Positions 1-64,000 of a stretch of DNA of 64,000 nucleotides are shown here, piece after piece (the first letter of the stretch is position 1; each line of letters starts with the position of its first letter). Both the position numbers and the translations under genes were made by a program. Origin of the DNA: Archivesica marissinica (taxonomy: Eukaryota; Mollusca; Bivalvia; Venerida; Vesicomyidae); assembly GCA_014843695.1 (NCBI GenBank), contig CM026390.1:53844121-53908120 (forward strand), written 5' to 3'. The notes beneath the pieces were generated by a model. It searched no databases, was not told the DNA's origin, and was given only the letters and a program-made list of their open reading frames with translations.

Positions 1-27
1 TTTGTTCTAATACTGTACTAGCCTTAC

Positions 28-143
28 CAAAGAGTGCCCAGTCACTATGTGACTCCATGTGTCGTGTTAATGTGTGGATTGTTTCTGGAGGAAGGTCTGG
101 ACTGCATACAATACTGTGAGTAACAGGAACCTCTATCTCATAT
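28..143 (-). CDS. ATPAF2: ATPAF2 exon 6 (partial gene; last exon in window)
   Basis: Minus-strand exon of the mitochondrial F1-ATPase assembly factor. The acceptor ATTACAG precedes it and the donor GTAAGG follows it (plus positions 27 down). It is 116 nt, entering in phase 2 and leaving with one base. Translated residues 168-206 begin R-YEIEVPVTHSI and end HSDWALF, lining up with the human stretch RYGVEI...NTWAL. The remaining ~80 C-terminal residues, mostly helical in this family, lie beyond the left edge. The first 27 bases of the window are intron. Confidence 0.9.
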
Positions 144-224
144 CTGTAATACATGACAGTGTAACGTACAATACCTTCGAGAAATAAATACCTGTTTATA
201 TAATAAATTATGGCATCTGTAAGT
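144..224. other. ATPAF2 intron 5, unique stretch
   Basis: Short AT-rich sequence between the exon 6 acceptor and the first minisatellite. Nothing further seen. Confidence 0.6.
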
Positions 225-960
225 GTTCGATTGTTTCCCTTACATCAGAGTGACATGGATTGTTTCCCTTACATCATAGAGTGACATGGATTGTTTCCCT
301 TACATCATATAGTGACATGGATTGTTTCCCGTACATCATATTGTGACATAGGTTGTTTCCCTTACATCATATACTGACATGGGGTGTTTCCCTTACATCA
401 TAGTGACATGGGTTGTTTCCTTTGCATTATAAAAAAATAGTATAGTGGCATAGATTATTTCCCTTGCATCATATAGTGGCATGGATTGTTTCCCTTATAT
501 CATATAGTGACATGGATTGTTTCCCTTACATCAAAGAGTGACATGGATTGTTTCTCTTACATCATGTAGTGATATGGGTTGTTTCCCTTACATAATATAG
601 TGACATGGGTTGTTTCCCTTACGTCATAAAAATATAGTGGTATGGATTGTTTCCCTTACATTATACGGTGACATGACTTGTTTCCCTAACATCATATAGT
701 GGCATGGATTGTTTCCCTTACATCATATAGTGCCATGGATTGTTTCCCTTACATCATATAGTGGCATGGATTGTTTCCCTTACATCATATAGTGACATGG
801 ATTGTTTCCCTTACATCATATAGGGACATGGATTATTTCCCTTACATCATATAGGGACATGGATTATTTCAATTACATCATATAGTGGCATGTATTATTC
901 CCCTCACATCTTACAGTATGGATTGTTTCCCTTACATCATATAGTGGCATGGGTTGTCTC
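225..960. repeat. 31-bp minisatellite in ATPAF2 intron 5
   Basis: About 23 head-to-tail copies of a 31-bp unit with core ATGGATTGTTTCCCTTACAT. Copies differ by point changes and short insertions, for example AAAAATA runs near 430 and 626. It has no coding sense in any frame. It lies between exon 6 and the exon-derived array of the same intron. Confidence 0.9.
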
Positions 961-1043
961 CCTGTCAACATATACCGACATGTATATCATCAGATTTCAA
1001 TATCAGATCACATTCACAAGTCAACTTGACTTCATATTGATAA

Positions 1044-2917
1044 TTTCTATACACTGTATAATGTGGTCACACTCCCCATGGAGAGAGAGAGATGGAGTGA
1101 GAGAGGGATAGATACACATCGTTTCTATCCACTGTACAATGGGGTCCCACTCCCCAGGGGGAGGAAGCCAGAGAGGGGGTACATACCTTGCTTCTATCCA
1201 CTGTACAATGAGGTCCCACTCCCCAGGGAGATATAGAGGGGGAGGGAGCCAGAGAGGGGGGCACATACCTTGCTTCTATCCACTGTACAATGGGGTCCCA
1301 CTCCCCAGGAAGATATAGAGGGGGAGGGAGCCAGAGAGGGGGGCACATACCTTGCTTCTATCCACTCTACAATGGGGTCCCACTCCCCAGGGAGAGATAG
1401 AAGGGGGAAGCTAGAGAGGAAGGCACATACCTTGCTTCTATCCACTGTACAATGGGGTCCCACTCCCCAGGGAGACATAGAGGGGGGAGCCAGAGAGGGA
1501 GGTACATACCTAGCTTCAATCCACTGTACAATGTGGTCCCACTCCCCAGGGAGACATAGAGGGGGGAGCCAGAGAGGGAGGTACATACCTAGCTTCAATC
1601 CACTGTACAATGGGGTCCCACTCCCCAGGGAGAGATAGGGGGAGGGAGCCAGAGAGGGAGGCACATACCTTGCTTCTATCCACTGTACAATGGGGTCCCA
1701 CTCCCCAGGGAGACATAGAAGGGGAGAGCTAGAGAGGGAGGTACATACCTAGCTTCTATCCACTGTACAATGGGGTCCCACTCCCCAGGGAGACATAGAG
1801 GGGGAGGGAGGCACATACCTTGCTTCTATCCACTGTACAATGGGGTCCCACTCCCCAGGGAGACATAGAGGGGGAGGGAGGCACATACCTTGCTTCTATC
1901 CACTGTACAATGGGGTCACACTCCCCAGGGAGAGATAGAGGGGAGGGAGGCACATACCTTGCTTCTATCCACTGTACAATGGGGTCCCACTCCCAGGGAA
2001 CATAGAGGGGAGGGAGGCACATACCTGCTTCTATCCACTGACAATGGGTCCCACTCCCCAGGGAGACATAGAGGGGGAGCTAAACACAACCCCCACACAA
2101 CCCACCCCCAAAAAAACCAAAAACAACCCCCCACACAACCCACCCCCAAAAAAAAAAGAGGGAGGCACATACCTTGCTTCTATCCACTGTACAATGGGGT
2201 CCCACTCCCCAGGGAGACATAGAGGGGGAGCTAGAGAGGGAGGCACATACCTTGCTTCTATCCACTGTACAATGGGGTCCCACTCCCCAGGGAGACATAG
2301 AAGGGGGGAGCTAGAGAGGGAGGCACATACCTTGCTTCTATCCACTGTACAATGGGGTCCCACTCCCCAGGGAGAGATAGGGGGGGAGCCAGAGAGGGAG
2401 GCACATACCTTGCTTCTTTCCACTGTACAATGGGGTCCCACTCCCCAGGGAGAGATAAGGGGGAGGGAGCCAGAGAGGGAGGCACATACCTTGCTTCTAT
2501 CCACTGTACAATGGGGTCCCACTCCCCAGGGAGAGATAGAAGGGGGAGCCAGAGAGGGAGGTACATACCTAGCTTCTACCCACTGTACAATGGGGTCCCA
2601 CTCCCCAGGGAGACATATAGGGGGGAGCTAGAGAGGAGGCACATACCTTGCTTCTACCCACTGTACAATGGGGGAGGAGGCACATACCTTGCTTCTACCA
2701 CTGTACAATGGGTCCCACTCCCCAGGGAGACATAGAGGGGGAGGGAGGCACATACCTTGCTTCTATCCACTGTACAATGGGGTCCCACTCCCCAGGGAGA
2801 CATAGAAGGGGGAAGCTAGAGAGAGAGGCACATACCTTGCTTCTATCCACTGTACAATGGGGTCCCACTTCCCAGGGAGAGATAGAGGGGGAGGGAGCAA
2901 GAGAGGAAGGCACATAC
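1044..2917 (-). repeat. Exon-derived minisatellite carrying ATPAF2 5' splice sites
   Basis: About 24 imperfect tandem copies of a ~70-82 bp unit, directly abutting ATPAF2 exon 5. Read on the minus strand each unit holds the last ~40 nt of exon 5 (encoding GEWDPIVQWIEAR), then its donor AAG|GTATGTGCC, then a pyrimidine-rich intron piece rich in CTCCCT. Copy starts were counted by eye at about 1046, 1122, 1190, 1271, 1354, 1434, 1514, 1591, 1672, 1752, 1822, 1892, 1961, 2029, 2178, 2254, 2335, 2412, 2494, 2572, 2651, 2690, 2760 and 2842; the true exon copy is at 2921. A short interruption rich in CCCCCAAAAA lies at 2085-2157. Several frames stay open for 80-160 codons, but this follows from the pyrimidine-rich unit and does not indicate separate genes. 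Confidence 0.93.
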
Positions 2918-2998
2918 CTTGCTTCTATCCACTGTACAATGGGGTCCCACTCCCCCTGTTGTAGAGTGAGTAAATCCTCAGGCTCATCAAGTCTGTAA
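2918..2998 (-). CDS. ATPAF2: ATPAF2 exon 5
   Basis: 81-nt exon. The acceptor is GCTGTGTTACAG. A second ACAG six bases further in would drop two residues, and the first is preferred because it keeps S-Y-R, matching human C-Y-R. The donor is AAG|GTATGT. Residues 141-167 read SYRLDEPEDLL...GEWDPIVQWIEA, matching the human segment CYRVEEPETL...NEWDPIIEWAEKR. The 3' half of this exon and its donor are the source of the adjacent minisatellite. Confidence 0.95.
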
Positions 2999-3046
2999 CT
3001 GTAACACAGCAACAGAGCACAACTTTACATAAGATATATATGTCTT

Positions 3047-3328
3047 GCTTACGTTTATCTATCCTTGCACCGTGGACAATGTGGTCGACGTCTCCCGAAG
3101 TATATTGGTCATTTTATGTTGTGGAGGATACAGCAGACATTCCAATTGCAAAACTATCCCTGGTTCCTTTACATGCCCAGTGAATAGCACCGATAAATGA
3201 AACCTTGATTTATAGTTCCATCATAAATATTATTAATTTATTAATATCATATAAATGGTCAGACAGGGGATCGTACCTGTGATTTCAGGATTCACAGTCC
3301 AACGTGTTAACCACTGAACCACCTGTAT
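3047..3328 (-). mobile_element. SINE family A, old diverged copy
   Basis: tRNA-derived SINE in minus orientation inside ATPAF2 intron 4. The tail resembles ACGTTTATCTATCC. The head, at the right, keeps GTCCAACGTGTTAACCACTG, the complement of a tRNA A-box region. It is much more diverged than copies near 6.2, 40.5 and 41.4 kb. Confidence 0.65.
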
Positions 3329-3379
3329 GTATTAAATACATTGAATCAGTATGTATCTACACTGACCATTATCTCTTAG

Positions 3380-3705
3380 CAGTCATACACATCTGTGATG
3401 CCTCAATTTCCTATACCTAGCCTTCATACACATCTGTGACACCTCAATTTCCTATATCTAGCCTTCATACACATCTGTGACAACTCAATTTCCTATATCT
3501 AGCCTTCATACACATCTGTGACACCTCAATTTCCTATATCTAGCCTTCATACACATCTGTGACACCTCAATTTCCTATATCTAGCCTTCATACACATCTG
3601 TGACACCTCAATTTCCTATACTTAGCCTTCATACACATCTGTGATGTCTCAATTTCCTATATCTAGCCTTCATACACATCTGTGATGTCTCAATTTCCTA
3701 TATTT
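3380..3705. repeat. 40-bp minisatellite in ATPAF2 intron 4
   Basis: Eight nearly identical copies of a 40-bp unit with core CTTCATACACATCTGTGACA followed by CCTCAATTTCCTATATCTAG. There is no coding sense. Confidence 0.92.
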
Positions 3706-3780
3706 AAACAATTATTTGTCCATAATATCAGAGTGATCATATCATTAATATTATGGTCAAGAGTGCATGAAAAATATTAA

Positions 3781-4019
3781 CCCTTTGCACGCTAGCGGCA
3801 TATAATATATCGTTTGCAAACAGCATAGAGCCAGATCAGACAGGCACAGAACGTACCGTCTGATCAGACTCTATGCTGTTTGCTATTCTGATAGTGGAGC
3901 TAAAACACTTGGCTGAATAGCAAACAACATAGATCCTGATCAGACGTGGCGCTATGACGCGGCTGATCTGGATCTATGTTGTTTGCAAATGTGATTTTAT
4001 TTACTCAGCAGGCAAAGGG
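3781..4019. mobile_element. piggyBac-like MITE with TTAA target duplication
   Basis: 239-bp element flanked on both sides by TTAA, with termini CCCTTTGC and GCAAAGGG. Inside are two successive imperfect hairpins, each with arms resembling GCAAACAGCATAGA and its complement around GATCAGAC. TTAA plus CCC/GGG ends are the hallmark of piggyBac elements. No transposase is present, so it is non-autonomous. It ends 48 bp from the exon 4 donor of ATPAF2. Confidence 0.85.
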
Positions 4020-4067
4020 TTAAACTGAATGGATACATCATTCTAATGATTCACAGCCATCTTGTAC

Positions 4068-4165
4068 CTGACAGTGTCTGTTTCCATGAAGTGTATGATG
4101 CCCCGTATCAAATCAGACCGAGACTTATGCATAGGGTTGTCCAGTGCTGTATTACACAGAGCTGT
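4068..4165 (-). CDS. ATPAF2: ATPAF2 exon 4
   Basis: 98-nt exon with acceptor ATTTCAG and donor CAG|GTACAAG. Residues 109-140 read TALCNTALDNPMHKSRSDLI and then RGIIHFMETDTV, matching human TTLCNTSLDNP...DQLIRAAVKFLDTDT. It enters at phase 0 and leaves with two bases (AG) that join exon 5 to give serine 141. Confidence 0.96.
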
Positions 4166-4289
4166 CTGAAATATATAAACAAAGTCATTTTACTATGTAC
4201 TTGGCTTAAACACATTTATTCGACATTATATAACATACATGTAGTTTACAACAAATAACTATGTACACAATAAATACAAGTGGATTGAA

Positions 4290-5470
4290 ATGAAAGCTAA
4301 AAGCTTAATGGGATTTATTTAGTAACAATATGCATTAATTGTTATTTAGTAAATGATCATGTTGCTTAGTAACTGTTTGTGTTGATTAGTAAATGATCAT
4401 GTTGTTTAGTAACTGTTTGTGTTGTTTAGTTAATGTTATTTATTAAATGTTCATGTTTAGTAACTGTTCATGTTATTTAGTAAATGTTCATGTTTAGTAA
4501 CTGTTCATGTTATTTAGTAAATGTTCATGTTTAGTAAATGTTCATGTTATTTAGTACATGTTCATGTTATTTAGTAAATGTTCATGTTTAGTAACTGTTC
4601 ATGTTATTTAGTAAATGTTCATGCTTAGTAACTGTTCATGTTATTTAGTAAATGTTCATGTTTAGTAACTGTTCATGTTATTTAGTAAATGTTCATGTTT
4701 AGTAAATGTTCATGTTTAGTAAATGTTCATGTTATTTAGTACATGTTCATGTTTAGTAAATGTTCATGTTTAGTAAATGTTCATGTTATTTAGTAAATGT
4801 TCATGTTATTTAGTACATGTTCATGTTTAGTAAATGTCCATGTTATTTAGTACATGTTCATGTTATTTAGTAAATGTTCATGTTTAGTAAATGTTCATGT
4901 TTAGTAACTGTTCATGTTTAGTAAATGTTCATGTTATTTAGTAAATGTTCATGTTATTTAGTACATGTTCATGTTTAGTAAATGTCCATGTTATTTAGTA
5001 CATGTTCATGTTATTTAGTAAATGTTCATGTTTAGTAAATGTTCATGTTTAGTAACTGTTCATGTTTAGTAAATGTTCATGTTATTTAGTAAATGTTCAT
5101 GTTATTTAGTACATGTTCATGTTTAGTAAATGTCCATGTTATTTAGTACATGTTCATGTTATTTAGTAAATGTTCATGTTTAGTAAATGTTCATGTTTAG
5201 TAACTGTTCATGTTTAGTAAATGTTCATGTTATTTAGTAAATGTTCATGTTATTTAGTACATGTTCATGTTTAGTAAATGTCCATGTTATTTAGTACATG
5301 TTCATGTTATTTAGTAAATGTTCATGTTTAGTAAATGTTCATGTTTAGTAAATGTTCATTTTATTTAGTAACTGGTCATGTTATTTAGTAACTGGTCATG
5401 TTATTTAGTAACTGTTCATGTTATTTAGTACATGTTCATGTTATTTAGTACATGTTCATGTTATTTAGTA
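4290..5470. repeat. 17/20-bp minisatellite with 148-bp higher-order repeat
   Basis: AT-rich array alternating two unit lengths: ATGTTATTTAGTAAATGTTC (20 bp) and a form lacking TTA. Between ~4750 and 5340 a fixed order of units recurs with an exact 148-bp period; the diagnostic AATGTCC variant falls at ~4836, 4984, 5132 and 5280. It lies in ATPAF2 intron 3. Confidence 0.93.
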
Positions 5471-5670
5471 ACTGATCTCAGAGATGAAAATAACAGTCAA
5501 ATGTTTCATGGAATTTTTCAGTATCAAATAAGAAAATGAAATTAATGAATTGTCGTATGCTACAATTATTTTACCCAACATGCAAAGAGTTGATACACTT
5601 ATTAATAGTAACTCACTGCATTGACTAATATATAAATAAAATAGGCAATCCAAAGAATAAATTCACTTTA

Positions 5671-5792
5671 TAAAACCCACCTGTCCGATCTGACGACCAC
5701 CGTACCATCTCACATACTTCCCAGATGGAGGATCGGACGGGAGTTGCATTGGTTAGAAGCGAACATGCTAATCACTGTGCTAATCAGCCAGC
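5671..5792 (-). mobile_element. SINE family C, truncated copy
   Basis: Partial copy of a tRNA-derived SINE, recognised by ACCACCGTACCATCTCACAT, ACTTCCCAG and a degenerate GGATCGGACGGGAG where fuller copies have a B-box complement. It ends at GTGCTAATC. Confidence 0.75.
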
Positions 5793-6099
5793 ATAATTAA
5801 TTAATAAAAATAAAATGTTGGTATTATTGCTATTGTAAGTATTCTATGCTCACAAATAAGACACAGAATGGATACTTATACAACGCTACATGGTACCACG
5901 TTCGTTGCATGACTAACATAGGATAACACACTCGGGCATGACCGGCTATGTCGTATCCGCGAGACCAGGACGACACAACAAGCGAACAATAGACTATACC
6001 ACAATACATTAATATATACGCTGGTAAGAATTACCCTCAATATTTCTCTATATGAATGTCTCTGACATGAAATAAATTTCACTAGTATTATTGTGCGTG
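5793..6099. other. ATPAF2 intron 3, unique sequence
   Basis: No exon, RNA gene or repeat family recognised. Short open frames here have no recognisable protein similarity. Confidence 0.5.
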
Positions 6100-6342
6100 T
6101 TTTACGTTTATTTATCGTCGCTACCGTTACCAATATGAGCGATACCTCCTGAGATTAGTCAATTTTGGAGGAAGTGCAATGATACAGACAGAGACCCACT
6201 CCAAGAGTCTCCTCTGGTTCTTTTACCTCGGTTTAATGTCCCATCTAAAAGACTGTTAATTTTATTATGGTCAGATGGGGAATCAAACCTGCGATCCCTG
6301 GATTACCAGTACAACGTGTTAACCACTGGACTACAGATCTGT
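6100..6342 (-). mobile_element. SINE family A, near full length
   Basis: Minus-oriented tRNA-derived SINE. The tail at the left is TTTACGTTTATTTATCGTCG. The head at the right carries ACCTGCGATCCCTGGATTAC (B-box side) and AACGTGTTAACCACTGGACT (A-box side). Family hallmarks CAATGATACAGACAGAGA and AGACTGTTAATTTTATTA are present. Confidence 0.88.
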
Positions 6343-6457
6343 CAGTATTATGCTTCAGTGTTTAACTTTTGTTTATTATACATGTATGTACCGTAACAAA
6401 AATCACTAGTAGCGTAACTGCATTTCTATTTTAATCATGTATATCATGTATAGTTAC

Positions 6458-6603
6458 CAAATGCATGCTGTGTCTCTGTACATTTGTCTTTTGTCCATTC
6501 CATTCTGTGGCCACGGCTAAAGCGAGTTCTTCATTTGGTACACGAAACAGGTTTCCACCTGGTGTTCGCAGCTTCTTCTGGTCCAGGTTGATTTCAAACC
6601 ATC
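6458..6603 (-). CDS. ATPAF2: ATPAF2 exon 3
   Basis: 146-nt exon with acceptor TTATCTCAG and donor TTG|GTAACT. Residues 60-108 begin G-WFEINLDQKKLRTP and include VPNEELALAVATEWNGQ, ending RHSMHL. This is the most conserved part of the Atp12 family (human GFEINLDHRKLKTP...ALAIAVATEWDSQ...MHL). Two bases complete the glycine begun in exon 2. Confidence 0.97.
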
Positions 6604-6690
6604 CTGAGATAAATGACCAATCAATAACAAAGAATTCATAGAAAACTACCATGCTGGGAGACATGATCTATTGAGATAAAAGTTTAAACT

Positions 6691-6891
6691 TTAAACGATT
6701 GAGAAGCAAATTCTAACAACTTATATTAATCACTCTCGTTGGCACGAATGAAAGCGTATATGTAGTCATTAGTGTGGGGGAAACCAGAGTACCCTGTGAG
6801 AAAACCCACAAGTCCGATCTGGCGACCACCGTACCATCTCACATACTTCCCGGTCAGAGGATCGAACCCGGGTTGCATTGGTGAGAAGCGA
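6691..6891 (-). mobile_element. SINE family C copy
   Basis: Tail ACAACTTATATTAATCACTC, body GAATGAAAGCGTATATG, and head complement GAGGATCGAACCCGGGTTGC. A diverged echo of the exon 3 acceptor region follows it at 6891-6930. Confidence 0.82.
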
Positions 6892-7102
6892 GATAAATGA
6901 CCATGGAACAACAAACAATTCACTCAAATTTCCAAGTGATAGGTCAACTGTAAATGTGTATTAATTACATATCAAAGAAAGTAGGAATTATAATTTTAAA
7001 TAATTAATTAAATCCGTGTACAGACCCATTAACGAGAACACGTATTGTTTTTCTTTTGGTTTTTAATGTTTGAGCTAAGACAGATCACTAAACAGTACTT
7101 AC

Positions 7103-7147
7103 CCTCAAACTGTGATATTGTTGCATTCTTGTAGAACTTTTTCAATT
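7103..7147 (-). CDS. ATPAF2: ATPAF2 exon 2 (45-nt small exon)
   Basis: Small exon with acceptor CTTTTTTCTAG and donor G|GTAAGT. It encodes residues 45-59 plus the first base of glycine 60: (E)LKKFYKNATISQFE. This matches human ERKRFYQNVSITQGEG at the start of the conserved domain. Phases agree with both neighbours, which supports it strongly despite its size. Confidence 0.92.
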
Positions 7148-7218
7148 CTAGAAAAAAGTAACCATTTCACAGGATTACTAAAAGTATTTAAAAAATTAAG
7201 CAATTATATATACATACA

Positions 7219-7389
7219 TGTGGCCGAGTGGTTAACTGGTTATGGCAAGGAATACAACCAGAGGAGACTCTGGAATGGGTCTCTGTCTGTATCATTGCAC
7301 TATCCTCAAAAAATCTAAAATGACTATCTCCAGGAGGCGTCGCTCGTATGGGCAACCGGTAGCGACGATAATTAAACATAATACACACA
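7219..7389 (+). mobile_element. SINE family A, internally deleted copy
   Basis: Starts with tRNA-like GTGGCCGAGTGGTTAAC, then jumps directly to AACCAGAGGAGACTCTGGAA, lacking about 100 bp present in full copies. It ends with CAACCGGTAGCGACGATAA. Confidence 0.8.
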
Positions 7390-7516
7390 CGCATGGCTAT
7401 GGCAGCTGACTTCAATTCATTTGCCCCTCATTGATGTTTGAATAAAATACAACAAGTGTTTTAATTAACACAATAATTGGTTGTTACTATATTGTCCAGT
7501 CCATGTATACATTAGT

Positions 7517-7716
7517 GTGGCATCCGTGGTCCAGTGGTAGAGCGTCGGATTTGGAATCGATCCCGGGTTCGATAATCGGTCAGGCCAGGTATGTAGTGTC
7601 ATTGAGCAAGGCACCTCACACGCATTGCTTAGTACTGGTTAACCACTTAGGTCGGCTAAGCTTGCCCAGGAAATCATGTCTACGTCCCCGCAAGGGGTTT
7701 GACATTAATGGAACAT
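7517..7716 (+). mobile_element. SINE family E (tRNA-derived)
   Basis: Head GTGGTCCAGTGGTAGAGCGT (A box) followed by ATCCCGGGTTCGATAATC (B box), then a body with GAGCAAGGCACCTCACACGC and CCCGCAAGGGGTTTGAC. This is the only copy of the family recognised here. It is a SINE and not a tRNA gene, because the tRNA 3' half does not fold and a body follows. Confidence 0.72.
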
Positions 7717-8736
7717 ACATAGTTCCTACATGTAAAATGTAGTTGACAAATACAATATGTGTTACACATTATCACAATGCTTTGTTTTCATGTACATTTA
7801 TCATGTCAGAATTCAGATGCATACATGTATATCTAACCAATCACTATTAGCTGCAGATAATACAAAAACAACGTTTGTGTGTTTTATGGTTGTTTTTCAA
7901 AGATTGGAAGTTTTTATTTCAAATCGTGGTAATAGTGTCTGTTCAGTTAATGTCACATGGCTATCATACATACATGTGACTTGAACAGTGCAAAAAGATG
8001 GTAAAATTTTAGTATCATGCATAAAATGTTGTGAAAAGCAAGGATTTATATAATGTTTTTCATTAGTCTCATTCATGTGTACCCTATAAATCCATACACA
8101 GAGATATATGCAAAGAAATTTATTTTTATTTTTGTAACGGTGGAAGTCAAATGCTTGGCTTTACAAGGTCATATGTCAATCATGTGAAAATACCGGAAAA
8201 CACATTTATGGTACATGAAATTTGATTGGTGTGTGAACCTTAGGTCCTGTTTTTATGCCATGTTGAATTCACATACATGTATGACTGAAATTGTGGTTTT
8301 ATTTTAAAAGATGTTATTCAATCTGACTCTCAGTTTAGTCAAGCATATTAAATTAAAATGCAAGAATGATCACTTTATGTAGTAATATTATTTCATCTAC
8401 TATAAAAGAGACTGACTAGAAGTTATTCACATTCAAACCTTAGGTGACAGAATACCGGTACGCCCATGGTATTATCATAGTATGTGTGTGAGGTTTTTTT
8501 GCTCAAAGACGTTTATTTAAGACTAAGAGGCGAGTCAAAGTATGAATCCTATGACGCGACTTTCTAAAGTCAGATATTTCATCACTGCATCATGGACACT
8601 ATGTACAGTACAAACGAAAACGAGCCGTCTACAGAGTTCTACCCTTCTAACAAGTAAACAGGTAAAAGTTTACTAAAAGTAAAACATTGAACCACAATAG
8701 GCAAATATTGGTTTCATTTATACAGAAAATACCTAC
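7717..8736. other. ATPAF2 intron 1, unique AT-rich sequence
   Basis: About 1 kb between the SINE and ATPAF2 exon 1. No exon, repeat array or mobile element recognised. Confidence 0.55.
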
Positions 8737-8869
8737 CCCTGGTATTAAAACATCTTTTCTGGCAGGTAAGTTGCGGTGTATATGCTAATGAATATCTATA
8801 ATACGTCTTTAAATTCCTGAAACATGAATTTCTGCAAACTTTTAAACAGCATCTAATGGGCGCAGCCAT
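8737..8869 (-). CDS. ATPAF2: ATPAF2 exon 1, F1-ATPase assembly factor 2 (start codon)
   Basis: First coding exon of the Atp12-family chaperone, which binds free F1 alpha subunit in the mitochondrial matrix during ATP synthase assembly. The start at 8869 (MAAPIRCCLK) has a strong context (AAT before, G after). Residues 1-44 are rich in Arg, Cys and Tyr with almost no acidic residues, as expected of a mitochondrial presequence, and are not conserved in sequence. The donor is G|GTAGGT. Joining exons 1-6 gives a continuous 206-residue frame with every phase matching. The family protein is about 290 residues in human, so the gene is truncated only by the window edge. GID4 starts 139 bp away on the other strand. 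The presequence is an inference from composition; the gene identity is secure from exons 2-6. Confidence 0.9.
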
Positions 8870-9008
8870 ATTGGAAATGATATTTGTTAGGAAACCTCTG
8901 ATTGGATAATGACTGACAACCCTCAAATTTGTCCATTCAGTAGCCTTGTTACATTTAGGTATTTTACAAATAATTTTATAGATACATTTTTGACATTTTT
9001 TGTCAAAA
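8870..9008. promoter_or_regulatory. Bidirectional promoter between ATPAF2 and GID4
   Basis: Only 139 bp separate the two divergent start codons, so transcription start sites and both 5' UTRs must lie in or overlap this interval unless there are upstream non-coding exons. A CTGATTGG motif at 8898-8905 (an inverted CCAAT box, NF-Y type) sits near the middle, as is typical of bidirectional promoters. No TATA box is obvious for either gene. The role of the motif is inferred. Confidence 0.72.
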
Positions 9009-9149
9009 ATGCCTGTAAGAATTGACCCACCGCCTCCTATACACGCTGAACAGCCGGGAGTATCCACTTCTTTGTTGTACAACGGATCCAGATTTCAAGG
9101 ACACCAGAAAAGCAAGGGAAACTGCTATGATGTTGAAGTTGTTTTACAA
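9009..9149 (+). CDS. GID4: GID4 exon 1 (start codon)
   Basis: GID4 (Vid24 family) is the substrate receptor of the CTLH/GID E3 ubiquitin ligase; it binds proteins bearing an N-terminal proline-type degron. Exon 1 encodes residues 1-47, starting [18 protein letters not shown] and containing [12 protein letters not shown] and DVEVVLQ. The ATG at 9009 is chosen because an in-frame TGA lies at 8991-8993 and because human GID4 has a matching internal MPVR. The mollusc protein therefore lacks the long disordered human N-terminus. The donor is CAA|GTAATG at phase 0. Five exons give 200 residues that align with human GID4 without gaps over the beta-barrel. Confidence 0.95.
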
Positions 9150-9329
9150 GTAATGTACCCCACCCACCATAAAATTCTGTATAAATTACATGGACTGTTT
9201 GTATTTTCTGTTATCTTTCAATCAAATGTTAAACTATTGAAATTGTCTTAAAGATGTTATCTCAGGCACTCTGCATTATACGCTCAGGTGTCCTTAGCCA
9301 CCTAGTTTAAAAAATGTGTGGCTTGAAAT

Positions 9330-10718
9330 TAGGGGTGTCACGATATCAGCAACCCATATCGCGATATATTGTGATATTTTATCAAATAATCGCGATATTT
9401 ATCGCGATATATTGCCTATTCATTTTTCATGCATTGTGATTATATTTTTTTCTATAAGATGACACGGATTACATTATACACATTTCAAGACACTATCTCA
9501 TTCAACAGTATTTATTAACTTGAAAAATCCGCCCGCGATATAGCCCAAAATGGTGCTGATGCAGGCGTAAAACCCGAAATATAACATAAAATAATTAACT
9601 TGAAAAACAACAAAACACTGAATAGAATAACAACTTAAATCGACTAGAAAATGTTTCAGAGAACGGTGAATATATAAGCACCGGTTGAAGCGATTGAGTT
9701 TGAGTTGAGTATAAAAAAGCAGATCCCCTGCATATAACCATATATTCATAAATTCTGGTCGGAAAAATTTGGTGAAGTATACGACTGGGTATCTATTTAC
9801 AGATTCATAAACAATATACAAGACAAAAAGGTAAAACAGTTCAGATTTAAACTACTGAATATAATCTTTCCGTCTAAGATACTGAGATACAAGTGGAAAA
9901 TGGTAGCTTCCCCTAACTGCTCTGTTTGTGATGTACCGGAATCATATGAACATGTATTTATCACATGCCCTACTGTAAATGATCCATGGAAGCATCTAAT
10001 AGAAGCGATGCGACATATCGGAATAAATTCCAACTTACGAATGCTTAGAAATATTGTAATAGGATACAAAATATCGCAACCGGACTATTTTTATATCAAT
10101 GTCATACTTGCTACTTTTGGTTTTAGTTTATACAAAGCCTATTTCTTGAGTCAGAGTAGAACTGAAATGGTTAATATATACGCATTGTTTAACCCATTCA
10201 ACACCAAGTAACTGACATGGACTGGTGCATGATATTTTCAGACCAATAAATTAATAACAATATTACATTTGGATCAGTTCATTTATCAAAATGGGTAATT
10301 TTATTTCTAAAAATAGTTATATTACTTGAAAAAAGTGCAGATCCTGATGGATCTACACTGTTTTGTAAGCCAATTTAGAGGTCTGTGGTGTTGAAAGGGT
10401 TAAGTATGAGTTTTACATTCTACACAAATACTTGTCGGACACTAACTCGAAAATTAAATGGATATCATGCTTAAACGATTATTTTTTACAACATTAATTG
10501 TGTACATTTTATTATATAGTTTAGTTATGTAGTGAGGTATATTATATAATTGTTAATCTGTAATATGCATGTATAATGTCAAGGAAAAAAAATAAACGAA
10601 GTCTCTGGCTTCACCAAAAAAAAAATATCACTCAATATCGGTATTCAATATTAATATCGCGATATTTTATCGCGGATCCTAATATCGCGATATACCGGTA
10701 TATATCGTGACACCCCTA
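9330..10718. mobile_element. hAT-type DNA transposon (non-autonomous) with nested LINE
   Basis: Terminal inverted repeats begin TAGGGGTGTCACGATAT at the left and end in the complement at 10718. The 8-bp direct repeat CTTGAAAT flanks both ends (9322-9329 and 10719-10726), as expected of the hAT superfamily. Both arms are rich in CGCGATAT motifs. No transposase is present. The middle (~9500-10625) is an unrelated retrotransposon fragment ending in poly(A). The element lies in GID4 intron 1. Confidence 0.9.
9738..10211 (+). pseudogene. 5'-truncated non-LTR retrotransposon C-terminus
   Basis: Open frame from just after a TAA at 9735 to the stop at 10209-10211. It contains KQFRFKLLNIIFPSKIL, then a C-x2-C-x8-H-x5-C cluster (CSVCDVPESYEHVFITC) followed by a tryptophan. 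This is the zinc-finger-like tail that follows reverse transcriptase in L1-like elements. A 3' UTR and a poly(A) run at 10615-10625 follow. The reverse transcriptase itself is missing, so it is a dead 5'-truncated copy inserted in the hAT element. Confidence 0.72.
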
Positions 10719-10797
10719 CTTGAAATTACAGTACAGGTCCCGCAGATTTTAATATTTCCACTCTACCATGGGGGGAAGATTGATCTCAGTGGAAAAT

Positions 10798-11159
10798 CAC
10801 GGTGGATACGTCTTTTTTCACGGGGAGATGTATTTCTCACGGATCAACACCGCGGAAAACAAATATCAGAATACCTTACCTACAAATTAGGTCCAAAGAT
10901 CTGTGCACAGCCCATTACATATATTTTTTAAATGATTACAATTATACTAGTACATGTAGTATATCAGAAATGGTATCCACCCATAACTGGAAAACTTTAG
11001 AACATAGACAAAATCAATCCTCATTGATTATGTTTTACAAAATAAGAAATGAACCAGTTGCTGTAGATCACCCACAAGAGACCAGGGCTCATTCTAGAGG
11101 GCGATATCACAGCCGATATGTGTACAGTAGTCACCCGTGGGATCATAACTTCGCCCCCT
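10798..11159 (+). mobile_element. Retrotransposon 3' fragment, copy 1
   Basis: 362-bp sequence nearly identical to 26468-26813. One frame reads NWKTLEHRQNQSSLIMFYKI, a pattern typical of the end of reverse-transcriptase proteins of non-LTR elements. The shared segment also runs into the start of a CAGGG-type MITE. Frames are broken and no catalytic motif is present. Confidence 0.7.
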
Positions 11160-11370
11160 GGTGGAACCACTTCTCTTATATATTATTTTTTACAATTTTC
11201 CGCCAAAATAGTGTCCAATATTATACTATTCCTATTCAAATATTGCATTAATGGTCATATTGTGTATATTAACCCTATTATGTTAAAATCTATTAAATAA
11301 TACCACTAGAGGATGCAAACACATGCTTTTCGCACCTCTCCCAAAAATTTGGGTCTAGCATGAGCTCTGG
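11083..11370. mobile_element. Probable MITE with CAGGGCTCATTCTAGA ends
   Basis: The left end CAGGGCTCATTCTAGA matches the complement of the right end TCTAGCATGAGCTCTGG. It resembles the element at 30198-30494 along its length, including ATTTAATGG/ATTAATGG and AACCCTATT motifs. No clean target duplication is visible here, so the ends are approximate. Confidence 0.6.
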
Positions 11371-11490
11371 AGTCTGAATAAAAACATGATGGTATTTGTA
11401 TTAATATTTAGCAAAAGGTAAAATATTTAATGTTGTCATTGTGGCTATATTATATATAGCCATTAGTCTTACTGGTATATACCATACATT

Positions 11491-14400
11491 CATCACACAT
11501 GTATACTAGCATGGATCACACATGTATACTAGCATGGATCACATATGTATGCTAGCATGGACCACACATGTATACTAGCATGGATCACACATGTATACTA
11601 GCATGGATCACACATGTATACTAGCATGGATCACATATGTATGCTAGCATGGACCACACATGTATGCTTGCATGGATCACACATGTATACTAGCATGGAT
11701 CACACATGTATACTAGCATGGATCACACATGTACACTAGCATGGATCACACATGTATACTAGCATGGATCACACATGTACACTAGCATGGATCACACATG
11801 TATACTAGCATGGATCACACATGTATACTAGCATGGATCACATATGTATGCTAGCATGGACCACACATGTATGCTAGCATGGATCACACATGTATACTAG
11901 CATGGATCACATATGTATGCTAGCATGGACCACATATGTATGCTAGCATGGACCACATATGTATGCTAGCATGGACCACACATGTATACTAGCATGGGTC
12001 ACACATGTATACTAGCATGGATCACATATGTACACTAGCATGGATCACACATGTACACTAGCATGGATCACATATGTACACTAGCATGGATCACACATGT
12101 ATGCTAGCATGGATCACACACATGTATACTAGCATGGATCACACATGTATACTAGCATGGATCACATATGTATGCTAGCATGGACCACACATGTATGCTA
12201 GCATGGATCACACATGTATACTAGCATGGATCACATATGTATGCTAGCATGGACCACATATGTATGCTAGCATGGACCACATATGTATGCTAGCATGGAC
12301 CACACATGTATACTAGCATGGGTCACACATGTATACTAGCATGGATCACATATGTACACTAGCATGGATCACACATGTACACTAGCATGGATCACATATG
12401 TACACTAGCATGGATCACACATGTATGCTAGCATGGATCACACATGTATACTAGCATGGATCACATATGTATGCTAGCATGGACCACACATGTATGCTAG
12501 CATGGATCACACATGTATACTAGCATGGATCACATATGTATCTAGCATGGACCACATATGTATGCTAGCATGGACCACACATGTATACTAGCATGGATCA
12601 CACATGTATACTAGCATGGATCACACATGTATGCTAGCATGGATCACACATGTATACTAGCATGGATCACACATGTATACTAGCATGGATCACACATGTA
12701 TACTAGCATGGATCACACATGTATACTAGCATGGATCACACATGTATATAGCATGGATCACACATGTATACTAGCATGGATCACACATGTATGCTAGCAT
12801 GGATCACACATGTATACTAGCATGGATCACACATGTATGCTAGCATGGATCACACATGTATACTAGCATGGATCACACATGTATGCTAGCATGGATCACA
12901 CATGTATACTAGCATGGATCACACATGTACACTAGCATGGATCACACATGTATACTAGCATGGATCACACATGTATACTAGCATGGATCACACATGTACA
13001 CTAGCATGGATCACACATGTACACTAGCATGGATCACACATGTACACTAGCATGGATCACACATGTATGCTAGCATGGATCACACATGTATACTAGCATG
13101 GATCACACATGTATACTAGCATGGATCACACATGTACACTAGCATGGATCACACATGTATACTAGCATGGATCACACATGTATGCTAGCATGGATCACAC
13201 ATGTATGCTAGCATGGATCACACATGTATGCTAGCATGGATCACACATGTATACTAGCATGGATCACACATGTATACTAGCATGGATCACACATGTATGC
13301 TAGCATGGATCACACATGTATACTAGCATGGATCACACATGTATACTAGCATGGATCACACATGTATACTAGCATGGATCACACATGTATGCTAGCATGG
13401 ATCACACATGTATACTAGCATGGATCACACATGTATACTAGCATGGATCACACATGTATGCTAGCATGGATCACACATGTATACTAGCATGGATCACACA
13501 TGTATGCTAGCATGGATCACACATGTATACTAGCATGGATCACACATGTATGCTAGCATGGATCACACATGTATACTAGCATGGATCACACATGTACACT
13601 AGCATGGATCACACATGTACACTAGCATGGATCACACATGTATACTAGCATGGATCACACATGTACACTAGCATGGATCACACATGTATGCTAGCATGGA
13701 TCACACATGTATACTAGCATGGATCACACATGTATGCTAGCATGGATCACACATGTATACTAGCATGGATCACACATGTATGCTAGCATGGATCACACAT
13801 GTACACTAGCATGGATCACACATGTACACTAGCATGGATCACACATGTATGCTAGCATGGATCACACATGTATGCTAGCATGGATCACACATGTATGCTA
13901 GCATGGATCACACATGTATACTAGCATGGATCACACATGTATACTAGCATGGATCACACATGTATGCTAGCATGGTCCTGCATGGATCACACATGTACAC
14001 TAGCATGGATCACACATGTATGCTAGCATGGATCACACATGTATGCTAGCATGGATCACACATGTATGCTAGCATGGATCACACATGTATGCTAGCATGG
14101 ATCACACATGTATACTAGCATGGATCACACATGTATGCTAGCATGGATCACACATGTATGCTAGCATGGATCACACATGTATGCTAGCATGGTCCTGCAT
14201 GGATCACACATGTATGCTAGCATGGTCCTGCATGGATCACACATGTACACTAGCATGGATCACACATGTATGCTAGCATGGATCACACATGTATGCTAGC
14301 ATGGATCACACATGTATGCTAGCATGGATCACACATGTATACTAGCATGGATCACACATGTATACTAGCATGGATCACACATGTATGCTAGCATGGACCA

Positions 14401-17400
14401 CACATGTATACTAGCATGGATCACACATGTATACTAGCATGGATCACATATGTACACTAGCATGGATCACACATGTACACTAGCATGGATCACACATGTA
14501 TACTAGCATGGATCACACATGTATGCTAGCATGGATCACACATGTATGCTAGCATGGACCACACATGTATACTAGCATGGATCACACATATATGCTAGCA
14601 TGGATCACACATGTATGCTAGCATGGTCCTGCATGGATCACACATGTACACTAGCATGGATCACACATGTATGCTAGCATGGATCACACATGTATGCTAG
14701 CATGGATCACACATGTATACTAGCATGGATCACACATGTATGCTAGCATGGACCACACATGTATACTAGCATGGATCACACATGTATACTAGCATGGATC
14801 ACACATGTATACTAGCATGGATCACACATGTACACTAGCATGGATCACACATGTATACTAGCATGGATCACACATGTATACTAGCATGGATCACACATGT
14901 ATACTAGCATGGATCACACATGTATGCTAGCATGGATCACACATGTATGCTAGCATGGATCACACATGTATACTAGCATGGATCACACATGTATGCTAGC
15001 ATGGATCACACATGTATACTAGCATGGATCACACATGTATACTAGCATGGATCACACATGTATACTAGCATGGATCACACATGTATACTAGCATGGATCA
15101 CACATGTATACTAGCATGGATCACACATGTATGCTAGCATGGATCACACATGTATACTAGCATGGATCACACATGTATACTAGCATGGATCACACATGTA
15201 TGCTAGCATGGATCACACATGTATGCTAGCATGGATCACACATGTATGCTAGCATGGATCACACATGTATGCTAGCATGGATCACACATGTATGCTAGCA
15301 TGGATCACACATGTATACTAGCATGGATCACACATATATGCTAGCATGGATCACACATGTATGCTAGCATGGTCCTGCATGGATCACACATGTACACTAG
15401 CATGGATCACACATGTATGCTAGCATGGATCACACATGTATGCTAGCATGGATCACACATGTATGCTAGCATGGATCACACATGTATGCTAGCATGGATC
15501 ACACATGTATGCTAGCATGGATCACACATGTATACTAGCATGGATCACACATGTATGCTAGCATGGATCACACATGTATACTAGCATGGATCACACATGT
15601 ATGCTAGCATGGATCACACATGTATGCTAGCATGGATCACACATGTATGCTAGCATGGATCACACATGTATGCTAGCATGGACCACACATGTATACTAGC
15701 ATGGATCACACATATATGCTAGCATGGATCACACATGTATGCTAGCATGGTCCTGCATGGATCACACATGTATGCAGCATGGTCCTGCATGGATCACACA
15801 TGTACACTAGCATGGATCACACATGTATGCTAGCATGGATCACACATGTATGCTAGCATGGATCACACATGTATACTAGCATGGATCACACATGTATACT
15901 AGCATGGATCACACATGTATGCTAGCATGGACCACACATGTATACTAGCATGGATCACACATGTATACTAGCATGGATCACATATGTACACTAGCATGGA
16001 TCACACATGTACACTAGCATGGATCACACATGATTACTAGCATGGATCACACATGTATACTAGCATGGATCACACATGTATACTAGCATGGATCACACAT
16101 GTATGCTAGCATGGATCACACATGTATACTAGCATGGATCACACATGTATGCTAGCATGGATCACACATGTATACTAGCATGGACCACACATGTATACTA
16201 GCATGGATCACACATGTATACTAGCATGGATCACACATGTATGCTAGCATGGATCACACATGTATGCTAGCATGGATCACACATGTATACTAGCATGGAT
16301 CACATATGTACACTATCATGGATCACACATGTACACTAGCATGGATCACACATGTATGCTAGCATGGATCACACATGTATGCTAGCATGGATCACACATG
16401 TATGCTAGCATGGATCACACATGTATGCTAGCATGGATCACACATGTATACTAGCATGGATCACACATATATGCTAGCATGTATGCTAGCATGGTCCTGC
16501 ATGGATCACACATGTATGCTAGCATGGATCACACATGTATGCTAGCATGGATCACACATGTATACTAGCATGGATCACACATGTATACTAGCATGGATCA
16601 CACATGTATGCTAGCATGGATCACACATGTATGCTAGCATGGATCACACATGTATACTAGCATGGATCACACATGTATGCTAGCATGGATCACACATGTA
16701 TACTAGCATGGATCACACATGTATGCTAGCATGGATCACACATGTATACTAGCATGGATCACACATGTATACTAGCATGGATCACACATGTATACTAGCA
16801 TGGATCACACATGTACACTAGCATGGATCACACATGTATACTAGCATGGATCACACATGTATACTAGCATGGATCACATATGTACACTAGCATGGATCAC
16901 ACATGTACACTAGCATGGATCACACATGTATGCTAGCATGGATCACACATGTATGCTAGCATGGATCACACATGTATGCTAGCATGGATCACACATGTAT
17001 GCTAGCATGGACCACACATGTATACTAGCATGGCTCACACATGTATGCTAGCATGGATCACACATGTATGCTAGCATGGTCCTGCATGGATCACACATGT
17101 ACACTAGCATGGATCACACATGTATGCTAGCATGGATCACACATGTATGCTAGCATGGATCACACATGTATGCTAGCATGGATCACACATGTATGCTAGC
17201 ATGGATCACACATGTATGCTAGCATGGATCACACATGTATGCTAGCATGGATCACACATGTATGCTAGCATGGACCACACATGTATACTAGCATGGATCA
17301 CACATATATGCTAGCATGGATCACACATGTATGCTAGCATGGTCCTGCATGGATCACACATGTATGCTAGCATGGTCCTGCATGGATCACACATGTATGC

Positions 17401-20400
17401 TAGCATGGTCCTGCATGGATCACACATGTACACTAGCATGGATCACACATGTATGCTAGCATGGATCACACATGTATGCTAGCATGGATCACACATGTAT
17501 GCTAGCATGGACCACACATGTATACTAGCATGGATCACACATATATGCTAGCATGGATCACACATGTATGCTAGCATGTCCTGCATGGATCACACATGTA
17601 CACTAGCATGGATCACACATGTATGCTAGCATGGATCACACATGTATGCTAGCATGGATCACACATGTATGCTAGCATGGATCACACATGTATGCTAGCA
17701 TGGATCACACATGTATGCTAGCATGGACCACACATGTATACTAGCATGGATCACACATATATGCTAGCATGGATCACACATGTATGCTAGCATGGTCCTG
17801 CATGGATCACACATGTATGCTAGCATGGATCACACATGTATACTAGCATGGATCACATATGTACACTAGCATGGATCACACATGTATGCTAGCATGGATC
17901 ACACATGTATGCTAGCATGGATCACACATGTATGCTAGCATGGATCACACATGTATACTAGCATGGATCACACATGTACACTAGCATGGATCACACATGT
18001 ATGCTAGCATGGATCACACATGTATGCTAGCATGGATCACACATGTATGCTAGCATGGATCACACATGTATGCTAGCATGGACCACACATGTATACTAGC
18101 ATGGATCACACATATATGCTAGCATGGATCACACATGTATGCTAGCATGTCCTGCATGGATCACACATGTACACTAGCATGGATCACACATGTATGCTAG
18201 CATGGATCACACATGTATGCTAGCATGGATCACACATGTATGCTAGCATGGATCACACATGTATGCTAGCATGGATCACAGATGTATGCTAGCATGGACC
18301 ACACATATATGCTAGCATGGATCAAACATGTATGCTAGCATGGTCCTGCATGGATCACACATGTATACTAGCATGGATCACACATGTATACTAGCATGGA
18401 TCACACATGTATGCTAGCATGGATCACACATGTATGCTAGCATGGATCACACATGTATGCTAGCATGGATCACACATGTATGCTAGCATGGATCACACAT
18501 GTATACTAGCATGGATCACATATGTACACTAGCATGGATCACACATGTATGCTAGCATGGATCACACATGTATGCTAGCATGGATCACACATGTATGCTA
18601 GCATGGATCACACATGTATGCTAGCATGGATCACACATGTATGCTAGCATGGATCACACATGTATGCTAGCATGGATCACACATGTATGCTAGCATGGAT
18701 CACACATGTATGCTAGCATGGACCACACATGTATACTAGCATGGCTCACACATATATGCTAGCATGGATCACACATGTATGCTAGCATGGTCCTGCATGG
18801 ATCACACATGTACACTAGCATGGATCACACATGTATGCTAGCATGGATCACACATGTATGCTAGCATGGATCACACATGTATGCTAGCATGGATCACACA
18901 TGTATGCTAGCATGGATCACACATGTATGCTAGCATGGATCACACATGTATGCTAGCATGGACCACACATGTATACTAGCATGGATCACACATATATGCT
19001 AGCATGGATCACACATGTATGCTAGCATGGTCCTGCATGGATCACACATGTATGCTAGCATGGTCCTGCATGGATCACACATGTATGCTAGCATGGTCCT
19101 GCATGGATCACACATGTACACTAGCATGGATCACACATGTATGCTAGCATGGATCACACATGTATGCTAGCATGGATCACACATGTATGCTAGCATGGAT
19201 CACACATGTATGCTAGCATGGACCACACATGTATACTAGCATGGATCACACATGTATGCTAGCATGGATCACACATGTATGCTAGCATGGATCACATATG
19301 TACACTAGCATGGATCACACATGTATGCTAGCATGGATCACACATGTATGCTAGCATGGATCACACATGTATGCTAGCATGGATCACACATGTATGCTAG
19401 CATGGATCACACATGTATGCTAGCATGGACCACACATGTATACTAGCATGGATCACACATATATGCTAGCATGGATCACACATGTATGCTAGCATGGTCC
19501 TGCATGGATCACACATGTATGCTAGCATGGATCACACATGTATACTAGCATGGATCACATATGTACACTAGCATGGATCACACATGTATGCTAGCATGGA
19601 TCACACATGTATGCTAGCATGGATCACACATGTATGCTAGCATGGATCACACATGTATACTAGCATGGATCACATATGTACACTAGCATGGATCACACAT
19701 GTATGCTAGCATGGATCACACATGTATGCTAGCATGGATCACACATGTATGCTAGCATGGATCACACATGTATGCTAGCATGGACCACACATGTATACTA
19801 GCATGGATCACACATATATGCTAGCATGGATCACACATGTATGCTAGCATGGTCCTGCATGGATCACACATGTACACTAGCATGGATCACACATGTATGC
19901 TAGCATGGATCACACATGTATGCTAGCATGGATCACACATGTATGCTAGCATGGATCACACATGTATGCTAGCATGGATCACACATGTATGCTAGCATGG
20001 ATCACACATATATGCTAGCATGGATCACACATGTATGCTAGCATGGTCCTGCATGGATCACACATGTATGCTAGCATGGATCACACATGTATACTAGCAT
20101 GGATCACACATGTACACTAGCATGGATCACACATGTATGCTAGCATGGATCACACATGTATGCTAGCATGGATCACACATGTATGCTAGCATGGATCACA
20201 CATGTATGCTAGCATGGATCACACATGATACTAGCATGGATCACATATGTACACTAGCATGGATCACACATGTATGCTAGCATGGATCACACATGTATGC
20301 TAGCATGGATCACACATGTATGCTAGCATGGATCACACATGTATGCTAGCATGGATCACACATGTATACTAGCATGGATCACACATGTATGCTAGCATGG

Positions 20401-23400
20401 ATCACACATGTATGCTAGCATGGACCACACATGTATACTAGCATGGATCACACATGTATACTAGCATGGATCACATATGTATGCTAGCATGGATCACACA
20501 TGTATGCTAGCATGGATCACACATGTATGCTAGCATGGATCACACATGTATGCTAGCATGGACCACACATGTATACTAGCATGGATCACACATATATGCT
20601 AGCATGGATCACACATGTATGCTAGCATGGTCCTGCATGGATCACACATGTACACTAGCATGGATCACACATGTATGCTAGCATGGATCACACATGTATG
20701 CTAGCATGGATCACACATGTATGCTAGCATGGATCACACATGTATGCTAGCATGGATCACACATGTATGCTAGCATGGATCACACATGTATGCTAGCATG
20801 GATCACACATGTATGCTAGCATGGATCACACATGTATGCTAGCATGGATCACACATGGCATGGATATGCTAGCATGGATCACACATGTATGCTAGCATGG
20901 ATCACACATGTATACTAGCATGGATCACACATGTATGCTAGCATGGATCACACATGTATGCTAGCATGGTCCTGCATGGATCACACATGTATGCTAGCAT
21001 GGTCCTGCATGGATCACACATGTACACTAGCATGGATCACACATGTATGCTAGCATGGATCACACATGTATGCTAGCATGGATCACACATGTATACTAGC
21101 ATGGATCACACATGTATACTAGCATGGATCACACATGTATGCTAGCATGGACCACACATGTATACTAGCATGGATCACACATGTATACTAGCATGGATCA
21201 CATATGTACACTAGCATGGATCACACATGTACACTAGCATGGATCACACATGTATACTAGCATGGATCACACATGTATACTAGCATGGATCACACATGTA
21301 TACTAGCATGGATCACACATGTATACTAGCATGGATCACACATGTATGCTAGCATGGATCACACATGTATACTAGCATGGATCACACATGTATGCTAGCA
21401 TGGATCACACATGTATACTAGCATGGATCACACATGTATACTAGCATGGATCACACATGTATGCTAGCATGGATCACACATGTATGCTAGCATGGATCAC
21501 ACATGTATACTAGCATGGATCACACATGTATGCTAGCATGGATCACACATGTATGCTAGCATGGTCCTGCAGGATCACACATGTACTAGCATGGATCACA
21601 CATGTATACTAGCATGGATCACACATGTATGCTAGCATGGATCACACATGTATGCTAGCATGGATCACACATGTATACTAGCATGGATCACACATGTATG
21701 CTAGCATGGATCACACATGTATGCTAGTATGGATCACACATGTATGCTAGCATGGATCACACATGTATACTAGCATGGATCACACATGTATGCTAACATG
21801 GATCACACATGTATGCTAGCATGGATCACACATGTATGCTAGCATGGATCACACATGTATACTAGCATGGATCACACATGTATACTAGTATGGATCACAC
21901 ATGTATGCTAGCATGGATCACACATGTATGCTAGCATGGATCACACATGTATACTAGCATGGATCACACATGTATGCTAGCATGGATCACACATGTATAC
22001 TAGCATGGATCACACATGTATGCTAGCATGGATCACACATGTATACTAGCATCGACCACACATGTATACTAGCATGGATCACACATGTATACTAGCATGG
22101 ATCACACATGTATACTAGCATGGATCACACATGTATACTAGCATGGATCACACATGTATGCTAGCATGGATCACACATGTATGCTAGCATGGTTCACACA
22201 TGTATGCTAGCATGGATCACAGATGTATGCTAGCATGGATCACACATGTATGCTAGCATGGATCACACATGTATGCTAGCATGGACCACACATGTATACT
22301 AGCATGGCTCACACATTTATGCTAGCATGGATCACACATGTATGCTAGCATGGTCCTGCATGGATCACACATGTACACTAGCATGGATCACACATGTATG
22401 CTAGCATGGATCACACATGTATGCTAGCATGGATCACACATGTATGCTAGCATGGATCACACATGTATGCTAGCATGGATCACACATGTATGCTAGCATG
22501 GATCACACATGTATGCTAGCATGGACCACACATGTATACTAGCATGGATCACACATATATGCTAGCATGGATCACACATGTTGCTAGCATGGTCCTGCAT
22601 GGATCACACATGTATGCTAGCATGGTCCTGCATGGATCACACATGTACACTAGAATGGATCACACATGTATGCTAGCATGGATCACACATGTATGCTAGC
22701 ATGGATCACACATGTATGCTAGCATGGATCACACATGTATGCTAGCATGGATCACACATGTATGCTAGCATGGACCACACATGTATACTAGCATGGCTCA
22801 CACATATATGCTAGCATGGATCACACATGTATGCTAGCATGGTCCTGCATGGATCACACATGTACACTAGCATGGATCACAGGGATTCGGCACGTTTGGG
22901 GGTACTAGTATATATATTTAAGTACTTAAATATGTATACTAGTACCCCCAAACGTGCCGAATCCCTGTGGCATGGATCACACATGTATGCTAGCATGGAT
23001 CACACATGTATGCTAGCATGGTTCACACATGTATGCTAGCATGGATCACAGATGTATGCTAGCATGGACCACACATGTATACTAGCATGGATCACACATA
23101 TATGCTAGCATGGATCACACATGTATGCTAGCATGGTCCTGCATGGATCACACATGTATGCTAGCATGGATCACACATGTATACTAGCATGGATCACATA
23201 TGTACACTAGCATGGATCACACATGTATGTTAGCATGGATCACACATGTATGCTAGCATGGATCACACATGTATGCTAGCATGGATCACACATGTATGCT
23301 AGCATGGATCACACATGTATACTAGCATGGATCACATATGTACACTAGCATGGATCACACATGTATGCTAGCATGGATCACACATGTATGCTAGCATGGA

Positions 23401-25596
23401 TCACACATGTATGCTAGCATGGATCACACATGTATGCTAGCATGGATCACACATGTATGCTAGCATGGATCACACATGTATACTAGCATGGATCACACAT
23501 GTATACTAGCATGGATCACACATGTATGCTAGCATGGACCACACATGTATACTAGCATGGATCACACATGTATACTAGCATGGATCACATATGTACACTA
23601 GCATGGATCACACATGTACACTAGCATGGATCACACATGTATACTAGCATGGATCACACATGTATACTAGCATGGATCACACATGTATACTAGCATGGAT
23701 CACACATGTATACTAGCATGGATCACACATGTATGCTAGCATGGATCACACATGTATACTAGCATGGATCACACATGTATGCTAGCATGGATCACACATG
23801 TATACTAGCATGGACCACACATGTATACTAGCATGGATCACACACGTATACTAGCATGGATCATTCATGGATCACACATGTATGCCAGCATGGATCACAC
23901 ATGTATGCTAGCATGGATCACACATGTATACTAGCATGGATCACATATGTACACTAGCATGGATCACACATGTACACTAGCATGGATCACACATGTATGC
24001 TAGCATGGATCACACATGTATGCTAGCATGGATCACACATGTATGCTAGCATGGATCACACATATATGCTAGCATGGACCACACATGTATACTAGCATGG
24101 ATCACACATATATGCTAGCATGGATCACACATGTATGCTAGCATGGTCCTGCATGGATCACACATGTACACTAGCATGGATCACACATGTATACTAGCAT
24201 GGATCACACATGTATGCTAGCATGGATCACACATGTATGCTAGCATGGATCACACATGTACACTAGCATGGGTCACACATGTATACTAGCATGGATCACA
24301 CATGTATACTAGTATGGATCACACATGTATGCTAGCATGGATCACACATGTATGCTAGCATGGATCACACATGTATGCTAGCATGGATCACACATGTATG
24401 CTAGCATGGATCACACATGTATACTAGCATGGATCACACATGTATACTAGCATGGATCACACATGTATGCTAGCATGGATCACACATGTATGCTAGCATG
24501 GATCACACATGTATACTAGCATGGACCACACATGTACACTAGCATGGATCACACATGTATATTAGCATGGATCACACATGTATATTAGCATGGATCACAC
24601 ATGTATACTAGCATGGATCACACATGTATACTAGCATGGATCACACATGTATGCTAGCATGGATCACACATGTATGCTAGCATGGACCACACATGTATAC
24701 TAGCATGGATCACACATGTATACTAGCATGGACCACACATATATACTAGCATGGATCACACATGTATACTAGCATGGATCACACATGTATGCTAGCATGG
24801 ATCACACATGTACACTAGCATGGATCACACATGTATACTAGCATGGATCACACATGTATACTAACATGGATCACACATGTATACTAACATGGATCACACA
24901 TGTACACTAGCATGGATCACACATGTATACTAGCATGGATCACACATGTATACTAGCATGGATCACACATGTATGCTAGCATGGATCACACATGTACACT
25001 AGCATGGATCGCACATGTATACTAGCATGGACCACACATGTATGCTAGCATGGACCACACATGTATACTAGCATGGATCACACATGTATACTAGCATGGA
25101 TCACACATGTATACTAGCATGGACCACACATGTATGCTAGCATGGACCACATATGTACACTAGCATGGATCACACATGTATATTAGCATGGATCACACAT
25201 GTACATTAACATGGATCACACATGTATACTAGCATGGATCACACATGTACATTAGCATGGATCACACATGTATACTAGTATGGATCACACATGTACACTA
25301 GCATGGATCACACATATACACTAGCATGGATCACACATGTATACTAGCATGGATCACACATGTACACTAGCATGGATCACACATGTATATTAGCATGGAT
25401 CACACATGTATACTAGCATGGATCACACATGTATACTAGCATGGACCACACATGTATGCTAGCATGGATCACATATGTATGCTAGCATGGACCACACATG
25501 TATACTAGCATGGATCACATATGTATGCTAGCATGGACCACACATGTATACTAGCATGGATCACATATGTATACTAGCATGGATCACACATGTATG
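11491..25596. repeat. 14.1-kb array of a 23-bp unit in GID4 intron 1
   Basis: About 610 copies of a 23-bp unit, consensus GCATGGATCACACATGTATA plus CTA. The main variants differ at TATAC, TATGC or TACAC before TAGC, and CACATG or CATATG. Unit order is not random. A 14-unit block near 11.85-12.11 kb is repeated at 12.17-12.44 kb. From ~13,970 to ~24,150 an inserted GGTCCTGCATGG marks recurring higher-order blocks that are absent from both edges. Because 23 is not a multiple of three and the unit contains TAG, no long reading frame exists. A 92-bp palindrome interrupts it at 22.9 kb. Confidence 0.97.
22878..22969. mobile_element. 92-bp near-perfect palindrome, possibly a minimal MITE
   Basis: Begins CACAGGGATTCGGCACGTTT and ends with its exact complement. 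The arms meet at TTAAGTACTTAA, with one small mismatch region near TATATATA/TATGTATA. CAGGG ends suggest a hAT-like MITE, but no clear target duplication is visible in the repetitive background. It is the only foreign insert seen within the 23-bp array. Confidence 0.8.
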
Positions 25597-25757
25597 ATAA
25601 TTGTCACATTTGCAGATATGTATGCTAAATCTGAAGGGAAATGCGATTTGGAAGAGAATGCCATACATACATCATGACCAGTTCATGTATACTTGAAGGG
25701 TGTTCCAATTTACATCTTACATTTATGATCATTCTTTTTGTTGTTATTTGTTTTCAG

Positions 25758-25925
25758 AATGTTGATATGAATACATCCTACCTTTGTGGATATTTAAAGA
25801 TCAAGGGTCTTACAGAAGAATACCCAACACTAACTACATTTTTTGATGGAGAAATAATCAGTGAGAAGCATCCATTCCTAACTCGTAAATGGGACGCCGA
25901 TGAAGAGGTTGACAGGAAACATTGG
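25758..25925 (+). CDS. GID4: GID4 exon 2
   Basis: 168-nt phase-0 exon with acceptor TTTTCAG and donor TGG|GTAAGT. Residues 48-103 include [19 protein letters not shown] and [20 protein letters not shown], nearly identical to human GID4. It forms the first half of the degron-binding beta-barrel. It begins only about 160 bp after the end of the 14-kb array. Confidence 0.98.
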
Positions 25926-26467
25926 GTAAGTGTTCTATTATAATCACTGGCTTGTTAATACATGACTATATGTACATGGATCATTTCTGTGATGTAACCC
26001 TCATTCTCTTGATGCCATTACCAATGCTACCAACATTTATTAATCTTTTTTGTCATGCAAATAAAAAAAAATCACCATTGGTCTTTCCAAATTTATATAT
26101 TTTGCAAATAAGCAACGAAACTAACGCATATTTTACACATATATTTGAACTTGTGATTGTGCTCTTTTGTAAAGTTCCATGTCACTGCCTGTTTTGACTT
26201 AATGCTACAAACCTGTATACTGTTTTATGCAATAAACTTATTGTATTGTATTGTATTAATTAAACTAAACTTAAAAAAACATACACTGACAATGTAGTAG
26301 CCAAACCAGCATTTATAACAAAGGCCAGAATCTTGTGTAGTCCCAGTAATTTCCATGGAGGTGTGGTAGATATACTGACTGCTTGTCCGCTGATTGATAT
26401 GTATAGTGTTTATTCTAAAATGGAAAGAAGGTGGGTCAAAAGAGGGGCAGGGTGGATCAGAAACGGA
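25926..26467. other. GID4 intron 2, probable retroelement tail at 26.2 kb
   Basis: Mostly unique. At 26,200-26,262 the sequence GCAATAAACTTATTG followed by repeated TATTG resembles the 3' end of a non-LTR element with a short-repeat tail. No protein remains are recognised. Confidence 0.4.
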
Positions 26468-26813
26468 CACGGTGGATACGTCTTTTTTCACGGGGAGATG
26501 TATTTCTCGCGGATCAACACCGCGGAAAACAAATATCAGAATACCTTACCTACAAATTAGGTCCAAAGATCTGTGCACAGCCCATTACATATATTTAATG
26601 ATTACAATTACACTAGTACATGTAGTATATCAGAAATTGTATCCACCCATAACTGGAAAACTTTAGAACATAGACGAAATCAATCCTCATTGATTATGTT
26701 TTACAAAATAAGAAATGAACCAGTTGCTGTAGATCACCCACAAGAGACCAGGGCTCATTCTAGAGGGCGATATGCATACAGTAGTCACCCGTAGGATCAT
26801 AACTTCGCCCCCT
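26468..26813 (+). mobile_element. Retrotransposon 3' fragment, copy 2
   Basis: Near-identical, same-orientation partner of 10798-11159, missing ~16 bp around 26774. It reads NWKTLEHRRNQSSLIMFYKI in one frame. Together with copy 1 it brackets the 23-bp array and GID4 exon 2 as a direct repeat. Confidence 0.72.
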
Positions 26814-27380
26814 AAATATAACTTTTTTTTAAAAAATGTTAGGAAGGCCAACTAACTGGCAAAATGGGCAGTGCGGCATTCTACCATTCCACTCTAGAAA
26901 AAAACCTAAATTGTTTGGAAAATTGGAAATGTAGTACCGGTAGTATATTAACCTAAATCTATACGTGGGAAAGGTTACGGTACTTTAGAATAAGGACCAA
27001 TGTACCTTTCCATGATCCAAATTAGGATAGGTTATTATTAACTCTGTGTTTGAATGTCTTTATTCCATATTCTCATATTTTTAGTTTGTTGCAAATGTCT
27101 ACACCCCATGCAACATGATACAACAACTTGTATTTTACTTTTAAAAAGTTGATGCAACATAACACTAGAATTAGTTGAAGCAATTCTGGTGTGGCTGACC
27201 GGCCACTATTTCTATGAATTTTTGTGTTTTATGAACTTGTCACGGTAATGCTATTGTGTTGTATCAGGTTGCATATGGTTGTCGTATGTGATTTAAATAT
27301 GTGTGAATTGTGTTGGGGCACCATTAGTCATACTTCATGTCACGATCTTCAGCGACCTATATAAGCCTCTTTATGTGTTA
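26814..27380. other. GID4 intron 2, unique sequence
   Basis: No feature recognised. Confidence 0.5.
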
Positions 27381-27607
27381 AAACTTTATTTATTTTACAA
27401 CGATTGCAAAGCAAGTTTTAACAACTTATATTAATCACTCTCGTTGGCGCAGATGAAAGCGTAAATGTGGTCATTCTTGTGGGAGGAAACCGGAGTACCC
27501 GAAGATAATCCACCTGTCCGATTTGGCTACCACCGTACCATCTCACATACTTCCCAGTCCGAGGATCGAACCTGGGTCGCGCTAACCACTGCGCTAATCG
27601 GACAGCG
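27381..27607 (-). mobile_element. SINE family C copy
   Basis: Tail TTATTTTACAACGATTGCAA, body ACAACTTATATTAATCACTC and GTGGGAGGAAACCGGAGTAC, and head complement CGAGGATCGAACCTGGG with CTAACCACTGCGCTAATCGG. Confidence 0.85.
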
Positions 27608-27885
27608 CCACATAGAGCTCAGTCTGGGGCAGGACCCTAAGCAACTTAAAATATTTCCGTTTTGTCATTTTCCATTCAGAAATTTATGTCAGTTTTGTGT
27701 AGTTAAAATAAGACATCGTTTATGCAGGGATTTGAGTGTTTACAGATTTTATTCTTTCCAATCTCATTGTGGTTGGTATAACTGAAGATCTTCCCAATAT
27801 TTAACAAATAATGAAATATGTCCTAGCTAGACTGCTGCTGTTTAACCTAATCACGTTCTAAAATTCCTTCATTTTTCCATTTCAG

Positions 27886-27984
27886 GGGAAGTTCCTGTCA
27901 TTTTACCATTTTAAAAACTTCAATTCCGATAAGTTTGATTATGAAGAATTAAAAAAGACTGATTTCGTATTTATGAGATGGAAG
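27886..27984 (+). CDS. GID4: GID4 exon 3
   Basis: 99-nt phase-0 exon with acceptor TTCCATTTCAG and donor AAG|GTATGT. Residues 104-136 read [20 protein letters not shown] and then [13 protein letters not shown], aligning without gaps to the human segment ending YVFMRWK. Confidence 0.97.
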
Positions 27985-28130
27985 GTATGTTCAATAAATG
28001 TTTACCTATGGTATTTTTGATAAAGTAAGAGTTTTGTATAATTTTTGTATAACTCTGCATTATGAGATATTCCGCATATCTCTAGAATTCAAACTCCAAG
28101 TCAGTAATCTGTTTCCAACAAAAGTTTTTT

Positions 28131-28357
28131 AAAAGTTTAAATTTTATTTATTTTACAACGATTGCGAAGCAAGTTTTAACAACTTATATTAATCACTATC
28201 GTTTGGCGCGAATGAAAGCGTAAATATGGTCATTCGTGTGGGAGGTAACCGGAGAAAACCCGCCTATCCGATCTGGGGACCACCGTACCATCTCGCATAC
28301 TTCCCGGTCCGAGGATCGAACCCAGGTTTCATTGGTGAGAAGCGTTAACCACAGATG
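28131..28357 (-). mobile_element. SINE family C copy
   Basis: Same family as 27381-27607. It has ATTTTATTTATTTTACAACG, GGCGCGAATGAAAGCGTAAA and GTCCGAGGATCGAACCC. It lies in GID4 intron 3. Confidence 0.85.
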
Positions 28358-29120
28358 CCACCACAAGTGAATATAGCGTCAGTACAACTGAGCCTCTTAA
28401 ATTTTCCAATTACCTTTTTTCTCTGGTAATTATTGATACATTTATGGACAGGTTAAGCAAAGAAATAATACAACTGGCAGCATCTATTTGAAAGAATATG
28501 TTGGGGGGGGTTAATCACTTAATGTTGCACCAACAGCTCGGGTTATCTATCGACCCCAACTTCTATTGGTGGAGAAGTACCCATTCAAGACGTGTTTCAG
28601 GAACGGACATGCATCTGGGTAGAACCATGGGCCAGTGGAATAGCCTCGTCACATTAAATAAAGCATGAACACAAACAACATGTAATGTGTATTGCAAGCT
28701 GTCAGTGTCATGCCACGACCAATCAGAATCCTTCCAGGTGTTATTAAACGTGTGGTCGTATAAGAATGTATGACATGACTGTATTACACAGGATACAAGC
28801 AAAGTTATGGGATAAAAACTAATTATGGAATGAAGTCTTATCATCACATGATATGAATGTCTGTGTGGTTGTAGAGGACATGGGAGATCACTGCATTGAG
28901 TTTGCTCTAGACTGTTGCATGTAATAAAACTAATATCCAGATTATATGTTCTATCAGGGTATGTGCAGGTTCAAGGTCTGACTACCGGTACCCAGATTTG
29001 AGTCCCACAAGTAACATGCATATAGGTTGTGCTAGTGTTCCATGTATAAGCCAGTTATTATCATTTTTTAGTGGGGCATTGTCGAAAATGTTGAAATCTG
29101 AGTATTTGTACATGTACATT
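28358..29120. other. GID4 intron 3, unique sequence
   Basis: Contains a G-run near 28,505. No exon or repeat family recognised. Confidence 0.5.
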
Positions 29121-29349
29121 AGTTTATACAAATTTATTTTAGCTCGATTGCGAAACAAGTTCTTATAACTTATCTTAATCACTCTCGAGACCTCATTCCT
29201 GATGGAATCCATCGCCAAGGGAGAGAGAAGAGGCAACGTGGAATTTAAATGTCTTGCCTAAGGGCACAATCGTAACGGCTCCAGCGTGGCTCGAACTCCG
29301 GACCTTTCACACCTGAAGCGAACGCGCATCCACTGCGCTATCACGACTT
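29121..29349 (-). mobile_element. SINE family B copy
   Basis: tRNA-derived SINE, head at the right. It has GCTCGAACTCCGGACCTTTC (B-box complement) and CACTGCGCTATCACGACTT (5' end complement). The body contains AAGGGCACAATCGTAACGGC and GATGGAATCCATCGCCAAGG. Confidence 0.88.
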
Positions 29350-29479
29350 ACATGTACATTGAATATATATATATAATAAATTCTTTCTTTTCGGATGCAA
29401 AAGAATTTTCATTTTAGATAATTAATTGTGACTTTGTGGGCAGTAGATAATTGTGTCATCTCATAGTATCTATATTAAA

Positions 29480-30012
29480 TAGTGATAAACCGATTATCGC
29501 TAACTCGCCGACAATCGTTCGCCGGCATTGACATCGGCGATAATCGATTGTGAAAATGAGTAATCGATTACAATCAACGAGTCTTTATTTTTGTCTCTTA
29601 CTCTTATGTTTGTTTATACCTCAAATAAAACCACGATTTACTATTGGCTGTGTTTTATTAGCATTGCACGTTTGCAACAACAATTCTAACTGTATCTAGT
29701 ACTAGACTTTTCACTAGTATGTCACTAAGCGTTCTGTCCTCTATTAACTTAAAAACTAATTTTATATCAGGTGGCAGTCTACTAACTTAAAGTCTAGTAC
29801 TCAGATGTAACTGAGTAACTAATGTGTCGAAACTAGTAACTTGTAAGTAATTTATTAGTACTAAATAGATTGTTAAACTCACAAATTAAATGGAATGATT
29901 TTGATTTATAACTATATCAATTGCCCGATTAATAATCAATTATCTAATCGGTTTACCCGTCCGATTATTCTGATTAATCGATTATGGATTTTGAAACCGA
30001 TGTACATCACTA
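29480..30012. mobile_element. hAT-type MITE ending 30 bp before GID4 exon 4
   Basis: 533 bp, flanked by the 8-bp duplication ATATTAAA (29472-29479 and 30013-30020). The ends are TAGTGATAAACCGATTAT and a right end whose complement starts TAGTGATGTACATCGG. The interior is rich in TAATCGATTA motifs. No transposase is present. An 8-bp target duplication supports hAT. It lies entirely in GID4 intron 3 but leaves only 22 nt between its target duplication and exon 4. Confidence 0.86.
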
Positions 30013-30042
30013 ATATTAAAGCTTATGAATTGTTATTTACAG

Positions 30043-30173
30043 GAACATTTCTTGGTACCTGATCATACTATAAAGGATATAAATGGTGCATCATTTGCCG
30101 GTTTTTATTACATTTGCTTTCAAAAATCTACAGCAACTATAGAAGGCTACTACTATCATAGAAGTTCAGAATG
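30043..30173 (+). CDS. GID4: GID4 exon 4 (degron-pocket exon)
   Basis: 131-nt exon with acceptor TTATTTACAG and donor ATG|GTAACT, leaving with two bases of a tryptophan codon. Residues 137-179 read [20 protein letters not shown] and then [23 protein letters not shown]. Counted back from the shared C-terminus, Glu137 and Tyr158 correspond to human Glu237 and Tyr258, which I recall as contacting the degron's N-terminal proline. Both are kept. The exon is closely flanked by two MITEs. Confidence 0.97.
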
Positions 30174-30197
30174 GTAACTATACATAATGCAATAGAT

Positions 30198-30494
30198 CAG
30201 GGATCAGTTTAGAGGGCGATGTGGGCGAAATTGTCGCCCTAGGGACCCTGACTTCGCCCTCTGGGGGCCCACTTCTCCCTAAAAAAAAAATATATGTTTT
30301 GGTTTTTACGATTTTCAAACAAAATTTTGTCTAGTAAGATACACTGGCCCATTATAAAGCACTCCTTCTAGTCAAATGTTGTATTTAATGGTTGTACTGT
30401 GCATTTTAACCCTATTTTGCAGAAGTATATTAAAGAACACCATTTAAGGTGAACACTCACTTCTCCCAAAAATTCTGACCTAGAATGAACCCTG
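30198..30494. mobile_element. CAGGG-type MITE with 5-bp target duplication
   Basis: Ends CAGGGATCAGTTTAGA and CTAGAATGAACCCTG are imperfect inverted repeats. TAGAT flanks both sides (30193-30197 and 30495-30499). It begins 24 bp after GID4 exon 4. It is related to the element at 11083-11370. Confidence 0.74.
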
Positions 30495-30733
30495 TAGATT
30501 GGTGTAAACAGTTGTCGAGATATATGCTGAGGAGGGAAGCTACGTTCAAATACTGTCACATGTAGCATTGTGTGAAAAATCAAGTTCAATCAACCACGGG
30601 GAGTCAGGGTTGGGAAATATTGGGAAGAAGAGTAAATATGATTTGTATTGGATGGTGATTATTTCCTGATATATCGAATGTCCTGCTTGCTAATTCTCTA
30701 CCAACTAGTTATCAATATGACAACAATTCCTCC

Positions 30734-30950
30734 CAAATCTCTCTAGCTTGAGCCATACAGGGAGAAGTGTGACAGCCCAGGGAGGCAATTCCTTCCAAAA
30801 GCCCCCTCTAACACCTGCCCTGCAGGGAGAAGTGAGGTAGCTCAGGGAGGAAATTCCTTCCAAAAGTGCCCTCTAACACCTGCCCTGCAGGGAGAAGTGA
30901 AGCAGCTCGGGCAGGGAGAAGCGAGGCAGCTCAGGGAGGCAATTCCACAA
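30734..30950. repeat. Short imperfect tandem repeat, unit ~70 bp
   Basis: Two to three partial copies containing AATTCCTTCCAAAAG, ACACCTGCCCTGCAGGGAG and AGCTCAGGGAGG. It lies in GID4 intron 4. Confidence 0.75.
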
Positions 30951-30999
30951 GCTGAGCTGAACAGCAACTTGTGTATTACTTCGGTGTGTCCTGTTTGTG

Positions 31000-31223
31000 T
31001 GTTTTTACGTTTATTTAGCGTATCTACTGGTTGCCCATATGAACAATGTCTCATGAAGAGATTAGCAATTTTAGATTTTGGCTATTGTACGTGCACGATG
31101 TAAAGACCTCGGTTTAAAGTCCCATCTGAAAGACTGTTAATATTATTAGGGTCCGGCGGAGGATCGAACCTGCGATCCATGGATTTGCAGTTGCAACGTG
31201 TTAACCACTGGACCACTGACTCG
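31000..31223 (-). mobile_element. SINE family A copy
   Basis: Tail TTTACGTTTATTTAGCG, then AGACTGTTAATATTATTAGG and head complement GAGGATCGAACCTGCGATCC with CAACGTGTTAACCACTGGAC. It lacks the CAGACAGAGA middle block of full copies. Confidence 0.84.
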
Positions 31224-31270
31224 TCTTGTGTTTGTGTTGTTTACCAATTTGATCTGTTACGTATTTATTG

Positions 31271-31461
31271 TAAAGTTAGATTATGCAAATTTATGTTATC
31301 TCGATTAGTATAATCGCTCTGGAGACCTCATTCCTAATGGAATTCATTGCCATGAGGGAAAGAGAGAAGAGGAAATGTAGAATTTAAGTGCCTTGCCTAA
31401 GGGCACAATCGTAATGGTTACAGCTTGGCGCGAACTGTGGGCCTCTCAGGCCTGAAGTGAA
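31271..31461 (-). mobile_element. SINE family B, head-truncated copy
   Basis: Contains CTCTGGAGACCTCATTCC and AAGGGCACAATCGTAATGG. It ends at CCTGAAGTGAAC without the tRNA 5' end. It lies in GID4 intron 4. Confidence 0.8.
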
Positions 31462-31601
31462 CTAATTGAATAGCATTGATAGGGCCTCACTGTCAACTTG
31501 ATTCAAGCATGAACATTGTTTATTTTATTGTAATTTCACCAATATACTGCGCTATTACAACTTTCACAATAAATTGTAAAATGTTTTCCTTTCTGTTGTA
31601 G

Positions 31602-31665
31602 GTACCAATCTCTTAATCTTACGCACGTTCCGGAGCGAAGTATATCCGTGTACCAGTTTAGATGA
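31602..31665 (+). CDS. GID4: GID4 exon 5 (stop codon)
   Basis: Acceptor TTCTGTTGTAG. The first base completes the tryptophan split by intron 4. Residues 180-200 read [21 protein letters not shown] and then TGA at 31663-31665. Human ends [21 protein letters not shown], so length and C-terminus agree. The 3' UTR and polyadenylation site are uncertain. No clear AATAAA is seen before the array that starts ~125 bp downstream, so the array may be transcribed in the 3' UTR. Confidence 0.97.
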
Positions 31666-31789
31666 TGTCTACCCTAGGCTGCAAGCTGTGATATAATGCA
31701 TAGTAGTTCTAATTTATAAGTGCTGCAGGAAGACTTCTGTAGCAAACATATTTTAATGTCATAAATAAGGCCTTACATGTATGTTCTAA

Positions 31790-32890
31790 CATCCTTGATA
31801 GGGCCTCATTGTCACGAGGATGATATGTATGCATTTCCTACCATTAATGCAGAAGTAATTGAATATCCTTGATAGGGCCTCATTGTCACGAGGATGATAT
31901 GTATGCATTTCCTACCATTAATGCAGAAGTAATTGAATATCCTTGATAGGGCCTCATTGTCACGAGGATGCTATGTATGCATTTCTTACCATTAATGCAG
32001 AAGTAATTGAATATCCTTGATAGGGCCTCATTGTCACGAGGATGATATGCATTTCTTACCATTAATGCAGAAGTAATTGAATATCCTTGATAGGGCCTCA
32101 TTGTCACGAGGATGATATGCATTTCCTACCATTAATGCAGAAGTAATTGAATATCCTTGATAGGGCCTCATTGTCACGAGGATGCTATGTATGCATTTCT
32201 TACCATTAATGCAGAAGTAATTGAATATCCTTGATAGGGCCTCATTGTCACGAGGATGATCTGTATGCATTTCTTACCATTAATGCAGAAGTAATTGAAT
32301 ATCCTTGATAGGGCCTCATTGTCACGTGGATGATATGCATTTCCTACCATTAATGCAGAAGTAATTGAATATCCTTGATAGGGCCTCATTGTCACGAGGA
32401 TGCTATGTATGCATTTCTTACCATTAATGCAGAAGTAATTGAATATCCTTGATAGGGCCTCATTGTCACGAGGATGATCTGTATGCATTTCTTACCATTA
32501 ATGCAGAAGTAATTGAATATCCTTGATAGGGCCTCATTGTCACGTGGATGATATGCATTTCCTACCATTAATGCAGAAGTAATTGAATATCCTTGATAGG
32601 GCCTCATTGTCACGAGGATGCTATGTATGCATTTCTTACCATTAATGCAGAAGTAATTGAATATCCTTGATAGTGCCTCATTTTCACGAGGATGATCTGT
32701 ATGCATTTCTTACCATTAATGCAGAAGTAATTGAATATCCTTGATAGGGCCTCATTGTCACGAGGATGATCTGTATGCATTTCTTACCATTAATGCAGAA
32801 GTAATTGAATATCCTTGATAGGGCCTCATTGTCACGAGGATGCTATGTATGCATTTCTTACCATTAATGCGGAACTAATTGAATATCCTT
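31790..32890. repeat. 69-74-bp minisatellite just after the GID4 stop codon
   Basis: About 15 copies of a unit with TTGATAGGGCCTCATTGTCA, CGAGGATGATATGTATGCAT and TTACCATTAATGCAGAAG. Three-unit blocks recur with a 218-bp period (the CTATGTATGC variant at ~32184, 32402 and 32620). It may be in the GID4 3' UTR. Minus-strand frames of ~100 codons here are repeat artefacts. Confidence 0.94.
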
Positions 32891-33034
32891 GATAGGGCCT
32901 CACTCTCAATTTGATTCAAGCATGAACATGGTTTATTTATTGTAAATTCACCTATATACTGCGATCTTAGTTTTGACCCTGATATAATAGTACTATGGGA
33001 AGACAAAGACAAAAACTTGTAATCAGGGTCTGTA

Positions 33035-33655
33035 GGATTATGGGATAGCTGTACAGTCAGGGGCTAGCTGCATGATCATGGAATAGCTGCACGGTCATGG
33101 AATAGTTGCACGATCATGGAATAGCTGCACGATCATGGAATAGCTGCACGATCATGGAATAGCTGCACGGTCATGGAATAGCTACACAATCATGGAATAG
33201 CTGCACGATCATGGAATAGCTACACAATCATGGAATAGCTGCACGATCATGGAATAGCTACACAATCATGGAATAGCTGCACGGTCATGGAATAGCTACA
33301 CAATCATGGAATAGCTGCACGATCATGGAATAGCTGCACGATCATGGAATAGCTGCATGATCATGGAATAACTGCACGATCATGGAATAGCTGCACGATC
33401 ATGGAATAGCTGCACGATCATGGAATAGCTGCACAGTCATGAAATAGCTGCACGATCATGGAATAGCTGCATGATCATGGAATAGCTGCACGCTCATGGA
33501 ATAGCTGCACGATCATGGAATAGCTGCACGATCATGGAATAGCTGCACGATCATGGAATAGCTGCACAGTCATGAAATAGCTGCACGATCATGGAATAGC
33601 TGCACGATCATGGAATAGCTGCACGATCATGGAATAGCTGCACGATCATGGAGAC
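33035..33655. repeat. 19-bp minisatellite
   Basis: About 32 copies of GGAATAGCTGCACGATCAT with scattered point changes (ACAATC, ACGGTC, ATGATC). Confidence 0.95.
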
Positions 33656-35320
33656 GGTTTAGTAAATGAGTAAAATAGCCTGCATTCTGGCTCAGTATAT
33701 ATTACTAGTACCTCAAGCCAGAAACAGTTATTATAACATGTACGTTGGATGGTTCTCTGTATCACATGCATACTTCTTTCTACCTCTGAAGCAGCATAGT
33801 GGTTCTGCATCCCATAATATTGGTTATTCTTTTCAGTGAGGTAAAATTCCCCAGAATGTATTTTGAAATCCAAATTCACAGATTTCAAATGGCTCGGGAA
33901 ACTCTAATGCTCCATATAGAGCTATAAGGGACAACTCTAATGCTCCATATAGAGCTATAAGGGACAACTCTAATGCTCCATATAGAGCTAGCCTATATAT
34001 ATGGAATTGCAATAAATCTATGAAACCACCTGTCTGAGTGTGGAAACAACTTCCCATGATATACACTTTTAATAAATGTGTATTTTTCGCAAAATTTTCA
34101 AAAAGCAAACATCCTGTATATCCTGAGACAACTATAGATATGCCGTAGTTTCAATACTTGCCCGTAAATATCATAAATATGGCTGATTTTCTGTTGTAGT
34201 TCATGTCCTATGATGCATAAGGTGGGCTATTATACTCATCCTGGCATCCACGTCGGCATTGCCTTTACAGTTACACCTGCAACATTTCTATATCTCGTGA
34301 ACTGCTCACTGTATACATGTAGCTGAGGTTTGTGAGTCAAATTCCATTACTCCATAATATGTAATTTAACAAAATCGTCTCCGCTTTCTAAGCTAAGACT
34401 AGTTCCAAGTTTTACGGTCACTCTATTAAAGAAATTCCTCACCTCAAAACCATAAGCAGAAGTTGTGTGTAATCAACCAGTTTGCTGTGGGTTGCTGAAT
34501 TATTGCAGGTAGAAACAAAACTAATCTTAGCAACTTTTCTTTCTTTTTTATTAGCAATCTTAGCAACTTTAGTTTGCCAGAAGAGTTTGCTCAAGCTTTC
34601 AGAAGAGCAATCCCAGCTAAGATTCTAGTTTTGACACGAGTTGCTGCAGATATAAACCTAATTTTTTCATTCCCTCATTCCGTCGGACCGAACAAAATAC
34701 TTCAACATAACCGAAGTTTGACTTAACGAAATTCGATATAAACGGGGCCAGTTATATGTAAAATGATAGTGTCTTAAACGGGACTTTGATCCGACTTCGA
34801 GATAACTGGATAATTCGACATAACCAACTTTGACATAGCGGATGTAGACTGTAGTATGTCTGATCAAGTGTTGAATATAATTTTATTATCCTGCTTGGCC
34901 GGATTGTAAAATCACGGCTGATGAATTGATTATTTCCGTCCGTCTGTGCCCAAGGTGAGGGTTTAACCACATAAACCAATAACGGAAAAGCCACTTAACC
35001 TGAAATTTCGGAACATTTGTCCGTGGATAAAAAAACATATGTTATATATGTGTAGAATCTGTGTATTGTTAATCATAACCATTATAATATATAATAACCA
35101 ATTAACTTATAATATGGTAATCTGCGACAATAGTGTTGCTGACCTTGACATTTACTGAGGTCAATGTCATTGCTATATAACCACATCAATATATACCTCT
35201 ATAATGGATGCTCAGAACATTTAATGACTTCAAGTTTCAGGAAGTCATAAGATTCTTTTGGACAATGTGATTAGTCTCCAAATCTGTACAGGGCACCGTC
35301 ATTTTAATACATTCATATCT
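33656..35320. other. Intergenic sequence downstream of GID4
   Basis: No gene recognised. A 33-bp unit with AACTCTAATGCTCCATATAG is present three times at ~33,898-33,990. AATAAA occurs near 34,009 and 34,065 and could serve as polyadenylation signals for GID4 if its 3' UTR spans the arrays. A pyrimidine tract plus AG at 34,536-34,554 precedes about 35 open codons, but no gene can be built from it. Confidence 0.45.
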
Positions 35321-35545
35321 TAGTTTATACAAATTTATTTTATATTCAATTGCGAAACAAGTTCTTACAACTTATATTAATCACTCTCGAGACCTCATTC
35401 CTGATGGAATCCATCGCCACGAGGGAGAGAGAAGAGGCAACGTGGCAATTAAATGCCTCGCCTAAGTGCACAATCGTAACGGCTCCAGTCGGGCTCGAAC
35501 TCCGCACCTGAAGCGACCGCGCATCCACTGCGCTATCACGACTTC
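35321..35545 (-). mobile_element. SINE family B copy
   Basis: Tail AGTTTATACAAATTTATTTT, body GATGGAATCCATCGCCACGA and CACAATCGTAACGGCTCCAG, and head complement CACTGCGCTATCACGACTT. Confidence 0.87.
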
Positions 35546-35844
35546 CACAATTCATATCTTTTCAGTATAGACCAGTATTTTTAAACATAATTAATCATTA
35601 TAGGATATTCTTTGTGATAGAAATGTTTTACATGTTGGCTTTGGTTGAGTCCAAAGTCAGTTTAATTTAAACTATATAAAGAGTGTGCAGAAAGTTCATT
35701 CCTCTTTATATTGTCCAATTAGAATTGAGAAAAGTAATTTTGCTATGGACTGAACACTTCATTTTATCTGCCAAGATCAAGGTCATTGTTTAAACTGTAA
35801 TGTCTCTTCAATGGTTGCTCGGAACTCAGTTAAATTTGAGGCAA

Positions 35845-36275
35845 TCAGTCTATTATTATGAAATGTTCAGCAAAGTGGTGGGTGAGGTAGACCCTTGTCA
35901 AAGGCATTTTAATAAGCATATATACTTGTGGATGCTAAGAACTTCATGGAACAGTCTATTGTTATGAAATGTTCAGCAAAGTGGTGGGTGAGGTAGACCC
36001 TTGTCAAAGACATTTTAATAAGCATATATACTTGTGGATGCTAAGAACTTCATGGAACAGTCTATTGTTATGAAATGTTCAGCAAAGTGGTGGGTGAGGT
36101 AGACCCTTGTCAAAGACATTTTAATAAGCATATATACTTGTGGATGCTAAGAACTTCATGGAACACAGTCTATTGTTATGAAATGTTCAGCAAAGTGGTG
36201 GGTGAGGTAGACCTTTGTCAAAGGCATTTTAATAAGCATATATACTTGTGGATGCTAAGAACTTCATGGAACAGT
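35845..36275. repeat. ~106-bp tandem repeat, four copies
   Basis: Four copies of a unit containing GAAATGTTCAGCAAAGTGGT, GGGTGAGGTAGACCCTTGTC and GGATGCTAAGAACTTCATGG. The copies are almost identical, so the amplification is recent. A 97-codon plus-strand frame within it is not considered coding. Confidence 0.93.
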
Positions 36276-36890
36276 ACTGATTATTGGATGCTACTTTTAA
36301 CCAGTTTGTTGTTGACCTTGACCAGTATGAGTCTCCATTTAATGACAGGATTTAGAACGTTTCCATAACTACCACCACTTGTCTACCAGATAGGGCAAAT
36401 AAGCTGGTATTATTTGACAGAAAGGTGTCTATTACACTTGCAGGATACCATATTCCGTAAAATGAATGCTGACCGTCACCTAATTTAGGGTCAACAGTAT
36501 CACACAGTCCGGCATTTTACACACTGGCTTTTCTTGTTTTCCTCTATAAGGATTATTGAATATTTCTCTGTTTTATATGTTACTGAAGGATTATATAAAA
36601 TGTTTACGGATGCCCAAGTGTTTTGTGTATTTTTTCACTGTCATTTTATTACATTCCTTATTGGAGTCGAGTCTATGTAACAATATTTCATCAACAGTCA
36701 TCAAGCTTCATCTAGAATTCCACAACAAATAAACGATCAAATTTAGCATGTTTAATTCGCTGTCTTGAAAATCTTCGCATGCGTCAATTGGAAACATGCA
36801 CTGGAGTAAACGAGAACAAAATTCAAGCAATATCAAGCATTTGCGAGAGTAGACGGAAAAATGGGGCGCCACTTCCAATGGGTCGCCAAC
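36276..36890. other. Intergenic unique sequence
   Basis: No feature recognised. Confidence 0.5.
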
Positions 36891-36892
36891 CA

Positions 36893-39150
36893 GTAGCAAT
36901 ATCCGGACTTTGTCATGGCGGATGATATTCGACTGAGCAATATCTGGACTTCATCAGATGGTGGATGTTAGTCGACTGTAGCAATATCCTGACTTCATCA
37001 TAGCAGATGGTAGTCGACTGCAACAATACGCTGATGTCATTATGGTGGGTACTTGCCGACTGTAGCAATACCCTGACTTCGTCAGCTGATGGATGTTGTC
37101 GACTGCAACAATATCCCATGGTGGATGGTAGTAGACTGTAGCAATATTCTGATGATGGATGGTAGTAGACTATAGCAATATTCTGGTGGTAGACTAGCAA
37201 TATTCTGGTGGTGGATGGTAGTAGACTAGCAATATTCTGGTGGTGGATGGTAGTAGACTGTAGCAATATTCTGGTGGTAGACTGTAGCAATATTCTGGTG
37301 GTGGATGGTAGTAGACTAGCAATATTCTGGTGGTGGATGGTCGTATACTAGCAATATTCTGGTGGTGGATGGTAGTAGACTGTAGCAATATTCTGGTGGT
37401 AGACTAGCAATATTCTGGTGGTGGATGGTAGTAGACTGTAACAATATTCTGGTGGTAGACTAGCAATATTCTGATGGTGGATGGTAGTAGACTGTAGCAA
37501 TATTCTGGTGGTGGGTGGTAGTAGACTGTAGCAATATTCTGGTGGTGGGTGGTAGTAGACTGTAGCAATATTCTGGTGGTGGATGGTAGTAGACTCACTG
37601 TAGCAATATTCTGGTGGTGGGTGGTAGTAGACTGTAGCAATATTCTGGTGGTGGGTGGTAGTAGACTGTAGCAATATTCTGGTGGTGGATGGTAGTCGAC
37701 TGTAGCAATATTCTGGTGGTGGATGGTAGTAGACTGTAGCAATATTCTGGTGGTGGATGGTAGTATACTGTAGCAATATTCTGGTGATGGATGGTAGTAG
37801 ACTGTAGCAATATTCTGATGGTGGATGGTAGTAGACTCACTGTAGCAATATTCTGGTGGTGGGTGGTAGTAGACTAGCAATATTCTGGTGGAAGATGGTA
37901 GGAGACTGTAGCAATATTCTGGTGGTGGATGGTAGTAGACTCACTGTAGCAATATTCTGGTGGTGGATGGTAGTAGACTCACTGTAGCAATATTCTGGTG
38001 GTGGATGGTAGTAGACTAGCAATATTCTGGTGGTGGATGGTAGTAGACTGTAGCAATATTCTGGTGGTGGATGGTAGTAGACTCGTTGTAGCAATATTCT
38101 GATGGTGGATGGTAGTAGACTCGCTGTAGCAATATTCTGGTGGTGGATGGTAGTAGACTGTAGCAATATTCTGGTGGTGGATGGTAGTAGACTGTAGCAA
38201 TATTCTGGTGGTGGATGGTAGTAGACTGTAGCAATATTCTGATGGTGGTAGACTGTAGCAATATTCTGATGGTGGATGGTAGTAGACTCACTGTAGCAAT
38301 ATTCTGGTGGTGGGTGGTAGTAGACTGTAGCAATATTCTGGTGGTGGATGGTAGTAGACTCACTGTAGCAATATTCTGGTGGTGGATGGTAGTAGACTCA
38401 CTGTAGCAATATTCTGATGGTGGTAGACTGTAGCAATATTCTGATGGTGGATGGTAGTAGACTCACTGTAGCAATATTCTGGTGGTGGGTGGTAGTAGAC
38501 TGTAGCAATATTCTGGTGGTGGATGGTAGTAGACTGTAGCAATATTCTGGTGGTGGATGGTAGTAGACTGTAGCAATATTCTGGTGGTGGATGGTAGACT
38601 CACTGTAGCAATATTCTGGTGGTGGATGGTAGTAGACTCACTGTAGCAATATTCTGGTGGTGGATGGTAGACTAACTGTAGCAATATTCTGGTGGTGGGT
38701 GGTAGTAGACTGTAGCAATATTCTGATGGTGGAGGGTAGACTAACTGTAGCAATATTCTGGTGGTGGATGGTAGTAGACTAGCAATATTCTGGTGGTGGA
38801 TGGTAGTAGACTGTAGCAATATTCTGATGGTGGAGGGTAGTAGACTAGCAATATTCTGGTGGTGGGTGGTAGTAGACTAGCAATATTCTGATGGTGGATG
38901 GTAGTAGACTGTAGCAATATTCTGGTGGTGGATGGTAGTAGACTCACTGTAGCAATATTCTGGTGGTGGATGGTAGTAGACTAGCAATATTCTGGTGGTG
39001 GATGGTAGTAGACTAGCAATATTCTGATGGTGGATGGTAGTAGACTGTAGCAATATTCTGGTGGTGGATGGTAGTAGACTGTAGCAATATTCTGGTTGTG
39101 GATGGTAGTTGACTGTAGCAATATGCTGATGGTTTCATCAGATGGTAGTA
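36893..39150. repeat. 34-bp minisatellite
   Basis: About 65 copies of a 34-bp unit, GCAATATTCTGGTGGTGGAT followed by GGTAGTAGACTGTA. Common variants lack TGTA, carry an extra CAC or are shortened. The left edge (36.9-37.15 kb) is degenerate and looks older. Minus-strand frames rich in HHQNIATVYYHPPPEYCYS are translation artefacts of the repeat. Confidence 0.95.
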
Positions 39151-39645
39151 GACTATGGTTATTTCAATATATTGCTACTATAACTCCAAAACAACAAACC
39201 TCCACTTACTTGTTTGACGATTATTCTCTTGCACGTTCACCTACATTTGTTCGTACACAGGATCGAGTGAGTTGGCAAATATGGTACTATGTATGTATCA
39301 ATGTCGTTCAAAGAGCCTCTTGTAACATATTTACATGTATAACCTCATGTGTTCATGCTAACATGAATTGAGAGAAATAAAGGATTTTGACCTTGACTTT
39401 ACTTACAAAATCCTCTGGAAATCTGTTGAAATGGAGACAACATGACACGAACATTGATTGAGTGACTTGGTGGCCCTTTGATCTTATTGTATTTAACACC
39501 ATGCTCTTAAATATCGTACTGACTTTAAGGTAGATCATAGATGGTGATTCATTCATGCAGCCCAATAACGTCCTCCGTATAACTTATATCAACGAATTTG
39601 TCTTTGAACGTATTTTGTCATGCAACCATTAAAGGGCTTTGTGGT
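39151..39645. other. Intergenic unique sequence
   Basis: No gene or repeat family recognised. Confidence 0.5.
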
Positions 39646-39857
39646 AGTCGTGATAGCTCAGTGGTAGCGCGTTCGCTTCATGTGCGAAAGGTCCGGAGTT
39701 CGAGCCCCGCTGGAGCCGTTACGATTGTGCCCTTATGATAGGCATTTAAATTCCACACGCCTTCTCATGACGATGGATTCCATCAGGAAAGAAGCTTCGA
39801 GAGTGATCAATATTAGAACTTGTTTCGCAATCGAGCTAAAATAAATTTGTATAAGCT
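39646..39857 (+). mobile_element. SINE family B, plus-oriented full copy
   Basis: Head GTCGTGATAGCTCAGTGGTA (A box) and GGTCCGGAGTTCGAGCC (B box), then CGTTACGATTGTGCCCTTAT and the tail GCTAAAATAAATTTGTATAA. It is the clearest plus-strand reference copy for this family. Confidence 0.9.
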
Positions 39858-40334
39858 TTGAGTAAAGAAGAAGTTAAACATATTTAAGCTTAGGATTCTG
39901 AAACGAGTTTTTATCTTAAAGGTATCAAAATACGACAATGCTGCAGAGATTATTTCATTAATCATGGCTTAATGCAGTTTAAACAGTGGGTGTAAAGTGC
40001 TATAAAACTGAGTGGACACACTAGGTGTTGAATCGATTTGATGTCTCCATGGACGTGTAAAACATGAGTTTGTTCTGCTCGAATGGTAGGGTGTTCGTCT
40101 CCAAATAAGAGGTTGGGCACAGGGAAGACCGTAAATGGCCATGCATGCTAATGACACTGGGGGAGATAATGGTGGATAGTTTCGATGGAAGCACACTCGC
40201 AAAATATTCTTCCAATGGAGATTGTGATTCAATGCGAACGCGTGTATGTACATGTATTATTATTTCCTGTGCTGTACTGTAACGATGATCTATTTAGTAT
40301 GTTCATGTTGAGCTTAGCCCTCTGTACTGTGGTG
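39858..40334. other. Intergenic unique sequence
   Basis: No feature recognised. Confidence 0.5.
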
Positions 40335-40612
40335 ATTTACGTTTATTTATCGTCGCTACCGGTTGCCCAAATGAGTGACGCCTCTTGAAGAGATTAGTCA
40401 TTTTAGAGTTTTGGATAGTACAATGATACAGACAGAGATCCAGTCCATAGTATTATTCTCTTGTTCTTTTACGTGCATGGTGTACAGTACAGACACGATA
40501 CCTCAGTTTAAAATCCCATCTGAAAGACTGTTAATTTTATTAGGGTCAGACGGAGGATCGAACCTGCGATCCCTGGATTACCAGTCCAACGTGTAACCAC
40601 TGGACTACAGAC
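40335..40612 (-). mobile_element. SINE family A, full-length copy
   Basis: Tail TTTACGTTTATTTATCGTCG with CTACCGGTTGCCCAAATGAG, middle TACAATGATACAGACAGAGA, and head complement CGAACCTGCGATCCCTGG with CCACTGGACTACAG. Confidence 0.9.
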
Positions 40613-41117
40613 CCTGTGTACTAGTACAGTGTAAGAATTGTGAGTGTCGGGTCTTCAATGTCTTCGTTTTCTCTCGAACTATATATAGATTTAAGGTGAC
40701 TGATAGGACTGATAGATGAAATATAGCTTATCAGTTTACATGTATAGCCTACATACGTGGTGTTAATCACCCACACATAACCTCATCCGAAATACTCGGT
40801 AACATTAGTCAGAGGACTTGAACCTGCAACATTAGCCTGGGTTCCAGTCTATCGATTTTTAACTTCTGGCAAAATGACATGATAAACTCATCAGAAACTC
40901 AATACGGCCCAATTAATAATCTCGGTGTTAAAATAAATTTATTTGACTGACCAGGCAAAATATATCGACGCCTGTTCCCAGACTACTGCAACACGTATAT
41001 GTGTAAAGAGTCGAGCGTGTTAAGCGCTGGGTCAGTAATCAGCTACACGCTATAACCGGATGCTGATAATCGAGCTTACTTACCCTTGCAGCAGGCGTAC
41101 CACGTGGGCGAGCGAAT
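40613..41117. other. Intergenic unique sequence
   Basis: No feature recognised. Confidence 0.5.
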
Positions 41118-41167
41118 GTGTGTTTATGTTTATTTATCGTCGCTACTGGTTGCCCATATGAGCGGCG
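41118..41167 (-). mobile_element. SINE family A, tail fragment
   Basis: Only the 3' tail remains: GTTTATTTATCGTCGCTACT followed by GGTTGCCCATATGAGCGGCG. Confidence 0.75.
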
Positions 41168-41227
41168 CAAGGACGAGCGTATACGCAATACATGTATAAC
41201 GCCTTGTATACGAGTTAAATATTTACA

Positions 41228-41500
41228 GACGGATCTGTAGTCCAGTGGTAACACGTTGGACTGGAAAGTTCGATCCCCCGTTTGACCCTAATAAAATTAG
41301 CAGTCTTTCACATGGAACTTTAAACCGAGGTATCGTGTCGATGCTGTACACCGTGCACGTAAACGAACCAGAGGAGACTCTGGAATGGGTCTCTGTCTGT
41401 ATCATTGCACTATCCTCCACAATCTAAAATGACTAATCTCTGCAGCAGGCGTCGCTCATATGGGCAACCGGTAGCGACGATAAATAAACGTAAAACACAC
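41228..41500 (+). mobile_element. SINE family A, plus-oriented full copy
   Basis: Head TGTAGTCCAGTGGTAACACG, then GTTCGATCCCCCGTTTGACC, the middle AACCAGAGGAGACTCTGGAA, and the tail CAACCGGTAGCGACGATAAA. Confidence 0.9.
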
Positions 41501-42167
41501 AATTTGATGTACATGCGTTTATATCACATCCCTTAATTCGATCGTAACTAAACACATGTGCATTCATTCAACGCGTTTGATGGTTCCAACGTTGAGTTGC
41601 ATAGTCTCGGACCAGCTAGATCAGGTTAACATTATGGCAGAGTAGGCCTATATATAATGCAATTAATTAACGGTCACAATACGTCATTAGTCCTAACCCG
41701 ATTTTCCGATCCCAGTCAAGGGCGGCGTAAGATGATACAGCTACCTGTATACATGTAACCCTACTCCCTTTCAAATATGTCAATGATTATATCAATATAA
41801 TAGTACAAACAAAATATGTTAGCAAGTCAATCATGCACGACAATCATATTTCATTAAAATATAATCGTTTACCGTGGTCTATATGCAATGGTTGGAGATA
41901 AGACCTATTAGCACCAATGACTATCTACGTTGTTGCATGAACCTGCTGATAAGCCGAGTACCTGTGATACAGTTTTTGTAATACTACTTGTCTAAACTGC
42001 CGTCCACTAATCTAAACGCCGACATTTCTTACCCGTACTACGACGAACGTTTATTATGAGAGTATATCCAGTTTACTTGCCGCTGGGAGAGGTGGGTTAT
42101 GCTGTATATAGTCAAACCTGTCTTAAAAAGCAATCTAGGTTTACCGGCGGCGAGGGTAAATAAACTC

Positions 42168-42209
<42 letters not shown>

Positions 42210-42409
42210 CCATCTAAGGGAATCACAGAAAATGGCTGCTTAGAACAGGTGGCGGCTTAATATATGGCAAATGTATAAATATAACAACATATTGGTAATA
42301 TGGAAACTGGCTTCTTAATACAGGTGTGTTGCTTAATGGATGTGACCACTAATACAGGGTTGACTGTAAACTAATACGTGTGAATTATTTAAGATTTCAA
42401 TACTGCGGT
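41501..42409. other. Intergenic sequence with a short ATC microsatellite
   Basis: Mostly unique. A perfect (ATC)n run of ~40 bp lies at 42,164-42,205, following GAGGGTAAATAAACTCA. Confidence 0.6.
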
Positions 42410-44855
42410 CTGTACTCCAATGAGCTACATGTGTGGGCTTCACACACGCTGTACTCCAATGAGCTACATGTGCGGGTTTCACACACCCTGTACTCCAATG
42501 AGCTACATGTGCGGGTTTCACACACTCTGTACTCCAATGAGCTACATGTGCGGGTTTCACACACACACTGTACTCCAATGAGCTACATGTGCGGGTTTCA
42601 CACACTCTGTCCTCCAATGAGCTACATGTGCTGGTTTCACACACTCTGTACTCCAATGAGCTACATGTGCGGGTTTCACACACTCTGTCCTCCAATGAGC
42701 TACATATGCGGGTTTCACACACACTGTACTCCAATGAGCTACATGTGCGGATTTCACACACACTGTACTCCAATGAGCTACATGTGCGGGTTTCACACAC
42801 ACTGTACTCCAATGAGCTACATGTGCGGGTTTCACACACACTGTACTCCAATGAGCTACATGTGCGGGTTTCACACACTCTGTACTCCAATGAGCTACAT
42901 GTGCGGATTTCACACACACTGTACTCCAATGAGCTACATGTGCGGGTTTCACACACACTGTACTCCAATGAGCTACATGTGCGGGTTTCACACACACTGT
43001 ACTCCAATGAGCTACATGTGCGGGTTTCACACACTCTGTACTCCAATGAGCTACATGTGCGGGTTTCACACACTCTGTCCTCCAATGAGCTACATGTGTG
43101 GGTTTCACACACACTGTACTCCAATGAGCTACATGTGCAGGTTTCACACACTCTGTACTCCAATGAGCTACATGTGTGGGGTTCACACACTGTACTCCAA
43201 TGAGCTACATGTGCGTGTTTCACACTGTACTCCAATGAGCTACATGTGTGGGGTTCACACACGCTGTACTCCAATGAGCTACATGTGTGGGTTTCACATT
43301 GTACTCCAATGAGCTACATGTGCGTGTTTCACACACTCTGTACTCCAATGAGCTACATGTGCGGGTTTCACACACTCTGTACTCCAATGAGCTACATGTG
43401 CGGGTTTCACACACTCTGTACTCCAATGAGCTACACGTGCGGGTTTCACACACACTGTACTCCAATGAGCTACACGTGCGGGTTTCACACACTCTGTACT
43501 CCAATGAGCTACATGTGTGGGTTTCACACACTCTGTACTCCAATGAGTTACATGTGCGGGTTTCACACACTCCGTACTCCAATGAGCTACACGTGCGGGT
43601 TTCACACACACTGTACTCCAATGAGCTACACGTGCGGGTTTCACACACTCTGTACTCCAATGAGCTACATGTGTGGGTTTCACACACTCTGTACTCCAAT
43701 GAGTTACATGTGCGGGTTTCACACACTCCGTACTCCAATGAGCTACACGTGCGGGTTTCACACACACTGTACTCCAATGAGCTACACGTGCGGGTTTCAC
43801 ACACTCTGTACTCCAATGAGCTACATGTGTGGGTTTCACACACTCTGTACTCCAATGAGTTACATGTGCGGGTTTCACACACTCCGTACTCCAATGAGCT
43901 ACACGTGCGGGTTTCACACACACTGTACTCCAATGAGCTACACGTGCGGGTTTCACACACTCTGTACTCCAATGAGCTACATGTGTGGGTTTCACACACT
44001 CTGTACTCCAATGAGCTACACGTGCGGGTTTCACACACACTGTACTCCAATGAGCTACACGTGCGGGTTTCACACACTCTGTACTCCAATGAGCTACATG
44101 TGTGGGTTTCACACACTCTGTACTCCAATGAGTTACATGTGCGGGTTTCACACACTCCGTACTCCAATGAGCTACACGTGCGGGTTTCACACACACTGTA
44201 CTCCAATGAGCTACACGTGCGGGTTTCACACACTCTGTACTCCAATGAGCTACATGTGTGGGTTTCACACACTCTGTACTCCAATGAGCTACATGTGCGG
44301 GTTTCACACACTCTGTACTCCAATGAGCTACATGTGCGGGTTTCACACACACTGTACTCCAATGAGCTACATGTGCGGGTTTCACACACTCTGTACTCCA
44401 ATGAGCTACATGTGCGGGTTTCACACACTCTGTACTCCAATGAGCTACATGTGCGGGTTTCACACACTCTGTACTCCAATGAGCTACATGTGCGGGTTTC
44501 ACACACTCTGTACTCCAATGAGCTACATGTGATGGTTTCACACACTCTGTACTCCAATGAGCTACATGTGTGGGTTTCACACACTCTGTACTCCAATGAG
44601 CTACATGTGCGGGTTTCACACACTCTGTACTCCAATGAGCTACATGTGCGGGTTTCACACACTCTGTACTCCAATGAGCTACATGTGCGGGTTTCACACA
44701 CTCTGTACTCCAATGAGCTACACGTGCGGGTTTCACACACTCTGTACTCCAATGAGCTACATGTGCGGGTTTCACACACTCTGTACTCCAATGAGCTACA
44801 TGTGCGGGTTTCACACACACTGTACTCCAATGAGCTACATGTGCGGGTTTCACAT
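42410..44855. repeat. 39-bp minisatellite that mimics coding sequence
   Basis: About 63 copies of a 39-bp unit, CTGTACTCCAATGAGCTACA followed by TGTGCGGGTTTCACACACT. Since 39 = 13 codons and several frames lack stops, open frames up to 580 codons arise on both strands, encoding 13-residue repeats such as SLEYRVCETRTCS. Higher-order structure is visible: the CACTCCGTACTCC variant recurs at multiples of 39 (43,566, 43,722, 43,878, 44,151). Most variation is C/T in CACGTG/CATGTG and TGCGGG/TGTGGG. It ends in non-repetitive sequence with no gene structure around it. Confidence 0.95.
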
Positions 44856-44887
44856 AGCATATTATCCAATACACGATTATTTCAATT

Positions 44888-45014
<127 letters not shown>

Positions 45015-45324
45015 AGCATGGTCCAATAAATCGAGGATTTAGTTTAAGCATATTTTATTTCCCAATATAATACCTATTGAACAATGCATACACCACGCAT
45101 AATCAGAATACAGAAACAGGATTAGAATGGAAGACAGAGTTATATAATTCTTCTCCTCGAAATCGAGGATTTATGATTACTAGTATTTGGTTTGGTTTTT
45201 GGGGCTTACAAGTCCTATGTCATATGGCGAGTAGTATTCCCGGGGCGCACGAGCTCCCGGGTAGAATCACCGATAGTCCGCAAGCCAGCTGGATAGCTTC
45301 TTCTTCGAAATAATTCGACACCTC

Positions 45325-45845
45325 CTGTGGGATTACTGTAGCTGTACTGTGGTTACTGTGAACGCCCAGGAATACGATTAGGCACCGTAATGTACAATGT
45401 AGCTACTGTGAACGCAATCCGTGAAATCGATTAGGTACAGTTACTGTAGCTACTGTGAACGCAATCCAGGAATGCGATTAGGCACCGTAATGTAGCTACT
45501 GTGAACGCAATCCGTGAAATCGATTAGGTACAGTTACTGTAGCTACTGTGAACGCAATCCAGGAATGCGATTAGGTACCGTAATTTAGCTACTGTGAACG
45601 CAGTCCAGGACTGCGATTAGGTACCTTAATTAGCTACTGTGAACGCAGTCCAGGAATGCGATTAGGTACCGTAATTTAGCTACTGTGAACGCAATCCAGG
45701 AATGCGATTAGGTACCGTAATTTAGCTACTGTGAACGCAATCCAGGAATGCGAATAGGTACCGTAATTTAGCTACTGTGAACGCAATTCAGGAATGCGGT
45801 TAGGCACCGTATTGTAACTACTTTGAACACAATTCAGGAACGCGA
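45325..45845. repeat. ~46-bp minisatellite
   Basis: About 10-11 copies with TAGCTACTGTGAACGCAATC, CAGGAATGCGATTAGG and TACCGTAA. An alternate form has CGTGAAATCGATTAGG and TACAGTTACTG. Confidence 0.9.
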
Positions 45846-45909
45846 TTAGGAATAGCAGGTAGCCAAAAGTAAAAAAAAAAGGTGAAAAATCGCCAAACTG
45901 GAATCCAGA

Positions 45910-46136
45910 CGCCGATACCGGTTGCCCATACTTGAGCGACGGGCAGTTTACCTAACAACACCTTTCCTGGGCAGACCCCAGCGGCTAACCAGTACTTCGT
46001 GCACCAACCTCCGTAAGAAACTGCCAACATGTTCATGTAAAGAGACAAGTATCTGCGCGGGGTTCGAACCCGTGATCATCCGTGGTGATAGGTTACAGTG
46101 ATATACAAGTCAGCGACCGTAACAACTCGACCACTA
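45910..46136 (-). mobile_element. SINE family D copy
   Basis: tRNA-derived, minus orientation. It has ACCGGTTGCCCATACTTGAG, CAGCGGCTAACCAGTACT, TAAGAAACTGCCAACATG and head complement GGGGTTCGAACCCGTGATC. Confidence 0.83.
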
Positions 46137-46887
46137 ATATCGCTATTCCCCACTCAACAAGTTATAGAGCATCGATGCCATACACTTTATAGTGCAAATA
46201 GTATCGTAATCCATATACTATCGTGTAATATAACACTAGCCTAATTCGAATGTTACCGATATATACAGCATTTTGACGATCTGTGTGTGTCAGTTTTAAC
46301 TATCTGTAAGGATATGAACCATGTTAAAAGATCAAAACATACGTAAAATAAACTGAATAATAGTGAATTCACGTCCATAAATGCGTGCACAATTACTTAA
46401 AACTAATTATATTATGCTACTCGTTGAAACGTTTGTAACCGTTGTAAGTGACGTTTAACGATGGTATATACATGTATACTGGTATAATCGGCTCTTATAG
46501 CGGGTCTATAAGTGACCGTTATTCCTCGAAGTGAGTAATTATAATATAGTTAAGTAGGAAGTTTGGACTTGTACAAAGGTAAACAATGTGAGCGAAGACG
46601 AGCGTACATTGCCGAGTTATTTTGTACAGCTCCGATACGGTATACTCCCACACTGATCTTGGTGATATGTAGATATATTAATATCTATCGCAGACGTTTT
46701 TCGTGTGGTACCACTAACTCGCGCTTTTGTACACGCGCAGGTAGTATTTCGTAAAATAACCTTGAGTGCGCCTTAGTTTTGGACGTACGGTCGGACGGAC
46801 ATACGATTGGATCTAGTGTAGTGTAGACGCGCACTTGGATTTAAATAAAATTTCCAGGGATTTATTTCGCTTGTTAGAGCTTTGATA
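46137..46887. other. Upstream region of the PDZ-LIM gene
   Basis: Presumed promoter and 5' UTR of the gene starting at 46888. No TATA box or recognised motif can be assigned. The in-frame TAA at 46846-46848 shows the coding start is downstream. Confidence 0.45.
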
Positions 46888-47001
46888 ATGTCGCAGCTTC
46901 AAGTGGTTTCTGTGCGTTTAAGGAGGGGCACTACTAGCACCCCTTGGGGCTTTCGAATGCAAGGGGGGCACGAATATGGATCGCAGCTACATATTCAACA
47001 G
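46888..47001 (+). CDS. ZASP/Enigma-type PDZ-LIM protein, coding exon 1
   Basis: Encodes residues 1-38: MSQLQVVSVRLRRG then STPWGFRMQGGHEYGSQL and HIQQ. PWGFR followed by QGG is the ligand-binding loop and second strand of PDZ domains in the PDLIM/Enigma/ZASP family, and the start resembles Drosophila Zasp52 (LLQIKL...PWGFRLQGG). These proteins anchor at Z-discs or actin bundles, binding alpha-actinin through PDZ and other partners through LIM domains further on, which lie outside the window. The start is the first ATG after an in-frame TAA at 46846. The donor CAG|GTTAGT is at phase 0 and joins exon 2 at 60518 across a 13.5-kb intron. The exact paralogue cannot be decided from the PDZ alone. 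Confidence 0.9.
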
Positions 47002-47198
47002 GTTAGTTATGTTTTGCACGATTGAAGTGTTCCATTAAGTATAATTGAAGATGGATATGAAGATCAAATACATGTATATACAAATACAATACAATGTCAT
47101 AATAGTGCTTCAGCGTAATTTGAATCATTTTCTGCAACGTTTTGACATAATATGTATGTATATATAAACATCGCCATCGATGAATTGCATTTTTTATT

Positions 47199-47437
47199 TA
47201 AGTTTATTTAACGTCGCTACCGGTTGCCCATTTGAGCGACGGGTAGTTTACCTAGCAACATATTTCCTGGACAGGCACCAGCGGTTAACCAGTAATTGGT
47301 GCACCAACCTCCGTAAGAAACTACCAACTTGTTCATATAAAGAGACACGGTCTGAGCGAGGCTCGAACCAGTGACCATTAGTGATAATAGGTTACAGTGG
47401 TATGCAAGTCAGCGACCGCAACCACACGACCACGGAG
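47199..47437 (-). mobile_element. SINE family D copy
   Basis: Same family as 45910-46136. It has AACGTCGCTACCGGTTGCCC, CAGCGGTTAACCAGTAATTG and GAGGCTCGAACCAGTGACC. It lies in PDZ-LIM intron 1. Confidence 0.84.
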
Positions 47438-48121
47438 GCGGACAGACGAGTTGCAGACGTCCACAGATGGTGTAGGTTATCTTGCGTACTCTTGGCTCTT
47501 CATATAGAATAGATGTAAACCTGTTGCGAGTTATTAATGTTACACTATTTCTTCTTGAGTGTACCATCCCATTAGTACAGTGTCAAGAATACTGATATAT
47601 TCACGAGCTTGTAATTTGCACAACAAATGAGGTTTTGGATGGGTCGTCACGTATTCTCTGTTTCCCCATTAACCAAGGCTACCTGTCACACGACAGCTTC
47701 ACTTACTGTTTGATTAATTCATTCATGCCCTAGTGATGCGAATGCACCCGGGGACACATACTCGATGCTTGCGATGATCCGAGATCGTATTACTTAATGG
47801 GAAATATCCATACATTTCGTAGATAAATAGACAATCACGTGCTGAAGATCACCACCGAATATAAACCACTATTTTTGACCGAACATAAATGTATTTTCAA
47901 TGTATTTCAACCTATCTGTCAACAAAGACCACGTTTTGCCATTCCTACGGATGGCCTTGTATATGGTATATACATGTATGTATATATTATAATTAATATG
48001 AAATTATATAATTATATGTATATATACACGTGTATAATATACATTCAATTAAAACGCTAGTATACTACTGAATCGTTTAGCCAACATTAACATTACTCTC
48101 CACTTATGTGTGACCATGAAC
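47438..48121. other. PDZ-LIM intron 1, unique sequence
   Basis: No feature recognised. Confidence 0.5.
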
Positions 48122-48482
48122 CAGGCCCGTAGCCAGCTTTTTTATGGGGGATCGTTTCGAGATCCAGAAGGGACTTCGAGGTCCCGAGTGGACCGAAGCC
48201 GCTAGGGGGTCCGGGGGCAGGCTGGTCTGAAACGCCATTTTCTGCATTCTGAGCAATGACGGCGCACATAATACGGCATGACATGACGTTTAAATGTGTA
48301 CATAGTTTAAAAGCGACAGCATATAGCAGAAAGTTCAGAGAAAGCCTCTTCCCAGGTGTTGCTTGCATCAATATTATTATAGTAACTATGTAAACATTCT
48401 GATAGAGTGATGGAAAAGTGGATCTCGGGGAATTATGGGGGGGGGGTCGTCCGACCGCTCCGATCCACTAGCTACGGGCCTG
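48122..48482. mobile_element. MITE with CAGGCCCGTAGC ends and 5-bp duplication
   Basis: 361 bp. The left end CAGGCCCGTAGCCAGC and the right end, ending CTAGCTACGGGCCTG, are inverted repeats. TGAAC flanks both ends (48117-48121 and 48483-48487). The interior has G-rich stretches. It is non-coding. Confidence 0.86.
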
Positions 48483-48857
48483 TGAACACTGCAGAACTCT
48501 AGAGAGGTTAAGATGTCACATGATGATACACTTCATTCTGAAAATAGTTTACAATGCACGTGGTAATATTTAATATTTCAACTGAAGATATATTCTTTCA
48601 ATTCGAATGCACGAATACTTACACGAAATATTAAAAATGAAAAGATTAGATTGTAGCTCTACCGGTGATGTATTCGTTTGTGCGTGAACGTGGGTATCTG
48701 TTATACGCATGATAACATGATGTCCGGAGTTTGACTCTATATATAACATCCTGAATTCAGGGTCAGCTATTCATCATCATTATTATTAGTTTATGTTCCG
48801 ATACTATCGGCTTGCTAACAGAAACTATCGCACACACGGACAGACAAGAACCCAATT
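48483..48857. other. PDZ-LIM intron 1, unique sequence
   Basis: No feature recognised. Confidence 0.5.
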
Positions 48858-49022
48858 TAGTTTATATAAATTTATTTTAGCTCGATTGCGAAACAAGTTC
48901 TTTCAACTTATATTAATCACTCTCGAGACCGCATTTCTGGTGGAATCCATCGCCACGAGGGAGAGAGAAGAGGCAACGTGGAATTTAAATGCCTTGCCTA
49001 AGGGCACAATCGTAACGGCTCC
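48858..49022 (-). mobile_element. SINE family B, truncated copy lacking the tRNA head
   Basis: Runs from TAGTTTATATAAATTTATTT to CACAATCGTAACGGCTCCA and stops there, without the B-box side. Confidence 0.82.
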
Positions 49023-49116
49023 AATTTCCAATTAACGTCGCATTCATGGGAGTGTCCCCATTTTTAGGCCAGCATGTGTACTAAAACATGGTTTCTCTAC
49101 GCTTATATATACTACA

Positions 49117-49325
49117 GACGGATATGTAGTCGAGTGGTAACACGCTGGACTGGTAATTCAGGGATCGCAGGTTCGATCCCCCGTCTGACCCTAATACAAT
49201 TAACAGTCTTTCAGATGGGACATTAAACCGAGGTCTCGTGTCGGTGCTGTACAACGTGCACGTAAACGAACCAGAGGAGACTCTGGAATGGGTCTCTGTC
49301 TGTATCATTGCACTATCCTCCAAAA
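49117..49325 (+). mobile_element. SINE family A, tail cut off at the array boundary
   Basis: Head GACGGATATGTAGTCGAGTG and GCAGGTTCGATCCCCCGTC through ATTGCACTATCCTCCAAAAT. The last ~70 bp of the family (GGCGTCGCTCATATGGGCAA onward) are missing, and the 46-bp array begins exactly where it stops. Confidence 0.86.
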
Positions 49326-51986
49326 TCAAACACGTTCCAAACACTGTAACACTCGAGTAATACTGTTCTAGTCAAACACGTTCCAGACACTGTAACACTC
49401 GAGTAATACTGTTCTAGTCAAACATGTTCCAGAAACTGTAACACTCGAGTAATGATGTTCTAGTCAAACATGTTCCAGACACTGTAACACTCGAGTAACA
49501 CTGCTCTAGTCAAACATGTTCCAGACACTGTAACACTCGAGAAATACTGTTCTAGTCAAACATGTTCCAGACACTGTAACACTCGAGTAATACTGTTCTA
49601 GTCAAACATGTTCCAGACACTGTAACACCGAGTAATACTGTTCTAGTCAAACATGTTCCAGACACTGTGACACTCGAGTAATACTGTTCTAGTCAAACAT
49701 GTTCCAGACACTGTAACACACGAGTAATACTGTTCTAGTCAAACATGTTCCAGACACTGTAACACTCGAGTAATACTGTTCTAGTCAAACATGTTCCAGA
49801 CACTGTAACACTCGAGTAATACTGTTCTAGTCAAACATGTTCCAGACACTGTAACACTCGAGTAATACTGTTCTAGTCAAACATGGTCCAGACACTGTAA
49901 CACTCGAGTAATACTGTTCTAGTCAAACATGTTCCAGACACTGTAACACTCGAGTAATACTGTTCTAGTCAAACATGTTCCAGACACTGTAACACTCGAG
50001 TAATACTGTTCTAGTCAAACATGTTCCAGACACTGTAACACTCGAGTAATACTGTTCTAGTCAAACATGTTCCAGACACTGTAACACTCGAGTAATACTG
50101 TTCTAGTCAAACATGTATCCAGACACTGTAACACTCGAGAAATACTGTTCTAGTCAAACATGTTCCAGACACTGTAACACTCGAGTAATACTGTTCTAGT
50201 CAAACATGTTCCAGACACTGTAACACTCGAGAAATACTGTTCTAGTCAAACTTGTTCCAGACACTGTAACACTCGAGAAATACTGTTCTAGTCAAACATG
50301 TTCCAGACACTGTAACACTCGAGTAATACTGTTCTAGTCAAACATGTTCCAGACAATGTAACACTCGAGTAATACTGTTCTAGTCAAACATGTTCCAGAC
50401 ACTGTAACACTCGTGTAATAATGTTATAGTCAAACATATTCCAGACACTGTAACACTCGAGTAATACTGTTCTAGTCAAACATGTTCCAGACACTGTAAC
50501 ACTCGTGTAATAATGTTCTAGTCAAACATGTTCCAGACACTGTAACACTCGAGTAATACTGTTCTAGTCAAACATGTTCCAGACACTGTAACACTCGAGT
50601 AATACTGTTCTAGTCAAACATGTTCCAGGAACTGTAACACTCGAGTACAACTGTTCTAGTCAAACATGTTCCAGACACTGTAACACTCGAGTAATACTGT
50701 TCTAGTCAAACATGTTCCAGACACTGTAACACTCGTGTAATAATGTTATAGTCAAATATGTTCCAGACACTGTAACACTCGAGTAATACTGTTCTAGTCA
50801 AACATGTTCCAGAAACTGTAACACTCGAGTACAACTGTTCTAGTCAAACATGTTCCAGACACTGTAACACTCGAGTAATACTGTTCTAGTCAAACATGTT
50901 CCAGACACTGTAACACTCGAGTAATACTGTTCTAGTCAAACATGTTCCAGACACTGTAACACTCGTGTAATAATGTTATAGTCAAACATGTTCCAGACAC
51001 TGTAACACTCGAGTAATACTGTTCTAGTCAAACATGTTCCAGAAACTGTAACACTCGAGTACAACTGTTCTAGTCAAACATGTTCCAGACACTGTAACAC
51101 TCGAGTAATACTGTTCTAGTCAAACATGTTCCAGACACTGTAACACTCGAGTAATACTGTTCTAGTCAAACATGTTCCAGACACTGTAACACTCGAGTAA
51201 TACTGTTCTAGTAAAACATGTTCCAGACACTGTAACACTCAAATATACTGTTTTAGTCAAACATGTTACAGACACTGTAACACTCGAGTAATACTGTTCT
51301 AGTCAAACATGTTCCAGACACTGTAACACTCGAGAAATACTGTTCTAGTCAAACATGTTCCAGACACTGTAACACTCGAGTAATACTGTTCTAGTCAAAC
51401 ATGTTCCAGACACTGTAACACTCAAGTAATACTGATCCAGTCAAACATGTTCCAGACACTGTAACACTCGAGAAATACTGTTCTAGTCAAACATGTTCCA
51501 GACACTGTAACACTCGAGTAATAATGTTCTAGTCAAACATGTTCCAGACACTGTAACACCCGAGTAATACTGTTCTAGTCAAACATGTTCCAGACACTGT
51601 AACACTCGAGAAATACTGTTCTAGTCAAACATGTTCCAGACACTGTAACACTCGAGTAATACTGTTCTAGTCAAACATGTTCCAGACACTGTAACACCCG
51701 AGTAATACTGTTCTAGTCAAACATGTTCCAGACACTGTAACACTCGAATAATACTGTTCTAGTCAAACATGTTCCAGACACTGTAACACTCGAGAAATAC
51801 TGTTCTAGTCAAACATGTTCCAGACACTGTAACACTCGAGTAATACTGTTCTAGTCAAACATGTTCCAGACACTGTAACACTCGAGTAATACTGTTCTAG
51901 TCAAACATGTTCCAGACACTGTAACACTCGAGTAATACTGATCCAGTCAAACATGTTCCAGACACTGTAACACTCGAGTAATACTG
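49326..51986. repeat. 46-bp minisatellite in PDZ-LIM intron 1
   Basis: About 58 copies of a 46-bp unit, CAAACATGTTCCAGACACTG then TAACACTCGAGTAATACTGT and TCTAGT. Nearly every copy keeps CTCGAG. Recurrent variants (CTCGTGTAATAATG, GAGTACAACTG, GAGAAATACTG) occur in repeating order between 50.4 and 51.1 kb, indicating block duplication. Confidence 0.96.
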
Positions 51987-52867
51987 GATTTATAATGAGT
52001 ACAGTTAGGTAATAATATCGTCTTACTATTTTAGATTCAGGCACTGTGTTTGTAATATGGTACAATTCCATATATTAGAGAAGCTCTTGCCATCAATATT
52101 TCATAAATAATACACTATGCAGTTAGTTCAGGTGTATCTGTCCTTTTACGTATCATACGAATATTCGATTATTAATTCTCGTTTTCATGTTCTTACGGCA
52201 AATACAATTAAATTGCCTTTGGCCAGTACAAATAAAGAGTGAATATGCATAAGACATAATATGCACTGAACACATATATGTTCTAATGTCTAAAACAAGT
52301 AACTGTTACTTAGTAACGGTAGTAGGGTAGTATCATAAATATGTGTGTTATTTGTATATTGTGCACATTCATGTTGGTATAAGACCAGTTTGATGGCAAC
52401 TTTCCATTTCTGTAGATATATGCATGGGGAAGATCTGGTCAGGGGGGGGGGGGCTATGTTCTCCTATATTGTGTCCTATGTCCACGCCGAATGCATGCAT
52501 GCCATGTGCCATATACGTCCCTATAAGTCCCTTTTCCGACACTGTATACGTGTAATTGTAATTGAGTTTTGCGAAGGCACCCTCTGTTATTGACCGACTG
52601 GAGTGAATGTTCATTTGGCTTTGAGATAAATATCGACTAGGTAAACAGTTAAACAGTTAACCTTGGCCCGGATGTGATATCTTATAAATTGATCTGGCAT
52701 AAATGATCCCCCATTTAATCACACTACTTTATATTTTTAGGCCATTATATATTCAGATTTCAAGTCTATAATTGTAGAAGCTATACCAATTAATGTCAGT
52801 CGTGTTTCAATATGGCCGTCAACTCAGGTTATTGTACTGTTGGTTTAATGCATGTCTAAATGATAAT
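51987..52867. other. PDZ-LIM intron 1, unique sequence
   Basis: Contains an 11-12-base G-run near 52,442. No gene or mobile element recognised. Confidence 0.5.
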
Positions 52868-53957
52868 CAGCTTCTAGCACACCGAACAGCTTCTAGTATA
52901 CCGAACAGCTTCTAGCACACCGAACGAACAGCTTCTAGCACACCGAACAGCTTCTAGCACACCGAACGAACAGCTTCTAGCACACCGAACAGCTTCTAGC
53001 ATACCGAACAGCTTCTAGCACACAGAACGAACAGCTTCTAGCACACCGAATAGCCTCTAGCATACCGAACAGCTTCTAGCACACCAAACGAACAGCTTCT
53101 AGCACACCGAATAGCCTCTAGCATACCGAACAGCTTCTAGCACACCGAACGAACAGCTTCTAGCACACCGAACAGCTTCTAGCACACCGAACAGCTTCTA
53201 GCACACCGAACGAACAGCTTCTAGCACACCGAACAGCTTCTAGCATACCGAACAGCTTCTAGCACACCGAACGAACAGCTTCTAGCACACCGAATAGCCT
53301 CTAGCATACCGAACAGCTTCTAGCACACCGAACGAACAGCTTCTAGCATACCGAACAGCTTCTAGCATACCGAACAGCTTCTAGCACACCGAACAGCTTT
53401 TAGCACACCGAACGAACAGCTTCTAGCACACCGAACGAACAGCTTCTAGCACACCGAACGAACAGCTTCTAGCACACCGAACGAACAGCTTCTAGCACAC
53501 CGAACGAACAGCTTCTAGCACACCGAACAGCTTCTAGCACACCGAACGAACAGCTTCTAGCACACCGAACGAACAGCTTCTAGCACACCGAACAGCTTCT
53601 AGCGCACCGAACGAACAGCTTCTAGCACACCGAACGAACAGCTTCTAGCGCACCGAACAGCTTCTAGCACACCGAACGAACAGCTTCTAGCACACCGAAC
53701 GAACAGCTTCTAGCACACCGAACGAACAGCTTCTAGCACACCGAACGAACAGCTTCTAGCACACCGAACGAACAGCTTCTAGCACACCGAACGAACAGCT
53801 TCTAGCACACCGAACGAACAGCTTCTAGCGCACCGAACGAACAGCTTCTAGCACACCGAACAGCTTCTACCACACCGAACGAACAGCTTCTAGCACACCG
53901 AACGAACAGCTTCTAGCACACCGAACGAACAGCTTCTAGCACACCAAACAGCTTCTC
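52868..53957. repeat. 19/23-bp minisatellite, left half (CCGAAC type)
   Basis: Units of AGCTTCTAGCACACCGAAC, often lengthened by GAAC. Longer GAAC-bearing units dominate toward the right end. The array continues beyond a SINE insertion with a different unit. Confidence 0.94.
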
Positions 53958-54184
53958 GTGGAAGTCGTGATAGCGCAGTGGTAACGCTTTCGCTTCAGAT
54001 GCGAAATGCCCGGTCCGGAGTTCGCGTCCAGCTTACGATTGTGTCCTTTGGGCATTTAAATTCCACATTGTCTCTTCTCTTCTCTCCCTTGTGGCAATCG
54101 ATTCCATGAGGAATGAGGTCTCGAGAGTGATTAATATAAGGTGTAAATTGGTTAGCAATCGAGTTAACACAATGTGTATAAACT
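53958..54184 (+). mobile_element. SINE family B inserted in a minisatellite
   Basis: Head GAAGTCGTGATAGCGCAGTG and GGTCCGGAGTTCGCGTCC, body CATTTAAATTCCACATTGTC and CGAGAGTGATTAATATAAG, and tail AACACAATGTGTATAAAC. It interrupts the array between two AACAGCTTCT motifs. Confidence 0.9.
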
Positions 54185-56135
54185 AACAGCTTCTAGCATA
54201 CCCAACATCTTCTAACATACCCAACAGCTTATAACACACCCAACAGCTAATAGCACACCCAACCACCCAACAGCTTCTAGCACATCATCAGCTTCTAGCA
54301 CATCCAACAGCTTCTAGCACACCCAACCACCCAACAGCTTCTAGCATACCCAACAGCTTATAGCACATCCAACAGCTTCTAGCACACCCAACAGCTTCTA
54401 GCACACCCAACAGCTTCTAGCATACCCAACAGCTTATAGCACATCCAACAGCTTATAGCACATCCAACAGCTTCTAGCACACCCAACAGCTTCTAGCACA
54501 CCCAACAGCTTCTAGCACATCCAACAGCTTCTAGCACACCCAACCACCCAACAGCTTCTAGCACATCCAACAGCTTATAGCACATCCAACAGCTTATAGC
54601 ACATCCAACAGCTTCTAGCACATCCAACAGCTTATAGCACATCCAACAGCTTCTAGCACACCCAACCACCCAACAGCTTCTAGCACATCCAACAGCTTAT
54701 AGCACATCCAACAGCTTCTAGCACATCCAACAGCTTCTAGCACATCCAACAGCTTCTAGCACACCAGCAGCTTCCAGTACAACAACAGCTTCTAGCACAC
54801 CCAACAGCATCTAAGCACACCTAGCAGTTTCTAACACACCCAACAGCTTCTAGCATACCCAACAGCTTATAGCACATCCAACAGCTTATAGCACATCCAA
54901 CAGCTTCTAGCACACCCAACAGCTTCTAGCACACCCAACAGCTTCTAGCACATCCAACAGCTTCTAGCACACCCAACCACCCAACAGCTTCTAGCACATC
55001 CAACAGCTTATAGCACATCCAACAGCTTCTAGCACATCCAACAGCTTCTAGCACATCCAACAGCTTATAGCACATCCAATAGCTTCTAGCACACCCAACC
55101 ACCCAACAGCTTCTAGCACATCCAACAGCTTATAGCACATCCAACAGCTTCTAGCACATCCAACAGCTTCTAGCACATCCAACAGCTTCTAGCACACCAG
55201 CAGCTTCCAGTACAACAACAGCTTCTAGCACACCCAACAGCATCTAAGCACACCTAGCAGTTTCTAACACACCCAACAGCTTCTAGCATACCCAACAGCT
55301 TACCCAACAATTTCTAGCATACCCAACAGCTTCTAGCATACCCAACAACTTCTAGCATACCCAACAGCTTCTAGCACACCCAGCAGTTTCTAGCACACCC
55401 AGCAGTTTCTAACACACCCAACAGCTTCTAGCACACCCAACAGCGTCTAGCATACCCAACAGCTTACCCAACAGCTTCTAGCACACCCAACAGTTTCTAG
55501 CATACCCAACAGCTTACCCAACAGCTTCTAGCATACCCAACAGCTTCTAGCATACCCAACAGCTTCTAGCACACCCAGCAGTTTCTAGCACACCCACCAG
55601 TTTCTAACACACCCAACAGCTTCTAGCACACCCAACAGCTGCTAGCACACCCAACAGATTATAGCATATTCAACAGCTTCTAGCATACCCAACAGCTTCT
55701 AGCATACCCAACAGCTTCTAACACACCCAACAGCTTCTAGCACACCCAACAGCTTCTAGCATACCCAACGGCTTCTAGCACACCCAACAGCTTCTAGCAC
55801 ACCCAACAGCTTCTAGCATACTCAACAGCTTCTAGCATACCCAACAGCTTCTAGCACACCCAACATATTCTAGCATACTCAACAGATTCTAGCACACCCA
55901 ACAGCTTCTAGCACACCCATCAGCTTCTAGCACACCCAGCAGTTTCTAGCATACCAAACCGCTTCTAGCACACCCAACAGCCTCTAAGCACACCTAGCAG
56001 TTTCTAACACACCCAACAGCTTCTAGCACACCAGCAGCTTCTAGCACACCCACCAACTTCTTGCACACCCAACAGCTTCTAGCACACCCAACAGCTTCTA
56101 GCACACCCAACAGCTTCTAGCACACCCAACAGCCC
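54185..56135. repeat. 19-bp minisatellite, right half (CCCAAC type)
   Basis: Units of AGCTTCTAGCACACCCAAC with variants CACATCC, CATACCC, TTATAG and CCACCCAAC. The ACCGAAC form of the left half is absent. Blocks of ~400 bp around 54.4-54.8 kb and 54.85-55.25 kb repeat the same order of variants, including CAGCAGCTTCCAGTACAAC. Confidence 0.94.
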
Positions 56136-58133
56136 ATGTTGTTGTAACAAGTTCTGATTAATACGGCAAAGTGTCGCAAGGACCAAATATAGGTGTGCTT
56201 GTTGAACGTATGTTATACCAGCTCAAGAATGAGGTTCCGTAACTCTATATTTAGTGTACGACTCAAACCAGTCCGTTTTAATTGTAAAATTATGTAATAT
56301 AGAATGTGTTTTGCACGCAAATGGGGGAAATTGTGTAGATGTCTCGTCAATTCTATTAAAAACGAACCGAAATATTCGTTTAAACAGGTTGCCTTTTCAA
56401 TATCGGTTGTATAATAACTATCATTTCCGTTATTTTCAATAAGCAATGTGGGAATAGAATTGCAACTGTTGTTATTATTTTGTATAAGTATTTTATCCGT
56501 TTTCCAATATAGTTTAGGGTAATTACTTTGCTTAGATATAATTCAAGAGTTACCACGTTTATAGATCAATACACGATGTTTTTAAGCAACAGACGATTCG
56601 CTTAAGTATTTTGTAAATATATATACGTTCCATATTGGTCGCTTTAAAGCCGTTTTAATGCATTTGGCGAGTTGTAGTTATGCTTGTCTTATGTTGAAAT
56701 GTACTATTTTATTAAATTCTACAATCGTTTCCCTTCATGTATTAAAGCGACAATAATTCGGAAAAGGAGAACATATGTATGACGTTTACTTAATTTCATA
56801 TTGCAGTGTATATAACTAATTTATTTCCAAATATTCGTTATAGAAACGACGTAAATTCTAATAATAAACAACCGTCGTATACGATTTGTGTTTACAAAAT
56901 ATGTAAATGCTGTCAAAATGCATGCGTATTTGCGTATTATAGGTATTACTTGGCAACATTAAACTGAGACTTATTAATCTCCGCCAAAGCCTTCGTAAGT
57001 TTCCGTGAACTACGACCAGGACATACGTTAGGTTTTTACCGTTAATATTTGAATCAAGTCAGTAAGTAAGTGTACCATAATCTAAAATTCATATTTTACT
57101 TCGGAAATCCGATTATTAACTAAGTAAGTTCACGGAATATGCAAATGTCTCAGTTTAATATTGCCAAACAATACAATTCTGCAAATTTCGCTGGTTTTTT
57201 CGGGATATCCCATTATAGCGTGATAGGTAGATGAATGTTTTAATGTATATGTACTTGATCTACCAATGACAAACACAATTTACACCTGACTTACCCTGTT
57301 TATGTAAACATGGTCATCGTATAAAAAGCGAATGTCATCTATGTAACACGTGTATCCGGATAAACAACGAATTATGGTGCAGATATATACTGTTAAGTAT
57401 CGCCCTTTACATCTGCCTATATTTATTTTGGACTGGTCTTAATTAAATTATCTCTAAGCGACATTATCTCGTGCTTAGTATAGAATCCAATAATAAATTC
57501 AATTTTCAATTGCAATTTAAGTAACTTCTCTCAAACAAAAGTCGTTTCCGAAGCGTGGCTAATCGTTATACAAAATTCTACTTGCACATAACTAACACCG
57601 TTTACTGTTTGACAATGATTGTTCAAATTATTTCGAGAGAGGTGTACCTGCAATATGTGAAATATATATTTTTTTTCGTGTGATTTTATTCCGCATTAAG
57701 CTCGTCGGACCCCAGCTCTTTATTTCCATTTCATAGGCATACAATCGCGTTAATTCGTTTCATGCAGATATTATAACGGAAGCAGGAGAGATAAAATTAT
57801 AAGTTTTACCTGTTTAGTAAGACTTATTTATAAGCGTGCATATCATAAAACGGCTGTTGAGAACTCTGCTGGTACCGAAACATACACGAAACACTTGCTG
57901 TGTTAACGATGTTCAAATATTTATGCTTCATAAGTTGCCATCAATCAAATTCTGCTTTAAAAACATTAATACAGTGTTATAACTTGCCTGTTATTGTTTC
58001 GCGTTTGTTCCTTTTATTAACCCCCGCTGTCCAAGCAAGATATACATACAGTTTCAATGGAATACATATAGGAAACAGTATTTTACCATTCATATAAACC
58101 ATACTCATGACATTGAGATTAACTGTTCAATGT
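56136..58133. other. PDZ-LIM intron 1, 2 kb of unique AT-rich sequence
   Basis: The longest stretch without an array in the right half of the window. No exon, RNA gene or repeat family recognised. Conserved enhancers cannot be judged without comparison to other species. Confidence 0.5.
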
Positions 58134-58457
58134 CAGGCCCGTCGCTGGGCATACGCAAGTACGCACGTGCGTATCATTGGTCACAGAAAATGAATGAAAA
58201 CAATAAAAACTCCAATCATTCATTAAACCCCCAGATGGGGGGGGGGTAGTAGGGATACATAGACGCCGTGATGCGTGGAGTGGTGGAATAATTGAGCCCA
58301 TTGCAAATATGGTGCATCTCGAAATTTAGTTTGTGCTATTTTACGTGCTTGTTTAATTGCCCCCGGACCCCCATAGCGTACTCGCTCGCTATGCTCATTC
58401 GACAAACAAGCATATTTGGCCGTGCGTATCATCAAAATAGCTCCAGCGACGGCCCTG
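58134..58457. mobile_element. MITE with CAGGCCCGTCGCTGG ends and 5-bp duplication
   Basis: 324 bp. The left end CAGGCCCGTCGCTGG and right end CCAGCGACGGCCCTG are inverted repeats with one mismatch. AATGT flanks both sides (58129-58133 and 58458-58462). Short open frames crossing it are not genes. The terminal style matches the element at 48122-48482. Confidence 0.82.
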
Positions 58458-59228
58458 AATGTCATTTCAATGTCATGTGAATATATACCCTGGTGCGGAT
58501 ATTACTGTAAAATCAAGCAATCACTCGTCTTTTTGACAAAAACTAGCACAAGGTTTGCATCTCTCCGATTGGTATCGATATTGGAACAGTATGCATGCAG
58601 TGAAATGAATATTAATTGTTTTCTCTCAAGATTATGCCACGAATGCAATTGTATATATTTACACCCGGTCAGGAAACAGATACGTGTTAAGTCAAAACAT
58701 GCGCACACAGAACATGGGTGGCTGCCTTGTAGCATGTCTGTAAATGGAACTCATTTTTCGAATTCCCATCCAAACAGAGACACAAACAATGGTGGAGGAT
58801 AACTTGGAGTATATACTATAGTACACGTCACTCTGGGTGTGAACTTGATTCTTTGAAAAAACAAGTTTCAAGCCAATCCGTGACTCGAATCAGGGACATG
58901 CTATGCACGCTGCGCTTGACCATGAACATGTAATTTGACAGCATAGGTATCGTTTGGACGTATATTGGTAGGAGTCTCGACCTTATATAATCACATTAGA
59001 TCCCAGTATGGTATAACACACACACAGTAAAATGCTGGCCAGTTTGTATCATATCACATTTCACATTTGGTGGGGTACCACAACCATGGTGGGGCACCAA
59101 CCTGACATAATGTACGAGCATAACTGCGTTGTGACTAGTCGGTCTCCCCCCCCCCCTCGTGTTACTTTGGCGTCTGCACATATACATATATGAGTGTACA
59201 TGTTGTATGACCCTTTGTATAAGGACGG
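58458..59228. other. PDZ-LIM intron 1, unique sequence
   Basis: A 128-codon plus-strand frame begins at 58416 inside the MITE and ends near 58802. It has no recognised domain and is probably chance. A C-run of ~10 lies near 59,148. Confidence 0.45.
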
Positions 59229-59932
59229 CACGTGCGGACTGGCCCGGAATGTTGCAGACTTAGAACGTGCGGACTGGCCCGAGCTATTGCAGACTTGGAA
59301 CGTGCGGACTGGCCCGGGATGTTGCAGACTTGGGACGTGCGGACTGGCCCGGGATGTTGCAGACTTGGAACGTGCAGACTGGCCCGAGCTGTTGCAGACT
59401 TAGAACGTGCGGACTGGCCCGAGCTGTTGCAGACTTAGAACGTGCGGACTGGCCCGGGATGTTGCAGACTTAGAACGTGCGGATTGGTCCGAGCTGTTGC
59501 AGACTTAGTACGTGCGGACTGGCCCGGGATGTTGCAGACTTGGAACGTGCGGATTGGTCCGAAATGTTGCAGACTTGGAATGTGCGGACTGGCCCGGGAT
59601 GTTGCAGACTTAGAACGTGCGGATTGGTCCGAGCTGTTGCAGACTTAGTACGTGCGGACTGGCCCGGGATGTTGCAGACTTGGAACGTGCGGATTGGTCC
59701 GGAATGTTGCAGACTTGGAATGTGCGGACTGGCCCGGGATGTTGCAGACTTGGAACGTGCGGACTGGCCCGGGCTGTTGCAGACTTGGAACGTGCGGACT
59801 GGCCCGGGATGTTGCAGACTTGGAACGTGCGGACTGGCCCGGGCTGTTGCAGACTTGGAACGTGCGGACTGGCCCGGGATGTTGCAGACTTGGAACGTGC
59901 GGACTGGCCCGGGATGTTGCAGACTTGGAACT
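59229..59932. repeat. 35-bp GC-rich minisatellite
   Basis: About 20 copies of a 35-bp unit, GCAGACTTGGAACGTGCGGA followed by CTGGCCCGGGATGTT. Frames on both strands up to ~180 codons (rich in RTGPGCCRL) are repeat artefacts, because the frame shifts each unit and the unit lacks stops. It is GC-rich against AT-rich surroundings. Confidence 0.95.
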
Positions 59933-60201
59933 GTGGCCCTGTCTATACTAGTGTCTAGTCGCAATTGCCAATCCAACAAATATGATAATCCACCGAAGAG
60001 ATTAATGGACGCACAATTCCACTGACTTTATCAAACCTTACCCTTTTCGAACCCAGAGCATATCTTTAAGACGTGAGGGATACTCGTATGTGTCAAGCCT
60101 CAACGAGTGGCCGACCTTTGGTCGTTCATATACAGGGAATTTAGACGGGTAGACTGTTATGAACATGGCACAAAACACAAACATATAACATACCATGACA
60201 T
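59933..60201. other. PDZ-LIM intron 1, unique sequence
   Basis: No feature recognised. Confidence 0.5.
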
Positions 60202-60525
60202 TATATTATGATAAAGATACCACATGAGACAACTTCAACAATTGCCAATGAACGTATACGTGCTTTTATTGCAGGTAAATCCTATATTATGATAAAGATA
60301 CCACATGAGACAACTTCAACAATTGCCAATGAACGTATACGTGCTTTTATTGCAGGTAAATCCTATATTATGATAAAGATACCACATGAGACAACTTCAA
60401 CAATTGCCAATGAACGTATACGTGCTTTTATTGCAGGTAAATCCTATATTATGATAAAGATACCACATGAGACAACTTCAACAATTGCCAATGAACGTAT
60501 ACCTGCTTTTATTGCAGGTAAATCC
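60202..60525 (+). repeat. 81-bp repeat x4 carrying the 3' splice site of PDZ-LIM exon 2
   Basis: Four adjacent 81-bp units (60202, 60283, 60364 and 60445), almost identical. Each ends TGCTTTTATTGCAG|GTAAATCC, that is, the polypyrimidine tract, AG and the first eight bases of coding exon 2. The fourth unit differs by CCTGC for CGTGC and runs into the real exon at 60518. Because 81 = 27 codons and one frame is open, a 190-codon frame appears here; it is not a gene. Confidence 0.96.
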
Positions 60526-60669
60526 AAAGAGTCTGTCCTACCGGCTCGGGTTGAGACTGGGAGATCGTCTTCTCGCTATCGGACCCGTACAAGCGCACAA
60601 TATGAGCCACGAGCAGGCCAAGATGGAAATCATCCGAGCCGGAAACGAATTAGATCTCATCGTTCAAAG
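60518..60669 (+). CDS. ZASP/Enigma-type PDZ-LIM protein, coding exon 2
   Basis: Completes the PDZ domain begun in exon 1. It reads VNPKSLSYRLGLRLGDRLLA then IGPVQAHNMSHEQAKMEIIR and AGNELDLIVQ-R. G-L-x-x-G-D and the H-x-x-A helix are standard PDZ landmarks; HEQA and the terminal VQR match ZASP proteins. The acceptor is the last of four identical TTTTATTGCAG sites. The donor is AG|GTAGTA, leaving phase 2. Later exons encoding linker and LIM domains are expected to the right of the window; none could be found before 64,000. Confidence 0.93.
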
Positions 60670-60780
60670 GTAGTAATATACTGGCGTAATTGTACGTACA
60701 TGTATGTGTATGTGTGCATGTTTGAACTTTATGCAAACGTTTTGTGTTTCGTTCACTTATTCTTCACCAAACATGTGTAA

Positions 60781-62418
60781 ATACATACTAATAAATGCAT
60801 ACTCATAAATACATACTAGTAAATACATACTCATAAATACATACTCATAAATACATACTAGTAAATACATACTCATAAATACATACTAGTAAATGCATAC
60901 TCATAAATACATACTAGTAAATACATACTCATAAATACATACTAGTAAATGCATACTCATTAATACATACTCATAAATACATACTAGTAAATACATACTC
61001 ATAAATACATACTAGTAAATACATACTCATCAATGCATACTCATAAATACATACTCATAAATACATACTAGTAAATACATACTCATAAATACATACTAGT
61101 AAATGCATACTCATAAATACATACTCATAAATACATACTAGTAAATACATACTCATAAATACATACTAGTAAATACATACTCATAAATACATACTCATAA
61201 ATACATACTAGTAAATACATACTCATAAATACATACTAGTAAATGCATACTCATAAATACATACTCATAAATACATACTAGTAAATACATACTCATAAAT
61301 ACATACCAGTAAATACATACTCATAAATACATACTAGTAAATACATACTCATAAATACATACTAGTAAATACATACTCATAAATACATACTCATAAATAC
61401 ATACTAGTAAATACATACTCATAAATACATACTAGTAAATACATACTAGTAAATGCATACTCATAAATACATACTAGTAAATACATACTCATAAATACAT
61501 ACTCATAAATACATACTAGTAAATGCATACTCATAAATACATACTCATAAATACATACTCATAAATACATACTCATAAATACATACTAGTAAATGCATAC
61601 TCATAAATACATACTAGTAAATGCATACTAGTAAATGCATACTCGTGAATACATACTAGTAAATGCATACTCATAAATACATACTAGTAAATACATACTA
61701 GTAAATGCATAGTAGTAACTACATACTAGTAAATGCATACTCGTGAATACATACTAGTAAATGCATAGTAGTAACTACATACTCGTGAATACATACTAGT
61801 AAATGCATAGTAGTAACTACATACTCGTGAATACATACTCGTGAATACATAGTAGTAACTACATACTCGTGAATACATACTAGTAAATGCATAGTAGTAA
61901 CTACATACTCGTGAATACATACTAGTAAATGCATAGTAGTAACTACATACTCGTGAATACATACTAGTAAATGCATAGTAGTAACTACATACTAGTAAAT
62001 GCATACTCGTGAATACATACTAGTAAATGCATAGTAGTAACTACATACTCGTGAATACATACTAGTAAATGCATAGTAGTAACTACATACTCGTGAATAC
62101 ATACTAGTAAATGCATAGTAGTAACTACATACTAGTAAATGCATACTCGTGAATACATACTAGTAAATGCATAGTAGTAACTACATACTCGTGAATACAT
62201 ACTAGTAAATGCATAGTATTAACTACATACTAGTAAATGCATACTCGTGAATACATACTAGTAAATGCATAGTAGTAACTACATACTCGTGAATACATAC
62301 TAGTAAATGCATACTCGTGAATACATACTAGTAAATGCATAGTAGTAACTACATACTAGTAACTACATACTCGTGAATACATACTAGTAAATGCATAGTA
62401 GTAACTACATACTAGTAA
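60781..62418. repeat. 14-bp minisatellite in PDZ-LIM intron 2
   Basis: About 117 copies of a 14-bp unit. The left part alternates ACATACTAGTAAAT and ACATACTCATAAAT. From ~61,620 a 42-bp three-unit form dominates (GCATAGTAGTAACTACATAC, then TCGTGAATACATAC, then TAGTAAAT). Minus-strand frames of 85-92 codons are artefacts. It starts about 110 bp after coding exon 2. Confidence 0.95.
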
Positions 62419-64000
62419 ATGTTGCCTCTATATAATTACTAATCGAAGTTCTGAACACAGCGAACATCTTTCATCATTTCTTGGTGAAGAGGCATGGGTA
62501 GGTTGCCATGGGGCTGCTGGGTAGGTATGCTAGTTACATATACAATTCAGACTAGCTACGCTATATTTCCGTTCTAATGTACTATCTACATGTACGTGTC
62601 GATTGAAATATGTTCTGTACCAGTATGATGAAGTACTTGACGGAAAGCTATATACTATTACATTGAACCAAGAGCTTGCCACAGTACTAATATAGTTGAA
62701 ATAGAGACAACCTGTCCGAGTCTAGCCTCATTAATACCTCAGTGTAGCGAGTGGAGCAGCCTTACTTTATCAGACCTTGTGGTATTATTTCTGCTATAGG
62801 TATGTGCTATAGCTGTTTGGATTACCGCCAGTTAGAACTGGCTTCCATAGACATGTTTATTCAACTGGTTCAAATTGTGTGGAACTGGCCGTGAGTGACG
62901 CCGTTAACAACTGCTCCCGCGTGGACATGTCAGTTTCAGACCCAGCAACATTACTCCCGCATCATTCGTAGCTTCTCGTTTATTATTTAAATAAAAACTA
63001 TTCGGCTACAGAATCCCCCCCCCCCCCCACTTGTCCATTCCGAAATATCCCATAAGTCTAAGCTATGAATTAAGATAATACTGTGCAGTTGGTGTGCACA
63101 CTAATAGAATTTCCCGCTCTTTTCCCATCTTCAAACTGGACTCTTTTCTCTACTGTACTCTTTATTATTTATATATCAACCCGTGTCACAACATCTGTTA
63201 ACTAATTACATGTATACTCATATGTCATGTAAATGGTCTGAGTTAATAAAGAATAATTGAATTGAATTGAATTGCATTCACCAATCTTTGTTACCTTGTG
63301 TTTTAAGGTATAATAAGTGGTTCACTTTATTGATACTCATTGATGCCACGTAAATGCTCTAGGTTATTAAATAGTAATTGAATTGATACGGACATTATAT
63401 ACTATGGACAATTATTAAATAAGTCGTAACTGACAAGAAAAAAATTGCTTTTTGCTCAACACTTGTGTCCGATATTAATTCGATATTATATCAAATCCTA
63501 TGCGTAAATGTACGAAACTAACACTTTTAATTAGTAAGACTTTACTTATATAATTGGACCGCTTTCGGCTTATATCCTATACATATACTATGTATTATTT
63601 GTATTCGTATAACCTCTAAACAGACAGGTATATCGGCACCAACTATATTAACTAAGTTCAGAAACAAACAAACATATATTTACTTTATAAACAGTTTTCT
63701 TTTTATTTCTTTAAAGAAAATATATACAAATATAATTATGTCCCAATTTTTAACTTGTTGAACACTTCCATAATTCAGCGAACGCACATTCAGGTTTAAC
63801 AACAGTTCTCCCGGGGGAAGAAAGGAGACCACAGACTGCTATTGAAAACTCGTGTGTTCTCGGCGGAGTTGGACTGTTGGTTATGGCACTGCTGTAGGCC
63901 TACTACTATGACAATTACAACTTAGTTCTGATTAATTAATCAGTAATCTGATATTAGCAAATTCAATTTGTTGTTTATTTTGTATAGTTTGTTGGTATTA
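62419..64000. other. PDZ-LIM intron 2, mostly unique
   Basis: No exon recognised. A GAATTGAATTGAATTG run after TTAATAAAGAATAA at ~63,245-63,275, and a weaker echo near 63,365-63,390, resemble the 3' ends of retroelements with short-repeat tails. A C-run of ~13 lies at ~63,016. Confidence 0.45.

What the first reader, a model, noticed from the sequence alone, without database searches (positions are those of the whole stretch)
1044..2998. ATPAF2 exon 5 end and its 5' splice site amplified ~25-fold into the intron
The minisatellite next to exon 5 is made from the gene itself. Each unit contains the last ~40 exon bases (GEWDPIVQWIEAR), the exact donor AAG|GTATGTGCC, and a pyrimidine-rich intron piece. 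The spliceosome therefore faces one real donor followed by about 24 near-identical decoys, each preceded by a pyrimidine tract and AG that could also act as an acceptor for a ~32-nt pseudo-exon. Pseudo-exon inclusion would give a stop (frame AGT GGG ... GGA TAG). This would be an unusual source of splicing noise or regulation in a mitochondrial assembly gene.
Basis: partly seen in the sequence, partly recalled or inferred. Interest (0 to 1): 0.88.

Follow-up and report, generated by a model that had tools for sequence, protein, structure and literature searches.

The report
Splice junction swallowed by a minisatellite
A tandem repeat in a mitochondrial-assembly gene has copied the end of an exon and its splice signal over twenty times into the neighbouring intron, a striking but not unprecedented arrangement that most likely reflects repeat growth in a repeat-rich genome and whose effect on the gene's RNA is untested.

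Summary
The window holds ATPAF2 (ATP12 family) on the minus strand. Exon 5 (2998-2918, 81 nt) runs into an array (2917-1044) filling 68% of the 2774-nt intron 5. There are 25 copies of the exon end, the real one included; 23 carry AG|GTATGT, so the real donor faces 22 intact decoys. The two farthest copies have lost the donor. The array was found once in the 1.54-Gb assembly.

By a recalled consensus matrix, 18 of 22 decoys score at least as high as the real donor. But the proposed 32-nt pseudo-exon acceptor is poor. A better one (CTCTCTAG, six sites) gives 58-60-nt pseudo-exons, four in frame without a stop. Using a decoy as donor gives a premature stop for 21 of 22.

Best explanation: ordinary minisatellite growth over a splice junction, the real donor favoured by position and exon definition. 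Minisatellites supplying multiple donors are known (human IFI6). The same window also holds a mirror case: a PDZ exon's acceptor plus 8 exon bases repeated four times. About a third of sampled chromosome bases lie in arrays. No RNA data were available.

The parts
2918..2998 (-). ATPAF2 exon 5 (81 nt, phase 2 to 2), YRLDEPEDLLTLQQGEWDPIVQWIEAR
   Evidence: reading frame across exons 4-8; Pfam ATP12
2912..2920 (-). real donor AAG|GTATGT (cut between 2918 and 2917)
   Evidence: consensus score 5.90, highest of the four donors scored in the gene
1044..2955 (-). minisatellite: 25 copies of the exon-5 end (the real one included), 23 with AG|GTATGT, each followed by a pyrimidine-rich intron piece
1044..1165 (-). 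two diverged distal exon-like copies without the donor 8-mer (anchors 1144 and 1064)
2082..2154 (-). G/T-rich insert (about two copies of 38 nt) inside one unit, next to single-base deletions; possible assembly error
2756..2815 (-). example of the better pseudo-exon: acceptor CTCTCTAG|C with first exonic base 2815, donor 2756|2755, 60 nt, in frame, no stop
229..982 (.). second, unrelated minisatellite (31-bp unit, 24 copies) filling most of the rest of intron 5
28..143 (-). ATPAF2 exon 6, 116 nt; its acceptor is the real partner of the exon 5 donor
4068..4165 (-). ATPAF2 exon 4, 98 nt
6449..6604 (-). ATPAF2 upstream exon (ends approximate, from tblastn)
   Evidence: also the match
60202..60525 (+). 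mirror case: four 81-bp copies, each with TTTTATTGCAG|GTAAATCC, i.e. the acceptor plus first 8 bases of a PDZ exon
60518..60669 (+). PDZ-domain exon behind the fourth copy, donor CAAAG|GTAGTA
   Evidence: Pfam PF00595, 25.6 bits against cut-off 23.2; sequence

Best explanation
An intronic minisatellite that grew out of the exon 5/intron 5 junction of ATPAF2. A first tandem duplication took the last ~38 exon bases, the donor and ~40 pyrimidine-rich intron bases; unequal exchange or conversion then enlarged and homogenised the array, leaving the distal edge diverged (shown: unit content, homogeneity, decayed edge, single locus found; inferred: the recombination steps). In the transcript the spliceosome meets one authentic donor followed by 22 donors of much the same consensus strength (shown, with a recalled matrix). 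The authentic one probably wins because it is made first and closes the shortest exon from the upstream acceptor: decoys 1-3 would make exons of 163, 243 and 311 nt, later ones 352-1812 nt (lengths shown, preference inferred). The pseudo-exons also lie between pyrimidine runs of the kind that PTB-like repressors bind (runs shown, binding inferred from recalled knowledge). Leakage to the nearest decoys is likely low, and most such RNA would carry a premature stop and be degraded (stops shown, decay inferred). I see no need for a selected function.
For: 25 copies, 23 with the donor; 18 of 22 decoys score at or above the real donor. Decoy use breaks the frame for 21 of 22; only decoy 2 (+162 nt, 54 aa) stays open, judged on exons 4-8. 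12 matches of a 239-base query in a 1.54-Gb assembly, all inside window 1102-2955. Setting: 68,549 of 200,000 bases of 20 random loci of the same chromosome lie in arrays of at least 5 copies, 17 of 20 loci affected, and about 34,280 of 64,000 bases of the window by a hand-merged list of the rows, so arrays touching exons are expected. 41 pyrimidine runs of 10 or more in the array, 0 in the rest of intron 5 and 0 in intron 4. A second splice junction in the same window is repeated too.
Against: No RNA evidence, so the real donor's dominance is inferred. In the 22 inner decoys the donor 8-mer has 0 changes in 176 cells and is more often invariant than the exon-like columns (8/8 against 18/33, Fisher P 0.016), which could hint at retention; it vanishes with all 24 decoy copies (3/8 against 14/33, P 0.74) or without two odd units (8/8 against 24/33, P 0.11). 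Experiments with tandem identical donors that favour the downstream one (recalled, no call) would predict more decoy use than I assume. Some products would stay in frame: decoy 2 and four 60-nt pseudo-exons, and one 30-nt pseudo-exon of a unit with deletions.
Confidence: 0.72

Rival explanations
1. Regulated or copy-number-dependent unproductive splicing: decoy donors and pseudo-exons draw a share of transcripts into nonsense-mediated decay, so array length sets ATPAF2 dose.
For: 22 decoys, 21 of 22 leading to a premature stop; IFI6 precedent in which downstream repeat units are used as donors (passage in PMC4526556); no sign that decoy donors have been purged in 22 inner units.
Confidence: 0.12
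2. The decoys help the real donor: repeated U1 sites and G-runs downstream of exon 5 recruit U1 and strengthen definition of exon 5 or suppress premature polyadenylation.
For: 22 donor-like decoys and 25 GGGG runs in the array; the effect of such elements is recalled knowledge, not tested here.
Against: The real donor is already the strongest of the four scored in the gene, so little help is needed.
Confidence: 0.06
3. The array is real, but its copy number or some units are assembly errors.
For: Single-base deletions cluster beside a low-complexity insert at 2082-2154 and at 2670-2715.
Against: Units differ by distinct substitutions and spacings and the distal edge is diverged, unlike a mis-joined copy; no duplicate contig of the array was found.
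Confidence: 0.08
4. The units act as dual-specific or recursive AG|GT sites, so that the intron is removed unit by unit.
For: Every intact unit has AG|GT; tandem AGGT repeats are spliced this way in human UBC (PMC10809524).
Against: As acceptors these 22 sites score -5.9 to -16.3, the bases before AG being purine-rich exon sequence.
Confidence: 0.02

Closest known systems
Human IFI6 (6-16, G1P3) minisatellite supplying multiple splice donors (Turri et al. 1995; title seen in reference lists; use of two downstream repeat units as donors stated in PMC4526556, passage; the original is not held)
   Same: a tandem repeat at the exon end carries the donor in its units, so one true donor is followed by decoys
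Tandem repeats at exon-intron boundaries of human genes in segmental duplications (PMC2812944, passages)
   Same: minisatellites over exon-intron boundaries, 27 intron modifications, alternative splicing and new introns
   Different: the variable repeats there average 30-bp units repeated 4 times in recent paralogs; here about 25 copies in a gene whose ATP12 profile matched one place in the assembly
UBC polyubiquitin dual-specific splice sites (PMC10809524, abstract and passages)
   Same: tandem array of AGGT sites; that paper counts 792 human introns in tandem repeats, 77 with a length that is a multiple of the unit
   Different: here the AGGT sites look like donors only, and intron 5 ends at an unrelated acceptor; the PDZ array in this window fits better

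Membership tests
Minisatellite providing multiple splice donors (IFI6 type) | array begins in the exon and spans the true 5' splice site | tested here: met
   last ~38 exon bases and donor are the first copy of the array
Minisatellite providing multiple splice donors (IFI6 type) | units carry donor sequences of comparable strength | tested here: met
   22 of 24 decoy copies with AG|GTATGT, 18 of those 22 scoring at or above the real one
Minisatellite providing multiple splice donors (IFI6 type) | decoy donors are used in mRNA | not testable with these tools
   no RNA reads for this genome
Dual-specific splice site array (UBC type) | AGGT repeated at unit spacing | tested here: met
Dual-specific splice site array (UBC type) | the same site plausible as acceptor | tested here: not met
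   acceptor scores -5.9 to -16.3 for 22 sites, recalled matrix
Dual-specific splice site array (UBC type) | intron runs from unit to unit | tested here: not met
   intron 5 ends at 144, outside the array
Dispersed satellite or mobile element | copies elsewhere in the genome | tested here: not met
   12 matches, all inside window 1102-2955; that search skips very common words
ATP12 / ATPAF2 | ATP12 Pfam profile over cut-off and an open frame to a stop | tested here: met
   48 and 44.5 bits against 27

The most novel reading that the evidence does not exclude
In this minisatellite-rich genome, array growth recurrently swallows splice junctions, making natural tandem series of identical donors (23 at ATPAF2 exon 5) or of acceptor/donor dual sites (4 at the PDZ exon), and the resulting unproductive splicing makes gene output depend on array length.
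Probability: 0.15. Interest if true: 0.7.

Novelty: new member of a known kind. Interest (0 to 1): 0.45.

Why it matters
It is a natural competition experiment: one authentic 5' splice site against 22 copies with much the same exon end, donor and intron start, differing mainly in distance from the upstream acceptor. It can show how exon definition picks the right donor. With the PDZ case it suggests that in genomes rich in minisatellites splice junctions may often be drawn into arrays, a route to splice noise, new isoforms and new introns.

Tried and rejected
Rejected: the 32-nt pseudo-exon as the main alternative (weak GAG|T acceptor); unit-to-unit AG|GT splicing in ATPAF2; a mobile or dispersed repeat; selection keeping or purging decoy donors (no robust signal: P 0.016, 0.11 or 0.74 by choice of copies). 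The column statistics and the GT/noGT mark failed in the script and are not used; the alignment picked its units by the donor itself and left out unit 11, so it is not used for that test. A donor-rich array in random locus L020 (261-2978, 26 strong sites) comes from GTAGGTAGG runs, with no exon recognised by eye; it was the only one of 55 arrays in the sample with strong sites, so donor-like motifs in arrays are not in themselves special; only the exon origin is. The array at 31791-32902 (10 weaker donor-like sites) showed no exon by eye.

Led nowhere: a survey of exon borders genome-wide was not possible, since the PDZ family search did not complete. ORFs of the window and the random loci were counted but not scanned for domains. 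Two paper searches returned nothing (whose phrases lacked the prime sign and may not have matched); (ATPAF2 with minisatellite) returned 0 papers; one search listed 2 papers that mention ATPAF2 once each, not opened; one search listed nothing on the subject by title. The PDZ case was found because I looked at arrays, so 2 repeated junctions in this window is not an unbiased rate; among 11 ATPAF2 borders checked, 1 is overlapped by an array (exon 3 borders approximate, and this array was added to the list by hand).

Full report
Setting. The window is C5:53844121-53908120 of a 1.54-Gb, 2808-contig assembly without a name. From memory of its repeats I take it for a bivalve; no call tests this. 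The array lies in ATPAF2 on the minus strand. Exons were located by tblastn with the recalled human protein and read by hand. Exons 4 to 8 (98, 81, 116 and 116 nt and the last exon to its stop) join to one open frame of 182 aa. Pfam names it ATP12, and solved ATP12 chains match it. The ATP12 profile matched one place in the assembly.

The array. Exon 5 ends ...GGGGAGTGGGACCCCATTGTACAGTGGATAGAAGCAAG|GTATGTGCC. An anchor inside this stretch finds 25 copies including the exon itself. 23 have the exact AG|GTATGT; the two farthest from the exon have lost it. Donors are 67-82 nt apart but for one step of 41 and one of 148 with a G/T-rich insert. In 20 inner copies (the truncated unit and the unit with several deletions left out) the exon-like part differs from consensus by 13 substitutions and 2 gaps in 660 cells, about 2%; the real exon matches the consensus across this part and the donor. 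The array together with a second, unrelated one (229-982) makes up nearly all of intron 5 (2917-144). Searching the assembly with about three units gave 12 matches, all within this array, so it is no dispersed repeat and no duplicate contig of it was seen, with the stated limits of that search.

Splice potential. With a recalled human-like donor matrix the real donor scores 5.90, above the three other donors of the gene scored (0.76, 3.75, 2.87); decoys score 5.90 (17), 6.02 (1) and 4.44 (4). 27 of 9083 GT sites on both strands of the window reach 5.90. The better acceptor in the array is CTCTCTAG|C, at six sites scoring 0.26-2.49, comparable with the real exon 5, 6 and 7 acceptors (2.20, 1.02, -1.45) but below those of exons 4 and 8 (4.28, 6.00). 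One truncated unit has a CAG|T scoring 5.83 that would make a 14-nt exon. These are rough consensus scores, not predictions of use.

Consequences. Decoy donors 1 to 22 would make exon 5 163 to 1812 nt long. 21 of 22 lead to a premature stop; decoy 2 keeps the frame and adds 54 aa. Four of the six CTCTCTAG pseudo-exons are 60 nt and in frame; the other two (58 and 59 nt) give stops. Retaining the intron gives a stop; skipping exon 5 keeps the frame but loses 27 aa. Exons upstream of exon 4 were not included.

Selection. If decoys did harm, their donors should decay faster than the rest of the unit. In the 22 inner copies there is no change in 176 donor cells, against 18 substitutions in 726 exon-like cells; the comparison of invariant columns gives P 0.016, 0.11 or 0.74 depending on which copies are counted. 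So there is no sign of purging and no robust sign of retention.

How common. In 20 random 10-kb loci of the same chromosome (200,000 bases, 4,518 of them N), 55 arrays of at least 5 copies hold 68,549 bases, in 17 of 20 loci. About 34,280 of the window's 64,000 bases are repeat by a hand-merged list, which also admits arrays of fewer copies. One of the 55 arrays also has many donor-like sites (26), without an exon in view. Of 11 ATPAF2 exon borders, one is overlapped by an array.

A mirror case. At 60202-60525 on the plus strand four 81-bp copies (TRF 99% matches) each end in TTTTATTGCAG|GTAAATCC, and the fourth runs on into an exon coding part of a PDZ domain (PF00595, 25.6 bits, cut-off 23.2). 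So the acceptor and the first 8 exon bases are repeated. The three decoy acceptors score 4.74, the real one 6.46, and the same site scores 5.37 as a donor. Here the dual-specific or recursive reading fits the motif. Use of a decoy acceptor would read VNPIL and two stops. The rest of that gene was not traced.

Precedents. A paper on IFI6 states that downstream repeat units serve as splice donors to give three mRNAs (PMC4526556, passage), citing the 1995 report of a minisatellite providing multiple splice donors (title only; not held). Human repeats at exon-intron borders produced 27 intron modifications (PMC2812944, passages). Human introns in tandem repeats and the UBC array are described in PMC10809524 (abstract and passages). 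Earthworm metallothionein genes hold intronic minisatellites, with no splice-site copies mentioned in the passages seen (PMC12783039). No paper of the library holds ATPAF2 together with minisatellite, and the searches naming bivalve or mollusc listed none on this subject by title; the library covers open-licence papers only.

Verdict. Real, striking, and an instance of a known kind. The effect on splicing is open, and is a good test of donor choice.

Noticed in passing
60202-60669 (+): Acceptor plus first 8 bases of a PDZ exon repeated four times in 81-bp units; the AG|GTAAAT site is donor-like as well, so it resembles a dual-specific or recursive splice site.
   Followed up: partly
2082-2154 and flanks 1985-2160, 2670-2715: Low-complexity G/T insert and clustered single-base deletions in otherwise regular units, suggesting local consensus errors.
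   Followed up: partly
L020 261-2978: Another array with 26 strong donor-like sites, from GTAGGTAGG runs in a 65-bp unit; no exon seen.
   Followed up: partly
31791-32902 (-): 74-bp unit array whose units hold ATTAATG|GTAAGA, a weaker donor-like site; no coding frame recognised.
   Followed up: partly
11492-25596: A 14-kb array of a 23-bp unit, the largest in the window.
   Followed up: no
L004-L023: About a third of 200 kb of random sequence lies in minisatellite arrays.
   Followed up: partly
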